Translations under genes and position numbers: made by a program | Part shown: positions 1-64,000 of the stretch, one piece after another | Layout: every line of letters starts with the position of its first letter | How positions within the stretch are numbered: the first letter of the stretch is position 1 | Assembly: GCF_000419685.1 (NCBI RefSeq) | Contig: NZ_ATTM01000004.1 | Coordinates: 124,001-188,000 of the forward strand | Direction: 5' to 3' | Source of the DNA: Flavobacterium antarcticum DSM 19726 | GTDB taxonomy: Bacteria > Bacteroidota > Bacteroidia > Flavobacteriales > Flavobacteriaceae | DNA length: 64,000 nt | The notes under the pieces: generated by a model | What the model saw: only the letters and a program-made list of their open reading frames with translations | Told to the model about the DNA's origin: nothing | Databases searched by the model: none

Positions 1-108
1 GAAGTGAACTCATCTCCAGGTTTGGAAGGTATTGAAGGAGCAACAAATAAAGATATTGCTGGTGAAATGATTAAGGCAATTGAAAAGAATTTTAGACACA
101 GACAATAA
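1..108 (+). CDS. rimK: RimK-type glutamate ligase, 3' end only
   Basis: The first 35 codons are open from the window edge to a TAA and read as the C-terminus of an ATP-grasp ligase. The segment [13 protein letters not shown] followed by KDIAGEMI is the conserved tail of RimK. In the family this enzyme adds glutamate to the C-terminus of ribosomal protein S6, and the asparagine/serine-rich tail contributes to metal-ATP binding. The start and the ATP-binding core lie outside the window, so the exact RimK subtype cannot be judged. Confidence 0.8.
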
Positions 109-193
109 ACATTAAATTTCAATTATAAAACTCACTATTATCCCAATTACTGTAAATCGAACTATCTAACTTTCAGTCTATATAAATCTAATA

Positions 194-661
194 ATGATTT
201 CTCTCAATTTCAAATATATTTTTCAAAATGCTTTTGATACCTACAAAGTTTTTGATACTATTCCTTTTGAGATAAGTGGTACTTTGATTGAGGGGCAATC
301 TAAAACTATTTGGCAAACGTTAAATCATTTAATAATTTGGAGGGAATTTCAATTCCGACAACTTAAAGACATTGAAACTGACTTTAACTTTGTTGAATCT
401 GATTCTTGGATTGACTCCATAAAACCAGTTGACAAACTAGAGTGGTCGTTGAAAATAGATGAATTTAAAACTCAATCAGAAACAATTCAAAATTTAATTC
501 AAAACCTTGATTCTACAGATTCCTTATTAGAAAAAAAACTTAAGATAATTCAGGATTCAAGTACACATTTAGCTTTTCATTTGGGGGAAATAATATTAAT
601 TGCAAGAGTCAAAAAAATGTATCCTACTCCGGAACAAATGAGTTTATTTCTCAAAAAATAA
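194..661 (+). CDS. DinB-like (YfiT/DinB fold) protein
   Basis: This 155-residue cytosolic protein has the layout of the DinB/YfiT four-helix-bundle superfamily. A histidine in the first long helix (H45, in LNHLIIWR) and an H-x3-H pair near the end (H125 and H129, in THLAFHLGE) are placed like the metal-binding triad of the family. DinB-fold proteins include thiol-dependent transferases and many proteins of unknown role, so no substrate can be given. It stands alone downstream of rimK, with an 85-bp gap. A second DinB-like gene occurs at 50136. Confidence 0.7.
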   Translation: MISLNFKYIFQNAFDTYKVFDTIPFEISGTLIEGQSKTIWQTLNHLIIWREFQFRQLKDIETDFNFVESDSWIDSIKPVDKLEWSLKIDEFKTQSETIQNLIQNLDSTDSLLEKKLKIIQDSSTHLAFHLGEIILIARVKKMYPTPEQMSLFLKK

Positions 662-760
662 AACATCTACTATTTTTAGTAAACTATTAATCGGTTACGT
701 AGATTAGTCTGAGAAGTGCAAAATCTATATCCTTATTAGACAATTTTCTCTATAAAACAT

Positions 761-798
761 AAAAAAAAGAGAGTTCTTTTACTAAAAAAAGAACTCTC
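761..798 (-). terminator. Strong intrinsic terminator on the minus strand
   Basis: A perfect 12-bp stem (769-780 with 787-798) and 6-nt loop is followed on the minus strand by eight T residues (complement of 761-768). It could end transcription coming from nnrD, whose stop is about 160 bp away, or a short minus-strand RNA lying between. On the plus strand the downstream tract is only loosely T-rich. Confidence 0.75.
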
Positions 799-956
799 AA
801 TTTAATTTTATTAATTTATTATCCTACAGTTAACGTTGACAGCACTTCGAGGTTAACAATTTAAATAATAGCAACGCTACCAAATTCTCATTTAAATAAA
901 TTAATATTCTAAGATAATAAAAATTTTAATTAAATGATTGATATAAGGCATTTTAA

Positions 957-1829
957 TTAATATTTAACTGTTTTATTTGGGTAAAATTCTTCAATTTCCA
1001 AAAAAGCCTTTCCTAAATATTCAATAATTGTAGAAGCCGTAAAAGCGTGCGTACCTGTTTGCGGTCGAGCCAAATCTGCAGTTAACCCATGAATGTAAAC
1101 GCCTAAAATAGCTGCTTCTTCTGCCGAATAATTTTGCGCAAGTAGACTTGTTATGATTCCCGTTAAAACATCACCGCTTCCTGCAGTTGCCAAAGCTGGG
1201 TTTCCTGATGAATTTTCAAAACACGTTCCTTTTGAAAAAATATAAGTTGGAGCTCCTTTCATAACAACAATACAGTCGACATTTTTAGAAAATGCTGCCG
1301 CTTTTTCAAATTTTTCTTCTTCAGAATTCCATGTTCCTATGAGTCGTTCCAATTCTTTTACATGAGGAGTCAGAATGGTTTGCGGTTTTAATTTATTCAA
1401 CAAATCTGGATTTGCAGATAAGATATTTAAACCATCTGCGTCAATAACTAATGGAACTTCATTAATGTCTAAAAACGCCTTGAAAGCACTGCAAGTTTCT
1501 AGCTCCTGCCCCATTCCAATGCCAATCCCTATTCCTTGTGGTTGAATTGAAAATTCGATATGTGAAATGAAATTATCATTCGTATCAGTCAAAACCATCA
1601 CTTCTGGAATTGCAGTTTGAATAATTGAATAACCAATTTTGGGAACAAAAGCTGTCACTAAACCACAACCGGAATGCAAGGCTGCTTTTGAAGACAAAAG
1701 TGGCGCACCAATCTTTCCATAGCTTCCGCCAATAATTAATGCGTGTCCTTGAATTCCTTTGTGGGTATCGTTTTGGACAGGTCGGTAGATTTCTGCAATT
1801 GTTGCTTTAGAGACTTTGTTGATTTTCAT
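957..1829 (-). CDS. nnrD: ADP-dependent NAD(P)H-hydrate dehydratase
   Basis: The protein dehydrates damaged (S)-NAD(P)HX back to NAD(P)H, a metabolite-repair reaction. It has the YjeF C-terminal ribokinase-like fold: GGSYGKIGAP near the N-terminus and the signature NPALATAGSGDVLTG near residue 220, which contains the catalytic aspartate. Only this domain is present. The epimerase domain (NnrE) found fused in E. coli YjeF is missing here. The open frame extends 7 codons upstream to a GTG, but the first ATG (MKINKVSK) is the likelier start and gives 290 residues. No partner gene is adjacent. Confidence 0.88.
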   Translation of the reverse strand: MKINKVSKATIAEIYRPVQNDTHKGIQGHALIIGGSYGKIGAPLLSSKAALHSGCGLVTAFVPKIGYSIIQTAIPEVMVLTDTNDNFISHIEFSIQPQGIGIGIGMGQELETCSAFKAFLDINEVPLVIDADGLNILSANPDLLNKLKPQTILTPHVKELERLIGTWNSEEEKFEKAAAFSKNVDCIVVMKGAPTYIFSKGTCFENSSGNPALATAGSGDVLTGIITSLLAQNYSAEEAAILGVYIHGLTADLARPQTGTHAFTASTIIEYLGKAFLEIEEFYPNKTVKY

Positions 1830-1880
1830 TTTATAATTAAGATAGCTCACTAATTTCTATTAATGTAATTTTTATAGAAG

Positions 1881-1946
1881 TCTCGCAAAGGCGCCAAGAC
1901 GCAAAGCTAAATACTAAAACTTTGCGTCTTTGCGTCTTTGCGAGAT
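1881..1946. repeat. Dispersed palindromic repeat (tctcgcaaag family), copy 1
   Basis: Left arm 1881-1905 and right arm 1921-1946 are near-perfect inverted copies built from the words CTTTGCG and TCTCGCAAAG. It lies between yciO-type and nnrD genes. A related, more diverged copy sits at 54351-54399. Both are intergenic, as expected for a short non-coding dispersed repeat. A T-tract follows at about 1947-1958, so it might also serve as a terminator for plus-strand reads. Confidence 0.65.
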
Positions 1947-1997
1947 TATTTTTTTTTTAATTATATAAAATCTAAAAAAATGTTGCGAGATAATTAC

Positions 1998-2618
1998 TTA
2001 AAAAATATCAATATCCCCTTTTCCTTCTCTCACAACTACAGGTTCTGGTCCGGATAAATCGATAATAGTCGACGGTTGATTGTCTCCATAACCTCCATCA
2101 ATCACTAAATCAACTAAATTCTGCCACTTCTCGAAAATCAATTCCGGGTCAGTCGTGTATTCAATCACATCATCTTCATCATAAATTGAAGTCGAGACAA
2201 TTGGATTTCCAAGCATTTTTACAATTTCTAAGGCAATCGCATTATCAGGAACTCGAATACCAACAGTAGTTTTCTTCTTAAATTCTTTCGGAAGGTTATT
2301 ATTTCCAGGCAAAATAAAAGTATAAGCCCCTGGAAGTGCTTTTTTTAAAAGTTTAAAAGTACTCGTATCAATCTGCCGAACGTAATCAGAAATATTACTC
2401 AAATCTGAACATACAAAGGAGAAGTTCGCTTTTTCCAACTTGATTCCTTTGATTTTCGCAATGCGTTCCAACGCTTTTGTATTCGTAATATCACAACCCA
2501 ATCCGTAAACGGTGTCGGTTGGATAAATTACTAATCCGCCGTCTTTCAAAACTTTAACCACTTTTGCAATCGCTGCTTCGTTCGGTTTGTCTTCGTATAT
2601 TTTTATAAACTGTGCCAT
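1998..2618 (-). CDS. YciO-type Sua5/YrdC domain protein
   Basis: This 206-residue protein has the YrdC fold: GGLVIYPTDTVYGLGCD forms the nucleotide/threonylcarbamoyl binding start, followed by the basic KGIKLEKANFSFVC region. It resembles the YciO branch more than TsaC: the SxN motif of TsaC is replaced by STSIYDEDD, as in YciO. Automatic annotation would probably call it L-threonylcarbamoyladenylate synthase (t6A tRNA modification). I think the activity could differ from that of TsaC. Whether a second TsaC exists elsewhere in the genome decides its role. The start ATG is the first in frame. Confidence 0.8.
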   Translation of the reverse strand: MAQFIKIYEDKPNEAAIAKVVKVLKDGGLVIYPTDTVYGLGCDITNTKALERIAKIKGIKLEKANFSFVCSDLSNISDYVRQIDTSTFKLLKKALPGAYTFILPGNNNLPKEFKKKTTVGIRVPDNAIALEIVKMLGNPIVSTSIYDEDDVIEYTTDPELIFEKWQNLVDLVIDGGYGDNQPSTIIDLSGPEPVVVREGKGDIDIF

Positions 2619-2780
2619 TTTTTTGTTGTCGGTTATCAGTTTCTAGTTATCAGTCGCAGTAATTGCAATTGTTACTACCTAAAAACTTTAGAATTAAACA
2701 AATTTTGCTCAAGAATGTCTCATTTACAAAATTCATCCTTAAGTTAAGCAAAAATAGTTAAAATTCAGACTACAAAATAG

Positions 2781-3596
2781 TTATTTAAGATACATAAAAG
2801 GATTGACTAACTCATATTTTGGACTTCGTTTCATAAACTCATTAAAAAAAGCGGTGTGTGCTCCACCCATAATTATAAAAACACGATCAGTAGGTTTTAA
2901 ATCAATTTGATTCAGATTCGAATACATTCTTAAATTTCTTTGGTAAAATTTAGCCGCTTCATCAGCGCCTTCAAATTTTCCTTCTGTTGAAACGTAAGTC
3001 AACATATCAGCGTTTACATTGATTAAAAAGTCTAAATATTGTTGGTTATTCTCCACTTTAAATTTCTTTAATAAACTCAAATTGTCGTAATTCAATTTTG
3101 TTTCTTCTGTATCTATTTGTGTTGCGTATTTTTCATACGTCTTATCGTTTACTTTGGTAGATGCCAATTGATAACCGATTCCATAATTATATCCCATTTT
3201 ATGGTCAATACCAAAAATCTTCAGTGTTTTTGCCAAACGACCTAATTCAAAAGCCAATAATTCAATTTCATTTGGGTCTTTGATTTCCATTTTGGGATTA
3301 TCTAGATACGCTTGATACGATTTTTGCAAAGTTGGATTATAAGATGGTGGTGTTTCTACGATTATTACTGTTGGTTTGAATTCTGATAAAAGTTTCGCAA
3401 TCTTATGTGCATCGGCGACATTTTTCGCATCATTTTCGTCAAATTCAGTTGAATTTGCATCATTGGTGTAACCCATATGAAAGGTTGCAAAGTTGAGAAC
3501 TTTAATAGTTTGGTCAAATTTGTCTTTGAAAATTGGAGCTTGAGCTGTAACTTTTTGCATTACAACTAACAAAATAAAAATAAGTAACTTGTTCAT
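2781..3596 (-). CDS. DUF5694-type exported protein
   Basis: A 271-residue protein with a clear signal peptide (hydrophobic residues 4-13, cleavage plausible after VTAQ at about 19). The mature part begins with VLNFATFHMG and has PTVIIVETPP and a C-terminal GGAHTAFFNEF segment. This pattern of an early histidine-containing strand and a late GxH motif recalls TraB/Tiki-like proteins. I recognise it as DUF5694, common in Bacteroidota and without known function. It is divergent from the LytS gene, with a 147-bp gap. Confidence 0.65.
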   Translation of the reverse strand: MNKLLIFILLVVMQKVTAQAPIFKDKFDQTIKVLNFATFHMGYTNDANSTEFDENDAKNVADAHKIAKLLSEFKPTVIIVETPPSYNPTLQKSYQAYLDNPKMEIKDPNEIELLAFELGRLAKTLKIFGIDHKMGYNYGIGYQLASTKVNDKTYEKYATQIDTEETKLNYDNLSLLKKFKVENNQQYLDFLINVNADMLTYVSTEGKFEGADEAAKFYQRNLRMYSNLNQIDLKPTDRVFIIMGGAHTAFFNEFMKRSPKYELVNPFMYLK

Positions 3597-3657
3597 GATT
3601 CTAGATTTTTAAGGTTCGATACAAATGTGTGAAATAAATCTGCATTCAAAAGAAACT

Positions 3658-3696
3658 TTTCGGTGAACACCCTTTAAATTTCGGCGAACGCTTTTT
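3658..3696 (+). promoter_or_regulatory. Candidate LytTR operator: two direct repeats 21 bp apart
   Basis: Positions 3658-3675 and 3679-3696 align as direct repeats with 4 mismatches in 18 (core CGGYGAACRC), offset by exactly 21 bp. LytTR regulators are known to bind two short direct repeats about two helical turns apart. A possible promoter, TTG at 3695-3697 and TATCTTCA at 3717-3724 with 19 bp between, begins at the edge of the second repeat. It is just upstream of the operon encoding a LytTR regulator, so autoregulation is inferred. Confidence 0.55.
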
Positions 3697-3743
3697 GCCA
3701 TTGAACATTGCCGTTGTATCTTCACCAAATCAAATAAAGTACT

Positions 3744-4775
3744 ATGAAATTATTTTCAACGCAGAAAGAAATCGCACTCCATTTCCTCTTTTGGATCATT
3801 TATTTGTTGGGCTATTTCGTTACTTTAAATCCCGATAGCAAAATATTATATCAAGTTGAAACTGTTGATTTATTTTCGGTAACTTTTCTAATCGCAACAA
3901 TTTCTACCTTTTATGTCAACTACTTTTTAGTGCTCAAAAAGAGTTTTAAAAGCCATAAACTGCTTCCAATTTTAGTTGGTTTTATTTTAATATTTTTCTA
4001 CTTCATATTTTGTCGCTATTTACTTGAAGAAGTTGTTGCACTTCAATTTTTTGGAACAAGCAATTATTTTAAAGGAACGAGTTTGCCTTACTATATATTA
4101 GATAACATTCATTGGGCTTCAACGCCAATTTTAGCAAGTAGTATTTTATGGATTATAATTAATTTCATTCGAACTTTGCAGAACCAAGTGGTTATTACAG
4201 AAGAGAAAAAACAAGCTGAAATTCAGTTTTTAAAGTCGCAAATCAATCCGCATTTTATTTTTAATACGTTGAATAATATTTACTCATTGGTAGTTTCAAA
4301 ATCGGAAAAATCTTTGAATGCGATTGAAAAATTGAGCGATATTATGCGATTCACCACGTATGAAACCCAAAAAGAACTAATTAATATTGAAGAAGAAATC
4401 AGCTACATCAAAAGCTTGATTGATTTGGAAGCCATTCGAATGTCAAAACCAATTCAGATTCAAGTTGAAATTTCAATTGATAACGAAAACCAAGAAATTC
4501 CACCTTATATAATTTTGCCTTTCGTCGAAAACTGCATTAAACACGGAGTTATTGATTCTGCTGAAAAGCCAGCTTTAATTTCGATTGATTGCAATAAAAA
4601 TGTTTTGACTATTTTAGCGGAAAACAAAATCAATTCGAAGCTAAAAGATGCACATTCTGGAATTGGATTTGAAAATTTAAAGAAGCGTTTGGACTATTAT
4701 TTTCCAAATAAATATCAGTGGAATATTGATAAAAATGCAACTCATTTCAAAAGCATATTAATCATTCAACTATGA
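3744..4775 (+). CDS. LytS/YehU-type sensor histidine kinase
   Basis: This 343-residue inner-membrane kinase has four predicted transmembrane helices (about residues 11-28, 45-65, 73-90 and 122-142) and no large periplasmic sensor domain. The His_kinase domain has its phosphoacceptor at H170 in QINPHFIFNTLNNIY, an N-box PFVENCIKHG near residue 265, and a glycine motif SGIGFENLKKR. Its stop overlaps the start of the downstream response regulator gene (ATGA), so the two are translationally coupled and probably cognate. The membrane-only input suggests that it senses a membrane or lipid-soluble signal, but no ligand is evident. Confidence 0.9.
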   Translation: MKLFSTQKEIALHFLFWIIYLLGYFVTLNPDSKILYQVETVDLFSVTFLIATISTFYVNYFLVLKKSFKSHKLLPILVGFILIFFYFIFCRYLLEEVVALQFFGTSNYFKGTSLPYYILDNIHWASTPILASSILWIIINFIRTLQNQVVITEEKKQAEIQFLKSQINPHFIFNTLNNIYSLVVSKSEKSLNAIEKLSDIMRFTTYETQKELINIEEEISYIKSLIDLEAIRMSKPIQIQVEISIDNENQEIPPYIILPFVENCIKHGVIDSAEKPALISIDCNKNVLTILAENKINSKLKDAHSGIGFENLKKRLDYYFPNKYQWNIDKNATHFKSILIIQL

Positions 4776-5473
4776 AGAAAGTAAGCTGTATCATACTTGA
4801 CGACGAGCCATTAGCAGTAGAGTTATTGAAAAACTATGCTTCGAAATTGCAACGTTTAGATGTTGTTTTAGCAACTACAGATGTTTATGAAGTCATCGCT
4901 TTTATGCAAAGCAATAAAGTAGATTTGTTTTTTATTGACATCCAAATGCCGGAATTATCGGGTATTCAAATGATGGAATTGTTCAATAAAGACAGTCATT
5001 TCATCATCACTTCTGCTTATGAAAATTACGCGTTGAAAAGTTATGAATTCAGAGTGGTCGATTATTTATTGAAACCCATTTCATTTGATAAATTTCACAA
5101 AGCAATTACCAAGTTTTTAGATTATTCAAAAGAACCAAACGAACCTTCAGAATCCGTACTTTTTGTAAAAGTTGATGGCAAACAAGTTCGCATTCAAACC
5201 GATGAAATCTATTATGTTGAGGGATTAAGCGATTATATTAAAATTCATCTTAAAGACGAACGACTTGTTGTTCACGACACTTTGAGAGATTTTATCACCA
5301 AATTACCGGAACATCATTTTATGCGAATTCATCGTTCGTATATCATCAATTTGCACAAAATTAAATCAGTTGATGGAAATGCAATTCACCATGAACTAGG
5401 CTTCATTCCCATTGGTGAAACCTACAAAAACGAAATCAAAATCTGGATTGAAAATCAGTCAATTAATCGATAA
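4772..5473 (+). CDS. LytTR-family response regulator
   Basis: A 233-residue regulator with an N-terminal receiver (acidic pair D10-D11, phosphoacceptor D56 in FFIDIQMP, conserved lysine in YLLKPISF) and a C-terminal LytTR DNA-binding domain from about residue 135 (RIQTDEIYYVEG, FMRIHRSYIIN). It overlaps the kinase gene by 4 bp and should receive phosphate from it. LytTR proteins bind paired direct repeats; such a pair lies upstream of the operon. Its last 11 bp overlap the end of the convergent helicase gene. Confidence 0.92.
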   Translation: MKKVSCIILDDEPLAVELLKNYASKLQRLDVVLATTDVYEVIAFMQSNKVDLFFIDIQMPELSGIQMMELFNKDSHFIITSAYENYALKSYEFRVVDYLLKPISFDKFHKAITKFLDYSKEPNEPSESVLFVKVDGKQVRIQTDEIYYVEGLSDYIKIHLKDERLVVHDTLRDFITKLPEHHFMRIHRSYIINLHKIKSVDGNAIHHELGFIPIGETYKNEIKIWIENQSINR

Positions 5474-7802
5474 TTTCTAATTTTGCAAATCGCAATAAAA
5501 GTTTCTTAATTCCGCCCACTTCAAAGTTGATTTCGGCTTTTTTATCGCCGCCAACACCTTCTAAATTGACCACTTCTCCTCTACCGAATCGCTCGTGCAT
5601 AACTTTTGTTCCTTGTTGCAAAGGGCCGTCAAATAAATTAGGACCTGAAGAAACCGTTTTCGTTGGATTCGCTAACGGTTTCAATTTCCGAATTCCTGAT
5701 GAAGCTGCTGAATCATTGTTGTTAAAATATTTTGGAGGAGTTGCCGCAGCTGGTTTAAACTGACGTAATTTTGACTTATCAACATCCCCAAATATATCCG
5801 AATCAATCATCGGTTTATACTTGTAATTGGTTTCTGGTGGCGAAATATATTCTAAATATTGTTCGTCAATTTCATTTATAAATCGCGACGGTTCGCTATC
5901 TGTTAATTTTCCCCAACGGTAACGCGATTGTGCATAAGTCAAATACGCTTGGTGTTCAGCTCTAGTTAAGGCTACGTAAAACAATCGGCGTTCCTCTTCT
6001 AGTTCGCTTCTTGTACTCATCGACATCGCGCTTGGAAACAAATCTTCTTCCATTCCGACTACAAAAACGTAAGGAAATTCAAGTCCTTTTGCCAAGTGAA
6101 TTGTCATCAACGCGACTCGATCATCATCGCCGGTATCTTTATCTAAATCAGTCGCTAAAGCCACATCCTGCATAAATTCAGAAAGTGCACCTCTCGCTCC
6201 ATCAATTTCTCTTTGACCTTCGATGAAATCTTTAATACCGTTTAATAACTCCTCTATATTTTCAATCTTGGCAATTCCTTCTGGCGTGGCATCTTTTTTT
6301 AATTCTTGTACTAAACCTGTTTTTTTGGCAACATGTTCCGCAAGGAAAAAAGCATCTTGATTTTCGTTTATGACTTGAAAACTCTGAATCATGGTTACAA
6401 AATCTTGCAATTTAGCTTTTGTTCCCGCATTCAGTTTCAAGTCGATTTTATCAATGTTTTGCATGATTTCAAAGATCGAACGCTTGTAGTGATTGGCGGC
6501 AATTGTTAGTTTTTCAACAGTTGTATCGCCAATTCCTCGCGTTGGATAATTAATCACACGAATCAATGCTTCTTCGTCTTTTGGATTGATCACCAATCTC
6601 AAATAACACAAGACATCTTTAATTTCTTTTCTTTGGTAAAAAGACAATCCGCCGTAAATTCTATACGGAATATCACGCTTTCGCAACGCATCTTCCATCG
6701 CTCTGGATTGTGCGTTGGTTCGGTATAAAATGGCAAATTGACCGTTTGTCAACTGGTTTTGCATCTTTTGTTCCCAAATGGTTGACGCTACAAAACGTCC
6801 TTCTTCTCCATCGGTAATACTTCGCTGCACTTTAATTTTGGCACCCAAATCATTTGCAGTCCAAACGATTTTGTCCAGCTTTGTCTTATTTTTTTCAATA
6901 ATTGAATTTGCCGCTTCTACTATATTTTTTGTCGAACGGTAATTCTGTTCTAATCGGTACGTTTGCACATTTTCGTAATCTTTCTGGAAGTTCAAAATAT
7001 TATTGATATTCGCGCCTCGAAAGGCATAAATACTTTGTGCATCATCTCCAACTACGCAAATATTCTGAAAACGATCGGACAAAGCACGAACAATTAAATA
7101 CTGCGAATGATTGGTATCTTGGTACTCATCAACTAGAATATATCTAAAACGGTTTTGGTATTTTGCTAAAACTTCGGGGAAACGATTTAGTAATTCATTG
7201 GTTTTCAATAACAAATCATCAAAGTCCATCGCTCCTGCTTTGAAACAACGGTCGACATAATTTTGATAAATTTCACCCAAACGTGGTTTTTTAGACATTG
7301 CATCTGCTTCTTGCAATTCAGGATTGTTGAAATAGGCTTTTACCGTAATCAAACTATTTTTGTAAGAAGAAATCCGACCTAAAACTTGCTTCGGTTTATA
7401 CACATCGCGGTCCAATTGCATTTCTTTGATAATTGATGAAATCAGTCGAACACTGTCTTGCGTATCGTAAATGGTAAAGTTTGAAGGATAACCCAATTTA
7501 TCTGCTTCTGAACGCAAGATTCTAGCGAAAACCGAGTGAAAAGTTCCCATCCATAAATTTTTGGCTTCACCCGAACCTACAATCGCTGCAATACGGTTTT
7601 TCATTTCCTTTGCCGCTTTGTTGGTAAAAGTAAGCGCCAAAATATTGAAAGCATCTACGCCTAAACTCATCAAATAAGCAATTCGGATGGTTAAAACACG
7701 TGTTTTTCCTGAACCCGCACCCGCAATAATAATCATAGGTCCGTCTTTCTGTAGTACCGGTGCTTGTTGGGCGTCGTTGAGTTGGCTAATGTATTTTTGC
7801 AT
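5463..7802 (-). CDS. UvrD/PcrA-type ATP-dependent DNA helicase
   Basis: A 779-residue superfamily 1A 3'-5' helicase, usual length for PcrA/UvrD. Visible motifs include Walker A AGAGSGKT (27-34), TFTNKAAKEM (Ia), LVDEYQDTN (II), GDDAQSIYAFRGA (III), LEQNYRS (IV), TIHLAKGLEF (V) and ERRLFYVALTRA (VI). A C-terminal KVMHERFGRGEV segment matches the PcrA tail that contacts RNA polymerase. It acts in nucleotide excision repair, replication restart and removal of RecA or stalled polymerase. It is monocistronic, with its own promoter at about 7850-7880. Confidence 0.93.
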   Translation of the reverse strand: MQKYISQLNDAQQAPVLQKDGPMIIIAGAGSGKTRVLTIRIAYLMSLGVDAFNILALTFTNKAAKEMKNRIAAIVGSGEAKNLWMGTFHSVFARILRSEADKLGYPSNFTIYDTQDSVRLISSIIKEMQLDRDVYKPKQVLGRISSYKNSLITVKAYFNNPELQEADAMSKKPRLGEIYQNYVDRCFKAGAMDFDDLLLKTNELLNRFPEVLAKYQNRFRYILVDEYQDTNHSQYLIVRALSDRFQNICVVGDDAQSIYAFRGANINNILNFQKDYENVQTYRLEQNYRSTKNIVEAANSIIEKNKTKLDKIVWTANDLGAKIKVQRSITDGEEGRFVASTIWEQKMQNQLTNGQFAILYRTNAQSRAMEDALRKRDIPYRIYGGLSFYQRKEIKDVLCYLRLVINPKDEEALIRVINYPTRGIGDTTVEKLTIAANHYKRSIFEIMQNIDKIDLKLNAGTKAKLQDFVTMIQSFQVINENQDAFFLAEHVAKKTGLVQELKKDATPEGIAKIENIEELLNGIKDFIEGQREIDGARGALSEFMQDVALATDLDKDTGDDDRVALMTIHLAKGLEFPYVFVVGMEEDLFPSAMSMSTRSELEEERRLFYVALTRAEHQAYLTYAQSRYRWGKLTDSEPSRFINEIDEQYLEYISPPETNYKYKPMIDSDIFGDVDKSKLRQFKPAAATPPKYFNNNDSAASSGIRKLKPLANPTKTVSSGPNLFDGPLQQGTKVMHERFGRGEVVNLEGVGGDKKAEINFEVGGIKKLLLRFAKLEIID

Positions 7803-7849
7803 TGTATTTAAATACTGAAAAAATCAGATTGAAGATTAATGTGAAAGCA

Positions 7850-7880
7850 CAAAAATACGCTTATAGGGTGACATTGCCAA
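7850..7880 (-). promoter_or_regulatory. Promoter of the UvrD/PcrA gene
   Basis: On the minus strand TTG (7878-7880) is followed after 20 bp by TATTTTTG (7857-7850), a full match to the Bacteroidota -7 element TAnnTTTG. The start codon lies about 48 bp further downstream at 7802. Confidence 0.6.
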
Positions 7881-7945
7881 TATGCATTGCCTTAATTTAC
7901 TCGTAATAAATTTGGTAGAAAATGAAAGGCTTCGATCTGTAAATC

Positions 7946-8572
7946 TTATTTTTCTTTCAAAAATTTTATAATAGCTTCGGTTCTGTTTTGCACGTGTAAC
8001 TTCTTATAAATATTTTGCACATGTTTCTTTACAGTCTCGAGTGAAATTGTGCAATCGTCGGCAACTTCTTTATATAAATAACCTTGTGCTAAGAGTGATA
8101 AAATTTCTTTTTCCCTCGCCGTTAAGTTTTTCAAATCACCTGAACTGTTTTCTGCAGGTCTAAAAGAATGCAACACTTTTCGCGCAATAAATGGACTCAT
8201 TGGAGAACCTCCTTTAAATAAATCGTACACTGCATCGGTCATTTTGTCCAATGCCGTATTTTTCAAAATATAACCATCAGCACCTTCTTTTAATGCCTCA
8301 AATATATTTTCGTCGTCGTCGTGCATCGTACAAAGCATCACTAAAGCGTTGGGATGCATCTGCTTTATTTCGGCAATGAAATCCGTACTTTTGCCATCAG
8401 GCAAACTTATGTCAAGCCAGAAAAAGTCGGATTCTAACGTTCCTAAATCGCTAATCAAATCTTTAATTTTATCGTAAGAAGCAACACATTGCATGTCGTT
8501 GCATTTGTCAAATTCCGACATAATTAATTCCCGAAATGATTTGTCGTCTTCTAATATTACAATATTCTTCAT
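7946..8572 (-). CDS. NarL/FixJ-type response regulator
   Basis: A 208-residue regulator with a receiver domain (phosphoacceptor D54 in WLDISLPDG; acidic residues LEDD at 7-10; GYILKNTA switch lysine) and a LuxR-type helix-turn-helix (LTAREKEILSLLAQG ... ETVKKHVQNIYKKL, about 145-205). It follows the TPR histidine kinase gene by only 11 bp, so the two form an operon and should be cognate. The target genes are unknown. Confidence 0.92.
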   Translation of the reverse strand: MKNIVILEDDKSFRELIMSEFDKCNDMQCVASYDKIKDLISDLGTLESDFFWLDISLPDGKSTDFIAEIKQMHPNALVMLCTMHDDDENIFEALKEGADGYILKNTALDKMTDAVYDLFKGGSPMSPFIARKVLHSFRPAENSSGDLKNLTAREKEILSLLAQGYLYKEVADDCTISLETVKKHVQNIYKKLHVQNRTEAIIKFLKEK

Positions 8573-8583
8573 GGCGTTTTTAT

Positions 8584-10557
8584 TTAAGGCAATGGAACAG
8601 CAATTACGATGTTAGTTCCTGTATCGCTCGATTTTATCGCAACAGTTCCTGATAAATTACTCAGTCGGTATTGTACATTTTTTAGTCCTTCTCCACTTGC
8701 CAATTTTAATTTATCTGGAACGTCAAAACCAATGCCGTCGTCGGAAATTTCAAAAAGCAACGTTCCATTTAACGTTACTTTGCAAACTACTTTTGATGCT
8801 TGAGCGTGTTTATACGAGTTGTTAAAACATTCTTTTACAGCGAGATAAATTTGTTTTCTATGGTAACTTGAGATAAATATATTTGGAATCTCAAGTGGGA
8901 TAATCATTGAAAACGATATGTTTGATTCTTTAAAAATACTATTTCCTTGCTTTTGGATAAAGAGAAGTAGGTGCTCTAAATTATTGTGTTCGGCATTTAA
9001 TTCCCAAATAACTTCAGTCAATTTGTTGCTAATCTTCTTTGCGTTTTTAGTGATGTTTTGTGCATCCAACTTCATGTCATCAAGTGAATTCTGCTTATGA
9101 ATACGATTGCTCAAAAGAGTAATTGTTGAAATTCCAACACCCAGATCATCATGTAAATCAGCAGAAATTCTTCGACGTTCCGATTCTGCAATTTCAAGCG
9201 ATAGTTCGGCTTCACGCAGTTTTTTATCGTTTTTTTGCTTCTTTTTGTAAAAATAAAAATAAATCAAAGCTACGACTGCTAACAAAAATAAAACAGCAAT
9301 GATGAAGCAATAAATAAAATTTGTTTTTTGCCGTTCGGCCTTTATTTTTGCCTTTAATAAAACTTCCTTCTTGTCGTATTCATAATCAAAACCTTTCTCA
9401 AGAATTTCTTTTTTATTGTTTTCATTGACGAGCGAATCATTCAATTTAGTATACTGTTCTAGCATCAAAAAGGCATTTTTATAATCGCCTTTATTTTTGT
9501 AAGCTTTGTATAATAATTCTGAACCTGAACGGATGGCTTTAGGAAGTCCCGCTTTGTTGGCCAAAGCGATACTTTCACTTCCCAAGCGAATGGCTTCCTC
9601 TTCATTATTTTGATACAAGGCAGTCATTCCCATATTTTTGAGCGTAATTGATTTACTCACCCAATCTTCCTGTTTGTCCCAAATTTGCAAACTTTGTTTA
9701 AAATAATCATTTGTTTTTGCAAGAAGTTCTTTGGCTTCTGCCGAATTTTTGTACTCGTGTTTACTAAAACGCTGCATATAATTTTCGCCAATATTATTGA
9801 GAAGTAAACCAATACCACTTTCATTATTTAATTTTTTCAAGATAGCGTACGACTTATTATAATATGAAAGCGCCAGGTCCAAATCTCCTTTACTGTTGTA
9901 ACATAATCCTACATTATTTAAAAGTAGCGCTACTAGTCGTTCATTTTGTTCTTCGCGGCCGTATTGTAATTCTAAACATTCTTCAAAATATTTAATAGCT
10001 TTATCATAATGGCGTTGCGATTGATACACGTAGGCCATATTGTTTAAAACAATGGTAGTTGAATTAACATTATTTAATTTTCTATATATTTTTAATGCTT
10101 TCTGATAGTAATCAATGGCTAAAGGTAAGTTTCCTAAATCCTCGTAAGCAAAACCCGTATTCGTAAAAGCGCGTCCTATTCCTTCTTCATCTCCAATGGA
10201 TTTGCTTATTTTTATACTTGCTTCATAATATTTCAGAGCACGGTTAATGTCTCTAAACTTCGCATTTTGATACACATATCCATAATTACCTAAATAGGTT
10301 ACTTTATTTTCTAAAAATAGCTGCTTTTCTTTTTGTGAGTACCGGTCCGATTTCAACGCTTTGTCAACAACTAGCTGCAGTTGCTTATTTAATGCTAACT
10401 TTTCATCGAAACTTTGCGTTTTATTAATTTCATCGCTCAAAATTCTACACCGAATAGAATCGTGAGGTGCAGCATTGAGTTGCTTTTGTAATGCAATATC
10501 TTGACTTATAGCACTTTTAAAAATTAAAATGCACAGTATAATGTAAAATTTATTCAT
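8584..10557 (-). CDS. TPR-containing sensor histidine kinase (HisKA_3 type)
   Basis: A 657-residue membrane kinase: signal peptide (1-18, ending SAISQ), a periplasmic array of tetratricopeptide-like repeats (for example GRAFTNTGFAYEDLGNLP and the repeated KAIKYFEECL and LALSYYNKSY units), one transmembrane helix at about 412-437, then a NarX/DesK-type DHp domain with H469 in ISADLHDDLG and a HATPase domain (KECFNNSYKHAQ; DDGIGFD). Such sensors pair with LuxR-type regulators, and one follows directly. The TPR input suggests recognition of a protein or peptide in the periplasm. The signal is unknown. Confidence 0.9.
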   Translation of the reverse strand: MNKFYIILCILIFKSAISQDIALQKQLNAAPHDSIRCRILSDEINKTQSFDEKLALNKQLQLVVDKALKSDRYSQKEKQLFLENKVTYLGNYGYVYQNAKFRDINRALKYYEASIKISKSIGDEEGIGRAFTNTGFAYEDLGNLPLAIDYYQKALKIYRKLNNVNSTTIVLNNMAYVYQSQRHYDKAIKYFEECLELQYGREEQNERLVALLLNNVGLCYNSKGDLDLALSYYNKSYAILKKLNNESGIGLLLNNIGENYMQRFSKHEYKNSAEAKELLAKTNDYFKQSLQIWDKQEDWVSKSITLKNMGMTALYQNNEEEAIRLGSESIALANKAGLPKAIRSGSELLYKAYKNKGDYKNAFLMLEQYTKLNDSLVNENNKKEILEKGFDYEYDKKEVLLKAKIKAERQKTNFIYCFIIAVLFLLAVVALIYFYFYKKKQKNDKKLREAELSLEIAESERRRISADLHDDLGVGISTITLLSNRIHKQNSLDDMKLDAQNITKNAKKISNKLTEVIWELNAEHNNLEHLLLFIQKQGNSIFKESNISFSMIIPLEIPNIFISSYHRKQIYLAVKECFNNSYKHAQASKVVCKVTLNGTLLFEISDDGIGFDVPDKLKLASGEGLKNVQYRLSNLSGTVAIKSSDTGTNIVIAVPLP

Positions 10558-10864
10558 GGGTAATTTGCTTAGAAGTTGTTACAGTGCAACGAATAAATAC
10601 AGAAAAATAATAAAAAAAAATTATGTGTTTACCAAAAATAGTAATTTCATGCTTCATTTATTAAATAAATCACAAAAAAACTAGAATAATGAATAATGGT
10701 TTTGAAAATTTTAATTGAAAATTTTATAAATTTCACGGTCGTTGAAACAAATTAATGGATATTAAGAAAAGAATCAAATACCTACTTATAGGGATTTTTC
10801 ATTGTAAAAAAAATTTTACTTACCTATTTGCAATAAGTTATAATTCTGCAGTTTCTTTTTGAAA
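10558..10864. other. 307-bp intergenic region with TPR-kinase promoter
   Basis: On the minus strand a TATTTTTG -7 element (10640-10633) lies about 75 bp before the TPR-kinase start codon. No good TTG at -33 is visible. The part next to the 145-residue hypothetical gene contains a weak A/T hairpin (GTAAAA/TTTTAC near 10804-10820) that might end that gene. I see no open frame or structured RNA here. Confidence 0.5.
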
Positions 10865-11302
10865 TTACTTTGTTTTCAAAGTAGTTCCGCTTTCAACCAA
10901 ATGCCAAAATGTTTTTTGGAGTTCTGCTTTGTTATTTCTTTTTACCAACTTCTGAATTTCGATCACCTTAATAGATGCATTTTCATTTTTCAAATTACGA
11001 ATAGCAAGTAAACAATTATAAACATCTTCGGCTGAAAAACGATCTTTAAATTCTGCCCGTAAATCTTTATTATTTGCAAAGCAGACGTTAGAATTTTCGT
11101 GGTTTTCATTTTCAAAAGTAAGTGCTAAAACTTTTTCTATTTTTTGGAATGTTTCATGTGTGAAAAGGAATTTAATATTTGATTCTAAATCGCTACTAAA
11201 AGTTTGATTTTTAGAATCAAATATATTTATAAACCACTTTACTTTTTCATCATTACTTTCAATCAAAGCGTTGATCTTATTAATAATAATCTCTAGATTC
11301 AT
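10865..11302 (-). CDS. Hypothetical protein, 145 residues
   Basis: I do not recognise this protein. The open frame reaches a GTG at 11320, but the first ATG (MNLEIIINKINAL) is the likelier start. It is a soluble, mostly helical, lysine/asparagine-rich protein without signal peptide or transmembrane segment. The C-terminal half (SAEDVYNCLLAIRNLKNE then KAELQKTFWHLVESG) looks like a small helical domain. It is divergent from the metal-efflux operon, but no link to that operon can be shown. Confidence 0.55.
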   Translation of the reverse strand: MNLEIIINKINALIESNDEKVKWFINIFDSKNQTFSSDLESNIKFLFTHETFQKIEKVLALTFENENHENSNVCFANNKDLRAEFKDRFSAEDVYNCLLAIRNLKNENASIKVIEIQKLVKRNNKAELQKTFWHLVESGTTLKTK

Positions 11303-11445
11303 CTTAATCTTTATTTGCACAATCGGTTTTTAAATTTACAAAAAAAATAAAAAAGTAGCTTCAGAAACTTGGGGATCTTATTAGTAATGAACGGTTTTAT
11401 AATGCTCATATTTATTTTACATAGAATAAATATAAACAAATACTT

Positions 11446-11491
11446 ATGTGACATTTATCACATTATATAAATCTATTCTTACTTACCTTTG
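11446..11491 (+). promoter_or_regulatory. Crp-type palindrome and -7 element before the metal-efflux operon
   Basis: ATGTGA-N6-TCACAT (11446-11463) is a perfect palindrome matching the E. coli CRP core TGTGA-N6-TCACA. Its centre lies 29.5 bp before the start of TACCTTTG (11484-11491), a full -7 element. No TTG is found at the -33 position, as expected for an activator-dependent promoter. The centre would be at about -41 from transcription start. The start codon follows at 11508. Confidence 0.6.
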
Positions 11492-11507
11492 AATATATCA
11501 AAATGAG

Positions 11508-11894
11508 ATGCGTCAATTTATAGCCCTAGCTTTATTATCGCTTTACCTCTTTTCTTCAGCAGAATTTAGTGAACTGTTGAAGTTTCCTCTATTGGCACAA
11601 CATTACAAAGAACACCAGCAGGAAAAAGAAGATATTACGTTTTGGGAATTTGTTTGCCAACACTACACTCACGGAGATGTTGACGACGATGACAGAGATC
11701 AAGATATGCGACTTCCGTATAAAAGCATTGATTTTGCACACGCGATAACTTTCACCGTTTTACCTACAATTGCATCTGTTGAAATTCTCAAAATAGTAGA
11801 TTTTGAAGAATTGAAATCGCCTATAAATTTTTATCAATTTCCATTTTCTTCTGGAAACTACAGCTCCATTTGGCAACCGCCACAGATAGTCTAG
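11508..11894 (+). CDS. Small exported His/Asp-rich protein of the efflux operon
   Basis: A 128-residue protein with an N-terminal signal peptide (about 1-17) and a mature part rich in possible metal ligands: HYKEHQQEKED, then CQHYTHGDVDDDDRDQDMR. The rest has short hydrophobic strands ending in SSIWQPPQIV. It is the first gene of the operon, 77 bp before the RND pump gene. I infer a periplasmic metal-binding or accessory role for the pump. Similar small proteins are common before such pumps in Flavobacteria, but I cannot name a Pfam family. Confidence 0.65.
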   Translation: MRQFIALALLSLYLFSSAEFSELLKFPLLAQHYKEHQQEKEDITFWEFVCQHYTHGDVDDDDRDQDMRLPYKSIDFAHAITFTVLPTIASVEILKIVDFEELKSPINFYQFPFSSGNYSSIWQPPQIV

Positions 11895-11971
11895 TATTTA
11901 CTTTAATCGCTTCACATTCCTTGTGAAACAGACGTTTAGTATTTTACAATAACGACTAACAACCTATAATC

Positions 11972-14900
11972 ATGTTAAATAAAATCATTGAGTTTTCTAT
12001 CAAGAATAAACTCATAATTGGCTTATTTACCTTTGCTTTAATTGGCTTTGGTATGTATGAAGCCACAAAATTACCTATTGATGCCGTTCCGGATATTACA
12101 GACAATCAAGTACAAGTCATCACTATCGCTCCTTCTTTTGGTGCTACAGACATTGAACGATTAGTTACATTTCCTGTTGAACAAGCGAACAGCAATATTT
12201 CGGGAATGAAAGCAATTAGAAGTTTTTCCCGCTTCGGATTGTCACTTGTAACTATTGTTTTTGATGACGATACTGATATTTATTGGGCCCGTCAGCAAGT
12301 AGCAGAACGCTTGCAACAATTGCAAGGAACAATTCCTGCAGATATTGGTGTTCCCGAACTTGGACCCGTTTCTACAGGATTGGGTGAAATTTACCAATAT
12401 GTAGTGCGAACAAAACCCGGCTACGAAAAAAAATACGATGCCACTGACTTGCGAACTATTCAAGATTGGATTGTAAGACGCCAACTTCTAGGCGTAAAAG
12501 GTGTTGCGGAAGTCAGCAGTTTTGGGGGAAAATTAAAGCAATACGAGATTGCCATTGATGCAAATAAACTCCACTCCTACCAACTCACGATGCAAGATGT
12601 TTTTACCGCATTGGAAAAAAACAATCAAAATACCGGTGGCGCTTATATCGAAAAAGAAGCTACTGCATTATTTATTCGAAGTGAAGGACTCATCGGAAGC
12701 ATTGAAGATATTGAAAATATTGCAATTCCTACCAAGAACAACAAATCGCTTTTTTTAAGAGATTTGGCACAAGTCAAAATTGGAAGTGCCACTCGATACG
12801 GAGCAATGACGTACAACGACGAAGGCGAAGTTGCCGGTGCTGTAGTCATGATGTTAAAAGGAGCAAACAGCAACGAAGTAATCGATAATGTAAAAGAACG
12901 CGTTGCGCAAATTCAGAAAACATTACCCGAAGGTGTTATTTTAGAACCGTTTTTAGACCGATCCAAAATGGTAAATCACGCCATCGGAACGGTTGAAACC
13001 AATTTAATGGAAGGTGCATTAATTGTAGTTTTTGTGTTGGTTTTCTTTCTGGGAAATTTTCGCGCAGGATTTTTAGTCGCATCGGTGATTCCGCTAGCTA
13101 TGTTATTTGCTATCATTCTGATGAATATTTTTGGCGTAAGCGGAAACTTAATGAGTTTAGGTGCATTAGATTTTGGACTAATTGTAGATGGCGCCGTCAT
13201 AATTGTCGAAGCCGTGATGCATGGATTGACGCATGGAAAGAAATGGAAGGCACAAGCTTCATTATCTCAAGCTACAATGGACGAAGAGGTAAAAACTTCG
13301 GCAAGTAAAATGATGAATTCTGCGGTTTTTGGTCAAATTATTATCTTGATTGTTTATCTACCCATTTTCACATTAGAAGGAATTGAAGGCAAGATGTTTA
13401 AACCAATGGCACAAACTGTTGCGTTTGCATTGCTAGGCGCGTTTATTCTCTCGCTGACTTATATCCCAATGATGAGTGCTTTGTTTTTGAGTAAAAAAAC
13501 CAATCATAAACCCAATCTTTCTGATAGAATGATGGCGACGATTGAAAGAAAATACCAACACCTTTTAGAAAAAGCACTAAACATTCCAAAAGTAATTATT
13601 GGAACTGTGATCGCGATGTTTGTTTTAGCAGCGTTTATTATGACAACGCTCGGAGGCGAATTTATTCCGGCTTTAGAAGAAGGCGATTTTGCCGTTGACA
13701 CTAGAGTTTTGACCGGAAGTAATTTGAATACTACAATTGAAAGTACAACCAAAGCAGCTCATATTCTGAAATCCCGTTTTCCAGAAGTCGAAAAAGTGGT
13801 AACCAAAATAGGAAGCGGTGAAGTGCCAACAGACCCAATGCCGATGGAAGCGAGTGATATGATGGTTATTTTAAAGGATAAAAAAGAATGGACTTCTGCA
13901 AAAACCTTTGACGAATTAGCGGCTAAAATGGGTAAAGCGTTGGAAGAAGTTCCTGGTATTACCGCTGGCTTTCAATATCCCGTGCAAATGCGATTTAACG
14001 AATTAATGACAGGTGCCCGACAAGATGTAGTTGTAAAAATCTTTGGTGAAAACCTAGATACACTTGCACTTTATGCTGCAAAATTGGGCAAAATTGTTCC
14101 GACTGTTGAAGGTACAGAAAACCTATATATCGAACCCGTTTCTGGAATGCCACAAATCATTATTAAATACAATCGACCGATGATTGCGCAATATGGTTTG
14201 AATATAGCAGATATTAACCGAGTAATTAATACGGCTTTTGCGGGACAAAGTACGGGCCAAGTTTTTGAAGGTGAAAAACGTTTTGAACTTGTTGTTCGTT
14301 TGGATGAAGCCAAAAGAGCTTCCATAAATGACGTTGAAAACTTGTTAATTCCAACTGCGGAAGGCATCCAGATTCCGTTATCGCAAGTGGCAAAAGTAAG
14401 TTTAGAATCGGGACCAAATCAAATTCAACGCGAAGATGCTAAACGCCGAATCGTTGTTGGATTTAACGTAAACGGTCGCGATGTTGAAAGCATTGTTGAA
14501 GAATTAAAAACCAAAATAGCTGAAAAAGTAAATTTACAAACCGGTTATTATGTGACGTATGGCGGAGCTTTTGAGAATTTGAACAAAGCAAAAGCGCGTT
14601 TGATGATAGCCGTTCCCATTTCATTAATACTAATTTTCGTGCTGCTGTTCTTTGCTTTTAAATCTGTTAAACAGGGACTGTTGATTTATACCGCGATTCC
14701 GCTTTCGGCAATTGGAGGAATATTTTTCTTGGCACTTCGTGGAATGCCATTTAGCATTAGTGCTGGAATTGGATTTATCGCATTATTTGGCGTTGCCGTT
14801 TTAAATGGAATTGTACTGATTTCTGAATTCAACCGACTCCGAAAAGAAGAAAGCATGACTGATTTGAGACGCATCGTTTTGATGGGAACTAAAGTAAGGT

Positions 14901-16324
14901 TACGTCCTGTTTTTATGACTGCATTTGTAGCTTCATTAGGATTTCTACCAATGGCTTTGAGTAATGGCGCTGGTGCGGAAGTGCAACGACCATTGGCAAC
15001 CGTAGTAATTGGCGGACTTATGATTGCCACTTTTTTAACCTTATTTGTCTTACCTATTTTATACATCGTTTTTGAAAAAGGATTTAAAATGACTAAAAAA
15101 ACACCAATCACAACTTTACTTTTATTACTGCTAATTGGAAGTAGTTTTACTATGGTTGCACAAGAAAAAGTTACTATTCAACAAGCAATGAAAATCGCTG
15201 TGGATTCCAACCAAACTGGTAAGATTGAACGTTTGAAAACGCAATATCACAAAAAATTGATTGCTTCAAATGCTAATTTACCTAAAACAGTTTTGGCCAC
15301 AGAATACGGACAATTCAACAGCAGTTATAAGGATACACGTTTTGGAATTTCGCAATCTTTTGAATTGCCAACTGTTTATAGTCGGCAGAAAAAAGTGCTG
15401 ACAAGTGAATGGAAATCGGCGGAAGCAGTAGCGTCTTTGCAAGAACTGACGCTTAAAAAAGAACTCGCACATACGTTTTATGCTTTATTAACTATTCAAG
15501 AAAAAGAACAATTACTACAAAAAAGCGATAGTTTACTTTCTGAATTTTTGAAGAAAGCCACGCTTCGATTGAAAAAAGGAGAAAGCAATTTGTTAGAAAA
15601 AGCAACAGCAACTTTACAAGTAGGTCAGTTGCAACAGCAATTGATTCAGCTTCGGCAAGAGAAATTAATGTTGCAAAGTAGCTTTCAGTTGTTGCTGAAT
15701 ACAGAGAAAATTCTGGAACCAACGGCAAGTACTATTCAAGTTCCTTTAAGTACAATTGAGGCATTTTCGATTCAAAAAAATCATCCGCAATTGACTATTA
15801 TTGAATCTCAACAAAATAATGCTTTGGCACAAACTCAATTGGAAAAAGCAAGAAAATTACCGATGCTTTCTGTTGGGTATTACAACACTTCCATCATCGG
15901 AACTGGCGGCGATAACGTTTTGTATGACTCGAGTACGCGATTTCATTCGGCTCAATTGGGAATTGAAATTCCGCTTTTTGGAGGTTCGCAAAACGCACGA
16001 ATAAAAGCAGGAAAAATTCAACAAGAAGTATTAAAAGAAACGTTTTCAAAAACTGAAAAATCTTTGCAACAGCAACTCAAAGTAGCAGAACAAAATGTGA
16101 CTCAAGCTAAAACTCAAGTTACTTATTTTGAAACGGATGGTTTGCCAAATGCGTTGTTAATAGAAAAAACGGCTAATCAACAATTCTATTCAGGCGACAT
16201 CAATTATTTAGATTGGGTAATGTTGACCAACCAAGTGATTACCGCAAAAAACAATTATATCGATAGTGTTTACTATTATAACGAAAGCGTTATTGAGTTG
16301 CTTTATCTAACTACAAAACTTTAA
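11972..16324 (+). CDS. CzcA/CusA-type RND metal efflux pump fused to TolC-like outer-membrane factor
   Basis: A 1450-residue fusion. Residues 1 to about 1037 are a heavy-metal RND proton antiporter with 12 transmembrane helices. The TM4 motif DFG-x3-DGA-x3-VE near residue 400 is that of divalent-cation (CzcA-like) pumps rather than of Cu(I)/Ag(I) pumps. Residues 1040-1450 are a TolC/CusC-type outer-membrane factor that starts with a signal-like segment (TTLLLLLLIGSSF, then MVAQ). Separate pump and channel genes are the rule in Proteobacteria; the fusion is known in Bacteroidota. An AAGGA six bases before the internal ATG (15089) could allow separate translation of the channel part. The adaptor gene follows by 3 bp. 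Confidence 0.9.
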   Translation: MLNKIIEFSIKNKLIIGLFTFALIGFGMYEATKLPIDAVPDITDNQVQVITIAPSFGATDIERLVTFPVEQANSNISGMKAIRSFSRFGLSLVTIVFDDDTDIYWARQQVAERLQQLQGTIPADIGVPELGPVSTGLGEIYQYVVRTKPGYEKKYDATDLRTIQDWIVRRQLLGVKGVAEVSSFGGKLKQYEIAIDANKLHSYQLTMQDVFTALEKNNQNTGGAYIEKEATALFIRSEGLIGSIEDIENIAIPTKNNKSLFLRDLAQVKIGSATRYGAMTYNDEGEVAGAVVMMLKGANSNEVIDNVKERVAQIQKTLPEGVILEPFLDRSKMVNHAIGTVETNLMEGALIVVFVLVFFLGNFRAGFLVASVIPLAMLFAIILMNIFGVSGNLMSLGALDFGLIVDGAVIIVEAVMHGLTHGKKWKAQASLSQATMDEEVKTSASKMMNSAVFGQIIILIVYLPIFTLEGIEGKMFKPMAQTVAFALLGAFILSLTYIPMMSALFLSKKTNHKPNLSDRMMATIERKYQHLLEKALNIPKVIIGTVIAMFVLAAFIMTTLGGEFIPALEEGDFAVDTRVLTGSNLNTTIESTTKAAHILKSRFPEVEKVVTKIGSGEVPTDPMPMEASDMMVILKDKKEWTSAKTFDELAAKMGKALEEVPGITAGFQYPVQMRFNELMTGARQDVVVKIFGENLDTLALYAAKLGKIVPTVEGTENLYIEPVSGMPQIIIKYNRPMIAQYGLNIADINRVINTAFAGQSTGQVFEGEKRFELVVRLDEAKRASINDVENLLIPTAEGIQIPLSQVAKVSLESGPNQIQREDAKRRIVVGFNVNGRDVESIVEELKTKIAEKVNLQTGYYVTYGGAFENLNKAKARLMIAVPISLILIFVLLFFAFKSVKQGLLIYTAIPLSAIGGIFFLALRGMPFSISAGIGFIALFGVAVLNGIVLISEFNRLRKEESMTDLRRIVLMGTKVRLRPVFMTAFVASLGFLPMALSNGAGAEVQRPLATVVIGGLMIATFLTLFVLPILYIVFEKGFKMTKKTPITTLLLLLLIGSSFTMVAQEKVTIQQAMKIAVDSNQTGKIERLKTQYHKKLIASNANLPKTVLATEYGQFNSSYKDTRFGISQSFELPTVYSRQKKVLTSEWKSAEAVASLQELTLKKELAHTFYALLTIQEKEQLLQKSDSLLSEFLKKATLRLKKGESNLLEKATATLQVGQLQQQLIQLRQEKLMLQSSFQLLLNTEKILEPTASTIQVPLSTIEAFSIQKNHPQLTIIESQQNNALAQTQLEKARKLPMLSVGYYNTSIIGTGGDNVLYDSSTRFHSAQLGIEIPLFGGSQNARIKAGKIQQEVLKETFSKTEKSLQQQLKVAEQNVTQAKTQVTYFETDGLPNALLIEKTANQQFYSGDINYLDWVMLTNQVITAKNNYIDSVYYYNESVIELLYLTTKL

Positions 16325-16327
16325 ATC

Positions 16328-17464
16328 ATGAGAACTAAAATAATTATATACGGACTGCTACTTTCAATAGGAATGGGCTGTTCTTCAAAAACAAAAGAAA
16401 CTGAAGTCACAACGACAACGGTGATGGAAAAAGTAGTAACACTTACAAATGAACAACTCAAAAACGTAGCATTAGAAGTAGCTCAGCCTGAAAGCAGAAC
16501 GTTATCTGCAACTTTAAAAGTGAATGGAAAAATCGATGTTCCGCCACAAAATTTAGTTTCTATTAGCATGCAAATGGGCGGTTATTTAAAAAGCACTTCT
16601 TTACTTCCTGGAATGTTTGTGAAAAAGAATTCTGTTATTGCGACGATGGAAGACCAACAATACATTCAGCTACAACAAGAGTATTTGAGTACTGTCGCAA
16701 AACTAAATTATGCACAGAAAGAATATCAAAGACAGAAAGATTTGAATGAAAGTCAAGCCAGTAGTGACAAAGTGTTCCAACAAGCTGAAGCGGAATACAA
16801 AAATTTGAAAATTAATAAAAATGCTTTGAGTGAAAGACTTCGCTTAATAAACGTGAATCCCAATGCACTTACTGAAAATAGCATTTCAAAAAGTATCAAC
16901 ATCTATACTCCTATTGACGGGTATGTTTCAAAAGTAAATGTGAATATCGGGAAATATGTGAGTCCCACAGACGTACTTTTTGAATTGATTAATCCAACTG
17001 ATATCCATTTGAATTTAAAAGTGTTTGAAAAGGACATCAATAGTTTATTCGTGGGCCAAAGAGTTTACGCTTACACAAATAGCAATCCTACAGAAAGACA
17101 CGAAGCTAAAATATTATTGATTAGCAAAGATATTTCGGATAACGAACACAGTGCGGAAGTACATTGTCATTTTGACAAATACGATAAAAAGTTGTTGCCG
17201 GGAATGTACATGAATGCAGAAATTGAACTTAAAAATGAAGCGCAACTTTCAATTCAAATAGAAGCTGTCGTTTCTTATGAAGACAAAAATTATGTATTTG
17301 TAAAGAAAAGCAATCAACAATTTGAACTGACAGAAGTGATTTTAGGAATTGCCGAAAACGATTTTATCGCGTTAACGAATGCAGAAGATTTAAAAGGAAA
17401 AGAAATCGTGATTAAAGGAGCTTATACTTTGCTAATGCAATTGAAGAACAAAGAAGAAGAGTAA
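16328..17464 (+). CDS. RND efflux periplasmic adaptor (CusB/CzcB type)
   Basis: A 378-residue membrane-fusion protein. The N-terminus is a probable lipoprotein signal (hydrophobic stretch ending IGMGC, cysteine at about 18), loosely matching a lipobox. Next come the beta-barrel and lipoyl half-motifs (NLVSISMQMGGYLK and IYTPIDGYVSKVNVNIGKYV) flanking an alpha hairpin (QQEYLSTVAKLNYAQKEYQR). It links the inner-membrane pump to the outer-membrane factor. It is the last gene of the operon, followed by an intrinsic terminator. Confidence 0.9.
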   Translation: MRTKIIIYGLLLSIGMGCSSKTKETEVTTTTVMEKVVTLTNEQLKNVALEVAQPESRTLSATLKVNGKIDVPPQNLVSISMQMGGYLKSTSLLPGMFVKKNSVIATMEDQQYIQLQQEYLSTVAKLNYAQKEYQRQKDLNESQASSDKVFQQAEAEYKNLKINKNALSERLRLINVNPNALTENSISKSINIYTPIDGYVSKVNVNIGKYVSPTDVLFELINPTDIHLNLKVFEKDINSLFVGQRVYAYTNSNPTERHEAKILLISKDISDNEHSAEVHCHFDKYDKKLLPGMYMNAEIELKNEAQLSIQIEAVVSYEDKNYVFVKKSNQQFELTEVILGIAENDFIALTNAEDLKGKEIVIKGAYTLLMQLKNKEEE

Positions 17465-17487
17465 GGTTTTTGAGATTGAGACTAAAA

Positions 17488-17519
17488 AATGCGGAAGAAT
17501 TTACTTTCGCATTTTTTTT
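17488..17519 (+). terminator. Intrinsic terminator of the metal-efflux operon
   Basis: A 10-bp stem (17488-17497 with 17504-17513, one G-U pair) and 6-nt loop is followed by a run of T residues to 17519. It lies 23 bp after the adaptor stop codon. Confidence 0.8.
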
Positions 17520-17607
17520 GTTTTGAAATTGCTGTAAAGATTTAGAAGTACTTATTTCATCTCCGAAATACTTTTCATTTCAGATAATCACAATTAATTC
17601 TATATTT

Positions 17608-17640
17608 TTGCTCTGCTTCCCAAAAAACCTATTATTTTTG
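17608..17640 (+). promoter_or_regulatory. Promoter of the 173-residue membrane protein gene
   Basis: TTG (17608-17610) and TATTTTTG (17633-17640) are separated by 22 bp, near the upper limit of the Bacteroidota spacing. The start codon is 34 bp after the -7 element. Confidence 0.45.
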
Positions 17641-17674
17641 AAAGCACATAAAAAATTCAACTTTAAAAAACCCT

Positions 17675-18196
17675 ATGGAAACTACTAAAATCATCGAATT
17701 ATTGAGTTATACTTTGCCCTCTGTCATTACAGGCGGCGTGGCTTATTTTTTATTTAATTCGTATTTTAAAGACCAACAACATACCCGAAGATGGTTGAAC
17801 CAAAAAGAAACACAAAAGCAAGCTTTGCCGCTAAGATTGCAAGCTTACGAACGTCTTTCACTATTTTTGGAACGGATTAATCCTACCAAATTACTGATTC
17901 GTGTAGCTCCAATTTCAGAAGACAAAAATGATTACGCAGATTACTTAATTGCTTCAATTGATCAAGAATTTGAACACAACTTAACACAGCAAATTTATGT
18001 TTCAAGCAGTTGTTGGGGTTATGTAGTAACGGCAAAAAACGCAACAAACCAGATGATTCGGAAAGCAGCAGCTTCTTCTGAAATTACTTCAGCAAATGAA
18101 TTACGGGAATTAATTTTGAAAGAATTATTTGACCGAGACACACCAAGTAATGCAGCTTTAGCTTTTATCAAAGCAGAAGTGAGTGATATGTGGTAA
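17675..18196 (+). CDS. Conserved membrane-anchored protein, 173 residues
   Basis: One N-terminal transmembrane helix (about 10-28, LSYTLPSVITGGVAYFLF) is followed by a basic stretch and a soluble helical domain with the segment QALPLRLQAYERLSLFLER. The N-in/C-out or reverse topology cannot be fixed from the sequence alone. I recognise the type as a Bacteroidota family of unknown function (possibly DUF7935). It is a single-gene unit, flanked by a strong terminator hairpin downstream. Confidence 0.6.
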   Translation: METTKIIELLSYTLPSVITGGVAYFLFNSYFKDQQHTRRWLNQKETQKQALPLRLQAYERLSLFLERINPTKLLIRVAPISEDKNDYADYLIASIDQEFEHNLTQQIYVSSSCWGYVVTAKNATNQMIRKAAASSEITSANELRELILKELFDRDTPSNAALAFIKAEVSDMW

Positions 18197-18210
18197 TACT
18201 TAAAAATCAT

Positions 18211-18250
18211 AACTGAATAAGGTAATGATGCCTTATTCAGTTATTTAAAA
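18211..18250 (+). terminator. Hairpin terminating the 173-residue protein gene
   Basis: A perfect 14-bp stem (18211-18224 with 18233-18246) is placed 14 bp after the stop codon. The following tract (TTAAAATT) is only weakly T-rich, but stem stability is high. Confidence 0.6.
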
Positions 18251-18294
18251 TTAAAAAAAGGGAAACAGAACTTTACGTTTTGTTTCCCTTTTCA
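18251..18294 (-). terminator. Terminator of the E1 dehydrogenase gene
   Basis: A 16-bp stem (18258-18273 with 18279-18294, one G-U) lies 15 bp after the stop codon of the minus-strand E1 gene. The A-rich bases on its left become T-rich on the minus strand. Together with the hairpin at 18211 it separates the two convergent genes. Confidence 0.7.
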
Positions 18295-18309
18295 CTTCTA
18301 TATTTTTTT

Positions 18310-20286
18310 TTAGTAAGCTATTAATTCTTTCAAAGCTTCTTCAAAACGACCTTTACTTAAATATTGATCTTCCAATGCTTTCGTAAAAGGAATCGGGGAA
18401 TCTAAACTGGCAACTCTTTTTACAGGTCCGTCTAAATATTCAAAACAATGCTCCATAATCATTGCAGAAATATCACTAGCAACTCCACCGAACATGGTAT
18501 CTTCTTGTAGAATAATCGCTTTACCAGTTTTCTTTACTGAAGCGTAAATTGCATCAGTATCTAAAGGTTGTAATGTTCTCAAATCTAGCAAATCAGCACT
18601 GATTTCAGGATTATTTTTCAACGTATCCAAAGCCCAATGTACTGCTGCTCCAAAAGCAATAATTGTTACGTCTGTACCTTCTTTCAACAAAGCGGCTTTC
18701 CCAAAAGGAATCGTATAATAATTTTTAGGAACATCTTGGTGAATGCTTCGATACAATTGTTTGTGTTCAAAAAACATAACCGGATTTGGGTCGTTAATTG
18801 CGGTATTCAACAAACCTTTCGCATCAATAGGAAAAGCCGGATAAACTACTTTCAAACCTGGTGTTTTTGTAAACCAAGCTTCATTGGTTTGTGAGTGAAA
18901 TGGTCCTGCTTGAGTTCCTCCACCACAAGGCATTCTTACTACAACGTCGGCATTTTCTAACCAACGGTAATGCGATTTTGCCAATAAATTTACGATTGGA
19001 TTGAAACCTGTTGACACGAAATCAGCAAACTGCATTTCAACAATTGCTTTATGTCCGTTAATCGAAAGTCCCATTCCTGCAGAAACCACCGCACTTTCGC
19101 AAATTGGCGTATTTTTTACTCTTTCTTTACCAAATTGTGCCACAAAACCATCCGTGATTTTAAACGCTCCACCATATTCGGCAACGTCTTGACCCATGAT
19201 GACAAGATTGTCGTATTTCACCATTGATTCTCTTAAACTATTTGAAATCGCATCAATAAAACGAATGTTTTCTACTTCTTCCGAAGGTTTAAATTCTTCA
19301 AAATCGTACGGTTTGTAAACGTCGTTCATTTCACCATCAAATGTCGCTTCGATATCCGCTTCGGTTTGAACCATAGCCCAATTTTGGTCAATTTCCAATT
19401 TGATTTCAGCGTGAAGTTCTTCGTCTAATTCTTCCGAAAGCACTTTTTCATCTTTCAAAAAGGCACGGTAATTTTCAACTGGATCTTTAATCGCCCACAT
19501 GTCCATCAATTCTTGCGGAACATATTTCGTACCACTCGCCTCTTCGTGACCACGCATTCTGAAGGTTTTAAATTCCAATAAAACAGGTCTTGGCGTTTCA
19601 ATCATCGACTTCTTCAATTCAGACAATTTATTGAAAACTTCTAAGATGTTATTTCCATCGATAATATGCGATTCCATTCCGTAACCAACTCCTCGATCGG
19701 CTAAGTTTTCGCAACGGTATTGTTCGTTTGTAGGTGTAGAAAGTCCGTAACCGTTGTTTTCAATTACAAACATTACTGGTAATTCCCACACCGAAGCAAT
19801 ATTTAATGCTTCGTGGAAATCGCCTTCGCTTGTTGCTCCTTCACCCGTGAAAACCGCTGTAATTTTACCGTTTTTCTTTAATTTGTTTGCCAAAGCAATT
19901 CCGTCGGCCACTCCCATTTGAGGTCCTAAATGCGAAATCATTCCGATAATTTTATATTCTTGTGTTCCAAAGTGAAACGAGCGATCGCGTCCTTTTGTAA
20001 AACCTTCTCCTTTTCCTTGCCATTGCGAAAATAAACGGTGCAAAGGAATATTTCTTCCTGTAAAAACACCTAAATTCCGGTGCATTGGTAAGATGTATTC
20101 ATCTGTATCCAAAACTGCAGTCACTCCACAAGCAATGGCTTCTTGTCCGATTCCTGAGAACCATTTAGAAACTTTTCCTTGACGGATTAAAATCAGCATT
20201 TTCTCCTCAATTAATCGAGGCTTTAAAATGCGTTTATATAAATCAATTAACTGATCGTTGCTCAACTCTTTTTTATCGAAAATCAT
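18310..20286 (-). CDS. Fused E1 alpha/beta subunit of a 2-oxoacid dehydrogenase complex
   Basis: This 658-residue protein joins the two subunits of a thiamine-diphosphate E1 component. The alpha half carries the TPP motif (GEGATSEGDFHEALN ... ENNGYGLS) and the RMRGHEEASG phosphorylation-loop region. The beta half begins near residue 340 (RFIDAISNSLRESM) and has GQDVAEYGGAF and the PCGGGTQAG region. It decarboxylates a 2-oxoacid and passes the acyl group to lipoyl E2. The substrate is probably a branched-chain 2-oxoacid, as usual for this Bacteroidota fusion, but pyruvate is not excluded. E2 and E3 genes are not adjacent. Confidence 0.88.
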   Translation of the reverse strand: MIFDKKELSNDQLIDLYKRILKPRLIEEKMLILIRQGKVSKWFSGIGQEAIACGVTAVLDTDEYILPMHRNLGVFTGRNIPLHRLFSQWQGKGEGFTKGRDRSFHFGTQEYKIIGMISHLGPQMGVADGIALANKLKKNGKITAVFTGEGATSEGDFHEALNIASVWELPVMFVIENNGYGLSTPTNEQYRCENLADRGVGYGMESHIIDGNNILEVFNKLSELKKSMIETPRPVLLEFKTFRMRGHEEASGTKYVPQELMDMWAIKDPVENYRAFLKDEKVLSEELDEELHAEIKLEIDQNWAMVQTEADIEATFDGEMNDVYKPYDFEEFKPSEEVENIRFIDAISNSLRESMVKYDNLVIMGQDVAEYGGAFKITDGFVAQFGKERVKNTPICESAVVSAGMGLSINGHKAIVEMQFADFVSTGFNPIVNLLAKSHYRWLENADVVVRMPCGGGTQAGPFHSQTNEAWFTKTPGLKVVYPAFPIDAKGLLNTAINDPNPVMFFEHKQLYRSIHQDVPKNYYTIPFGKAALLKEGTDVTIIAFGAAVHWALDTLKNNPEISADLLDLRTLQPLDTDAIYASVKKTGKAIILQEDTMFGGVASDISAMIMEHCFEYLDGPVKRVASLDSPIPFTKALEDQYLSKGRFEEALKELIAY

Positions 20287-20588
20287 AATAATCTAGCTTA
20301 TGTTGGGTTGTTTTTTTAACGTCCCAAAAATAGCAAAAAATAACAGTATAAGTCTGAAATGTTAGCGAATTTTTCGCAACACAACATTGTTTAAATAAAA
20401 TCTTATACCATTTTTAAAAAAATTATTTTAGATCATTAATAGAAATTTATTTCAATTAAATCCGCTGCATTACAGCGCGATATTGTCCCGCTAATTACTT
20501 TTAATAAAAAAGAATGCTGTTGAAAATAATCTACTGACTTTCGGCCTAATCTTTGTAACTTTGAAGACTTGAAAATTCGCTACAAAAC
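20287..20588. other. 302-bp divergent intergenic region (E1 gene / mutS2)
   Basis: On the minus strand TATTTTTG (20332-20325) is a -7 element for the E1 gene, about 38 bp before its ATG. On the plus strand TAACTTTG (20556-20563) is a -7 element for mutS2, 25 bp before its ATG. A dyad, GTTAGCGAA/TTCGCAAC, spans 20361-20380 with one bulged base; it could be an operator or part of the leader. I see no open frame in the rest. Confidence 0.55.
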
Positions 20589-22757
20589 ATGATTTCGATT
20601 ACCGAAAAAACCCTTGATGATTTACAATTTCCTACCATTTTAGAAACGATCGCTTCGCATTGTGTAACTGAAATTGGCAAAGAAAAAGCCTTACAAATAC
20701 TGCCTTTCAAAGAGAAAGAACTGCTGATGAATGCCTTGTTGCAAACGTCCGAATATGTGGCTTCGTACACGAATAATAACGTAATTCCAAATCATGGTTT
20801 TGACAACATTCACCACGAGATTAAATTTTTAGGAATTCAAAATAGTTCATTAGAAGTGGGAAGCTTTCGAAAAATTTCGGCGCTTTCTGAAACTTCAAAT
20901 GTTTTACTCTTATTTTTTAAAAAATTCGAAGACTATTATCCTCATTTATACAAAATGTCATTTGAAGTGGCGTACACAAAAGACATTGTAAAGTTTATTG
21001 AGGAAATCGTAGACAAGCACGGTGAAGTAAAAAATAATGCTTCAGCGGAATTATTAGATATTCGAAAACAAATAAATGTAGTTCGCGGAAAAGTAAATCA
21101 AAGTTTTGGTGCGGCATTATCGCAATATAATGGCTTAGGCTATTTAGATGATATTAAAGAAAGTTTTGTCGAAAATCGTAGGGTTCTTGCAGTTCTTTCC
21201 ATGTACAGACGAAAAGTGAAAGGTTCCATTTTAGGAAGTTCAAAAACGGGAAGCATCGCTTATATCGAACCAGAAGCGACTTTACATTACTCGCGCGAAT
21301 TGAGTAATTTAGAGTACGAAGAGAAAGAGGAAATTAAACGAATTCTGCGGTATTTAACTGAAAATATTCGTCCGTTTCTGCCTTTGCTCATTCAATACCA
21401 GGAATTTTTGAGTACAATAGATGTGATTTCGGCAAAAGCCAAATATGCCAATAGAATCAATGGAATTTTGCCACAAATTACAAATAACCGAAGGGTTTAT
21501 TTTAGAGATGCCTTCCATCCTATTTTATACCTAACCAATAAACAGAAAAATGAAATAACGCTTCCGCAAACTTTTGAATTCACACAAGAAAGCAGAATTA
21601 TTGTTATTTCAGGTCCAAATGCGGGAGGGAAAACCATATCGTTGAAAACCGTTGGCTTGCTGCAATTGATGTTGCAAAGTGGAATGCTAATTCCCGTTCA
21701 CGAACGAAGTGAAACCTTTTTGTTTGAACGAATTTTGACTGATATTGGCGACAATCAATCTATTGAAAATCATTTAAGTACTTACAGTTATCGACTGAAA
21801 AACATGAATTACTTTTTGAAAAAGTGCAATAAAAACACGCTTTTTCTGATTGACGAATTTGGGACAGGATCAGATCCTGAATTAGGTGGTGCTTTAGCAG
21901 AAATATTTCTAGAAGAATTTTACCATCGAGAAGCATTTGGAATTATTACAACGCATTATTCAAATCTGAAAATATTAGCAAATGAACTGCCTTTTGCTCA
22001 GAATGCCAACATGCTTTTTGACGAAAAAACGTTAGAACCTTTATATAAATTGGTATTAGGTCAAGCCGGAAGTTCCTTCACGTTTGAAGTGGCACAGAAA
22101 AATGGAATCCCTTTCGGACTCATCAATCGTGCAAAGAAAAAGATTGAAGTTGGGAAAGTACGCTTTGATAAAACCATTGCTACTTTGCAAAAAGAGCGAT
22201 CCAAACTGGAAAAAACTTCTACCAGTTTAAAAGAAGAGGAAATAAAAGCACGCGAGGAAAGCAAGAAATTAGAATCGACGAACGCCAAAGTAAAACAGAA
22301 ATTGGAAAGCTACCAAGAATTGTACGATAGTAATCAAAAGTCGATTTATTTAGGTCAAAAAGTCAATGATTTAGCAAACAAATATTTCAACAATAAGAAT
22401 AAAAAAGAGTTGGTTGGCGAATTGATGAAAATGGTAGAAATAGAAAATTCAAAAAGAATTAAAACCACAGCCAAAGAAATTAAAGTCATTGAACAGAAGA
22501 AAAAAGAAGTAGTGCAAGAAGTTGCTGTTCAAGTAGAAGAGATTCGTCAAGAGAAAAAGGAAAAAAAAATTAAAGCGGCATTAGTTCCTGAAAAACCTAA
22601 AGTAACTCTAAAGGTTGGCGACCGTGTCCGAATGTTTGACGGAAAATCCATTGGAACTATTGATAAAATTGAACGTAAAAAAGCCGTAGTTAATTATGGG
22701 ATTTTTACGTCGAACGTAGCGTTAGAATTGTTAGAATTTGTAGAAGCCAAAAAATAA
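20589..22757 (+). CDS. mutS2: MutS2-family ATPase lacking the Smr domain
   Basis: A 722-residue MutS-family protein without the mismatch-recognition domain. It has Walker A GPNAGGKT (342-349), LIDEFGTGSDP (Walker B), and ITTHYSNLK (switch). A long charged coiled coil (about 510-650) is followed by a small beta-rich tail (KVGDRVRMFDGKSIGTID). Typical MutS2 ends in a Smr nuclease domain of about 80 residues. That domain is absent here, since the stop follows the KOW-like tail. In other bacteria MutS2 suppresses recombination or rescues collided ribosomes. Start ATG is the first in frame. Confidence 0.88.
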   Translation: MISITEKTLDDLQFPTILETIASHCVTEIGKEKALQILPFKEKELLMNALLQTSEYVASYTNNNVIPNHGFDNIHHEIKFLGIQNSSLEVGSFRKISALSETSNVLLLFFKKFEDYYPHLYKMSFEVAYTKDIVKFIEEIVDKHGEVKNNASAELLDIRKQINVVRGKVNQSFGAALSQYNGLGYLDDIKESFVENRRVLAVLSMYRRKVKGSILGSSKTGSIAYIEPEATLHYSRELSNLEYEEKEEIKRILRYLTENIRPFLPLLIQYQEFLSTIDVISAKAKYANRINGILPQITNNRRVYFRDAFHPILYLTNKQKNEITLPQTFEFTQESRIIVISGPNAGGKTISLKTVGLLQLMLQSGMLIPVHERSETFLFERILTDIGDNQSIENHLSTYSYRLKNMNYFLKKCNKNTLFLIDEFGTGSDPELGGALAEIFLEEFYHREAFGIITTHYSNLKILANELPFAQNANMLFDEKTLEPLYKLVLGQAGSSFTFEVAQKNGIPFGLINRAKKKIEVGKVRFDKTIATLQKERSKLEKTSTSLKEEEIKAREESKKLESTNAKVKQKLESYQELYDSNQKSIYLGQKVNDLANKYFNNKNKKELVGELMKMVEIENSKRIKTTAKEIKVIEQKKKEVVQEVAVQVEEIRQEKKEKKIKAALVPEKPKVTLKVGDRVRMFDGKSIGTIDKIERKKAVVNYGIFTSNVALELLEFVEAKK

Positions 22758-22763
22758 ATTACG

Positions 22764-23177
22764 ATGAATTTACCCGAAAATAAAAAGATTATTCTGTTTG
22801 ATGGCGTTTGCAATTTGTGCGACAATGCGGTTCAATACGTAATTAAACACGATAAGAAAGATGTATTTAGATTCGTTCCTTTGCAATCAGATTTGGGTAA
22901 AGAAATTTTAAGTTATCTAAAAGTGGATACCTCTAAAATGGACAGTATTATTTTGTACGAACCCGGAATCGCTTATTTTTATAAATCCGATGCCGCATTG
23001 GAAATTGTAAAGGATTTGAATGGTTTTTTGAAATGGTCCATTATTTTTAAAATAATCCCTTCAAGTTTACGAAATCCAATTTATGATTATGTGGCGAGAA
23101 ACCGCTATAAATGGTATGGAAAAAAAGATGCATGTCTGATTCCTACACCGGAATTAAAAGAAAAGTTTTTAGCATAA
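22764..23177 (+). CDS. DCC-family thiol-disulfide oxidoreductase-like protein
   Basis: A 137-residue soluble protein of the DCC/DUF393 family. The signature is IILFDGVCNLCDNAVQY, with C16-x2-C19 resembling a thioredoxin-like active site and preceded by the DGxC pattern. RFVPLQSD follows. Function is not established for the family; a thiol redox role is inferred from the CxxC. It starts 6 bp after mutS2 and is probably cotranscribed. A bidirectional terminator follows. Confidence 0.8.
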   Translation: MNLPENKKIILFDGVCNLCDNAVQYVIKHDKKDVFRFVPLQSDLGKEILSYLKVDTSKMDSIILYEPGIAYFYKSDAALEIVKDLNGFLKWSIIFKIIPSSLRNPIYDYVARNRYKWYGKKDACLIPTPELKEKFLA

Positions 23178-23178
23178 A

Positions 23179-23210
23179 AAAAAGCCGTTTCAGTTGAAAC
23201 GGCTTTTCTG
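23179..23210. terminator. Bidirectional terminator between the DCC gene and dps
   Basis: A near-perfect stem (23181-23192 with 23195-23206; effectively 10 bp with a 6-nt loop) is flanked by A-rich and T-rich tracts. It lies between convergent stop codons at 23177 and 23228. Confidence 0.8.
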
Positions 23211-23227
23211 TTATTATGAACTTGGAA

Positions 23228-23707
23228 TTACAAACTTTCTTCAGCCCAAGCTCTCATCATCCAAACGGTTTTTTCCTGTTCGGCAATAAAATCACTCATT
23301 AAAGCGTTTGTTCCTTCATCATGAATATCGTCTGATTTATTCAATATCGAACGTTCAATTTTCAGTAAATCAGATAAAGAATCAATAATTAATTGAACTG
23401 CTTTTTCATCATTCGAAATGTCTTTACCCACTTTCAATTTATTGTGTTTGATATAATCTTCAAACGTATGCAATGGTTTTCCGCCAATTGTCAAAATCCG
23501 TTCGGCAACCATATCTACTTTTAATTGTGCATCGTTGTATAATTCTTCAAATTTAACATGTAATTCAAAAAATCGTTTTCCGCGAATGTTCCAGTGAATT
23601 CCTCTTAAGTTTTGGTAATATACTTGGAAGTTCGATAATAGAACGTTTAGTTCTGTTACCATTTCTGCTGATTCTTTCACGGGTAATCCTAAAATATTCG
23701 TTTTCAT
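23228..23707 (-). CDS. dps: Dps-family DNA protection ferritin
   Basis: A 159-residue miniferritin of normal length. The ferroxidase ligands are in place: H38 (GIHWNIRG), H50 (FELHVKF), D65 and E69 (VDMVAERILTIGG). The dodecamer oxidises Fe(II) with H2O2 and stores it, shielding DNA. It is divergent from oxyR, with a candidate OxyR site in the 110-bp gap, so induction by peroxide is likely. Confidence 0.93.
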   Translation of the reverse strand: MKTNILGLPVKESAEMVTELNVLLSNFQVYYQNLRGIHWNIRGKRFFELHVKFEELYNDAQLKVDMVAERILTIGGKPLHTFEDYIKHNKLKVGKDISNDEKAVQLIIDSLSDLLKIERSILNKSDDIHDEGTNALMSDFIAEQEKTVWMMRAWAEESL

Positions 23708-23769
23708 ATTTGTATTTTAATGGTTAAAAATTTTCTACCTTAAAATTACAAAATATTTACCATTTTAAG

Positions 23770-23801
23770 TATAACCAAAACTTATAGTTTTCTTAAATTT
23801 G
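23770..23801. promoter_or_regulatory. Candidate OxyR operator between dps and oxyR, with oxyR -7
   Basis: TATAA-N7-TTATA (23770-23786) is a LysR-type inverted repeat and contains the half-site pattern ATAA-N7-TTAT, close to the ATAG-N7-CTAT block of OxyR sites. It overlaps the expected -33 region of oxyR, whose -7 element is TAAATTTG (23794-23801). Binding there could repress oxyR and activate dps. Confidence 0.5.
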
Positions 23802-23817
23802 CTAAAAATATGATATA

Positions 23818-24759
23818 ATGACAATTACTCAATTGCACTATGTTCTTGCTGTCGCGGAACACCGAAATTTCACTTTAGCAGCCGAAAAATGTTTTGTAAC
23901 CCAACCTACATTGAGTATGCAAATTCAGAAAATTGAAGAGGAATTAAAAATTCAAATCTTTGACCGTACGAAGAAACCAATTCAGTTGACAGAAGTGGGC
24001 GAGAAAATTGTCGCACAAGCAAAAAATATTATCATTGAAGCGGATCGGATCAAAGACATTGTAGAACATCAAAAAGGTTTTATTGGTGGTGAATTTAGAT
24101 TGGGAATTATTCCTACGATTATGCCCACTTTACTTCCAATGTTTTTGAACAATTTCATTAAGAAGTATCCAAAAGTGAAGTTGATTATTGAGGAACTCAA
24201 TACCGATGAAATTATCAACAGACTCAAGAATGGACATCTAGATGCTGCAATTGCTTCTACTCCTTTACAAGAAGAGAAGTTAAAGGAAATTGTATTGTAT
24301 TACGAACCTTTTATGGCTTATATTCCTGATAGTCATAAAATTGCAGATAAGAAAGAAATTGAAATTAGCGATTTAAATATCGACGAGATTTTACTCTTGC
24401 AAGATGGACACTGTTTTAGAGATGGAATTTTAAACTTATGTAAAAATTCAGGAACAAGTACGGGAAGTTCTTTTCAATTGGAAAGCGGTAGTTTTGAAAC
24501 TTTGATAAAACTAGCTAATGAAGGATTGGGCACTACTTTACTCCCATTCTTACATACTTTGGACTTGAACGAAAGAGACAAGAAACACTTGCATCATTTT
24601 GTAGAACCAAAACCGGCTCGAGAAGTGAGTCTGATATTTCCAAAAACAGAATTAAAAATTCACATTATTGATGCTTTACGCAATACAATTGCTGGAGTTG
24701 TTAAAGGAGCAATCGCTTTTCATAATGTGCAAATTATTAGCCCATTAGCTAAAAAATAA
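23818..24759 (+). CDS. oxyR: Peroxide-sensing LysR-type regulator OxyR
   Basis: A 313-residue LysR-family regulator. The N-terminal helix-turn-helix (FTLAAEKCFVTQPTLSMQIQ, about 18-37) binds DNA. The regulatory domain contains GHCFRDGILNLC, with cysteines at residues 199 and 208, the same numbers and the same spacing as the redox pair of E. coli OxyR. It should form a disulfide on H2O2 exposure and activate dps and katA, both in this window. Start ATG at 23818; an upstream ATG is followed at once by a stop. Confidence 0.93.
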   Translation: MTITQLHYVLAVAEHRNFTLAAEKCFVTQPTLSMQIQKIEEELKIQIFDRTKKPIQLTEVGEKIVAQAKNIIIEADRIKDIVEHQKGFIGGEFRLGIIPTIMPTLLPMFLNNFIKKYPKVKLIIEELNTDEIINRLKNGHLDAAIASTPLQEEKLKEIVLYYEPFMAYIPDSHKIADKKEIEISDLNIDEILLLQDGHCFRDGILNLCKNSGTSTGSSFQLESGSFETLIKLANEGLGTTLLPFLHTLDLNERDKKHLHHFVEPKPAREVSLIFPKTELKIHIIDALRNTIAGVVKGAIAFHNVQIISPLAKK

Positions 24760-24784
24760 AAAAGGAGCTAAAAAGCTCCTTTAA
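24757..24784. terminator. Bidirectional terminator downstream of oxyR
   Basis: A 9-bp perfect stem (24761-24769 with 24774-24782) with an AAAA loop is flanked by A-rich sequence on the left and T on the right. It lies between the oxyR stop and the stop of the convergent small gene at 24786. Confidence 0.75.
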
Positions 24785-24785
24785 C

Positions 24786-24980
24786 TTAATTTAATAGTAA
24801 TTGACAATGTTGTAATTCTGGTTTTTCTTCCGTGTATTGCATCAACCAATCTTTCAATTGTTCGATTTCGTACGGCAATAAATTGACAAGTGCTTTTCTA
24901 ACTTCCTTGCAAAATAGTAATGGATCAAAGCTGACTCTTTCCAAAACATTCTTAGTGTAACTGAACATGGTTTTCTTCAT
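24786..24980 (-). CDS. Small conserved protein, 64 residues
   Basis: The open frame extends further upstream, but the likely start is the internal ATG giving MKKTMFSYTKNVLERVSF. The product is a soluble, helical, acidic-tailed small protein containing LLPYEIEQLKDWLMQYTEE. I recall similar short proteins in many Flavobacteria but no function. It is convergent with oxyR and about 105 bp downstream of mnmD-family gene start codons on the other side, with no obvious operon. Confidence 0.6.
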   Translation of the reverse strand: MKKTMFSYTKNVLERVSFDPLLFCKEVRKALVNLLPYEIEQLKDWLMQYTEEKPELQHCQLLLN

Positions 24981-25088
24981 AATTTCCGACTTCCTGTTTT
25001 TTACAATTGATGAACTCAAATTTAATCAATTTTGCAATAGCTTAAACATGTGAAACGTTAATAAAAACAAACAGTAGTGTTAAAGAAA

Positions 25089-25748
25089 TTATTTAGAAGC
25101 GCGAAACATTTCTCTTTTTCCCGGAGGTCCTGCTAACTTTTCAACAGAGAAACCAACTTCAATCATGCTTCTTTTCACAACACCTCTTGCGGCATAAGTC
25201 ACAAGAACTCCACCTAGTTTTAAAGCGTTATACATCTTTTGAAAGATTTCAGTACTCCAAAGTTCTGGTTGCACTCGGTAACCAAACGCATCAAAATAAA
25301 TCAGATCAAAAGCTTCCGCGTCATTAATTTCATTAAAAAATTGCTTCCGCTTGTTAAGGTAGAAAGTCTCTGAAATTTTAACATTTGAATTCCATTCACA
25401 GGTATGCATTTTTTCAAATTCCTGCTCAAAATCAGTTGCTTGAAGTTCAACAACGTAATTCATTTGTTCAATTTCGTTAAATTCGACAGGATAGGCTTCT
25501 ACTCCAGTGTAATGTATCTTTACAGCATTTATCTTCGCTTCAAGAAAAGTAATAAAGGCGTTTAATCCTGTTCCGAAACCAATTTCTAAAATAGACAGCT
25601 CTTCTACCTTAAATTGTGAAAAACCATTTTTTATAAAAACGTGTTTAGCTTCTTGAATGGCTCCATGTTTCGAATGGTAATTTTCTTCCCATTCAGGGAG
25701 ATATATTGTAGTAGAACCATCAGATGTTTGAACAATTTCTCTTTTCAT
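25089..25748 (-). CDS. mnmD: tRNA U34 5-methylaminomethyl methyltransferase MnmD
   Basis: A 219-residue SAM-dependent methyltransferase corresponding to the N-terminal domain of MnmC. Motif I is ILEIGFGTGLNAF, and the family-specific end VTYAARGVVKRSM with AGPPGKREM is present. It methylates the wobble uridine (nm5U to mnm5U) of certain tRNAs. The FAD oxidase domain of MnmC is absent. Its ATG directly follows the TAA of the cytochrome lipoprotein gene, so translation may be coupled. Confidence 0.88.
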   Translation of the reverse strand: MKREIVQTSDGSTTIYLPEWEENYHSKHGAIQEAKHVFIKNGFSQFKVEELSILEIGFGTGLNAFITFLEAKINAVKIHYTGVEAYPVEFNEIEQMNYVVELQATDFEQEFEKMHTCEWNSNVKISETFYLNKRKQFFNEINDAEAFDLIYFDAFGYRVQPELWSTEIFQKMYNALKLGGVLVTYAARGVVKRSMIEVGFSVEKLAGPPGKREMFRASK

Positions 25749-26192
25749 TTATTTAATATACAGTTTTTTGATTCTTGGAATTGGTCCGCCACATTTTACT
25801 TCGTGGCATTGAATACAGGCGTCAATTCCCGAATTAAAATGTTCTTTTGCATTTTTAGGATCTTCGTAAATCAATTCTTGTGAACGAATAAAGTGATTTG
25901 CTTGTGCTTTAAAAAATGCGTCATTCTCTTGTTCATCAGTCATAACTGACGAGTGAATTTTTAAGAAATGATTTGGAAATTTACCAATGGTATCGCCTTT
26001 TTTAATCCGCTCTTTTAAAATTTCATTGTCTTTGTACATTTGCTCCATTAACGAGGCCATCTCTGACATTTCGTACATGTCGAAATTTTTAGTAGATTGC
26101 TTAGCTTCCTCTTTATCACAAGATTCTATATCCTCATTTTTACAAGAAAATAAAACCAACGCAACCAGTACAACTAATATAAAATTTTTCAT
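25749..26192 (-). CDS. Monoheme cytochrome c-like lipoprotein
   Basis: A 147-residue lipoprotein: hydrophobic signal ending LVLFSC, cysteine 17 as probable lipidation site. A single heme-binding CIQCH lies near residue 127, followed by EVKCGGPIPRIKKLYI. There are several methionines in the N-terminal half (MYEMSEMASLMEQM), one of which could be the sixth heme ligand. It probably carries electrons at the periplasmic face of a membrane, but the partner is unknown. The start codon overlaps the stop of the DUF4920 gene by one base. Confidence 0.72.
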   Translation of the reverse strand: MKNFILVVLVALVLFSCKNEDIESCDKEEAKQSTKNFDMYEMSEMASLMEQMYKDNEILKERIKKGDTIGKFPNHFLKIHSSVMTDEQENDAFFKAQANHFIRSQELIYEDPKNAKEHFNSGIDACIQCHEVKCGGPIPRIKKLYIK

Positions 26193-26683
26193 TATTTCTG
26201 AATCAAAACTCCATTTGCTTCGAAACCATATTTTACTTCTGGAGCGGTAATTTGTGCAATTTCTGTCTCAGATTTTCCGCCATCTTTAGCGTAATGCCTC
26301 AATTGGTTTACGGAAACGCTGTCAATAAAGGCTTTTCCACTTAAAATCGTAATGCTTTTATCAGCGTTTTTGGGAACAAAAAATTCATAATCTTTGAATT
26401 TTACAAACGTTTCTTCGTCTCCTGGAAGCGCAATTGACATCCAACATCCTTTCTTTTTACATACTTCTTTGATTTCCGATTTGAACTTCACATCAATCGT
26501 ATCTCCAGGTTTTAAATCTTGGTATTTCCTCAACATTTCTTCAGAAGTTAATGCGTCGTCAGCTGCAATTTTTTCACCAAAACTTTCATACGTAGCTTGT
26601 TTTTCAGCCACTATTTGCTTTTGTTCGTCTTTACAACTGATTAGCACTAATAAAGCGCACGATAGTATTAAGATATTTTTCAT
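26192..26683 (-). CDS. DUF4920 lipoprotein
   Basis: A 163-residue exported protein. The frame can start with TTG at 26692, but the ATG giving MKNILILSCALLVLISC is likelier and yields a good lipobox (LISC). The mature part has EVCKKKGCWMSIALP and ETFVKFKDYEFFVP, typical of the DUF4920 family. The Cys-x4-Cys-Trp pattern could be redox active or bind metal. Function is unknown. It is the first gene of a coupled set with the cytochrome lipoprotein and mnmD genes. Confidence 0.7.
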   Translation of the reverse strand: MKNILILSCALLVLISCKDEQKQIVAEKQATYESFGEKIAADDALTSEEMLRKYQDLKPGDTIDVKFKSEIKEVCKKKGCWMSIALPGDEETFVKFKDYEFFVPKNADKSITILSGKAFIDSVSVNQLRHYAKDGGKSETEIAQITAPEVKYGFEANGVLIQK

Positions 26684-26708
26684 AATTTTCAAATTGATAT
26701 ATTTAAAA

Positions 26709-26716
26709 CAAAAATA
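26709..26716 (-). promoter_or_regulatory. -7 element of the DUF4920-cytochrome-mnmD operon
   Basis: On the minus strand TATTTTTG fully matches TAnnTTTG, 25 bp before the ATG at 26683. No clear TTG at -33 is visible. Confidence 0.45.
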
Positions 26717-26913
26717 GACAGATTATTTAAATATGTACTATTTGTGTAATTAATTTATGTAAAAAGCAAATTTAACCTTTAGAATCAAATTGTTATATAA
26801 TTTAGTTAACGTATATTTCCTTGCAACCTAAATACAGTACTAAAAAAGTAAGGTGAAAGCAAATCATTTAGATTAAGCAGTAAATAACAGTATTAAATTT
26901 TATCCTGTTCACG

Positions 26914-26921
26914 TATATTTG
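26914..26921 (+). promoter_or_regulatory. -7 element directly before the DUF1543 gene
   Basis: TATATTTG is followed by 4 bp and the ATG at 26926. By the usual position of the element, transcription would start at or within a few bases of the start codon, giving a leaderless mRNA. The -33 region is weak. Confidence 0.5.
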
Positions 26922-26925
26922 TAAT

Positions 26926-27489
26926 ATGGTAGAAAATCCAAAACTTTTCATGGTGTTACTTGGTTGTATACCGAAAGGACGTGTGACGGAACAACATGAT
27001 GTCTTCTTTGGAATTGCAGAAAATATGCGTGAATTAATTCCGCAGATGAATCGATTTTGGCCTGAAGCCAAAGGGAAACTGCATATCGACGTTTGGCGTG
27101 AAATTACGACCGCAGACGGTTTCTCCATCGAAGTTATTCCAAAAAAAGAAGAAGTACATTCTGAAAATAATTTATATTTTCTAAATTTAGGCGGTTACAA
27201 GGAAGGCGAGTTTGAAGAATATCATTATAAAGTAGTGACGGTCGCGCTAGATTTGTCGAAAGCTATAAAGAAATCAAAAAAAACAACTTTTTACAAACAT
27301 TGTGGATTCAAAGGAGCCGTTTCACATATCGACGATACGTACGGAATTGATATCGATGACTTTCACAAAGTTGCCGATTTACTTCCTATTGAAATAAAAT
27401 CAACGTATCAATTGAAAATCTTACCTTTAGTACAACCGCAACACGAGGACGAACTGCATATTGGCTATTTAAAATTAAAAAAATTATGA
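26926..27489 (+). CDS. DUF1543 domain protein
   Basis: A 187-residue soluble protein with FMVLLGCIPKGRVTEQHDVFFG at the N-terminus, KLHIDVWREI and a C-terminal IGYLKLKKL. I recognise it as DUF1543, a bacterial family of unknown function. It has no signal peptide. Its stop overlaps the start of a 45-codon gene (ATGA), so the two are coupled. Confidence 0.75.
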   Translation: MVENPKLFMVLLGCIPKGRVTEQHDVFFGIAENMRELIPQMNRFWPEAKGKLHIDVWREITTADGFSIEVIPKKEEVHSENNLYFLNLGGYKEGEFEEYHYKVVTVALDLSKAIKKSKKTTFYKHCGFKGAVSHIDDTYGIDIDDFHKVADLLPIEIKSTYQLKILPLVQPQHEDELHIGYLKLKKL

Positions 27490-27623
27490 GTAGAAATACG
27501 GAGAAGAATATAAAAAAGCACAATGATAAGTTGCATAAAGAACAAGCAAAAGTCAAGCAAGCAGCCGTTTCTCGCAAAGAAAAGCTGAAGGAAATTACAA
27601 GAAAGTTTAACGAGAAAAAATAG
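27486..27623 (+). CDS. Small basic protein, 45 residues, coupled to the DUF1543 gene
   Basis: ATG at 27486 overlaps the stop of the DUF1543 gene as ATGA and opens a 45-codon frame ending in TAG at 27621-27623. The peptide (MSRNTEKNIKKHNDKLHKEQ...) is very rich in lysine and glutamate, with no hydrophobic core, and looks like a single charged helix. It could bind nucleic acid or be a coiled-coil partner. I do not know the family. The translational overlap is the main support that it is real. Confidence 0.5.
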   Translation: MSRNTEKNIKKHNDKLHKEQAKVKQAAVSRKEKLKEITRKFNEKK

Positions 27624-27722
27624 TTGTAGGTTCTAGGTTGTAAGTTATATGTTTGAAAGAGTTTTGGATTAAAAACAGCTATCTCTTTCAAAAAGCTGAA
27701 TTTTAAAATTATAAAATATAAA

Positions 27723-28097
27723 ATGAAAAACTGTTATTGCGGATCAGAATTCGTTTTTGAAAAATGCTGCAAACCAATTATAGAAGGCGCTCATAAAGCA
27801 ACGACAGCCGAGAAATTGATGCGTTCGCGGTATACTGCTTATTGCATCCATGATGCTGATTATTTAGTGGCAACCACGGACATTTCTACTCGAAAACTGC
27901 ATCAGAAAGAAGATATCCTGCAGTGGTCACAAGCAAACCACTGGCTGAAGTTAGAAATTATTTCCTCTGAAATATATACCATCGAATTCAAAGCATATTA
28001 TTTAGATGGAAACCTGAAAGCGACCATTCACCACGAAAAATCTACGTTTAGTTTTGAAAATGGGAGTTGGTTTTATGTAGATGGGATTTTCTTTTAA
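27723..28097 (+). CDS. YchJ-family protein with N-terminal SEC-C motif
   Basis: A 124-residue protein of the YchJ (UPF0225) family: N-terminal zinc-type motif NCYCGSEFVFEKCCKP, the conserved AEKLMRSRYTAYCIHDADYL, and a NTF2-like second half (HWLKLEII ... WFYVDGIFF). The second SEC-C motif of E. coli YchJ is lacking. Function is unknown. It lies 99 bp after the small basic protein gene and has its own terminator. Confidence 0.82.
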   Translation: MKNCYCGSEFVFEKCCKPIIEGAHKATTAEKLMRSRYTAYCIHDADYLVATTDISTRKLHQKEDILQWSQANHWLKLEIISSEIYTIEFKAYYLDGNLKATIHHEKSTFSFENGSWFYVDGIFF

Positions 28098-28102
28098 ATG
28101 AG

Positions 28103-28131
28103 AAAACCTTTCATTGCTGAAAGGTTTTTAC
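28103..28131 (+). terminator. Terminator of the ychJ-like gene
   Basis: An 11-bp perfect stem (28103-28113 with 28118-28128) and TTGC loop, ending in T residues, lies 5 bp after the stop codon. Confidence 0.75.
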
Positions 28132-28156
28132 TCTAATTTTTATATTATTTTTTTTG

Positions 28157-28184
28157 AAAAAAGATCCGGATAAAAATCGGGATC
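28157..28184 (-). terminator. Terminator of the icmF gene
   Basis: A 9-bp stem with one mismatch (28163-28171 with 28176-28184) is followed on the minus strand by six T residues (complement of 28157-28162). It lies 44 bp after the icmF stop. Confidence 0.6.
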
Positions 28185-28227
28185 AGCGATTCACACATTT
28201 TCTTATGCAAATAAAATGGTTTTCTGC

Positions 28228-31200
28228 TTACATATTTCTTCTATACTGACCACCAACTTCAAATAACGAAGCCGTAATTTCCCCTAAAGAGCAAATCTTC
28301 GTCGCTTCCATTAATTCAGCAAACATATTTTGATTGTTGATTGCGGCGTCTTGAATAATCGTCAATTGTGCTGCCGTTTCGTCTTTGTAGAATTTATGTA
28401 AATTATCAAGTGTTGTAATCTGAAATTGTTTTTCTTCTTCGCTTGCACGAATCACTTCAGCAGGAATAACTGTTGGTGATCCTTTTGAACTCAAGAACGT
28501 ATTTACACCAATAATTGGGAATTCGCCGGTATGTTTTAACATTTCGTAGTACATACTTTCTTCTTGAATTTTAGAACGTTGGTACATCGTTTCCATCGCA
28601 CCTAAAACGCCACCTCTTTCAGTAAGACGGTCAAATTCCATCAAAACTGCATTTTCAACTAAATCTGTTAATTCTTCAATGATGAATGATCCTTGAATAG
28701 GATTTTCGTTTTTTGCCAAACCTAATTCTTTATTGATAATCAACTGGATTGCCATCGCACGACGAACCGATTCTTCTGTTGGAGTCGTAATTGCTTCGTC
28801 ATATGCATTGGTATGCAATGAGTTACAATTGTCGTAAATTGCATACAACGCTTGCAATGTCGTACGTATATCATTAAAGTCAATTTCTTGAGCATGTAAA
28901 GAGCGACCTGAAGTTTGAATGTGGTATTTCAACATTTGTGCTCTTTCGTTCGCTCCGTATTTCGTTTTCAAGGCTTTTGCCCAAATCTTACGCGCCACAC
29001 GACCGATTACAGCATATTCTGGATCAATTCCGTTCGAGAAGAAAAACGAAAGGTTGGGTCCGAAATCGTTGATGTTCATTCCTCGGCTCAAGTAATATTC
29101 CACATACGTAAATCCGTTTGCTAGCGTGAATGCCAACTGTGTAATTGGATTGGCACCCGCTTCTGCGATGTGGTATCCTGAAATTGAAACCGAGTAGAAA
29201 TTACGAATGTTGTTTTTAATGAAATATTCCTGAACGTCACCCATTAAACGCAAGGCAAATTCTGTGGAGAAAATACACGTGTTTTGAGCTTGATCTTCTT
29301 TTAAAATATCCGCTTGAACGGTTCCACGAACTTGTGACAGCGTGCGTACTTTAATTTCTTGATACACCTCATTTGGCAACACTAAATCACCGGTAACTCC
29401 TAAAAGCATTAGTCCCAAACCGTTATTTCCTTCTGGAAGTGCTCCATTGTACTGCGGTCTTGGCAATCCTTTTTTCTTGTAAATCGCTTTAATCTTAGAC
29501 TCTACTTCTGCTTCTAAACCATTTTCTTTAATGTATAATTCACATTGTTGATCGATGGCGGCATTCATAAAAAAGCCCAACAGCATTGGTGCTGGACCAT
29601 TAATTGTCATACTTACCGAAGTCAATGGGTGTGCCAAATTAAATCCAGAATACAACTTTTTAGCGTCGTCTAAACAACAAATTGAAACTCCTGCATTTCC
29701 AATTTTCCCATAAATATCAGGTCGTAAATGCGGATCGTTTCCGTATAAAGTCACACTGTCAAAAGCGGTTGACAATCGTTTTGCAGGTAATCCCGCACTA
29801 ACATAATGAAAACGACGGTTTGTTCGTTCTGGTCCGCCTTCTCCAGCAAACATTCGTGAAGGATCTTCGCCTTCTCTTTTGAACGGATACAATCCTGATG
29901 TAAAAGGGAATTCTCCTGGTACATTTTCTTGTAAATTCCATTTTAAAATATCACCCCAAGCTTCGTACTTTGGCAAAGCGATTTTTGGAATTTGAGAATG
30001 TGAAAGCGATTCGGTATGGGTTGCGATTTTAATTTCTTTATCACGCACTTTAAACGAATATACTGGATTCTTGTATTTGTTGACTTTTTCGTCCCAAGTC
30101 AAAATCATTTCCCAATTGTACGCATCTAGATCCATTTTGACTTTGTCAAATTGATTCAGTAGTAAATTTAAGAAAATGCGGTCCTGATTGTCTTCTTCTT
30201 TTGCACTCGAATACACAGAATCATCATCAATTCCAATTTTATTGATCTCAGGAGCTTTGCCTGTAACACTTTCAATCGTTTTATAAATACCGTATAGTTT
30301 CTGAGCTACTTTTTGTTGGCCCAAAGCCGTTTCGTCATATTTTCTGTTGCTTTCTGCAATTTCCGAAAGGTAACGGGTACGGTGTGGTGGAATAACGAAA
30401 ATCTTTTCGCTCATTTCTCGCGTGATTTCAAAGGTAGAAACCAAAGTAGATTCGGTTTTCTCTACGATTTTATCCATTATCGCTTTGTACAACGTATTCA
30501 TTCCTGGATCGTTGAACTGCGAAGCGATTGTTCCGAAAACTGGTAAATCATTTGGATTGGCATCCCACAGATTATGGTTTCGTTGGAATTGTTTTTTCAC
30601 ATCACGCAAGGCATCAAGTGAACCGCGTTTGTCGAATTTATTTATGGCTACTAAATCAGCAAAATCAAGCATGTCGATTTTCTCTAATTGGGTTGCCGCA
30701 CCAAATTCAGGGGTCATTACATATAAGGAAACATCAGAATGATCCATGATCTCCGTATCACTCTGTCCGATTCCTGAAGTTTCAATAACGATCAAATCGT
30801 ATTTTGCAGCTTTCAAAACTTGAATCGCTTCCGCTACGTATTTTGATAAAGCTAAATTCGATTGACGTGTAGCCAACGAACGCATATAAACTCTTGGGTT
30901 ATTGATGGCGTTCATTCGGATTCGATCTCCTAATAAAGCTCCACCGGTTTTTCTTTTAGAAGGGTCAACAGAAATTAATCCAATTGTTTTTTCTGGAAAA
31001 TCAATTAGGAATCGACGTACTAATTCGTCTACTAAAGATGATTTTCCTGAACCACCTGTTCCCGTAATTCCCAATACCGGAATTTTAGAAGATTCATTCA
31101 GCGTATGGATTTTGTCCATAGTTTCTTTCGCAATTTCAGGGAAATTTTCTGCGGCAGAAATTACGCGAGCGATGGCTCTTGGGTTTTTCGATTCTAAATG

Positions 31201-31668
31201 TTTGGCTTCGTCTTTCAAAACGTCACCTATTGGATAATCTGCTTTTTGAACTAAATCATTAATCATTCCTTGCAGTCCCAATTCACGTCCATCATCTGGA
31301 GCGTAAATTCGGGTGATTCCGTAGTCTTGCAAATCTTTGATTTCGACCGGAAGAATTACACCACCTCCACCACCAAAAATTTTAATATGTCCCGCTCCTT
31401 TTTCTTTCAAAAGATCGTACATGTATTTAAAATATTCGTTGTGGCCTCCTTGGTACGAAGTGATTGCTATTGCATTTGCATCTTCTTGGATCGCAGTATT
31501 TACTACTTCTTCCACACTTCGGTCGTGCCCTAAGTGGATTACTTCCACTCCTGTTGACTGGATAATACGACGCATGATATTGATTGCGGCATCGTGTCCG
31601 TCAAAAAGTGCTGCTGCAGTAACAATTCGGACTTTATTTATAGGTATATAAGGTGTTGCTTGTTCCAT
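28228..31668 (-). CDS. icmF: Fused acyl-CoA mutase IcmF (B12 domain, G-protein chaperone, mutase)
   Basis: A 1146-residue fusion. Residues 10-140 form the cobalamin-binding domain (DGHD at 23-26). Residues 195-430 are the MeaI-type GTPase chaperone with Walker [13 protein letters not shown] (200-211). The rest is the mutase TIM barrel with [14 protein letters not shown]. The substrate segment has GLYPFKREG, as in isobutyryl-CoA mutases, instead of the tyrosine pattern of methylmalonyl-CoA mutase. It should interconvert isobutyryl-CoA and butyryl-CoA, or pivalyl/isovaleryl-CoA. The frame extends 4 codons to a TTG; the ATG (MEQATPYIP) is preferred. Confidence 0.88.
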
Positions 31669-31891
31669 ATCGAATTTCAAAGTAAAATTTAAGTTCGCAA
31701 TTTACGAATTATAAAATTTTTAAGCGAATAATTTAAGCGCAGTTTACAGCGGTTGTTTTCCAGGCCAACTTCTACCACATTTGATAAAATTTCAACATAA
31801 ATCAGAATCTGAAATTCCTTAAAAACAGATATGGTTTGCTTTAAATTAAAGACAAGTTTTCAACCATTTTTATAATAAATCGCAAAATAAT

Positions 31892-31922
31892 GAGAAAAAA
31901 AAAGCGCCCCGAGGGACGCTTT
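31892..31922 (-). terminator. Terminator of katA
   Basis: A 10-bp stem with one mismatch (31901-31910 with 31913-31922) is followed on the minus strand by a T run (complement of 31894-31900). It starts 19 bp after the katA stop. Confidence 0.75.
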
Positions 31923-31941
31923 ACATTTCATTCACTAAAAT

Positions 31942-33420
31942 TTATAATCTTGAATCGGTAAAAGCATCCACCTCATCCATTCTCATTCCCAAGGCATTTG
32001 CAACACCAGTTCCGTAAGCAGGATCGGCTTTGAAGCAATTTCGAATGTGTCGGACTTGGATGAATTTCTGAGCACCTCCTACTTGAGCTGCTGTATTCTT
32101 AAATAACAATGCTTTTTTGTCCTCTTTTAGCAAACGGAATAAGTTTCCGGGTTGTGAAAAGTAATCCGCGTCGTCTTCTCTAAACTCGTAAGCATAAGCC
32201 ATACCTTCTAATTCTAACGGCGGTTCTTTATGTTCCGGTTGTTCTTTCCATTGTCCAAAACTGTTGGGTTCGTAACTTACTGCTGATCCGTAATTTCCAT
32301 CGACACGCATGGCGCCATCACGGTGAAAACTGTGGTACGGACATTTTGGAGTGTTTACTGGAATTTGGTAATGATTGACGCCTAATCGGTACCGTTGTGC
32401 ATCTCCGTAAGAAAACAGTCGACCTTGCAACATTTTATCCGGTGAAAATCCAATACCTGGAACAATGTTCGCTGGATTGAACGCCAATTGCTCGATTTGT
32501 GCAAAATAATTTTCCGGATTGCGGTTCAGTTCAAATTCACCCACAGGAATCAGTGGATAATCGCCATGTGGCCAGACTTTTGTCAAATCAAACGGATGAA
32601 TGTGGTATGTTTTCGCATCTTGTTCGGGCATTACTTGAACGTACATTTTCCATTTTGGAAAATTTTTCTCGTCAATTGCATTCATTAAATCGCGTTGGTG
32701 GCTTTCACGGTCGGAACCAACAAGTGCTGCCGCTTCTTCATCTGATAAATTTTCAATTCCTTGTTGGGATTTCATGTGAATTTTAATCCAGAACCGCTCG
32801 TTATTCGCATTGATAAAACTAAAAGTATGACTTCCAAAACCGTGCATGGTTCGGTATGATTTTGGTAAACCGCGGTCGCTCATCAATATAGTAACTTGGT
32901 GCAAAGCTTCCGGAAGCAATGTCCAGAAATCCCAATTGTTATCGGCACTTCGCATGTTGGTTCGTGGATCTCTTTTTACGGCGTGGTTTAAATCGGGAAA
33001 CTTCATTGGATCCCGCATAAAGAATACCGGTGTATTGTTACCCACCAAATCCCAATTTCCTTCTTCAGTATAAAATTTCAAGGCAAAACCACGAATATCG
33101 CGTTCTGCATCAGCTGCTCCTCGTTCTCCTGCAACAGTAGAAAATCGAGCAATCATGTCCGTTTTCTTCCCAATTTCTGAGAATATTTTCGCTTTTGTAT
33201 ATTGCGTAATATCGTGGGTAACTGTAAAGGTTCCAAAAGCACCTGAACCTTTGGCATGCATTCTTCGTTCTGGAATAACTTCACGATCAAAGTGCGCCAT
33301 TTTTTCTAAAAACCAAAAGTCTTGTAGTAAAACTGGACCTCTTTTTCCGGCCGTCATTGTGTTCTGATTATCAGGAACAGGCGTTCCTCCTACTGTTGTT
33401 AATTTGTTATCATTATTCAT
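31942..33420 (-). CDS. katA: Monofunctional heme catalase
   Basis: A 492-residue small-subunit catalase that dismutates H2O2. The distal histidine is in [12 protein letters not shown], the conserved asparagine region is [15 protein letters not shown], and the proximal heme tyrosine is in [14 protein letters not shown]. The NADPH-binding basic residues near HRDGAM are also present. No signal peptide, so cytoplasmic. It is monocistronic, with a -7 element at 33482-33489 and a perfect palindrome just upstream, consistent with control by OxyR or another regulator. Confidence 0.95.
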
Positions 33421-33481
33421 GGTATACTTTATTTTAAATGTTTTTATTTGTTTTAAAATTCAATCTCAATTTTTATATAAT

Positions 33482-33536
33482 CAAAGGTACGTCATAAATT
33501 ATTTTTATAATTATAGATAAAATCGATTGATTTTAT
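33482..33536 (-). promoter_or_regulatory. katA promoter with upstream perfect palindrome
   Basis: On the minus strand TACCTTTG (33489-33482) is a full -7 element. ATAAAATC-GATT-GATTTTAT (33517-33536) is a perfect 8-bp inverted repeat ending about 28 bp upstream of it, next to the -33 region, where an activator could bind. ATAG-N7-CGAT (33513-33527) matches half of the OxyR block pattern. Confidence 0.5.
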
Positions 33537-33641
33537 TTATTCATAGCGACAGGCTATTATTATATATCTAAGATACTTCATTTAGAAGCAATATGGTGTT
33601 AATAAATTCCTATTCACAATTCAAATTAAGGCACATTCCCT

Positions 33642-33649
33642 TATATTTG
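33642..33649 (+). promoter_or_regulatory. -7 element of the DUF4197 gene
   Basis: TATATTTG lies 12 bp before the ATG at 33662. It lies inside the longer open frame that starts at 33593, which supports the later start codon. Confidence 0.5.
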
Positions 33650-33661
33650 TTAAAAAACATT

Positions 33662-34369
33662 ATGAAAAAAGTATTATTTGGTATCGTCGCATTTGGACTA
33701 TTTGGTTGTGCAGAATTACAGCAAATCGCCTCGCAATATCCAGGAATAGGTGGATTAGGAAATGCCGAAATTGCTTCCGGACTTAAAGAGGCCTTGAATA
33801 ACGGTATTGACAAAGAAGTAAAAAAACTGACATCAACAGACGGTTTCTACAAAAATCAAGCGGTAAAAATTTTACTTCCTGCTGAATTGCAAAAAGTAGA
33901 CAAAGGTTTGCGTGACATTGGCCTCGGGAGTCTCGCGGATGAAGGAATCAAGCTTTTAAATCGTGCAGCCGAAGATGCGGTGAAAGAAGCCACACCTATT
34001 TTTGTAGATGCGGTAAGAAATATGACCTTTATGGATGCAAAAAATATTTTGTTAGGTAGTAACAATTCAGCAACTTTATATTTGCAAAGCACAACCAATA
34101 AAGCTTTGTATGGTAAATTTAATCCTGTAATTAAAAATTCGCTTTCAAAAGTGGGTGCTGATAAAGCGTGGAAAAATATTATTACAAAGTACAATGCGAT
34201 TCCACTTACCGCAGATGTGAACCCTGATTTGAATGATTACGTGACTGAAAAAGCTTTAGAAGGTGTTTTTAAAATGATAGCTGTGGAAGAAAAAGACATC
34301 CGTACCAATTTAAATGCACGAACTTCTGATTTATTGAAACGCGTTTTTGCAATGCAAGACAATCGCTAA
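33662..34369 (+). CDS. DUF4197 lipoprotein
   Basis: A 235-residue lipoprotein: MKKVLFGIVAFGLFGC with the cysteine at 16, then a helical domain with EIASGLKEALNNGI, KILLPAELQKVDKGLRDIG and AEDAVKEATPIFVDAVRNM. These are the marks of DUF4197, a family of unknown function found in many Gram-negative bacteria. The open frame continues 23 codons upstream, but the -7 element and the signal peptide favour this start. A possible small transcript and a terminator follow. Confidence 0.82.
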   Translation: MKKVLFGIVAFGLFGCAELQQIASQYPGIGGLGNAEIASGLKEALNNGIDKEVKKLTSTDGFYKNQAVKILLPAELQKVDKGLRDIGLGSLADEGIKLLNRAAEDAVKEATPIFVDAVRNMTFMDAKNILLGSNNSATLYLQSTTNKALYGKFNPVIKNSLSKVGADKAWKNIITKYNAIPLTADVNPDLNDYVTEKALEGVFKMIAVEEKDIRTNLNARTSDLLKRVFAMQDNR

Positions 34370-34418
34370 AACAGTAGGCGTGCATAGTATCTAAATTTTT
34401 AGTTATCAATAAGATAGA

Positions 34419-34540
34419 CTTAACATTGCGTTAACAAGATGTATTGAATAATTACCGACCTTTGCCTCAAGATTACATAAGATTTGGTTTGGTTAGTTAG
34501 ATTTTATTAGAAGCTGGAACATTTTGTTTCAGCTTTTTTT
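34419..34540 (+). ncRNA. Candidate small RNA or orphan promoter-terminator unit
   Basis: Two TTAACA words lie 11 bp apart (34420-34425 and 34431-34436), the spacing of PhoB-type boxes. A near -7 element, GACCTTTG, is at 34457-34464. There is no open frame after it, and an intrinsic terminator ends the unit at 34540. A transcript of about 70 nt is predicted. It may instead be the remnant of a lost gene. Confidence 0.3.
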
Positions 34541-34541
34541 A
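34511..34541 (+). terminator. Intrinsic terminator after the DUF4197 gene region
   Basis: A 10-bp stem (34511-34520 with 34526-34535, one G-U pair) is followed by a T run. It abuts the stop codon of the convergent hydrolase gene at 34539. Confidence 0.75.
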
Positions 34542-35315
34542 TTGGTTGGCGTTGATAAAGTCTAGACTTTCTTTATTGAATTTTACCGCATTATCTACGT
34601 TTACCACGTGTCCACATTTGGCAATTTCAACTAATTTCGAACTTGAATGGTGTTTAGCGACTATTAATTTTATGGAAGGTAAGAACATATAATCTTCGGT
34701 GCCCATTACATATAAGGTAGGAATGTCTAACTCTTCAGCCCTAAATTTTCGCAAAATTGGATTGATGTCCATTGTCAACCGGAACCATTTAATAAATTCC
34801 TTCTGATTCATTTTTTTAGCTTCATTGACAAATAATTCCCTGGCTGTTTTATGATTTTCCCGCGGCATAATCACATAAGCAAAGAAACGATAAAGCCATA
34901 AGTAAGGCACTACATATTGGAACACCATTCCCAATCGCATTAAAACTTGCGATCTGAAATTCATTTTGAAAATTGCACCTCCTAAAATCATACTTTGAAT
35001 TCGGTCGGGATGCTGTTCTGCCAACTGTCGGATTAAAATCGTGCCGAGCGAAATGCCGACGAAATGCGAACTTTTAATTTTAAGATGTTCTAAAACTTCG
35101 TAAATATCGTTGGCAAGAAGTGTAAAGGTATAAGGTTGTTTGTAACTGTAATTTTTAGATTCGCCGTGTCCCCGAAGGTCTAAAAGTAATAGATTCGCTT
35201 GTTTTTGAAAATCTCTAATTTGCTTAAACCAAATAGAAGAACTCCCACCTGCTCCATGAACAAATGTAATCCACTGATCGCTATTGGGGTTGCTGAAAAT
35301 AGTATAGTTTAACAC
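34539..35315 (-). CDS. Alpha/beta-fold hydrolase
   Basis: A 258-residue cytosolic hydrolase. The oxyanion region FVHGAGGSSSIW, nucleophile elbow GISLG, acid in GTEDYMF and histidine in KCGHVVNVDN make a complete Ser-Asp-His triad. The cap region is rich in aromatic and basic residues. The substrate cannot be predicted. The start appears to be GTG at 35315, because the first strand (MLNYTIFSN) begins there and no upstream ATG is available. Confidence 0.82.
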   Translation of the reverse strand: MLNYTIFSNPNSDQWITFVHGAGGSSSIWFKQIRDFQKQANLLLLDLRGHGESKNYSYKQPYTFTLLANDIYEVLEHLKIKSSHFVGISLGTILIRQLAEQHPDRIQSMILGGAIFKMNFRSQVLMRLGMVFQYVVPYLWLYRFFAYVIMPRENHKTARELFVNEAKKMNQKEFIKWFRLTMDINPILRKFRAEELDIPTLYVMGTEDYMFLPSIKLIVAKHHSSSKLVEIAKCGHVVNVDNAVKFNKESLDFINANQ

Positions 35316-35435
35316 AAATCAAATTTTGGCGAATGTAGCATTTAAAAAGCAATCCAACTGCTCTTTACTGAAATTTTAAGTTTCGTTTACTGCTTGAAAA
35401 TAACTTTCAATTTCCAAAAAAGATAGTTGCTGATT

Positions 35436-36233
35436 TTATACTAATTTACTGTGGATTTTTTTAAAGTAGTCGAATGATTTATGCAAACGCGTGCCGTACC
35501 AAGAAAACATCTCGCCGTCCACGAAAATGGTTTTCGCATGGTGTGTATTTCGGCCAATTTCAAAAGCATCAGCGTCCGAAAAAGGATACGGTTCGGACGA
35601 TAGCAAAATCACTTCTGGATCGTGTTCTTTTTCTAAAGATTCTAGATCAATTTCAGGATAACGGTCTAAGTTTTTGTAGCAATTGTCAAATTTATTGAGT
35701 TGCAAAAGTGCATCAATAAAGGTTCCTGTTCCGGCCACCATATATGGATTTTTCCAAATAAAATAAGCCGATTTTCGCACCTCCAAAGTTTCGCTAAACA
35801 ATTTGAAATCGGCAAAATTATGGGCTATTTTGTCGTTCCATTTTCGTGCTTCCATTCGGCAGTTGAAGAGTTTTCCAAAATCAGTGATCGTCTGCATTAC
35901 GTCTTCTACGGTAGCAATGTCCGTTACCCAAACCGGACAAATTTTGCGTAACTCGACAACCATTTCTTCCGTGTTCTCTTCTTTATTGGCAATGATGAAA
36001 TCGGGGTTCAATAAACGGATTTTCTCATAATGTACTTTCTTTGTACCGCCAATAATTTTTTTAGTCGATTTTAAGTGAAATGGATGCACACAAAATTTAG
36101 TGATTCCGATCAGTTTGTCTTCCAATCCTAGGTCACATAACGTTTCTGTTAACGAAGGAACGAGCGATATAATTCGTTGTGGTGTAGATTCTAATTCAAA
36201 ATCGGTACCGATTGGATCTTTTAAGTGGAGCAT
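35436..36233 (-). CDS. BtuF-like helical-backbone metal receptor without signal peptide
   Basis: A 265-residue protein with the class III substrate-binding fold: RIISLVPSLTETLCDLGL at the N-terminus, a middle helix (MQTITDFGKLFN), and a second lobe with AYFIWKNPYMVAG and DPEVILLSSEPYPF. Members normally bind vitamin B12, heme or siderophore metals for ABC importers. No signal peptide or lipobox is visible, so it may be cytoplasmic, unlike ordinary binding proteins. No permease or ATPase gene is adjacent. A cobamide-handling role is possible given the B12-dependent IcmF nearby, but this is only a guess. Confidence 0.75.
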   Translation of the reverse strand: MLHLKDPIGTDFELESTPQRIISLVPSLTETLCDLGLEDKLIGITKFCVHPFHLKSTKKIIGGTKKVHYEKIRLLNPDFIIANKEENTEEMVVELRKICPVWVTDIATVEDVMQTITDFGKLFNCRMEARKWNDKIAHNFADFKLFSETLEVRKSAYFIWKNPYMVAGTGTFIDALLQLNKFDNCYKNLDRYPEIDLESLEKEHDPEVILLSSEPYPFSDADAFEIGRNTHHAKTIFVDGEMFSWYGTRLHKSFDYFKKIHSKLV

Positions 36234-36351
36234 TTTCTCTGGATTTATGGATCAAAATTAAACAATATTACCCACAAGTCCGTTCAAAATAGAAATCGGC
36301 TTTTCATTTTAATAAAAAACACCGCACCTTTGTACTTTAAAAAAGTTTTTC

Positions 36352-36825
36352 ATGAACATCAAACTCATCGCCATAGGCAAAACCGACAATAAGCAACTGC
36401 AAACTTTGATGGATGATTATCAAAAACGTTTGTCGTTTTATGTGAAATTTGATTTGGAGGTCATCGCTGACATCAAAAATGTAAAAAACTTATCTGAGTT
36501 GCAGCAAAAAGAAAAAGAAGGCGAATTGATTCTGTCAAAAATCACTCCAACCGACCAAATGATTTTATTAGATGAAAACGGCAAAAACTTCAGTAGTGTC
36601 GAGTTTTCTAATGAATTGCAGAAGAAGATGAATTCCGGTATTAAAACTTTGGTTTTTGTGATTGGCGGTCCTTATGGGTTTTCGGAAACAGTTTATAACA
36701 AAGCACAAGGGAAAATTTCATTGTCAAAAATGACTTTTTCACATCAGATGGTTCGCTTGTTTTTTATTGAGCAGTTGTATCGAGGATTTACTATTTTGAA
36801 AAATGAACCTTACCACCATCAATAG
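36352..36825 (+). CDS. rlmH: 23S rRNA pseudouridine-1915 N3-methyltransferase
   Basis: A 157-residue SPOUT-fold methyltransferase of usual length. The knot region is FVIGGPYGFSETVY followed by ISLSKMTFSHQMVRLFFIEQLYRG and the end NEPYHHQ, all typical of RlmH. It methylates pseudouridine 1915 in helix 69 of 23S rRNA on the assembled ribosome. It stands alone, with a 267-bp downstream region containing a dispersed-repeat fragment. Confidence 0.95.
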   Translation: MNIKLIAIGKTDNKQLQTLMDDYQKRLSFYVKFDLEVIADIKNVKNLSELQQKEKEGELILSKITPTDQMILLDENGKNFSSVEFSNELQKKMNSGIKTLVFVIGGPYGFSETVYNKAQGKISLSKMTFSHQMVRLFFIEQLYRGFTILKNEPYHHQ

Positions 36826-37010
36826 GTTTTTAGACGGATTTAAAAATTACTAGCAACTGCAACTTCGCAAATTATTTTATTTGTAATTGATTAAAAAATT
36901 CATGTATTTGTGGCTAAATAAAATCTATGCGTTTCTCAAAAATGCATTTCATGCTTCCGTAAGAATATCTAAATAATTTGATTGTATAGTCGGTCTTTTA
37001 CACAGATTGC

Positions 37011-37037
37011 ACAAATTTTCACAGATTTAAAGATACT
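37011..37037 (+). repeat. Fragment of a dispersed cacaga/cacgaa repeat
   Basis: The words ACAGATTGCACAAATTTTCACAGA recur in related form (ACGGATTGCACGAATTTACACGAA) at about 37786-37811. Both are intergenic. Words of this kind are widespread in Flavobacterium genomes. The rest of 36826-37092 has no gene I can support. Confidence 0.4.
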
Positions 37038-37092
37038 TGTGTTTGTTGGCGAAAGGATATACATGAAGGGCAAATTCGCGGTAGAAATAGCG

Positions 37093-37584
37093 CTATAAGC
37101 TTTTTAAAAATGTGCTGCATTCTTCCTTAAAAACTTCTAAGGTAATTTGATGTGCTAATTCTGGTCGGATTTTAATATTCATTTGGACGGTTGGGCGAAA
37201 GTGTTCTGAAAAGAATTTCAAATTTGAAACCGCGGGAACTACTTCGTCTTTTCCACCTAAAACAATTGAAAGGCGTTGCTTCTCTTTTGGCGTATCTATT
37301 TCAGGGATTTCTTGGTGAGCGGAACGCTTTGTTAAAGCGGGATTAAATAATAAGACGGGACAACCCCATTTCATTGCCACGTAATATCCCATAAAACCAC
37401 CCATACTACTTCCAATTATGCAATCAATTGCTTGATCTCTATACGTTTTCAACAAGTCGTCGTACACTTTTGAATTGTTGTGGTAATCCATATCAGGAGC
37501 GATTACGGTTCCAAATTCTTCTAAAACAGCTCTTTTTTCAGGGTTCAATTTACTTTCTAAGCCGTGGAGGTATAGTATGGTCAT
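37093..37584 (-). CDS. YqiA/YcfP-type esterase-like protein
   Basis: A 163-residue minimal alpha/beta hydrolase: YLHGLESKLNPEK, nucleophile elbow IGSSMGGFMGYY, and GGKDEVVP for the acid, with a histidine in PELAHQI. It belongs to the small YqiA/YcfP group, which lacks a cap domain. The substrate is unknown. The upstream region consists of repeats. Confidence 0.82.
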   Translation of the reverse strand: MTILYLHGLESKLNPEKRAVLEEFGTVIAPDMDYHNNSKVYDDLLKTYRDQAIDCIIGSSMGGFMGYYVAMKWGCPVLLFNPALTKRSAHQEIPEIDTPKEKQRLSIVLGGKDEVVPAVSNLKFFSEHFRPTVQMNIKIRPELAHQITLEVFKEECSTFLKSL

Positions 37585-37594
37585 GGGATTTTTA

Positions 37595-37664
37595 AATTAT
37601 GAGTTATGAGTTATGAGTTATGAAATACGATTTATGATTTATGAATTACGGTTTATGATTTATG
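37595..37664. repeat. Ten tandem heptads (aatTATG type)
   Basis: Ten consecutive 7-bp units of pattern (A/G)(A/T/G)TTATG, with a few ACG variants, make 70 bp directly upstream of the YqiA-like gene. Decayed heptads of the same type reappear at 37743-37777, and four clean units are at 54195-54222. Confidence 0.7.
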
Positions 37665-37678
37665 ATTGATACTAAGGA

Positions 37679-37741
37679 TTTACACGAATTTAGATCGTTA
37701 CAACTAAACATTTATTGCTCAATATGGGCCTCGGTTTTAAC
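37679..37741 (+). repeat. 63-bp direct repeat, copy A
   Basis: Aligns with 37801-37863 at 59 of 63 positions, offset by 122 bp. It begins TTTACACGAATTTAGATCG and ends with GGTTTTAAC. It is non-coding. Confidence 0.8.
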
Positions 37742-37800
37742 TTATGATTTTTGAATTATAATTTATGTTTTATGCAAAGGGTTTACACGGATTGCACGAA

Positions 37801-37863
37801 TTTACACGAATTTAGATCGTTACGACTAAACATTTGTTGCTCAATATGGGCCATGGTTTTAAC
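37801..37863 (+). repeat. 63-bp direct repeat, copy B, with palindromic end
   Basis: The second copy of the element. Its end forms a perfect palindrome CCATGGTT-TT-AACCATGG (37851-37868). A diverged inverted fragment, 14 of 19 matching, is at 37896-37914, so copy B and this fragment could fold as one long hairpin. The gap 37585-37924 is filled almost fully by repeats. Confidence 0.8.
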
Positions 37864-37924
37864 CATGGTTAACTGCAAACATTATAAAAATCTACGGTTA
37901 AAACAGCGGGCTATGTTAATCGTA

Positions 37925-38761
37925 TTAATTCCAGATTGTATTTTGAAAAGCTTCAAACAACGCAATCGTTTCCATTGCTTCTTTCACATCGTGTACTCGC
38001 AAAATATTCGCTCCATTTGTCAACGCTAACGTATTTAAAACGGTGGTGCCGTTTAATGCTTCTTTTGGCGTCGCATTTAATGTTTTGTAGATCATTGACT
38101 TTCGGGACAATCCTGCTAAAATAGGGACATCCAGCATTTTAAACAACGCGCTTTTCTGCAATACTTCAAAATTTTGTGCAGTGGTTTTTGCAAAACCAAA
38201 CCCAGGATCGACGATTACATCATTAATCCCGAATCGTCGTGCTTCGCTGATTTTTTGCGCAAAATACAGCATTATTTCTTTGATAATATCGTCGTACTGC
38301 GTCAAACTTTGCATTGTTTTTGGCGTTCCTTTCATGTGCATCATGATGTACGGCACTTTCAATTTCGCCACCGTTTGCATCATCGTATCATCTAAACTTC
38401 CCGCCGAAATATCATTGATTATTGCTGCTCCAGCTTCAATTGCATTTTGAGCGACCGCACTTCTGAACGTATCAATTGATAGTATAATTTCCGGAAATTC
38501 ACGTACAAGCAATTTCACAATTGGAATCAAGCGTTCCATTTCTTCTTCTTCAGAAACGTACTCGGCATTAGGTTTACTTGAATAAGCGCCAATATCTATG
38601 AAAGTGGCTCCTTCAAAAAGCATCTTTTCTGCCTGTTGCAAAATGGCGTTTTCATCCGAATATCTTCCACCGTCAAAAAAGGAATTTGGCGTTACATTTA
38701 GAATGCCCATTACTTTGGGCTGGGTCAAATCAATCAATCTACCGTTGCAGTTTATGGTCAT
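37925..38761 (-). CDS. folP: Dihydropteroate synthase
   Basis: A 278-residue TIM-barrel enzyme. It joins p-aminobenzoate to dihydropterin pyrophosphate in folate synthesis. Signatures are VMGILNVTPNSFFDGG (pterin-site loop), FIDIGAYSSKPNA, ISIDTF-like SIDTFRSA, and DPGFGFAKT. This is the sulfonamide target. It is divergent from the DUF1599 gene, with a 92-bp gap, an arrangement common in Bacteroidota. Confidence 0.95.
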   Translation of the reverse strand: MTINCNGRLIDLTQPKVMGILNVTPNSFFDGGRYSDENAILQQAEKMLFEGATFIDIGAYSSKPNAEYVSEEEEMERLIPIVKLLVREFPEIILSIDTFRSAVAQNAIEAGAAIINDISAGSLDDTMMQTVAKLKVPYIMMHMKGTPKTMQSLTQYDDIIKEIMLYFAQKISEARRFGINDVIVDPGFGFAKTTAQNFEVLQKSALFKMLDVPILAGLSRKSMIYKTLNATPKEALNGTTVLNTLALTNGANILRVHDVKEAMETIALFEAFQNTIWN

Positions 38762-38853
38762 CAGAAGTTTTTTTTATGCTTTGGGATTTCCTTTTGGCTT
38801 AATCGTTTTTAATTCCTTATTTTTGAAAAAATTTATACAAATATAAATCAATA

Positions 38854-39396
38854 ATGAGCAATACTTCTCAAGAATACGATAAAATAGTCGACCATTGCCG
38901 AAGCCTTTTTATCAATAAAATGAGTGATTACGGAAGTGCTTGGCGGATTTTACGCTTGCCTTCTTTAACTGATCAAATTTTCATTAAAGCACAACGCATT
39001 CGTAGTTTACAGCAAAACCAAATTCGAAAAGTGGACGAAGATGAAGCAGGCGAATTCATCGGAATCATCAATTATTCGGTGATGGCGTTGATCCAGTTGG
39101 AATTAGGTGTTGTAGAACAACCCGACTTAAAAGTAGAAGAAGCCACTCGTTTCTACGACGAAAAAATCCAATTGACCAAAACGTTGATGGAAAACAAAAA
39201 CCACGATTACGGTGAAGCTTGGCGCGAAATGCGAGTGAGTTCACTAACCGATTTGATTTTACAAAAACTACTTCGCGTAAAGCAAATAGAAGACAATCAA
39301 GGCAGAACAATTGTTTCTGAAGGCATTGATGCTAATTACCAAGACATGATTAACTATTCCATATTCGCATTAATTTTGATGCAAAAACATTTATAA
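38854..39396 (+). CDS. DUF1599 protein with two tandem repeats
   Basis: A 180-residue soluble protein made of two copies of one module: KMSDYGSAWRILRLPSLTDQI ends the first helix pair, and NHDYGEAWREMRVSSLTDLI the second; each ends with INYSVMALIQ or INYSIFALIL. This is the DUF1599 family, whose function is unknown. It is usually found next to folP and a DoxX-type membrane protein, as here. The start ATG (MSNTSQEYDK) is the first. Confidence 0.8.
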   Translation: MSNTSQEYDKIVDHCRSLFINKMSDYGSAWRILRLPSLTDQIFIKAQRIRSLQQNQIRKVDEDEAGEFIGIINYSVMALIQLELGVVEQPDLKVEEATRFYDEKIQLTKTLMENKNHDYGEAWREMRVSSLTDLILQKLLRVKQIEDNQGRTIVSEGIDANYQDMINYSIFALILMQKHL

Positions 39397-39427
39397 TACC
39401 TTCCTTTTTTAGCCAAAAACAACAAAC

Positions 39428-40528
39428 ATGAAAAACATCATCACCCAATTCTCTCGTATTTTTGTCGGCATTCTTTTCATCATCTCCGGATTGATAAAAT
39501 TGAATGACCCAATTGGATTTGCTTTCAAATTAGAAGAATATTTCTCTGATCCCGTTTTAAACTTACCGTTCCTTGAACCACTTGCTTTAGCAATTGCTGT
39601 TTTTATGGTAATTTTAGAAGTCGTTTTAGGGGTGATGTTATTGGTTGGATTCAAACGTAAGCTTACGATTTGGAGTTTACTATTGATGATTATCTTCTTT
39701 ACGTTCCTAACGTTTTATTCGGCATATTTCAACAAAGTAACGGATTGTGGGTGCTTCGGTGATGCATTGAAATTGACACCATGGGAATCCTTTACTAAAG
39801 ACGTCGTATTATTGTTCTTCATCTTGATTTTGTTTTTCAATCAAAAATTCATTCATCCTTTATTTAAGGGTAAAATTAACGCCACTATCGTAATTGCCGC
39901 ACTTGTATTGTGTTCGTTCATGGGCTATTGGGTACTGAATCACTTGCCTTTAAAAGATTTTAGAGCATATAAAGTGGGTACTAATATCGAAGAAGACATG
40001 TCATTTCCGGCTGATGCAGAGCCGGCTGTTATTGAGATGGTGTTTATTTATAACGTGAATGGAGTTAACAAGGAATTTAGCGCGAACGACTTGACGGCTC
40101 TTCCTGAAGGCGCTACGTTTGTAGACCGAAAAGACAACATTATTTCTGCCGGTTATTTACCTCCGATCCATGATTTTACAATGGAAAAAGACGACGTCGA
40201 TCATACGGCTGAATTCTTGGCTGAGCCAAAATTAATGCTGTTTATAACCTATGATTTAGAATTAGCAAATGATGCTGGTTTGAAACATTTGGAAGCGTTA
40301 AAACAAAAAGCGGTTCAAAAAGGATATAAAGTTATTGGGATGACGGCTTCAAATCAAGACGTAATTGCTAAAGTAATGGCCAAATACAACTTTACTTTCG
40401 ATTATTATTTTGCAGACGCAATTACCTTAAAAACCATCGAACGGGCGAATCCAAGTATCGTGATTTTGGAAAAAGGTGTTGTGAAACAAAAAGTACATTA
40501 CAACGACATTGACCAATTAGAATTATAA
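39428..40528 (+). CDS. BT_3928-type DoxX/MauE-like membrane protein
   Basis: A 366-residue membrane protein. Four or five helices fill about residues 5-170, with TDCGCFGDALKLTPWE in the loop (a CGC motif resembling MauE). The C-terminal part (about 190-366) is soluble and has a thioredoxin-like pattern (KLMLFITYDLEL ... VIGMTASN) without a catalytic CxxC. It starts 31 bp after the DUF1599 gene and is likely cotranscribed. A role in thiol redox at the membrane is inferred only. Confidence 0.75.
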   Translation: MKNIITQFSRIFVGILFIISGLIKLNDPIGFAFKLEEYFSDPVLNLPFLEPLALAIAVFMVILEVVLGVMLLVGFKRKLTIWSLLLMIIFFTFLTFYSAYFNKVTDCGCFGDALKLTPWESFTKDVVLLFFILILFFNQKFIHPLFKGKINATIVIAALVLCSFMGYWVLNHLPLKDFRAYKVGTNIEEDMSFPADAEPAVIEMVFIYNVNGVNKEFSANDLTALPEGATFVDRKDNIISAGYLPPIHDFTMEKDDVDHTAEFLAEPKLMLFITYDLELANDAGLKHLEALKQKAVQKGYKVIGMTASNQDVIAKVMAKYNFTFDYYFADAITLKTIERANPSIVILEKGVVKQKVHYNDIDQLEL

Positions 40529-40535
40529 AGTAAAT

Positions 40536-40568
40536 GGAGTCGTTTCATTTAATTTGAACGGCTCCTTT
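40536..40568 (+). terminator. Terminator after the BT_3928-type gene
   Basis: A 9-bp stem (40536-40544 with 40557-40565, one G-U pair) is followed by T residues, 7 bp after the stop. Confidence 0.6.
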
Positions 40569-40632
40569 TCTATTTCCCTAAAAATACTACAAACACATTA
40601 CCACCAATAACTGACAACGGATGACTTCCTAA

Positions 40633-41709
40633 ATGCTTCGCTACTTCATAAATAAAATCGGATATGCACTCCTTACATTAGTAGGTGTGGTTACTGTTAT
40701 CTTTTTTTTATTTACGGTTTTGCCTGGCGATCCTGCTCGAATGATGTTGGATCAAAACGAAAATTCAGAACAGTTAGCGATCATCAAAAAGAAATACGGT
40801 TTTGACCAACCTTTATCAATTCAGTACCTGAATTACTTGAACGACCTCTCCCCGATTTCGTTTCACAGTACCAACCCTGAAAATTATTCCTACCTCAACA
40901 AAGAGAAATACAACGCTGTTTCTTTGTTTGCCATTGCCAACCAAACTGTAGCTTTGAAAACGCCTTATTTGCGGGAAAGTTTTCAAAAAAGCGGCAAGAA
41001 AGTCACAGATATTATAGGAAATACGTTACCTAATACATTTTTATTAGCGTTTTTTGCGATTCTGATTGCAATTGGAATTGGCGTACTTCTAGGGATTATT
41101 TCCGCTTTATACCACAACACTTGGATCGATCGATTAATTGCTTTAATCAGTACGTTAGGCATGAGTGTCCCATCCTTTTTCAGCGCGATATTATTTGCTT
41201 GGTTGTTTGGATTTGTATTGCACAAATACACGAACCTCAACATGACTGGGAGTTTATATGAAGTAGATGATTTTGGCAACGGACGTTACATACAGTGGAA
41301 AAACATCATTTTACCTGCCCTTGTTTTAGGCATTCGCCCCTTAGGAGTCGTTACACAATTGATGCGGAATTCGCTCCTGGAAACCTTCAGTATGGATTAT
41401 ATTCGTACGGCTCGTGCCAAAGGGTTGAGCGAATTTCAGATCATCAAAAAACACGCACTTAAAAACTCTTTAAATCCAGTGGTTACTGCAATCTCAGGTT
41501 GGTTTGCTTCCATGTTAGCCGGTGCGGTTTTCGTAGAATATATTTTTGGTTGGAACGGTTTAGGAAAAGAAATTGTAGAAGCCCTTAACACACTAGACTT
41601 ACCCGTAATTATGGGAGCCGTTATTGTGATTGCCACGACCTTTGTAGTAATTAATATTTTGGTAGATTTGGTTTATGCTTGGTTGGATCCGAAAATTAGA
41701 TTGGAGTAA
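40633..41709 (+). CDS. ABC transporter permease (DppB/OppB type)
   Basis: A 358-residue inner-membrane permease. N-terminal IGYALLTLVGVVTVIFFLFTVLPGDPARMM is typical of DppB/OppB subunits. There are six helices with the cytoplasmic EAA loop (RTARAKGLSEFQIIKKHALKNSL). A roughly 80-residue insert follows the first helix. It should import peptides or nickel, but the partner permease, ATPase and binding protein are not in this window, which is usual for Bacteroidota loners. Confidence 0.9.
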   Translation: MLRYFINKIGYALLTLVGVVTVIFFLFTVLPGDPARMMLDQNENSEQLAIIKKKYGFDQPLSIQYLNYLNDLSPISFHSTNPENYSYLNKEKYNAVSLFAIANQTVALKTPYLRESFQKSGKKVTDIIGNTLPNTFLLAFFAILIAIGIGVLLGIISALYHNTWIDRLIALISTLGMSVPSFFSAILFAWLFGFVLHKYTNLNMTGSLYEVDDFGNGRYIQWKNIILPALVLGIRPLGVVTQLMRNSLLETFSMDYIRTARAKGLSEFQIIKKHALKNSLNPVVTAISGWFASMLAGAVFVEYIFGWNGLGKEIVEALNTLDLPVIMGAVIVIATTFVVINILVDLVYAWLDPKIRLE

Positions 41710-41743
41710 ATTATTTTTTTTATTTCATGTTAAATCGATTGTC

Positions 41744-41772
41744 TTGCATTTTAAGTAGTTTGTATATATTTA
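41744..41772 (+). promoter_or_regulatory. Promoter of the 275-residue exported protein gene
   Basis: TTG (41744-41746) is followed after 18 bp by TATATTTA (41765-41772). An imperfect dyad TTTGTAT/TTACAAA (41759-41776) overlaps the -7 element and could be a repressor site. The ATG is at 41841, leaving a leader of about 65 nt. Confidence 0.5.
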
Positions 41773-41840
41773 CAAACAAAAAGCACACGCTGATCATTCG
41801 TTATTCGAGACCTTGTTATCAAACTATTTTAAATTATAAA

Positions 41841-42668
41841 ATGAAAAAGCTATATGTTCTCGTATTACTCCTATGTGGTTGCCTACATCTTTCTGCTCAA
41901 GATAAAAAAACTATCTCCGAAGGCACAATTACCATTAGTACAAACCAAAGAATGAAATTTACAAATCTTCGGTTTGTAAATGACCAAGTGGTATTTAACG
42001 ATAACAACACAAAATCCGATTTTACCTACTTTATGAATAGCATTAAAAGTATTGTAGATGATAAAGGAACTACCATTTATCTCAAGACTGGAGAAAAGCT
42101 TCCAGTGGAAAGAGTGCTGACCGAAGACCAAATGCTACGCAAGATAAATCCTCCACTAAGAGACGTCAAACAAGTTTATGCAAAAATTGTATTTAAAAAT
42201 GGTACTATTTTACGAACCTATATAAAAACAAGAACAAGCATTTTAGATTCCGAAAGATTGGATGAGTTGAGCATTGATCGAAGAGTTGTCGTTATTGATA
42301 ATAATGAAAAAGTCCGGTATAAAACCGAAGATATTGATAGTATAAAATTTGTTGATTATAAGTACAATAATAGAGTCTTTGTGGGCGTTGGAGAAGGATT
42401 TCGAGAAGTTTTATATGATGGAAAAATTAAATGGTACAGGATGTATAGTTACGGTACCAACTATAAAATTAACAGTTCCGATTTTATGTACAACACAGAA
42501 ATTAATCAATGGTTTTATTTAGGTGCTTTTACTAACCGACGTAAAAAATTCAGGGAGATGACTATATTACGTCCTGATTTATTGCCTTTCATAGAAGAAA
42601 TGAGTATTGAAGATAAATATATAGTCAAATTATTATACAAATACGAAAAAGATTCATCTAATAACTGA
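41841..42668 (+). CDS. Exported hypothetical protein, 275 residues
   Basis: The open frame continues upstream, but the ATG at 41841 gives a good signal peptide (MKKLYVLVLLLCGCLHLSAQ) and lies after the predicted promoter. The mature part is rich in beta strands, lysine and aspartate, with a repeated pattern (FVNDQVVFNDN; YKTEDIDSIKFVDYKYNNRVF). I do not recognise the family. It may be a periplasmic or surface protein. No operon partner is evident. Confidence 0.6.
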   Translation: MKKLYVLVLLLCGCLHLSAQDKKTISEGTITISTNQRMKFTNLRFVNDQVVFNDNNTKSDFTYFMNSIKSIVDDKGTTIYLKTGEKLPVERVLTEDQMLRKINPPLRDVKQVYAKIVFKNGTILRTYIKTRTSILDSERLDELSIDRRVVVIDNNEKVRYKTEDIDSIKFVDYKYNNRVFVGVGEGFREVLYDGKIKWYRMYSYGTNYKINSSDFMYNTEINQWFYLGAFTNRRKKFREMTILRPDLLPFIEEMSIEDKYIVKLLYKYEKDSSNN

Positions 42669-42843
42669 AACATGCCATCTCGGAGGTTTGCAACCAGATC
42701 ATTGTCACAAATAACTGCCTCACGACTGCCTTCTCTTTTTTACTACTTTCACCGTCTAAACTAATAATAAAATCAAAAGGTAGTAGCTTATTTGGTATTT
42801 TAGCTCATCACTATAAATTTTACAATCTGAAACAGTTTTAAAT

Positions 42844-43164
42844 TTGAAAAACATACTCTTCATCTGCAGTCGAAATAAATGGCGGAGTTTAACCGCTGAA
42901 ACCATTTATAAAAATAATTCATCCTTCAACGTTAAATCTGCCGGAACAGAAAATGCAGCACGAATAAAAGTAAACGCAAAACTGATTGTTTGGGCTGATC
43001 TGATTTTTGTGATGGAAAAGCATCACAAAGAAAAATTAGCTTTGAAGTTTCCCGAAGAAATTAAAAGCAAGCAGATTATTATCTTGGAAATTCCTGATGT
43101 TTATAAATTCATGGATAAGGAACTGGTTGAAGAGCTTCAATTATCGCTATCGGAATATCTATGA
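42844..43164 (+). CDS. Short low-molecular-weight phosphotyrosine phosphatase-like protein
   Basis: A 106-residue protein with the P-loop C8-S-R-N-K-W-R14-S, a full Cx5R signature, directly after the first beta strand (KNILFIC). An IPDVYKF segment near residue 83 could supply the general acid. It is about 40 residues shorter than typical LMW-PTPs and has RSL in place of RSP. The start must be TTG at 42844, because the first strand and the active-site cysteine begin right there and no ATG lies upstream in frame. Protein or low-molecular-weight substrate is unknown. Confidence 0.72.
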   Translation: MKNILFICSRNKWRSLTAETIYKNNSSFNVKSAGTENAARIKVNAKLIVWADLIFVMEKHHKEKLALKFPEEIKSKQIIILEIPDVYKFMDKELVEELQLSLSEYL

Positions 43165-43250
43165 ATTTAAACGCGATACCACCTATTTTTGCGATCTATT
43201 TCGAAATTTAAAATAATTTAGATCAACATCTTTTACTAAATTTTAATCAA

Positions 43251-43763
43251 ATGATTGAATCTCATTTTAGAGCTGCAGCACAAAAATACGAGGGATCGTA
43301 TAACGTCAGTCACTTCAATGTTGCAGGAAATCGAGGAAGCATAAATCCCATAAGTATCTATACATTTTCAACAACCTACAAAGGCATTTTAATCAATATA
43401 AAATATGAAATGGGAAATCATAATTTAGCAGAAGTAGTATTTGAAATACAAAATCCGACTTTAAACGTTGATTTCAAAATAAAAACACGCGATAACTTCA
43501 GCAGGTTATTTTCTTCAAAAAAAAATCCGTGGAAAGTAACTTCAAAAAAAAATGTGTTTACAAACAAAATAGAAGAAGCGCTTCGAACCAGCGGCTTAAC
43601 AAAAATGGCCGATGAAACTACTTTTGAACCCACTATAACTGGCCAAACTAATGATCAAATGTATCTGTTCAGCACAACATTTTATTTAGGTTTCGAAAAT
43701 AAGGAGCACTCTTTAGATGCAATCATTCACTTTCATCAGAAGGTGATTGATATTATCCTCTAA
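43251..43763 (+). CDS. Hypothetical protein, 170 residues
   Basis: I do not recognise this protein. It has no signal peptide or transmembrane helix. It is predicted to be alpha/beta with alternating hydrophobic strands (ILINIKYEMG, AEVVFEIQNP, YLFSTTFYLGF) and a basic loop. It follows the phosphatase-like gene on the same strand at a distance of 87 bp. The downstream repeat array is not part of it. Confidence 0.5.
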   Translation: MIESHFRAAAQKYEGSYNVSHFNVAGNRGSINPISIYTFSTTYKGILINIKYEMGNHNLAEVVFEIQNPTLNVDFKIKTRDNFSRLFSSKKNPWKVTSKKNVFTNKIEEALRTSGLTKMADETTFEPTITGQTNDQMYLFSTTFYLGFENKEHSLDAIIHFHQKVIDIIL

Positions 43764-43799
43764 CAAAAACTTCCAAAACCGCTTCGCACTATCAAGCCT

Positions 43800-43850
43800 A
43801 CTCTATATGAAACTTGCGTTTAAATTACTCAAATTCACTACATATAGAGT
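43800..43850. repeat. Perfect inverted repeat left of the tandem array
   Basis: ACTCTATATG (43800-43809) and CATATAGAGT (43841-43850) are exact reverse complements separated by 31 bp. It lies 55 bp before the tandem array. Confidence 0.65.
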
Positions 43851-43904
43851 TACCAAATTAACCGACATTTTTGTGTCAATAAAATGCCTCTAGCTATTAA
43901 ATAG

Positions 43905-44171
43905 AGAAACCTCCTGTACTGATTTAGAAACCCAGCCTACTTGGTTAGAAAACTGCCGTACTGACTTAGAAACCTAGCGTACTTGGTTAGAAAACTGCCG
44001 TACTGACTTAGAAACCTAGCGTACTTGATTAGAAAACTCCCATACTGACTTAGAAACCCAGCGTACTTGGTTAGAAAACTCCCGTACTGACTTAGAAACC
44101 CAGCGTACTTGGTTAGAAAACTCCCATACTGACTTAGAAACCCAGCGTACTTGGTTAGAAAACTCCCGTAC
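43905..44171. repeat. 21-bp tandem repeat array (12 full units plus a partial)
   Basis: Twelve consecutive units of exactly 21 bp, starting at 43905, 43926 and so on to 44136, and a partial unit at 44157-44171. Two unit types alternate (AGAAAACTCCCGTACTGACTT-like and AGAAACCCAGCGTACTTGGTT-like), so the higher-order period is 42 bp. GTAC recurs once per unit in most units. The array is non-coding on the evidence available. Confidence 0.9.
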
Positions 44172-44191
44172 AAGAAAAGGCAGCCGACACC

Positions 44192-44232
44192 GCAAATCGG
44201 TAATCAGTATCCTACAAATCACAACGATTTGC
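44192..44232. repeat. Perfect inverted repeat right of the tandem array
   Basis: GCAAATCG (44192-44199) and CGATTTGC (44225-44232) are exact reverse complements separated by 25 bp. It lies 20 bp after the array. The whole 43764-44353 gap holds the array, the two hairpins and nothing else that I can support. Confidence 0.6.
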
Positions 44233-44323
44233 AATCCCTACTCTTCCTCTTTTATAAAGCATGTTAGGACTCAACTACTAAAAAACATTTCAAACTTATC
44301 CACCATTTCACCCCACACTTTAT

Positions 44324-44331
44324 TAAATTTG
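44324..44331 (+). promoter_or_regulatory. -7 element of the MtfA-like gene
   Basis: TAAATTTG matches TAnnTTTG and lies 22 bp before the ATG at 44354. No clear TTG is seen upstream. Confidence 0.4.
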
Positions 44332-44353
44332 TTTTCAAAAATTTACCGCTGCT

Positions 44354-45241
44354 ATGTACCTTATCCTTATTTTCATCATCGTTCTTGCCATCGGGCTGTT
44401 CAGCTACAATTGGAAACTTAAAAAGAAAAAGACATGGGTGAAACCAAAAGTGAATTTTCCGGCCAAATGGCGTACGATCTTACACCAAGAAATTCCTTTT
44501 TACCGCGCTTTATCAACTTCTGAAAAAGAAAAGTTCGAGTTTAAAATTCAAGAATTCCTATTAAACTGTACCATTATTGGCGTTGGTACTGAAATCACCA
44601 TTGTTGACAAAATCCTAGTGGCAACCAGTGCCGTCATTCCCATCTTCGGATTTGAAGACTGGCAATACGTCAACTTGAAGGAGGTTTTAATTTACCCCGG
44701 TATTTTCAACACAGAATTTGAAACAGAAGGCCCTAATCGGAATGTTTTAGGAATGGTGGGAACCGGATACATGGACGGCAAAATGATTTTATCGCAAGAA
44801 GCTTTGGCACACGGATTTGACAATACTTCTGATAAAAAAAACACCGCAATACACGAATTTGCTCACTTAATTGACAAACGAGACGGTGTGATTGATGGCA
44901 TTCCTACTTCATTATTACACGAAAAACACTTACTTCCCTGGATTAATTACATGGATAAAAAGTTGGACGAAGTATTTGAAGGCGATTCAGACATCAATCC
45001 CTACGGCGGAACAAACAGAGCTGAGTTTTTCTCCGTAACGAGCGAATATTTCTTTGAACGCCCAAAATTATTAAAGAAAAAACATCCCGAACTCTACCGC
45101 TTACTTGCTAAAATATACCAGCAAGATGTGTCCAAACGCGACCTGTCAATTGATGCCGAAGAGGTTTCTCGCAACACGCCTTGTCCCTGTGGAAGTGGTG
45201 AAAAATATAAAAATTGCTGCGGTAGTGTCACCGCTAATTAG
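44354..45241 (+). CDS. MtfA-like zinc metallopeptidase with SEC-C tail
   Basis: A 295-residue protein: N-terminal transmembrane helix (about 2-17), a peptidase domain with HEFAH (167-171) as zinc ligands and catalytic glutamate, a downstream glutamate in NRAEFFSVTSEYFFERP as likely third ligand, and a C-terminal SEC-C motif (PCPCGSGEKYKNCC, near 275-290). E. coli MtfA interacts with the Mlc repressor and has neither the helix nor the SEC-C tail. The tail probably binds zinc and may contact proteins or ribosomes. It may act at the membrane face. Confidence 0.85.
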   Translation: MYLILIFIIVLAIGLFSYNWKLKKKKTWVKPKVNFPAKWRTILHQEIPFYRALSTSEKEKFEFKIQEFLLNCTIIGVGTEITIVDKILVATSAVIPIFGFEDWQYVNLKEVLIYPGIFNTEFETEGPNRNVLGMVGTGYMDGKMILSQEALAHGFDNTSDKKNTAIHEFAHLIDKRDGVIDGIPTSLLHEKHLLPWINYMDKKLDEVFEGDSDINPYGGTNRAEFFSVTSEYFFERPKLLKKKHPELYRLLAKIYQQDVSKRDLSIDAEEVSRNTPCPCGSGEKYKNCCGSVTAN

Positions 45242-45367
45242 TGTTTTTTAATTTGATGCAATCTCCTTATTCCTTGTAAAATAAAATTTTTATCTCTTTA
45301 AATCTATAGTTCAAATTCTAAAAAAAATAATTAATTTTAAAAGTACAATTTCAACTACACTGCTGTA

Positions 45368-47149
45368 ATGACAATTTCCGCGTTATTTAAAAAAATAAAA
45401 CCGTTCGTAAAACCGTACCACAAAATGGTAGTTGCCACATTAGCCCTTGCTTTTGTAGGCTCCTTCGCGGCACAAGTAAATGCGTTAATTCTGAAATATA
45501 CGGTAGATTCAATTAGTGACCTGATGGTTGCTGGCGAACCGCTTTCTAAAGGTTTTCACTTACTTGGATTCATTAGTATCGTACTCTTAGTAAAGGAATT
45601 GGTGTATGCTGTGGTTCAATTTGGACAAAAGTTTTACGGCGAAAAACTCCGCATTTTTATTTCTCGTGATATTTCGCAGGCCATCACTGAAAAAATTCTG
45701 ACGTACAGATTAGAGTTTTACAGCGCTACCGAAAATGACAGTGGAAAATTACAAACCAGAATTGACTTAGGAATCAGCAGCTTGACGCGACTTGTTCAGA
45801 ATTTTTTTATTGATATTTTGCCCCTGTTTGCCAATGCAATTGTGGCACTTGCTTTGATGTTTTATGCTAATTTCTACGTTGGTTTAGTCAGTTTATGCAT
45901 CATTCCAATCTATTTTTACATCAGTGTAAGGCAAGCCAGTAAACTTGGTGGATTTAGACGACGCATGCGAATGTACCGCGAAACAAAAAACAACGGAATC
46001 ATCAGTTTAATTGATTCAATTACGGTCATTAAATCCTTCGTAAGAGAATCATTGGAAGCAAAACGGCACCAAGACATTCAATTTGAAATGACCGAAAACC
46101 AGTTAGTCACTAGAAAAACAAGTTTTATTTTCGAAAGTGTCAAAGGTTTTGTAGAACAAATTGGAATAGTGATTATCATTATTTTAACCGCTTATTTTGT
46201 ATTAAATGGCTCTATGACCATTGGCGCGATCATGTTCCACATCATGCTTTTTAATAATGTTTCGGCACCTATTCGCCAGCTGCATCGTATTTACGACGAG
46301 GTGAATGATGCCTTAATATATTCCGAAGGTTTTTTTGACATTCTAGAATCCGATCATCAAATTGAGAAGTCCGGAACGTATCAACCTGAAAAAATCATTG
46401 GACTATTAGAAGTTCGGAACGTTGATTTTATTTATCCTAACGGGACTCAGGCGTTACACAATGTAAGTTTTACTATAAAACCAAATCAAAATACCGCACT
46501 TGTGGGTTTGAGTGGTGCAGGAAAAAGTACCGTGATCAATCTTCTAGATAAATTTTACGAACCGTCAAGCGGTTCAATTCTTTTGGACGGTGTCGACTTA
46601 AAAGAATACAATACTGATTTCTTGCGAAAAAATATTGGACTCGTTTTACAGAAAAATCATATTTTTAAAGGAACGATCTCAGAAAATATTTTATACGGAA
46701 ATCCCAATGCCTCTGAATCAGAAGTAATAGAATCGGCAAAGAAAGCTTATATTCATGAGCAAATTATTGCACTACATGAAGGTTACAATTCACAAGCGCA
46801 TTTACTGTCAGGAGGCCAACAACAACGGATTGCTATTGCCCGTTTATTTTTAAAAAATCCACCAATTATCTTCTTGGATGAACCTACGGCAAGTCTGGAC
46901 GCAATTGCCACCGAACAAATTAAAAAATCGTTAGACGCCATTAAAAAAGACCGAACTGTCATCATTATTTCACACAGTATTTCACAAATTATCGATGCAA
47001 CACACATTGTGGTGCTTGATCATGGAAGAGCACTTGAAACCGGAACGCATGAAAGTATTTATGCATTAAAAGGCACTTATTTTGAAATTTTTACGGCAAT
47101 GGCCAACAGTTTGAATATTGATAAAATCACACAGACGATTGAAGAATGA
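45368..47149 (+). CDS. ABC exporter, fused permease and ATPase
   Basis: A 593-residue half-transporter. Six transmembrane helices (about residues 15-310) are followed by a nucleotide-binding domain with Walker A GLSGAGKST (about 379-387), signature LLSGGQQQRIAIARLF, Walker B IIFLDEPTASLD and the H-loop IIISHS. It should function as a homodimer, exporting a lipid, drug or peptide. The substrate cannot be predicted. It is 126 bp from the MtfA-like gene. Confidence 0.92.
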   Translation: MTISALFKKIKPFVKPYHKMVVATLALAFVGSFAAQVNALILKYTVDSISDLMVAGEPLSKGFHLLGFISIVLLVKELVYAVVQFGQKFYGEKLRIFISRDISQAITEKILTYRLEFYSATENDSGKLQTRIDLGISSLTRLVQNFFIDILPLFANAIVALALMFYANFYVGLVSLCIIPIYFYISVRQASKLGGFRRRMRMYRETKNNGIISLIDSITVIKSFVRESLEAKRHQDIQFEMTENQLVTRKTSFIFESVKGFVEQIGIVIIIILTAYFVLNGSMTIGAIMFHIMLFNNVSAPIRQLHRIYDEVNDALIYSEGFFDILESDHQIEKSGTYQPEKIIGLLEVRNVDFIYPNGTQALHNVSFTIKPNQNTALVGLSGAGKSTVINLLDKFYEPSSGSILLDGVDLKEYNTDFLRKNIGLVLQKNHIFKGTISENILYGNPNASESEVIESAKKAYIHEQIIALHEGYNSQAHLLSGGQQQRIAIARLFLKNPPIIFLDEPTASLDAIATEQIKKSLDAIKKDRTVIIISHSISQIIDATHIVVLDHGRALETGTHESIYALKGTYFEIFTAMANSLNIDKITQTIEE

Positions 47150-47416
47150 TTAAAACACTTTTTTAATCAAACCTTTCCTTGTAGCGCAATAAAAAGATAA
47201 GTTTAAATCAATTGTATTTATTCACGGAAATTAATCGTATTAAAAATGAAAAATTTCATAATAATGAGAGGAATATCTTATAACTGCATTGGCACCAATA
47301 ACAGTATCTTGCTTTTGGAAAAATCCCTTTTTAGAGAAGCAGTAAACAAAATATCTTTTACTCTTCTTTACCTAGAAAACCATTGAAGTGTTGCATCACA
47401 AAAAAAGCCATAAACT

Positions 47417-48184
47417 ATGAAAACAATATTTATCCTACTATTTCTTTTCTCAATTCCTGTTGTTGCGCAAGATGGCGAACCCAGTTATAAGTTTAAGTTA
47501 GAAAATAAAGAGTACGCTATTTACATCACTCAGAGTGAAGAAAATGCGACCTACGACACTTTATATTATAACTTATACCGCGTGGGTAAAGCAAAACGAA
47601 TTGCGAAAGAAATTAAGGAAGTCGTTGATAAAACCACTACCCAAATAGTTGCCGAAAGCTACTATAATGTGGGTAACAATAAGATTGTTTTTTATTTTTC
47701 TGAAAATGGAAAAGAAGTAATGGAAAATGCTTACACCCAAAACAAGAAAGGTTTACTTGGGTTTAAATCTGCTGTAAATAAAATTCCTCCTCCAGAACAA
47801 ATTCGCGTTGATTTCTATAACGAATACAGCAATCAAGATTCCATGGTTCCTGTGGTAGCCGTTTATGAAGCTATAGAACAGGTGGATGAAGTTGCCGCAT
47901 ATCCCGGAGGCATTGACAAATTACGACAGTTTCTTAGCGATAATATTAACTATCCCACTTTAGCCATAGAAAACAACGTGAATGGGAAAGTCGTTGCCAC
48001 TTTTATTGTTGAAAAAGACGGTACAATTTCCACAATAAAGATTCTTAAAAGCTTGGGCTTTGGATGTGATGAAGAAGTAATTCGTATTTTAAACCTTTCG
48101 TCAAAATGGACACCTGCTCAATTAAAAGGCAGTCCTGTTCGCTGGATCTACACCTTGCCTGTTGCATTTGTTACTGCAGAGTAA
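47417..48184 (+). CDS. Exported TonB C-terminal domain protein
   Basis: A 255-residue protein with a cleavable signal peptide (MKTIFILLFLFSIPVVAQ) and a C-terminal TonB domain (YPGGIDKLRQFLSDNINYP, GKVVATFIVEKDGTI, ... PVRWIYTLPVAFV). The middle part has no recognisable domain. Unlike classic TonB it has no retained transmembrane anchor, so it cannot draw on ExbBD in the usual way. It may bind outer-membrane proteins or the peptidoglycan. It lies upstream of another exported protein gene. Confidence 0.75.
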   Translation: MKTIFILLFLFSIPVVAQDGEPSYKFKLENKEYAIYITQSEENATYDTLYYNLYRVGKAKRIAKEIKEVVDKTTTQIVAESYYNVGNNKIVFYFSENGKEVMENAYTQNKKGLLGFKSAVNKIPPPEQIRVDFYNEYSNQDSMVPVVAVYEAIEQVDEVAAYPGGIDKLRQFLSDNINYPTLAIENNVNGKVVATFIVEKDGTISTIKILKSLGFGCDEEVIRILNLSSKWTPAQLKGSPVRWIYTLPVAFVTAE

Positions 48185-48268
48185 TCAACTATAGAAACAA
48201 TATAACTTCAAAGAAATCTACCTGTTTTTCAATAAATCAGTGATGAGAAACTTCGCATAAATAAAAAA

Positions 48269-49447
48269 ATGACAGATATGAAAAACGCTCTTATATACTT
48301 ATCTTTTTTAGCAGTGACCCATTTTGCAACAGCCCAGAAAAACTATTATACCTTCTCGATTAATAAGAAAATAGGGATCACAGATGCTGCCGGAATTGAA
48401 GTACTCAAACCCACTTTTAAATATGCAGATTTGATTCCTAAAAAGAATGAAATTTATTTAAAAAACTACAGCGTTGACACAGCAGATGTCATTTTTAACA
48501 CACTTACTGGTGAGCAAAAAGAATATGAAAGCATCTACGACAACGCCATCAAGATCAAAGGCATTCCCTACGCTAAAATCAGGACGAAAACTAAAAATTA
48601 TTTAGTAAGTCAAGAAAGCAACTTACAAATTCCGATCACAAGAAAATACAGTAAATTTTCGAACTGTGGTCGATACATTTTAGAACGATATTCAGAAACA
48701 AAATATGCTAAAGAAAAACCAGCACCACCGGTAAAAAAAACAACTTCAGGAGTGCCGCCACCACCTCCACCGCCTCGAATGGTACCTCCGCCAACGGAAG
48801 TTTCTTACTTTGGAATTATAAACAATGATGAAAGTTTCAAGACCATAAAGCGAGTTGCGGCAAGTTCCTACCTACCACTTTACAAAGCCGTGGAAGAGGA
48901 TAGCGACGCGGATGGAAACCGGATTGTTCACCTGCAAGTAATTGATTTGAATACTGATACGGATGCTGATTTTGATTACATCATTTTTAGCGAGAAAAAT
49001 ACGCATCATTTATACGACGGCAAATTGAAGCTAATCAAGACTTTTACATTGTCAAAAGCGGACGAATCCGCGTTGATGGCTTTCGCCAAAAAAACACTGA
49101 ATGTAAATTTGTCTCGCTTCTCAAAAAACAATTATCCACCACCACCAATGATGGCTCCTTCAAGCGGAAGTGGTAAAACAAAAGATGTTATAGTGTTGTA
49201 TCCGTTTTTTCAATTTAAAAAATTAGAAAATGGTACTACCGTATTTGAACTTCAAAAAACGAAAGACGAAAGTCAATCTATTTTTAGTTTTGAAGGAGAT
49301 AGAAGTACAACCCTCGATACAAAAAAACACCGAATAGGGATTGAAGACACGAATGGGAAATGGCATTATTTTAGTTTTGATCCAACCACAGGTGCTGTAT
49401 TTTTACCTCAAAAATATTACAATGTAGTAGGAATTACTATTCTATAA
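48269..49447 (+). CDS. Exported protein with WG-like N-terminus and proline-rich linker
   Basis: A 392-residue protein: signal peptide (best from the second methionine, MKNALIYLSFLAVTHFATAQ), then KIGITDAAGIEVLKPTFKYADL, similar to a WG repeat, a proline-rich segment with seven consecutive prolines near residue 170, and a second beta-rich half with PPPPMMAP. I know no function. It may be a surface or periplasmic protein. It is 84 bp after the TonB-domain gene and could be cotranscribed. Confidence 0.6.
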   Translation: MTDMKNALIYLSFLAVTHFATAQKNYYTFSINKKIGITDAAGIEVLKPTFKYADLIPKKNEIYLKNYSVDTADVIFNTLTGEQKEYESIYDNAIKIKGIPYAKIRTKTKNYLVSQESNLQIPITRKYSKFSNCGRYILERYSETKYAKEKPAPPVKKTTSGVPPPPPPPRMVPPPTEVSYFGIINNDESFKTIKRVAASSYLPLYKAVEEDSDADGNRIVHLQVIDLNTDTDADFDYIIFSEKNTHHLYDGKLKLIKTFTLSKADESALMAFAKKTLNVNLSRFSKNNYPPPPMMAPSSGSGKTKDVIVLYPFFQFKKLENGTTVFELQKTKDESQSIFSFEGDRSTTLDTKKHRIGIEDTNGKWHYFSFDPTTGAVFLPQKYYNVVGITIL

Positions 49448-49546
49448 ATTTTTACGGAAGATCGATCCAATGAACAAAGCTAAATCATGATAAGATCACA
49501 AAATTTGCTATATCTTTTCTTTTAATTCAATACCTAAAAAGAAGTA

Positions 49547-50083
49547 ATGAATCCAATTCCCCACTTCATTCAGCAACTTAACGACCAGCATTTATGGGAC
49601 ACCGAACTTTCGCTAAAAAGAAATGAATATTTGAAGGTGAAAGATACCACTGATACCAATCTCTATTTTGTGGTTAGCGGTGCATTGCGAATATACATTG
49701 TAGAAGAAAGCGACGAACATAGTATTCGATTTGGGTACAAAAATAACTTCATCGCATCATTAGACTCTTTCATAAGCGAAAAACCATCTGATTTATACAT
49801 TCAAGCTCTTAAAAAAACCGAATTAAAAGTCATCACTAAAAGCAACTTCATGAGTTTCGTAGAAAGCTCTGCCGAGAATATTAAGATTTGGCTTCTTATG
49901 TTGGGTGACTTAATATTCCAACAAATGGAACGGGAACGCGATATTTTAACTTCGTCTCCCTTGGAACGTTACAAAAGAGTTTTAACAAGAAGTCCACAAT
50001 TATTTCAGGAAGTCCCACACAAATACATTGCTTCCTATTTAAGAATGACTCCTGAAACCTTGTCAAGAGTCAAAAAATCTTAA
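49547..50083 (+). CDS. Crp/Fnr-family regulator-like protein
   Basis: A 178-residue protein. The N-terminal cyclic-nucleotide-binding-like beta roll (LYFVVSGALRIYI, HSIRFGYKNNFIASLDSFIS) is followed by a dimerisation helix and a helix-turn-helix (YIASYLRMTPETLSRVKK). The protein ends right after the recognition helix, a few residues shorter than most Bacteroidota members. No Fe-S cysteines are present. The effector is unknown. It is followed by a DinB-like gene. Confidence 0.85.
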   Translation: MNPIPHFIQQLNDQHLWDTELSLKRNEYLKVKDTTDTNLYFVVSGALRIYIVEESDEHSIRFGYKNNFIASLDSFISEKPSDLYIQALKKTELKVITKSNFMSFVESSAENIKIWLLMLGDLIFQQMERERDILTSSPLERYKRVLTRSPQLFQEVPHKYIASYLRMTPETLSRVKKS

Positions 50084-50135
50084 TTCAAATCAATGTCTAT
50101 GAACACAACACCACGTAATTTTGACAAAAAACACC

Positions 50136-50684
50136 ATGACTCTAAATACTGAAATACTGCTAGAAGACTTGATTTCCCGTACGCAAACCAATATCAAAGA
50201 AGCCGAAAAGTACAGCAAGCTTTCAATTGAAACGCTGAATTCGAAAGTGGATCCAAATAGTTGGAGCGTGCTAGAGTGTCTAGAACACCTTAACTTATAC
50301 GGTGATTTTTACTTACCCGAAATTAAAAAGCGGATGGAGATTTCAACAACGATTCCAAGAGAAAATTTTAAATCAGGGTTTTTAGGTAATTACTTTGCAA
50401 TGGCTATGGTACCAAAGAAACCGCTAAAAAAGATGAAGACATTTAAGGATAAAAACCCAATAGGCAGTGAATTAGACCAAACTACAATCTCCCGATTTAT
50501 AAAGCAGCAAGAAGTACTTTTACAACTGCTGGAAAAAGCAAAAACAGTTGATTTAAGCAAAATTAAAACTGCGATTAGTATTTCAAAACTCATCAAGCTG
50601 AAACTCGGAGATACTTTTAGAGTGGTCGTTTATCACAACGACAGACATATTCTTCAAGCGAACAAGATACTTGTTTTAAAATAA
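50136..50684 (+). CDS. DinB-fold protein
   Basis: A 182-residue DinB-superfamily protein. A histidine in LECLEHLNLYGD and an H-x3-H in VVYHNDRHILQ give the expected triad. The frame reaches a TTG at 50121, but the ATG (MTLNTEILLEDL) is likelier. It follows the Crp/Fnr-type gene by 52 bp, so they probably share a transcript. A damage- or thiol-related role is possible but unproven. Confidence 0.72.
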   Translation: MTLNTEILLEDLISRTQTNIKEAEKYSKLSIETLNSKVDPNSWSVLECLEHLNLYGDFYLPEIKKRMEISTTIPRENFKSGFLGNYFAMAMVPKKPLKKMKTFKDKNPIGSELDQTTISRFIKQQEVLLQLLEKAKTVDLSKIKTAISISKLIKLKLGDTFRVVVYHNDRHILQANKILVLK

Positions 50685-50771
50685 TTACTACTTACTATAA
50701 GAAATAACAGTCGTTTCATTAAATGGATTTATAGGCTTTTAAACTGGCTACCATCCTTCCGCAACAAGCAC

Positions 50772-50815
50772 ATGATTTATATCATTGTTAAACCACTTCC
50801 TCTTGTCTATATTTA
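50772..50815 (+). promoter_or_regulatory. Fnr-type palindrome and -7 element before the Fe-S flavoenzyme gene
   Basis: ATGAT-TTAT-ATCAT (50772-50785) contains the FNR core TGAT-N4-ATCA. Its centre is 29.5 bp before TATATTTA (50808-50815), the same distance as at the metal-efflux operon promoter. Transcription would start near 50820, placing the site at about -41. Confidence 0.55.
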
Positions 50816-50837
50816 CAGGTCATTTTAGAAATTAGAT

Positions 50838-52757
50838 ATGAAAATACTAGAACCGATTGTTGTTGGAGGGGTTAGATTTAAAAACCGGATTATGTTTCCA
50901 CCGCTAACCACGGGATACGAAGACAAAGACGGAAATATCACTGCTCAAAGTCGTGCATTTTATACCCGTTTAGCAAAAGGAGGCGTTGGGTATATTGTTC
51001 TTGGTGATGTCGCTCCTATTCGAAGTTTTGCACCTACACCAAAACTTTTTGACGACAGTCAAATTGAAAGTTTTCGACTTCTTGCCGAAAGCGTGCACCT
51101 TCATGGCGCAAAACTCGGCATACAAATTTTTCATCCCGAATATGATTGCGAAGCTTTAAACAAGTTATTTGATAATGGTCAAATGGGTCAAGTGCGAACA
51201 CAATTGCACCACGATATGCAGTTTTTTATAAATGAAGTCACAGAAGACGCGTTACTCAAAATAATCGAAAATATGTGCGAATGCGCCATACGGGCCGAAA
51301 AAGCAGGTGTTGACGTCATTCAAATTCACGGAGACCGACTTGTGGGTGCACTTTGCAGTACTAAAATGAATTCCCGAACCGACCAATTTGGGGGATCGCT
51401 CGAAAATCGAACCCGATTTGCTCTTCTCTTAGTTCACGCATTAAAAAAAGCAGTTCCAAACATGCTACTCGAATATAAATTTCCGGTTGTGACACCAGAA
51501 CGAGGAAAAGGTGGAATTGACGAAATTGACGCACCTCAGTTTGCAAAATGGCTCGAAGATGCCGGAATCGATATGTTGCATGTTGCCCAAGCCAATCATA
51601 CGGGTAATTTGGCCGACACAATTCCACCAATGGGTGTACAACCTTATTGTTTCTTTGTTGATATCGCAAATACAGTTAAAAAAGCAGTTTCAATTCCTGT
51701 GAGTGCCGTAGGCCGAATTATTGATCCTGAAATGGCAGAAGAAGTAGTGCAAAGCAATAGAGCAGATATAATTGGTTTAGGTCGTGCTTTATTAGCAGAT
51801 CCCGATTGGATTAATAAAACAGCGGCAGGTAACGCTTGTGATATTAGAAGGTGTATTTCCTGTAATCGTGGCTGTACGGACAATATTCAAAATCGCGCTT
51901 TTGTAGCTTGCGTACTGAATGCTGAAAACGGATTTGAAGAAGAGCGAAGTATTACTCCTGCTGCAATTAAGAAGAATATAATCGTTATCGGTGGTGGACC
52001 TGCAGGACTTGAAGCTGCAAGAGTGGCTGCCAAAAAAGGACATAAAGTGATTATGTTCGAGAAAGAGAAAAAGTTGGGTGGCCAACTAAATATTGCTGAT
52101 GTTCCTCCTCGAAAACGGGAAATGCATCGTGCCGTACAAGATCTCGTCCATGCCGTCAGAAAGGAAGATGTTGCCATTCATTTGGGAGAACCGGCAACCA
52201 TTGATCGAATTTTATCTTTGAAACCAAATGCAGTAATTATAGCGGTCGGTGCTAAGAGTTTCGCTCCTTCGATTCCAGGTATAGACGGAATAAACGTGTG
52301 TGACGCTTGGGACGTGTTATCGGGCGAACGAAAAGTAAAAGGCCGTGTAGCAGTAATTGGCGGTGGATTAGTAGGATGTGAAACCGCAGAATACCTTGCC
52401 GAACAAGGATGCAAAATAGCACTTATAGAAAAAGAAGCGACACTTGCAAATGGAATTAGTACAACCGTATTGCCTACATTACTCGAAAATTACAGAACCT
52501 ACGGCGTCGAGCAATACACGGGACACAAGGTTTTGCGAATCGAAAAAGAAGTATTAATCTGCGAAGATGCTGAAGGAAAACAAATTGAAATTCTATGCGA
52601 TTTTGTTATCACTGCACTTGGTTCTCGCTCACTTGCTTTTGATACCGAATCATTTATTCAAAATAATATAGAAGTAATAAAAATTGGAGATTGTAAAGAA
52701 GTAGCTGATATTTCGCATGCCATAAAGACGGGTTACGACGCTGCCAATGCGCTTTAA
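50838..52757 (+). CDS. Old-yellow-enzyme-type Fe-S flavoprotein (FadH-like oxidoreductase)
   Basis: A 639-residue enzyme with an FMN TIM barrel (KNRIMFPPLTTGYED, RTDQFGGSLENRTRF, GLGRALLADPDW), a 4Fe-4S cluster site (CISCNRGC ... FVACVLN) and a C-terminal FAD/NAD(P) reductase domain (IIVIGGGPAGLEAARVA, VAVIGGGLVGCETAEYL). This is the layout of 2,4-dienoyl-CoA reductase and enoate reductases. The substrate is probably an unsaturated acyl or carbonyl compound, not determined. It is monocistronic with an Fnr-like site upstream. Confidence 0.85.
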   Translation: MKILEPIVVGGVRFKNRIMFPPLTTGYEDKDGNITAQSRAFYTRLAKGGVGYIVLGDVAPIRSFAPTPKLFDDSQIESFRLLAESVHLHGAKLGIQIFHPEYDCEALNKLFDNGQMGQVRTQLHHDMQFFINEVTEDALLKIIENMCECAIRAEKAGVDVIQIHGDRLVGALCSTKMNSRTDQFGGSLENRTRFALLLVHALKKAVPNMLLEYKFPVVTPERGKGGIDEIDAPQFAKWLEDAGIDMLHVAQANHTGNLADTIPPMGVQPYCFFVDIANTVKKAVSIPVSAVGRIIDPEMAEEVVQSNRADIIGLGRALLADPDWINKTAAGNACDIRRCISCNRGCTDNIQNRAFVACVLNAENGFEEERSITPAAIKKNIIVIGGGPAGLEAARVAAKKGHKVIMFEKEKKLGGQLNIADVPPRKREMHRAVQDLVHAVRKEDVAIHLGEPATIDRILSLKPNAVIIAVGAKSFAPSIPGIDGINVCDAWDVLSGERKVKGRVAVIGGGLVGCETAEYLAEQGCKIALIEKEATLANGISTTVLPTLLENYRTYGVEQYTGHKVLRIEKEVLICEDAEGKQIEILCDFVITALGSRSLAFDTESFIQNNIEVIKIGDCKEVADISHAIKTGYDAANAL

Positions 52758-52767
52758 ATTATGCATT

Positions 52768-52815
52768 AAAAAACGCACGTTCGAAGTTTTATCAATTTCG
52801 TAACGTGCGTTTTTT
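52768..52815. terminator. Bidirectional terminator between flavoenzyme and helicase genes
   Basis: A 14-bp perfect stem (52768-52781 with 52802-52815), extended by a CGAA/TTCG pair, with A and T runs at its ends. It lies between convergent stop codons. Confidence 0.85.
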
Positions 52816-52834
52816 AATTATGTAACTTATCTTT

Positions 52835-54178
52835 TTATTCTTCCTTCTTAATCACATTTCTCGCGATTTCAATTTTAAACTTTTTGCCTTTCATCTTTTC
52901 GTCCTTGATGTTATTTAAAAGGTCTTTTACCTTTGAAAATTTCACCGCAGCAAACGACACAAAATCTTTGACTTCAATTAATCCCAAATCCTCTTTCTCT
53001 AGTTTTCCTTTTTGGGAGAAAAAACCAACGATATCAAATTTATTCAACTTCGTTTTCTTTCCACCTGAAATATAAACGGTTTGAAACTTTGGTGGCTGTG
53101 GCACACTTTTGTTCTGCTTCACGTCCAACTTTGGCATTTCATAATTAATGAAATCCATTTTTTTATCCCCTTCGTGAAAAAGAACGTAAGCTGTTCCCGA
53201 AGTTAACATACGAGCTGTTCGTCCGTTTCTGTGGGTAAACTCGTCTTCTTTTAAAGGCAAATGGTAGTGAATGACGTGTTTCATTTCCGGAATATCTAAT
53301 CCACGAGCGGCTAAATCCGTTGTAATTAAATAGTTAATACTTCCGTTTCTGAATTGGATTAAAGCACGTTCACGTTCTTCTTGATCCATTCCACCGTGGT
53401 AATACGTAGCGTAAATTCCTCTTTCGTTCAAAGTATCAGAAATGCGTTCGGCAGCATCTCTGTGGTTGCAAAAAACCAAAGCGGCTTCTGATTTCAAGCC
53501 ACAAATCAGTTGGAACAACGTATTCATTTTATCTTTTTCAGTCGACACAACTAATTTCACGGTCAAATTAGAATCCTCGTCTTCCGGTTTTATGAAATCC
53601 AGAACATAAGGATTTACCACTCTTGTATAACGTGGAATTTCAATATCAGCAGTTGCCGAAACTAAAATTCGCTTGTTTAGGTTGGTTAATTTTCCAATGA
53701 TAAAAGACATTTCATCGTGAAAACCCAACTGTAGTGACTTGTCAAATTCATCCAAAATCAACGTTTGCACTTTGTCTAATCTAAAAGTTCCTCTTTCAAT
53801 ATGGTCTGCAAGTCGGCCTGGCGTTCCAATCAAAACCGCTGGAGGCGAACTTAAATTTTTTATCTCTGTATCAATGGAGTGGCCTCCGTAACAAATATTT
53901 ACTTTGTAATTGGTTCCCATTTTTTTCCAAACTTGCTCAATTTGAAGTCCCAATTCTCTTGATGGAACAATAATCAAACATTGCACAGATTGGATTTCAG
54001 GTAAAAGCATTTCGAAAATAGGAACTAAGAATGCGACTGTTTTTCCAGATCCCGTGGGCGATAATAGCAAGACATTATTTTCCTCAAGGATTGCTTCTTG
54101 AGCGGCTACTTGCATTTCATTAAATTCGGCGAAACCTAAATTTAAAAGCAAATTAGTAGATGGTATATTTTTATTCAT
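52835..54178 (-). CDS. DbpA-like ATP-dependent RNA helicase
   Basis: A 447-residue superfamily 2 helicase: motif I SPTGSGKT, motif II DEFD in place of DEAD, motif III SAT, and motif VI HRNGRTAR. A C-terminal RNA-binding domain (KLNKFDIVGFFSQKGKL ... FVSFAAVKFS) is like that of DbpA/CsdA. It is likely to act in ribosome assembly or RNA remodelling. The -7 element TACCTTTG (54190-54183) lies only 4 bp before its ATG. Confidence 0.85.
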   Translation of the reverse strand: MNKNIPSTNLLLNLGFAEFNEMQVAAQEAILEENNVLLLSPTGSGKTVAFLVPIFEMLLPEIQSVQCLIIVPSRELGLQIEQVWKKMGTNYKVNICYGGHSIDTEIKNLSSPPAVLIGTPGRLADHIERGTFRLDKVQTLILDEFDKSLQLGFHDEMSFIIGKLTNLNKRILVSATADIEIPRYTRVVNPYVLDFIKPEDEDSNLTVKLVVSTEKDKMNTLFQLICGLKSEAALVFCNHRDAAERISDTLNERGIYATYYHGGMDQEERERALIQFRNGSINYLITTDLAARGLDIPEMKHVIHYHLPLKEDEFTHRNGRTARMLTSGTAYVLFHEGDKKMDFINYEMPKLDVKQNKSVPQPPKFQTVYISGGKKTKLNKFDIVGFFSQKGKLEKEDLGLIEVKDFVSFAAVKFSKVKDLLNNIKDEKMKGKKFKIEIARNVIKKEE

Positions 54179-54182
54179 GGTG

Positions 54183-54190
54183 CAAAGGTA
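54183..54190 (-). promoter_or_regulatory. -7 element directly before the DbpA-like gene
   Basis: On the minus strand TACCTTTG is followed by 4 bp and the ATG at 54178, predicting a leaderless mRNA. The upstream side is a heptad repeat with no TTG. Confidence 0.5.
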
Positions 54191-54194
54191 AGGG

Positions 54195-54222
54195 AATTAT
54201 GATTTATGAATTATGATTTATG
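54195..54222. repeat. Four tandem heptads (aattatg/atttatg)
   Basis: Four consecutive 7-bp units of the same type as those at 37595-37664. They abut the promoter of the DbpA-like gene. Confidence 0.65.
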
Positions 54223-54350
54223 AATTTAACACTCTTTAAATTACATAAAACCATTTACATTATTTTGTCATTCTGAATAAGCAAGAATCTCATCAAGTTT
54301 AGGAATTTATTAGAGTTTTCTCTTTCAACGGATGGTACGTTTATAAATTA

Positions 54351-54399
54351 TCTCGCAAAGACGCAAATTATGGATTACTCTCTTAGCGACTTGGCGAGA
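54351..54399. repeat. Dispersed tctcgcaaag repeat, copy 2
   Basis: TCTCGCAAAGACGCAAA at the left and a diverged inverted arm (CGACTTGGCGAGA) at the right match the element at 1881-1946. It is intergenic between the DbpA-like and Nudix genes. Confidence 0.6.
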
Positions 54400-54465
54400 T
54401 TTAAAAATTCGTTGAAAATCTGCGAGAAATAATACTTATGAAGAAACTGAACTTTCTAAATCTTT

Positions 54466-55053
54466 CTATTGCTCAAACAGCAATTTAATATTTTCATACG
54501 AATTTTTAAGCGCTTCCGTAATTTCATCTGGATTTAACCAAGCTACTTTTTCAATGCCTTCTTCTGCTTGTCCTTCAGGAATTCCGTCAAAATTGGTTCG
54601 CATTTCAAACCAGTGCGTGATTTTCAATTTGAAGCGTCCGTTTCGTTTAAAAATGTGATACGTTTTCTGCAATTTATTAGTGACAACCAACTTTCCAACA
54701 CCGGTTTCCTCCTCTACTTCTCGCATTGCAGTATCTTCAATTGCTTCTCCTTTTTCAGTTCCGCCTTTGGGTAAATCCCATTTTCCATTTCGAAAAATAA
54801 ACAAAACTTCATTTTTAGCGTTATAAACAAGTCCGCCTCCCGCCTTTTGAACAGGGATCTTCGTTTTTAACGTTTTCATAATCTCCTTCTCATCAGGGTG
54901 ATAGAGATATGCTTTATGAATTTTATTTTGAAACATTTTTACAATAACCTGCTTAATATCAGCACTTTCAAGTAGAAAAAGCTGAAAATCTGTTTCTTTA
55001 ACGATTTCATTGGTTAAAAAAAGTGGTTTGTCGTTCACAAAAACTTTATACAT
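54466..55053 (-). CDS. Nudix hydrolase
   Basis: A 195-residue protein with a complete Nudix box (G-x5-E-x7-REVEEETGV, in the segment following PKGGTEKGEA). The frame can be extended upstream, but the ATG at 55053 (MYKVFVNDKPLF) is preferred because it lies right at the predicted transcription region and starts the domain. The substrate, a nucleoside diphosphate linked to another group, is unknown. Its start codon is 7 bp from the start codon of pyrE on the other strand. Confidence 0.85.
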   Translation of the reverse strand: MYKVFVNDKPLFLTNEIVKETDFQLFLLESADIKQVIVKMFQNKIHKAYLYHPDEKEIMKTLKTKIPVQKAGGGLVYNAKNEVLFIFRNGKWDLPKGGTEKGEAIEDTAMREVEEETGVGKLVVTNKLQKTYHIFKRNGRFKLKITHWFEMRTNFDGIPEGQAEEGIEKVAWLNPDEITEALKNSYENIKLLFEQ

Positions 55054-55056
55054 TTG
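55028..55056 (+). promoter_or_regulatory. pyrE promoter, overlapping the Nudix start codon
   Basis: TTG (55028-55030), 18 bp, then TACATTTG (55049-55056), a full match to the Bacteroidota consensus. Only 4 bp separate it from the pyrE ATG at 55061. The element lies within the first codons of the Nudix gene on the opposite strand. Confidence 0.65.
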
Positions 55057-55060
55057 TAGT

Positions 55061-55717
55061 ATGATTTTTAATAAAGATACAGCGAGCAAAACTGCCGAAT
55101 TGCTTTTACAAATAAACGCAATTAAATTAAATCCAGGAAATCCTTTTACATGGGCTTCCGGATGGAAATCTCCTATTTATTGTGACAATAGGATAACACT
55201 CTCATTTCCACCCATCAGAAATTATCTAAAAGCCGAATTTGCTAAACATATTGAGAAGCAATTTGGTAAACCAGATGTAATTGCAGGTGTTGCAACAGGT
55301 GCTATTGGTATCGGTTTGCTTGTTGCAGAAGCATTAGCCTTGCCGTTCGTATACGTCAGACCGGAAGCTAAAAAGCACGGAAGACTAAATCAAATTGAAG
55401 GTTTTTTGCAAAAAGGACAAAATGTAGTAGTGATTGAAGACTTGATTAGTACAGGAAACAGTAGTTTGATGGCCGTCGAAGCTTTACGTGCTGCAGGTGC
55501 AAATGTGAAAGGAATGGCTGCGATTTTCAGCTACGGATTTGACGTTGCCACTGAAAACTTTCAAAAAGCAAATGTTGATTTATTTACATTGAGCAACTAT
55601 GAAAACTTATTGACTTTGGCCGTAGCCAAAAAATACATTACAGAAGAAGAAGAAAAAACGCTGCAAGAATGGTGTGTTAGTCCATCAACTTGGGGAGTGG
55701 AACAACAATCTATATAA
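55061..55717 (+). CDS. pyrE: Orotate phosphoribosyltransferase
   Basis: A 218-residue enzyme of UMP synthesis that joins orotate to PRPP. The PRPP loop is VVVIEDLISTGNSS and the N-terminal region FTWASGWKSPIYCDNR is typical. The frame extends upstream to 55010, but the promoter at 55028-55056 places the start at 55061. The SRPBCC protein gene follows by 8 bp. Confidence 0.95.
   Translation: MIFNKDTASKTAELLLQINAIKLNPGNPFTWASGWKSPIYCDNRITLSFPPIRNYLKAEFAKHIEKQFGKPDVIAGVATGAIGIGLLVAEALALPFVYVRPEAKKHGRLNQIEGFLQKGQNVVVIEDLISTGNSSLMAVEALRAAGANVKGMAAIFSYGFDVATENFQKANVDLFTLSNYENLLTLAVAKKYITEEEEKTLQEWCVSPSTWGVEQQSI
55072..55079 (-). promoter_or_regulatory. -7 element of the Nudix gene inside pyrE
   Basis: On the minus strand TATCTTTA is a close match to TAnnTTTG, 18 bp before the Nudix ATG. 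It lies within codons 4-7 of pyrE. Confidence 0.4.
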
Positions 55718-55725
55718 TATAAGCT

Positions 55726-56118
55726 ATGAAATTAGAAAGCCATAAAGTTACGGTTGAACAATCAGCTGAATATCTATTTAACGCACTGAACGAAGTGGGC
55801 AATTTTGAAAAATTAATGCCGGACAATGTGGTGAAGTTTGAAGTTTTAGACGAACGAACGTTTAATTTCGGACTGAAAGGATTACCTGAAATTAAATTAA
55901 GAATGAAGGATAAAACACCTTTTTCTGAAGTTGTATTAGGTGCTGCTTCTGATAAATTACCGTTCACTTTAACGGCAGATTTGAAATCCTTATCTGAAAG
56001 TTCAACGGAAGTCTACTTGCATTTTGACGGTGAGTTCAATGCCATGATGGCAATGATGATCAAGGGACCGATTAGTAAATTGATCGAATCGTTTGCAAAC
56101 AATATGCACAAATTATAA
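55726..56118 (+). CDS. SRPBCC-fold protein
   Basis: A 130-residue protein with the START-like fold: VTVEQSAEYLFNALNEVGNFEKLMPD at the N-terminus and a long C-terminal helix (ISKLIESFANNMHKL). Such proteins bind hydrophobic ligands or chaperone others; the ligand is unknown. It starts 8 bp after pyrE and is in the same operon. Confidence 0.8.
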   Translation: MKLESHKVTVEQSAEYLFNALNEVGNFEKLMPDNVVKFEVLDERTFNFGLKGLPEIKLRMKDKTPFSEVVLGAASDKLPFTLTADLKSLSESSTEVYLHFDGEFNAMMAMMIKGPISKLIESFANNMHKL

Positions 56119-56123
56119 TAGTT

Positions 56124-56157
56124 GAAAGCCTGATAAAAATTTATCAGGCTTTCTTTT
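56124..56157. terminator. Bidirectional terminator between the SRPBCC gene and birA
   Basis: A 13-bp perfect stem (56124-56136 with 56141-56153) and an AAAT loop are followed by T residues. It abuts the birA stop at 56156. Confidence 0.8.
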
Positions 56158-56887
56158 AGTATAGCATTTTCAATTCCTTAATATTGAAGTGTTGCAAAGA
56201 ATCATCTTCCATCAGTACTTCCAACTGACCGTTGAGATTCACCTGTTTTATAATTCCCATAAACTGTTGTCCTTCCTTGTTTTCAAAAGCGGAAGGAATC
56301 TCTTTTTTGTACAAAAATTGATGGTACTTATTCCATAAATCTTTAACGTGATTGGTGTTAATCAATCCGATATTAAATTTCAATTGTTTTACAATCTTTG
56401 TCAGCAACTCCTCCCGATCGTAAAACTGACCCGTTGTCAAACATAAAGATGAGGCTTGAGGCAAATCTTCATAGTTTTGTTGGTTTACATTCAACCCAAT
56501 TCCAATAATGGATTGAATTTGATCGTGGTGTTTAATTGCATTTTCAATAAGAATGCCACCTATTTTTTTGTTGGCTGACATAATGTCGTTAGGCCATTTA
56601 ATTTTTAATTCAGGAATCTGTTCTTTTTTTAACACTTCAAGTAGCGAAACTGCCACTGCAATATTCAAATTATAAATTGCTTCTACATTAGTTAAGGCAT
56701 TCGCTAAAAAAACACTGAATGTCAAGTTTTTACCTACTTCGGAAGTCCAACTAGATCCCATTTGGCCACGTCCTTTTAATTGCTCTTCAGTAGCGACCAC
56801 CGTATAATTTTCAAGGGTTTGTGCAATGGCTAATTGTTTTAGGAAGTCATTTGTAGAATCTGTGGCATTGAGTTTGATTAATTTCAT
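56156..56887 (-). CDS. birA: Biotin--[acetyl-CoA-carboxylase] ligase
   Basis: A 243-residue biotin protein ligase. The biotin/AMP motif is GRGQMGSSWTSE and the catalytic-site segment is KIKWPNDIMS. It lacks the N-terminal DNA-binding domain of E. coli BirA, so it is an enzyme only. It biotinylates acetyl-CoA carboxylase and related carriers. It is divergent from rsfS; their -7 elements are 14 bp apart. Confidence 0.93.
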   Translation of the reverse strand: MKLIKLNATDSTNDFLKQLAIAQTLENYTVVATEEQLKGRGQMGSSWTSEVGKNLTFSVFLANALTNVEAIYNLNIAVAVSLLEVLKKEQIPELKIKWPNDIMSANKKIGGILIENAIKHHDQIQSIIGIGLNVNQQNYEDLPQASSLCLTTGQFYDREELLTKIVKQLKFNIGLINTNHVKDLWNKYHQFLYKKEIPSAFENKEGQQFMGIIKQVNLNGQLEVLMEDDSLQHFNIKELKMLY

Positions 56888-56928
56888 TGAATTAAAATAA
56901 AAACAGAATTTAATGTTGTGTTAAGGTT

Positions 56929-56958
56929 CAAAAATAATAACATTTTTTGATAACTTTG
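56929..56958. promoter_or_regulatory. Divergent -7 elements of birA and rsfS
   Basis: On the minus strand TATTTTTG (56936-56929) serves birA, and on the plus strand TAACTTTG (56951-56958) serves rsfS. Each lies in the expected -33 zone of the other, so the two promoters overlap and may compete. Confidence 0.5.
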
Positions 56959-56980
56959 CCAATCAGACAAAAAAATATAA

Positions 56981-57352
56981 ATGACAAAAAAATCAGTGAA
57001 TAATGATGTTTTACTAGCTAACATCATCAAAGGAATCGAAGAAGTAAAAGGTAGCAACATTGATATTTTGGACTTGAGGGAAATAGATAATTCAGCTTGT
57101 GATTATTTCGTTATTTGTGACGGAACTTCCAATACACAAGTTAGTGCAATTGTAAATTCAATTCAAAAGACCGTTTCTAAAGAACTGAAAGACAAGCCTT
57201 GGCATGTGGAAGGTTCTGAAAATGCCGAATGGGTTTTGATGGATTATGTGAACATTGTAGTTCATGTATTTCAAAAGCACATTCGTGAATATTACAATAT
57301 TGAAAGTCTTTGGGGCGACGCGAAGATTACTACGATCGAAAATAAATACTAA
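56981..57352 (+). CDS. rsfS: Ribosome silencing factor RsfS
   Basis: A 123-residue protein of the RsfS/YbeB family (DNSACDYFVICDGTSNTQV, KPWHVEGSENAEWVLMDY). It binds ribosomal protein uL14 and blocks subunit joining under starvation. The ftsH gene follows after 3 bp, so they are one operon. Confidence 0.95.
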   Translation: MTKKSVNNDVLLANIIKGIEEVKGSNIDILDLREIDNSACDYFVICDGTSNTQVSAIVNSIQKTVSKELKDKPWHVEGSENAEWVLMDYVNIVVHVFQKHIREYYNIESLWGDAKITTIENKY

Positions 57353-57355
57353 GAA

Positions 57356-59287
57356 ATGGCAAAAGATAAAAATCCAAATCCAAAGAAAATAAAAATTGGT
57401 CCTTGGCTAATACCTGGTGCTTTAATTGTATTTTTTATTGCTTTTAGTCTTTTCAGCGGTGAATCTGGGTTGTCAAAGCCGGGTGAACTTTCGTCTAGTA
57501 AATTCAACGTAATGTTGGAAAAAGGAGACGTTGAAAAAGTAATTGTTTACAATAAAACCGAAGCAGAAGTATTCTTAACAGCAGAAGCTTTGAAAGAAGC
57601 GGATTATAAAGCTGTAGCAAAAGGTTATTTGGACCAACCAAACAAAGGACCTCATTACGTTTTTGACCCAGGAAACGATGAGCTTTTTCAGAAAAAATTA
57701 GAGACTGCGGTTTCAGAAAACAAGTTGAAAGATTATAAATTTATGTCCCGAAGCAATTGGGGCGATATTCTTTCTATGTTTTTACCGTTTATCATCATTA
57801 TTGCAATTTGGGTTTTTCTGATGAGAAGAATGTCAGGCGGTGCCGGTGGTGCTGGTGGTGGCCAACTTTTCAATATTGGAAAATCAAAAGCAAAATTATT
57901 TGACGAAAAAACAGATATAAAAACTACTTTTAAAGATGTTGCTGGTTTAGAAGGAGCTAAAGAAGAGATACAAGAAATTGTTGAGTTCTTGAAAAATCCT
58001 GAAAAATACACAAACCTTGGAGGTAAAATTCCCAAAGGTGCCTTACTTGTTGGTCCTCCAGGAACAGGTAAAACTTTATTGGCAAAAGCCGTAGCTGGTG
58101 AAGCTCAAGTTCCTTTCTTTTCACTTTCAGGATCTGATTTCGTGGAAATGTTTGTAGGAGTTGGTGCTTCAAGAGTGCGTGACTTATTTAAACAAGCAAA
58201 AGAAAAATCGCCTGCAATAATCTTTATTGATGAAATTGACGCTGTAGGACGTGCTCGTGGAAAAAACAACATGTCAGGCGGTAACGATGAACGCGAGAAT
58301 ACTTTGAACCAATTACTGACCGAAATGGACGGTTTTGGAACAAATTCTAATGTAATTGTTTTAGCAGCCACCAACAGAGCGGACGTTCTAGATAAAGCAT
58401 TAATGAGAGCGGGACGTTTTGATCGACAAATCTTTGTTGACTTACCAGATATTCGCGAACGAAGAGAAATTTTCGATGTGCATTTAAAGCCTTTGAAAAA
58501 AGCAGAAAATTTAGATACTGAATTTTTAGCAAAGCAAACGCCAGGTTTCTCTGGTGCTGACATTGCTAATGTTTGTAACGAAGCAGCTTTAGTTGCTGCT
58601 CGAAAAGACAAAACTGCAGTTGACAAACAAGATTTCCTTGATGCCGTTGACCGAATTGTAGGCGGATTAGAGAAGAAAAATAAAATCATCACGCCGGATG
58701 AAAAACGAGCAATCGCTATTCACGAAGCTGGCCACGCTACTGTTAGTTGGATGTTAGAACATGCAGCACCACTTGTAAAAGTAACAATTGTTCCTCGTGG
58801 ACAAAGTTTAGGTGCAGCTTGGTATTTACCTGAGGAGCGTCTTATCGTCAGAACGGATCAAATGTTAGACGAAATGTGTGCTACAATGGGCGGTCGAGCA
58901 GCAGAAAAAGTAACCTTTAATAGAATTTCTACTGGTGCTTTAAGTGATTTGGAAAAAGTAACCAAACAAGCAAGAGCGATGGTCACTGTTTACGGTTTGA
59001 ATGAAAAACTAGGAAACGTGACTTATTACGATTCTGGAGGACAAAATGAATATGGGTTTACAAAGCCTTATTCTGATGAGACCGCAAAAATCATCGACCA
59101 AGAAATATCTGCTTTAATTGAAAGTCAATATATTCGAGCAATAGCGATTCTTGAGGAAAACAAAGACAAATTAAATCAACTTGCTGATATCTTAATTGAA
59201 AAAGAGGTGATTTTTAAAGATGATTTGGAAACAATCTTTGGGAAAAGAAGCTTTGATGCAAACCTACAAGAAGAAACTTCGTTGTAA
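57356..59287 (+). CDS. ftsH: ATP-dependent zinc metalloprotease FtsH
   Basis: A 643-residue membrane AAA protease. Two transmembrane helices (about 16-34 and 138-157) flank a small periplasmic domain. Walker A GPPGTGKT is at 233-240, Walker B is IIFIDEIDAVG, and the zinc site HEAGH is at 456-460. As a hexamer it degrades membrane and regulatory proteins. Downstream of it a terminator hairpin and a new promoter separate the LUD-domain gene. Confidence 0.96.
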   Translation: MAKDKNPNPKKIKIGPWLIPGALIVFFIAFSLFSGESGLSKPGELSSSKFNVMLEKGDVEKVIVYNKTEAEVFLTAEALKEADYKAVAKGYLDQPNKGPHYVFDPGNDELFQKKLETAVSENKLKDYKFMSRSNWGDILSMFLPFIIIIAIWVFLMRRMSGGAGGAGGGQLFNIGKSKAKLFDEKTDIKTTFKDVAGLEGAKEEIQEIVEFLKNPEKYTNLGGKIPKGALLVGPPGTGKTLLAKAVAGEAQVPFFSLSGSDFVEMFVGVGASRVRDLFKQAKEKSPAIIFIDEIDAVGRARGKNNMSGGNDERENTLNQLLTEMDGFGTNSNVIVLAATNRADVLDKALMRAGRFDRQIFVDLPDIRERREIFDVHLKPLKKAENLDTEFLAKQTPGFSGADIANVCNEAALVAARKDKTAVDKQDFLDAVDRIVGGLEKKNKIITPDEKRAIAIHEAGHATVSWMLEHAAPLVKVTIVPRGQSLGAAWYLPEERLIVRTDQMLDEMCATMGGRAAEKVTFNRISTGALSDLEKVTKQARAMVTVYGLNEKLGNVTYYDSGGQNEYGFTKPYSDETAKIIDQEISALIESQYIRAIAILEENKDKLNQLADILIEKEVIFKDDLETIFGKRSFDANLQEETSL

Positions 59288-59312
59288 ATAGCATAAAAAG
59301 GATATTTAAATG

Positions 59313-59361
59313 AAAAAATCTTAATTCAAAATTTTTTTGAGTTAAGATTTTTTTATCTTTG
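59313..59361 (+). terminator. ftsH terminator overlapping the next promoter
   Basis: A long A/T-rich stem of about 19 bp (59313-59331 with 59333-59351, one G-U pair) ends in T residues. TATCTTTG (59354-59361), a full -7 element for the LUD gene, starts within the T tract, so termination and initiation share sequence. Confidence 0.55.
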
Positions 59362-59400
59362 AACGGTTTCTACAATCTAATTCTAGCATTCGACAACAAT

Positions 59401-60003
59401 ATGAGTCTTTTTAAAAAATTTTTTGGTTCTACCAATGATTCTTCTTCCGAGGAGGAAAAAGATAGTGCCTACAATCCTTTTACTGCAGAAAACACCCCTA
59501 TCGACGAATTGTTCACTTTGAATTTTAAGAAAAACGGAGGTAAGTTTTTGTACTGTGAGAATTTGACCGAAGTCAAAACCCTTTTTGAAGATATTTTAAC
59601 CGAGAATGACTGGTATGAAATCGATGTAATGTGCTTTGAGCCTAAATTATACAGTTTGTTAGATGAGAACAAATTAAATTACACTTCTGTGTCCAACCCA
59701 AAATTTCTTCTGGCGAGTTGCGAAAGTTTGATTGCTGATGAAGGTTCCATTTTATTTTCATCCAATCAAATCAAACAACATAAACCTCAGGATCTTCCGG
59801 GAAACATTATCATTGTAGCCACAACCAGTCAGATCAAAACGACGAAAAGCGATGCAATGAGCCACATTACAAAACACTATAATAAAAATTATCCAAATAA
59901 TATTACTACCATAAAGTATTTTGAAAAAGCAAAAGTGGAAGATTTTTTAAGTTACGGAAGTAGCGCCAAAAATCTATATTTACTGCTACTAGAAGATTTA
60001 TAG
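59401..60003 (+). CDS. LUD-domain (LutC-like) protein
   Basis: A 200-residue protein. Its second half (ASCESLIADEGSILFSSNQIKQHKP, PGNIIIVATTSQI) matches the LUD domain of LutC, found in lactate utilisation proteins. The first 60 residues are acidic and variable. The start at 59401 is preferred because the -7 element overlaps the upstream part of the frame. Role unknown. It lies 1 bp before cdsA. Confidence 0.75.
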   Translation: MSLFKKFFGSTNDSSSEEEKDSAYNPFTAENTPIDELFTLNFKKNGGKFLYCENLTEVKTLFEDILTENDWYEIDVMCFEPKLYSLLDENKLNYTSVSNPKFLLASCESLIADEGSILFSSNQIKQHKPQDLPGNIIIVATTSQIKTTKSDAMSHITKHYNKNYPNNITTIKYFEKAKVEDFLSYGSSAKNLYLLLLEDL

Positions 60004-60004
60004 C

Positions 60005-60835
60005 ATGAATGAAACTTTAAAAAGAGCAATTTCTGGCGCGATTTACATCTTGCTTCTGATTTTTTCAATTACTTATTCTACGGAAAGTTTCTTTGTGCTC
60101 TTCGGCATATTTTTATTGATTGCCGTTTACGAATTTTGTGAACTGGTGCATCTCAACAAAATTATTCCTATTATTTCTGCATTTTTAATATATGGAAGCG
60201 TTACTTATCTTGAAAGCCAGCACATTCCTCTCTCTAAGAGTTTTGACTACACTTTATTAATTGCCACCTTAGTTATCTCTTTTTACTGTATGTATTTCTT
60301 ATTTGACGACAAACAGTATAAAGTAGAAAAAGTTTGGAAATACTTATTCCTTCTCGGCTATGTTATTTTGCCTTTTATTATAATTACTAAAATTCCATTC
60401 GGAGTTAAAGGCTACAACCACAAAATTATAATTGGAATATTCATACTGATATGGACAAATGATACCTTCGCCTACATTGTTGGAAAATCGATTGGAAAAC
60501 ATAAGTTGTACGAAAAAATTTCACCAAAGAAAACAATTGAAGGTTTTATTGGAGGTATTGTATTTGCTATGATCGCTAGTTATTTCATCGCCAAATATTA
60601 CATTGAAGGAAAAGAAGTTGCACAATACATTTGGTTGGGATTTGCAGTCATCGTTGGTGTCTTCGGTACGATCGGCGACTTGATTGAATCAAAATTCAAG
60701 CGTATTGCCAATGTAAAAGACAGTGGAGCCATAATGCCTGGCCACGGAGGCATTTTAGATCGCTTAGATAGTGTTATATTTGTAGCACCGTTTATATTTT
60801 TATTTTATCAACTATTGCCATTTATTAAATTTTAA
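60005..60835 (+). CDS. cdsA: Phosphatidate cytidylyltransferase
   Basis: A 276-residue membrane enzyme with about seven helices. It makes CDP-diacylglycerol. The family signature near the C-terminus is present: S-x-F-K-R-x4-KD, then GHGGILDR. It is in the operon with psd, ACBP and SOD genes, starting 1 bp after the LUD gene. Confidence 0.93.
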   Translation: MNETLKRAISGAIYILLLIFSITYSTESFFVLFGIFLLIAVYEFCELVHLNKIIPIISAFLIYGSVTYLESQHIPLSKSFDYTLLIATLVISFYCMYFLFDDKQYKVEKVWKYLFLLGYVILPFIIITKIPFGVKGYNHKIIIGIFILIWTNDTFAYIVGKSIGKHKLYEKISPKKTIEGFIGGIVFAMIASYFIAKYYIEGKEVAQYIWLGFAVIVGVFGTIGDLIESKFKRIANVKDSGAIMPGHGGILDRLDSVIFVAPFIFLFYQLLPFIKF

Positions 60836-60839
60836 AATT

Positions 60840-61505
60840 ATGTTACATTTTCATAAAGAAGGCGCCGTCAGTATTATGTTGGCCTCATTAGTTACTGTTT
60901 CGATCGTTTTTGCAGCAGAATATTTTTTGAAAGAACATTATTGGGTTCTGAAAGGAGTTCAAATTCTAGCCTTACTTTTACTAGTGATTGTATTGCAATT
61001 TTTCAGAAATCCAAACCGAAATATTCGGGCTCATGCTCAAACCATTGTTGCACCTGTTGACGGTAAAGTAGTTGTTATTGAAGAAGTAATGGAAACTGAA
61101 TATTTTAAAGCAAAACGTTTACAAGTATCCATTTTTATGTCTCCTATAAACGTTCACGTTACACGATATCCTATGTCGGGTAAAATTAATTTTAGTAAAT
61201 ACCATCCGGGTAAATTTTTGGTAGCTTGGCATCCAAAGGCAAGCGAAGAAAATGAACGTACAACGATTGTCATTGAAAATGAAGTGTATGGTGAAATTTT
61301 ATACCGTCAAATTGCTGGTGCGTTGGCAAAACGTATTGTAAATTATGCTAAAGTAGGAGAAGAAGTGATTCAAGGCGACGACGCTGGGTTTATTAAATTT
61401 GGCTCAAGAGTCGATTTATTCTTACCTTTAGGAACCGTTTTGAATGTAAAATTGAACGATAAAGTAAAAGGAAATCAAAGCATTATCGTAGGACAAACTG
61501 CATAA
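60840..61505 (+). CDS. psd: Phosphatidylserine decarboxylase proenzyme
   Basis: A 221-residue short-type enzyme. It makes phosphatidylethanolamine. The proenzyme is cleaved at the GS of KFGSRVD, giving a pyruvoyl group. Two N-terminal helices (about 10-55) anchor it in the membrane; SIFMSPINVHVTRYP is the conserved histidine region. It follows cdsA by 4 bp, so CDP-diacylglycerol and phosphatidylethanolamine steps are linked. Confidence 0.93.
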   Translation: MLHFHKEGAVSIMLASLVTVSIVFAAEYFLKEHYWVLKGVQILALLLLVIVLQFFRNPNRNIRAHAQTIVAPVDGKVVVIEEVMETEYFKAKRLQVSIFMSPINVHVTRYPMSGKINFSKYHPGKFLVAWHPKASEENERTTIVIENEVYGEILYRQIAGALAKRIVNYAKVGEEVIQGDDAGFIKFGSRVDLFLPLGTVLNVKLNDKVKGNQSIIVGQTA

Positions 61506-61778
61506 ATGACTACTAAAGATTTAAATATTCGTTTTGATGAAGCCGTTGCTGTCGCTGCAGAAATGACGCAAGCGTCTTTACCGCAGGATGTGCAGCTGAG
61601 GCTTTACGCAAATTATAAGCAAGCTACATTTGGTACCATTCAGTACCAGAATAATTCTGGTTTTGATTTGCGAAATGCGTTTAAAACCAATGCATGGATG
61701 CAAATTAGCCATCTGACACCGGATCAAGCGAAAGAAAACTACATTGAAATTATAAATGCTATCGTAAATCAAAAATAA
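61506..61778 (+). CDS. Acyl-CoA-binding protein
   Basis: A 90-residue ACBP: RLYANYKQATFGT is the conserved core, followed by KTNAWMQISHLTPDQAKENYIE. It binds long-chain acyl-CoA esters in the cytosol. It starts directly after the psd stop (61505), consistent with a lipid-metabolism operon. Confidence 0.9.
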   Translation: MTTKDLNIRFDEAVAVAAEMTQASLPQDVQLRLYANYKQATFGTIQYQNNSGFDLRNAFKTNAWMQISHLTPDQAKENYIEIINAIVNQK

Positions 61779-62569
61779 TGAACCAATTTCGAACTGTTTT
61801 ATCTGTATTTACAATTGCATTACTTTTTACTTCTTGCAATGAAAAAAAACTAACTGAAGTACAAGTTCCATTACCCGAAGAAGAAGCTACGACTGTTCAA
61901 ATGGGAAACCCAGCTGATATCATTGCAAATGAAGGAACATTTAAAATGATGCCACTTCCCTACGCTTATGATGGTCTAGAGCCGAGTATTGATGCACGAA
62001 CGATGGAAATTCATTATTCTAAACACCATTTAGGCTACATCAACAAATTAAATGAGGTAATCGCCGGAACGGAATTAGAAAAGTTGACTATTGAAGAAAT
62101 TTTAAAATCGTTAGATTTAGAGAATAAAACATTGCGAAATAATGCGGGTGGTTATTACAACCACAACTTATTTTGGTCAAGTATGAGTTCAAAAGGCGGT
62201 GGCGAACCAACAGGATCATTGAACACAGCGATAAAAAAAGATTTCGGTTCGTTCTCCGACTTCAAAAATCAATTGGCTGAAGCTGCTAATAAGCAATTTG
62301 GTTCTGGTTGGGCTTGGTTGGTTACTGACAAAACAGGAAAATTGACAATTGTAGGTACCGCCAATCAGGATAATCCTTTAATGCCTAACATTGGCGTAAC
62401 AGGAACTCCTATTCTTGCATTGGACGTTTGGGAACATGCCTATTACTTGAAATACCAAAATAAAAGAAATAGTTATGTAGATGCATTCTTCAATGTGATC
62501 AATTGGAAAGCAGCTGAAAAAAGATACGACGAAACAGTTAAAAAAGAACTTCCCGTAAAAGTACTATAA
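61778..62569 (+). CDS. Exported Mn/Fe superoxide dismutase (lipoprotein)
   Basis: A 263-residue protein with a lipoprotein signal (FTIALLFTSC, cysteine at about 20) and about 40 extra residues before the dismutase domain. The metal ligands are in IHYSKHH, YYNHNLFW and LDVWEHAYYL. It should detoxify superoxide outside the cytoplasm, a feature seen in some Bacteroidota. The start overlaps the ACBP stop by one base. Confidence 0.93.
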   Translation: MNQFRTVLSVFTIALLFTSCNEKKLTEVQVPLPEEEATTVQMGNPADIIANEGTFKMMPLPYAYDGLEPSIDARTMEIHYSKHHLGYINKLNEVIAGTELEKLTIEEILKSLDLENKTLRNNAGGYYNHNLFWSSMSSKGGGEPTGSLNTAIKKDFGSFSDFKNQLAEAANKQFGSGWAWLVTDKTGKLTIVGTANQDNPLMPNIGVTGTPILALDVWEHAYYLKYQNKRNSYVDAFFNVINWKAAEKRYDETVKKELPVKVL

Positions 62570-62572
62570 AAC

Positions 62573-62602
62573 AAAAAAAATCCCTTAACGGGATTTTTTT
62601 TT
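62573..62602. terminator. Terminator between the SOD gene and valS
   Basis: A 12-bp stem with A/T-rich ends (62573-62584 with 62590-62601) and a TTAAC loop. It lies between the convergent stop codons. Confidence 0.8.
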
Positions 62603-62621
62603 GCTTCTCATTTTAATGCTA

Positions 62622-64000
62622 CTATTTTAAATTTGCTAAACTTTGTTCTATTGTCGCAATCTTAGCTAAAGCATCAGTTTGTTTTTTACGTTCCATTTCC
62701 AATACTTTTTCAGGCGCTCCGTTTACAAACTTTTCGTTGGACAACTTCCCTTCTACCGACTTCAAGAATCCTTTAGTATAATTGAGCTCTTCGGTTAATT
62801 TAGCGATTTCAGCTTCCACATCAATACTTCCTGAAATTGGAATGAAGTATTCGTTCGATTTCACTCTAAATGACAACGCTCCTTCTACTTGCTCAGAAAC
62901 GTACTCGAAATTAGTAATATTCCCTAACTTAGAAATAACCGAATCAAAGTGAACACTCATTTTTTCATTGTTTATTGCTTTCAATTCAATTGCATCTTTA
63001 AAAGCGATGTTCTTGTCTTTCCGAATTGTTCTAATGCCTGAAATGACTTCTATCGCATTATCAAAATCAGCAATTATTGTCTCGTCGTATGCCTTTAGAA
63101 CAGGCCATTCAGAAACAATTAATGCTTCCTCTGGAGTTCGTTCAGCAATTAGGTGCCAAATTTCCTCTGTCAAAAACGGCATAAATGGATGCAACAATTT
63201 CATATTGTTTTCCATCATTTCAATTGCTTTTGCAAAAGTTTTTGCATCAATTGGTTGTTGGTAAGCGGGTTTGATCATTTCCAAGAACCAAGAACAGAAA
63301 TCATCCCAAACTAATTTGTAGATTCCCATTAAAGCATCTGAAATTCTGTATTTTTCGAAATTATCTTCGATTTCTACTAACGTTTGTTGCAGTTTCGCTT
63401 CATACCATTCAATCGCCACTTTTGAAGATTCGGGTTGTGAAATTGTTTCAGAAACTTCCCAACCTTTAATCAGTTTGAATGCATTCCAAATCTTATTTGA
63501 AAACCCTTTTCCTTGGTTGCATAATTCTTCATCAAACATGATGTCGTTTCCGGCAGAAGCACTTAAAAGTAATCCTACACGAACGCCGTCTGCACCAAAT
63601 TTCTCAATCAATTCTAACGGGTCTGGAGAATTTCCAAGCGATTTTGACATTTTACGACGTTGTTTGTCACGTACCAATCCTGTCAAATATACATTGTTAA
63701 ACGGTTTTTCTCCTGTATATTCATAACCTGCAATAATCATTCGCGCCACCCAGAAAAACAAAATATCTGGACCCGTTACTAAATCATTTGTAGGATAATA
63801 GTATTTGAAATCTTCATTTTTAGGATCTAAAATTCCACCGAAAACTGCCATTGGCCACAACCATGAAGAAAACCAAGTGTCTAAAGCATCCGCATCTTGA
63901 TTTAAATCTTGTGATTCAAGTTTAGAGTTTGAAGTTTTCTCGCGTGCTAATTTTAAAGCCTCGTCTATATTTTCTGCCACTACGAAATCTTCTTTTCCGT
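62622..64000 (-). CDS. valS: Valyl-tRNA synthetase, C-terminal part
   Basis: The last 459 or so residues of a class I synthetase; the gene runs past the window edge. The KMSKS motif is RRKMSKSLGN and the anticodon-binding region follows (WEVSETISQPESS ... LHPFMPFLTEEIWHL). A C-terminal coiled coil (VEAEIAKLTEELNYTKGFL) is the tRNA-binding arm. An internal GTG at 63980 is not the start; the frame stays open to the edge. Confidence 0.95.
   Translation of the reverse strand, partial: GKEDFVVAENIDEALKLAREKTSNSKLESQDLNQDADALDTWFSSWLWPMAVFGGILDPKNEDFKYYYPTNDLVTGPDILFFWVARMIIAGYEYTGEKPFNNVYLTGLVRDKQRRKMSKSLGNSPDPLELIEKFGADGVRVGLLLSASAGNDIMFDEELCNQGKGFSNKIWNAFKLIKGWEVSETISQPESSKVAIEWYEAKLQQTLVEIEDNFEKYRISDALMGIYKLVWDDFCSWFLEMIKPAYQQPIDAKTFAKAIEMMENNMKLLHPFMPFLTEEIWHLIAERTPEEALIVSEWPVLKAYDETIIADFDNAIEVISGIRTIRKDKNIAFKDAIELKAINNEKMSVHFDSVISKLGNITNFEYVSEQVEGALSFRVKSNEYFIPISGSIDVEAEIAKLTEELNYTKGFLKSVEGKLSNEKFVNGAPEKVLEMERKKQTDALAKIATIEQSLANLK

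What the first reader, a model, noticed from the sequence alone, without database searches (positions are those of the whole stretch)
43905..44171. Exact 21-bp tandem array of 12.7 units with alternating unit types
All full units are exactly 21 bp (two helical turns), with no indels, and two unit types alternate to give a 42-bp period. Most units carry a GTAC core. The regular phasing is like iterons, centromere-like sites or arrays for a DNA-bending protein. No rep or par gene is seen nearby, and no coding frame is convincing.
Basis: partly seen in the sequence, partly recalled or inferred. Interest (0 to 1): 0.75.

Follow-up and report, generated by a model that had tools for sequence, protein, structure and literature searches.

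The report
Noncoding 21-bp tandem repeat in Flavobacterium
A short stretch of DNA between two ordinary genes of a Flavobacterium is a 21-letter tandem repeat that grew by stepwise duplication; it belongs to a known but unexplained kind of bacterial repeat that keeps its unit length while its sequence varies from place to place.

Summary
Confirmed: window 43905-44171 holds 12 full 21-bp units plus 15 nt. Two unit types alternate (identity 0.66 at lag 21, 0.94 at lag 42), with an 84-bp step and the most diverged unit at the left end. It looks noncoding and occurs once in its genome. No match at E<=0.001 in 397 other Flavobacterium genomes. No Rep/Par-type family among 28 nearby proteins, no Rfam match, no significant dyad symmetry, no class-wide curvature. 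Iteron, centromere and bending readings are not supported.

It is not isolated. The genome has two more 21-bp arrays with different units, and other Flavobacterium species carry such arrays. This matches the constant-size, variable-sequence 20-21 nt noncoding repeats described in Bacillus and other bacteria (PMC8161180).

My reading: a satellite grown by duplication in 21, 42 and 84-bp steps, its unit length probably held at two helical turns because a protein reads it on one face. The history is well supported; the protein is inferred. A functionless minisatellite is a serious rival. New member of a known, unexplained kind.

The parts
43905..44171 (+). 21-bp tandem array, 12 full units plus 15 nt, two alternating unit types
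43905..43925 (+). leftmost, most diverged unit (probable old edge of the array)
   Evidence: 17-18 of 21 bases shared with the other units of its type, which share 19-21 among themselves
43947..44030 (+). two nearly identical 42-bp dimers (units 3-4 and 5-6, one difference)
   Evidence: unit list; identity matrix
44031..44171 (+). higher-order repeat: units 7-9 recur as units 11-13 at 84-bp spacing
   Evidence: identity matrix and lag-84 identity 0.93
43800..43850 (.). 10-bp perfect inverted repeat with 31-nt loop, left of the array; role unknown
44192..44232 (.). 8-bp perfect inverted repeat with 25-nt loop, right of the array; role unknown
43251..43763 (+). left neighbour, 170-aa protein without Pfam or NCBIfam match; relatives in 6 of 398 Flavobacterium genomes, own included
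44354..45241 (+). right neighbour, M90 (MtfA-type) metallopeptidase with C-terminal SEC-C motif
   Evidence: Peptidase_M90 6.5e-64, SEC-C 2.3e-8
44324..44331 (+). TAAATTTG, possible -7 element of the M90 gene (Bacteroidota consensus TANNTTTG recalled); 152 bp right of the array
   Evidence: read; consensus recalled, not tested

Best explanation
It is a noncoding chromosomal satellite of the kind that keeps a constant unit size of about two DNA turns while its sequence varies. What the sequence shows: nested repeats of 21, 42 and 84 bp with the most diverged unit at the left edge, best read as growth by tandem duplication; the length stayed exactly 21 bp while the two unit types diverged to 14 of 21 identical positions; the same genome has two further 21-bp arrays with different units. 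Inferred: the length is held because a DNA-binding protein contacts each unit on the same face of the helix through a short core (here perhaps CGTACT...TTAGAAA), while the rest of the unit is free to drift and is homogenised by duplication. The protein has not been identified. It could act as a nucleoid or local expression platform between the 170-aa gene and the M90 peptidase gene.
For: Array anatomy and nested steps. Two more arrays in the same genome: C1:283537-283790, alternating, 254 bp, and C9:37761-37976, 10.3 copies of TACTCATTTGTGTGTCTTCGC. In stretches taken by position from 13 Flavobacterium genomes (1.91 Mb; 37 arrays), 6 of the 9 arrays with unit 16-30 bp have 21 bp and none has 20 or 22. 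Identity is at least 0.10 higher at lag 42 than at lag 21 in 7 of 24 arrays compared. Units are related between separate arrays of one genome (G010, G116, G013, G248) and, more weakly, between species (G208-G248 z 11 and 7; own array with G146 z 7, G248 z 4.9, G392 z 4.8). In G013 most units of three arrays keep TACTACTTTA while the other half varies more. A constant 20-21 nt size with variable sequence is described as a wider bacterial class (PMC8161180).
Against: No protein was identified. The array is not conserved in position: F. tegetincola, whose M90 protein is 80% identical, has an antiporter gene there and no array. Units have no significant dyad symmetry and curvature is not a class property. 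The own array resembles only 3 of 23 other arrays beyond every permuted copy; two of these three were chosen by BLAST and one by a TAC pattern, and TAC selection inflates such scores. Own 1 and own 2 are not significantly alike (z 1.8). Five of the six sampled 21-bp arrays come from one genome, G010, part of whose stretches I chose knowing it to be rich in repeats; five of the six lie in an open frame of 89-184 codons, which a period divisible by three tends to keep open. After removing heptamer and coding-like hits by eye, 21 bp is only about twice as common as 22 bp in the pattern searches, so the constraint may be 'about two turns' rather than 21.
Confidence: 0.47

Rival explanations
1. Functionless minisatellite: slippage or unequal recombination duplicated a chance 21-bp repeat, then the diverged pair. 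The common 21-22 bp size reflects the duplication mechanism, not selection.
For: Nested 21/42/84 steps and a diverged edge unit are what unequal exchange gives. No match at E <= 0.001 in relatives and no array in the matching interval of F. tegetincola. Heptamer arrays are also common in the genus. No class-wide dyad or curvature signal. 22-bp arrays occur too.
Against: Arrays of different sequence in one genome and across the genus share a unit length of 21-22 bp, while a true 20-bp array appears in only 1 of 169 genomes by eye (4 of 169 have any match). Related units recur at separate loci of one genome. The two unit types here keep the same length at 67% identity.
Confidence: 0.41
2. The array acts as RNA: transcribed as a spacer or small RNA between the two co-directional genes.
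For: Both neighbours are on the same strand. Satellites of 52 nt are transcribed in Bacillus coagulans (PMC8625621, passages).
Against: No Rfam match. All 200 shuffles of the + strand and 191 of 200 of the - strand fold at least as well. Folding of 24 arrays against column-permuted copies shows no consistent sign (mean z -0.60 and -0.98; one outlier, G010c, z about -7). Array orientation relative to co-directional neighbours is mixed.
Confidence: 0.06
3. Iterons or a partition centromere captured from a plasmid or phage.
For: Same-face repeats of 20-22 bp are typical of such sites (recalled).
Against: No replication or partition family in 28 nearby proteins; no plasmid, phage or viral match; most of the 28 are ordinary chromosomal genes.
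Confidence: 0.03
4. A coding repeat of seven residues (reverse strand) in a decayed or unannotated protein.
For: 21 is a multiple of three; reverse frames read YGSFLTK-YAGFLSQ over most units.
Against: Stops inside the array in the left units, no family match above cut-off.
Confidence: 0.03

Closest known systems
Noncoding bacterial tandem repeats of constant 20-21 nt size and variable sequence (Subirana and Messeguer; PMC8161180; the 2020 J Bacteriol paper is not held, its content is recalled)
   Same: Noncoding; unit of 21 bp; several arrays of different sequence per genome; doubled (40-42 nt) periods; species-restricted; low positional conservation.
   Different: Flavobacterium and Bacteroidetes are not mentioned in PMC8161180. 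Here two unit types alternate strictly with an 84-bp step, and units resemble, weakly, those of some other species.
Heptamer arrays (TAACTGA arrays, PMC4679880; GGGNATC repeats, PMC4692102; abstracts and outlines seen)
   Same: Intergenic arrays of constant unit size; heptamer arrays occur in the same genus and genome; 21 = 3 x 7.
   Different: This array has no 7-bp substructure (lag-7 identity 0.13).
Plasmid iterons and ParR/TubR-type centromeres (recalled)
   Same: Direct repeats phased to the helix.
   Different: No replication or partition gene found nearby; chromosomal; no match in the plasmid collection.
Higher-order satellite arrays of eukaryotes (recalled)
   Same: Diverged monomers amplified together as a higher-order unit, with a degenerate edge.
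   Different: Bacterial, 267 bp only, single locus.

Membership tests
Constant-size 20-21 nt noncoding satellites | unit of 20-21 nt (20-23 nt across bacteria), at least 4 repeats | tested here: met
   21 bp, 12.7 units; definition from PMC8161180
Constant-size 20-21 nt noncoding satellites | not protein coding | tested here: met
   stops in every forward frame and in the left units of the open reverse frames; no family above cut-off; expression not tested
Constant-size 20-21 nt noncoding satellites | several arrays in one genome with the same length and different sequence | tested here: met
   three arrays in G000: window, C1:283537-283790, C9:37761-37976
Constant-size 20-21 nt noncoding satellites | related 40-41 nt (double) periods occur | tested here: met
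   42-bp period here and in own array 2; figure legend in PMC8161180
Constant-size 20-21 nt noncoding satellites | a short signal shared by the arrays of one species | tested here: inconclusive
   all three arrays have in-phase TAC, but TAC was taken from own 1 and own 2 was found by it, so only own 3 is independent; own 1 and own 2 are not significantly alike (z 1.8)
Constant-size 20-21 nt noncoding satellites | species-specific, poorly conserved in position | tested here: met
   no match at E<=0.001 in 397 other Flavobacterium genomes (at most two candidates scored per genome) or 59 relatives; no array in the F. tegetincola interval; strains of the species itself not available
Constant-size 20-21 nt noncoding satellites | transcribed (reported for the 52-nt class) | not testable with these tools
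   no RNA-seq available
Plasmid iterons | replication initiator gene adjacent | tested here: not met
   28 proteins between 31.9 and 60.8 kb scanned, none of this type, 4 of them without any match; some ORFs in the span were not scanned
Partition centromere (parC/parS/tubC) | par or tub operon adjacent | tested here: not met
   same 28 proteins
CRISPR array | identical repeats separated by unique spacers | tested here: not met
   units are contiguous without spacers
Heptamer satellite | 7-bp substructure | tested here: not met
   lag-7 identity 0.13 and lag-14 identity 0.15, below the chance level of 0.26

The most novel reading that the evidence does not exclude
Flavobacterium makes an unidentified protein that polymerises on, or bridges, DNA presenting a short core once every two helical turns. 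Because phase matters more than sequence, each species, and even each locus, can grow its own satellite that the protein uses as a chromosomal docking platform. The alternating unit types would then be two half-sites of one 42-bp binding register.
Probability: 0.25. Interest if true: 0.75.

Novelty: new member of a known kind. Interest (0 to 1): 0.42.

Why it matters
Bacterial noncoding satellites with a fixed unit length and free sequence have been described but not explained. Finding several 21-bp arrays of different sequence in one Flavobacterium genome, in a genus with tractable laboratory species (recalled), gives a place to test whether unit length is held by a phase-reading protein or by the duplication mechanism.

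Tried and rejected

Dyad symmetry of units as operator-like sites: 0 of 24 21-bp arrays significant (one consensus per array, so alternating types were mixed). Some 22-bp strings printed look palindromic by eye; I did not test them.

Intrinsic curvature: no class effect (wedge angles recalled). One array, G010c, is an outlier (z 6.5, and folding z about -7).

RNA structure: none found.

Heptamer origin of the 21-bp unit: lag-7 identity in the 24 arrays ranges 0.13-0.45, so a few others could be heptamer-derived but not this one.

A single-unit ancestor at the matching site of F. tegetincola: not significant; 1323 of 2000 shuffles and 1090 of 2000 real 133-bp stretches score as well.

Period preference by pattern counts: 21 bp 64 of 169 genomes (hand count of the rows for the handles; itself reports 99 of 299), 22 bp 23 of 169, 20 bp 4 of 169. 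Much of the 21-bp count is heptamers or coding heptads: of the 30 genomes with a locus (L210-L239), by eye and about 12 hold a 21/42-bp array, 11 a 7- or 14-bp array, and the rest are coding-like or unclear. Of the 23 genomes at 22 bp I judge 12 true 22-bp arrays, 9 of 11 bp and 2 chance; of the 4 at 20 bp, 1 true, 2 of 4 bp, 1 chance. TAC is not specially enriched at 21 bp: the reversed control has counts of the same order by eye. No 18- or 24-bp control could be run (budget).

Array orientation: of 11 arrays with both neighbours co-directional and a clear TAC strand, 7 same and 4 opposite; a twelfth, G010a, with a weak TAC strand, would be opposite. Not significant.

Selection of the 24 arrays: own 1 and own 2; 15 reached through the TAC pattern; 2 through BLAST similarity to own 1 (2 of the 19 non-own loci fetched); 5 from stretches taken by position. 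Left out before that count: arrays with another base unit (7, 8, 9, 14, 16, 22 bp and longer), short 21-bp stretches below the filter (for example L256, L133, L143, L149), the coding-like and unclear hits, and own array 3, found later. In one search, ORFs lying mostly inside an array were ignored by construction.

Genomes sampled were not drawn blindly: single-contig genomes were preferred, and the second set of G010 stretches was taken after one search had shown G010 to be rich in repeats.

Literature: searches found no paper for the combined terms used (21-bp repeat with Bacteroidetes or Flavobacterium; satellite terms). The 2020 J Bacteriol catalogue, which may list such arrays, is not held, so I do not claim that they are unreported.

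Full report
OBSERVATION. Tandem Repeats Finder reports 43905-44171 with periods 21 (12.7 copies) and 42 (6.4 copies, 93% matches, 0% indels). Split by hand it is 12 units of 21 bp and a 15-nt partial unit, strictly alternating between AGAAAACTCCCGTACTGACTT-like and AGAAACCCAGCGTACTTGGTT-like units. Identity is 0.66 at lag 21, 0.94 at lag 42 and 0.93 at lag 84, and about 0.3 at lags 20 and 22. The two consensuses agree at 14 of 21 positions (P 1.1e-4 per register; the other 20 registers give 0-9).

HISTORY. Units 3-4 and 5-6 are dimers with one difference, and units 7-9 recur as units 11-13 at 84-bp spacing. Unit 1 is the most diverged member of its type. This is the signature expected of duplication in steps of one, two and four units with an old left edge. 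It needs no function.

PLACE. The window lies in a 3.08-Mb draft genome (C4:124001-188000). The genus is Flavobacterium: G268, listed as same genus, matches the F. tegetincola record L003 in contig length and locus. The array sits in a 590-bp gap between a 170-aa orphan (relatives in 6 of 398 genomes, own included) and an M90 metallopeptidase with a SEC-C motif. Of 28 proteins scanned between 31.9 and 60.8 kb none is a replication or partition protein; 4 have no Pfam match, and some ORFs of the span were not scanned. Searches of plasmids, phages and viral contigs gave nothing, nor did Rfam. The array occurs once in its genome. F. tegetincola (L190) is collinear up to 41.7 kb and again at the M90 gene; the interval between holds an antiporter-like gene and no array.

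RELATIVES OF THE ARRAY. No other genome reaches E <= 0.001: 59 others (36 of the genus) and 397 others of the genus, where at most two candidates per genome were scored and the best other match has E 0.0013. Among the weak hits, 2 of the 19 non-own loci fetched were themselves long 21-bp arrays between genes with alternating or partly alternating units (L130, L137). A pattern search for TAC every 21 bp, five times, matched 99 of 299 genomes. It also found a second own array (C1:283537-283790, units TACTTTATTAATAACTAGAAC and TACCAATCAATAAACGTGAAC). A CAT pattern found a third (C9:37761-37976, TACTCATTTGTGTGTCTTCGC, 10.3 copies). The reversed control has counts of the same order, so 21-bp periodicity, not TAC, is what recurs.

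HOW COMMON. In stretches taken by position from 13 Flavobacterium genomes (1.91 Mb), 37 arrays passed one filter: 9 have units of 16-30 bp, 6 of these are 21 bp, none is 20 or 22 bp. Five of the six are in one genome (G010), part of which was sampled after it had looked repeat-rich, and five of the six lie in an open frame of 89-184 codons. The own-genome sample (400 kb) had none. In 788 kb from other bacteria one 21-bp array (3.1 copies) was found among 8. The TAC pattern at other spacings matched 23 of 169 genomes at 22 bp and 4 of 169 at 20 bp, against 64 of the same 169 at 21 bp (hand count). The 21-bp figure is inflated by heptamers and coding heptads (about 12 of 30 inspected genomes hold a true 21/42-bp array); corrected by eye it is roughly twice the number of true 22-bp arrays (12 genomes).

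CLASS PROPERTIES. I compared 24 21-bp arrays. The neighbour call, which ignores ORFs lying mostly inside an array, puts them between genes, although 3 overlap a small predicted ORF of 79-156 aa. Seven of 24 have identity at least 0.10 higher at lag 42 than at lag 21. Related units recur within genomes (G010, G116, G013, G248) and between some species (G208-G248, z 11 and 7; others). The window array exceeds every permuted copy with 3 of 23 others: G146 (z 7) and G392 (z 4.8), both chosen by BLAST, and G248 (z 4.9), chosen by the TAC pattern. The test used 40 permutations for each of 276 pairs, and arrays chosen by TAC share TAC by selection, so these z values are upper limits. In G013 most units keep TACTACTTTA while the rest varies more. 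No array has significant dyad symmetry. Curvature averages z 0.55 and RNA folding z -0.60 and -0.98, with one outlier, G010c.

WHAT IT IS. These features match the noncoding tandem repeats of constant 20-21 nt size and variable sequence described by Subirana and Messeguer in Bacillus and reported by them for other bacterial groups. They also note related 40-41 nt repeats and short species-specific signals, and low conservation among strains for the 52-nt class; they propose a polymerising DNA-binding protein or RNA transcripts (PMC8161180: results part 1, discussion, tables and passages read; PMC8625621: passages; PMC6749651: abstract and passages; PMC4692102 and PMC4679880: abstracts and outlines). 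Flavobacterium is not mentioned in PMC8161180. The 2020 J Bacteriol catalogue is not held.

HOW IT WORKS. Growth by nested duplication is the direct reading of the sequence. That the length is held at two turns for a protein that reads one face of the helix is inferred, from the shared length of different arrays and the recurring units. The best rival is a functionless minisatellite whose size reflects the duplication mechanism. I put the functional reading a little ahead, at 0.47 against 0.41, and regard the two as separable by the phase-change pull-down and by strain comparison.

Noticed in passing
window 37597-37667: Short array of 7-bp units (TTATGAT) with a 21-bp higher period, 10 copies of 7, between genes; resembles the heptamer arrays common in the genus.
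   Followed up: partly
window 54194-54226: 14-bp direct repeat (2.4 copies), again a multiple of seven.
   Followed up: no
G014:C1, G002:C57, G134:C1, G119:C20, G116:C39 and G030:C2 (strings printed): 22-bp arrays in other Flavobacterium whose units look palindromic by eye, e.g. TTACCGCGGTAA or ACCAATACTATTGGT plus spacer, unlike the 21-bp arrays; not tested.
   Followed up: no
G063, G071, G023, G163, G112, G186, G156, G161: Degenerate 11-bp arrays (TACTTCATCCA, TACTTCTAGCA, TACACTCGGCA) with similar units in several species.
   Followed up: no
L240, L259 and G010:C1:855314, 1190049, 2183824, 2244798: One genome (G010) carries a dispersed family of 20-21 bp arrays, units like TACGAGTATCGTGAAATGCA, at five or more loci.
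   Followed up: partly
L260 9415-9510: A pair of inverted GCGAGCGTCCCGCTCGTG / ACGAGCTTGACGCTCGCACGAG elements lies about 30 bp left of the second own array.
   Followed up: no
L313 15023-15617; L246 5487-5947: Tandem copies (106 bp x 4.7; 91 bp x 5.1) whose units look like tRNA genes by eye.
   Followed up: no
L186 19480-19958 (G000:C5): Three 160-bp tandem copies in the own genome, not covered by an open frame, followed by short C/T-rich repeats.
   Followed up: no
L195 3529-5956 (F. tegetincola, G268:C11): Long arrays of 46-bp repeats with higher-order periods of 194-331 bp.
   Followed up: no
37 arrays: 20 of the 37 tandem arrays in the Flavobacterium stretches have a base period that is a multiple of seven (12 of 15 in G010, 8 of 16 in eight other genomes, 0 of 6 in the remaining four).
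   Followed up: partly
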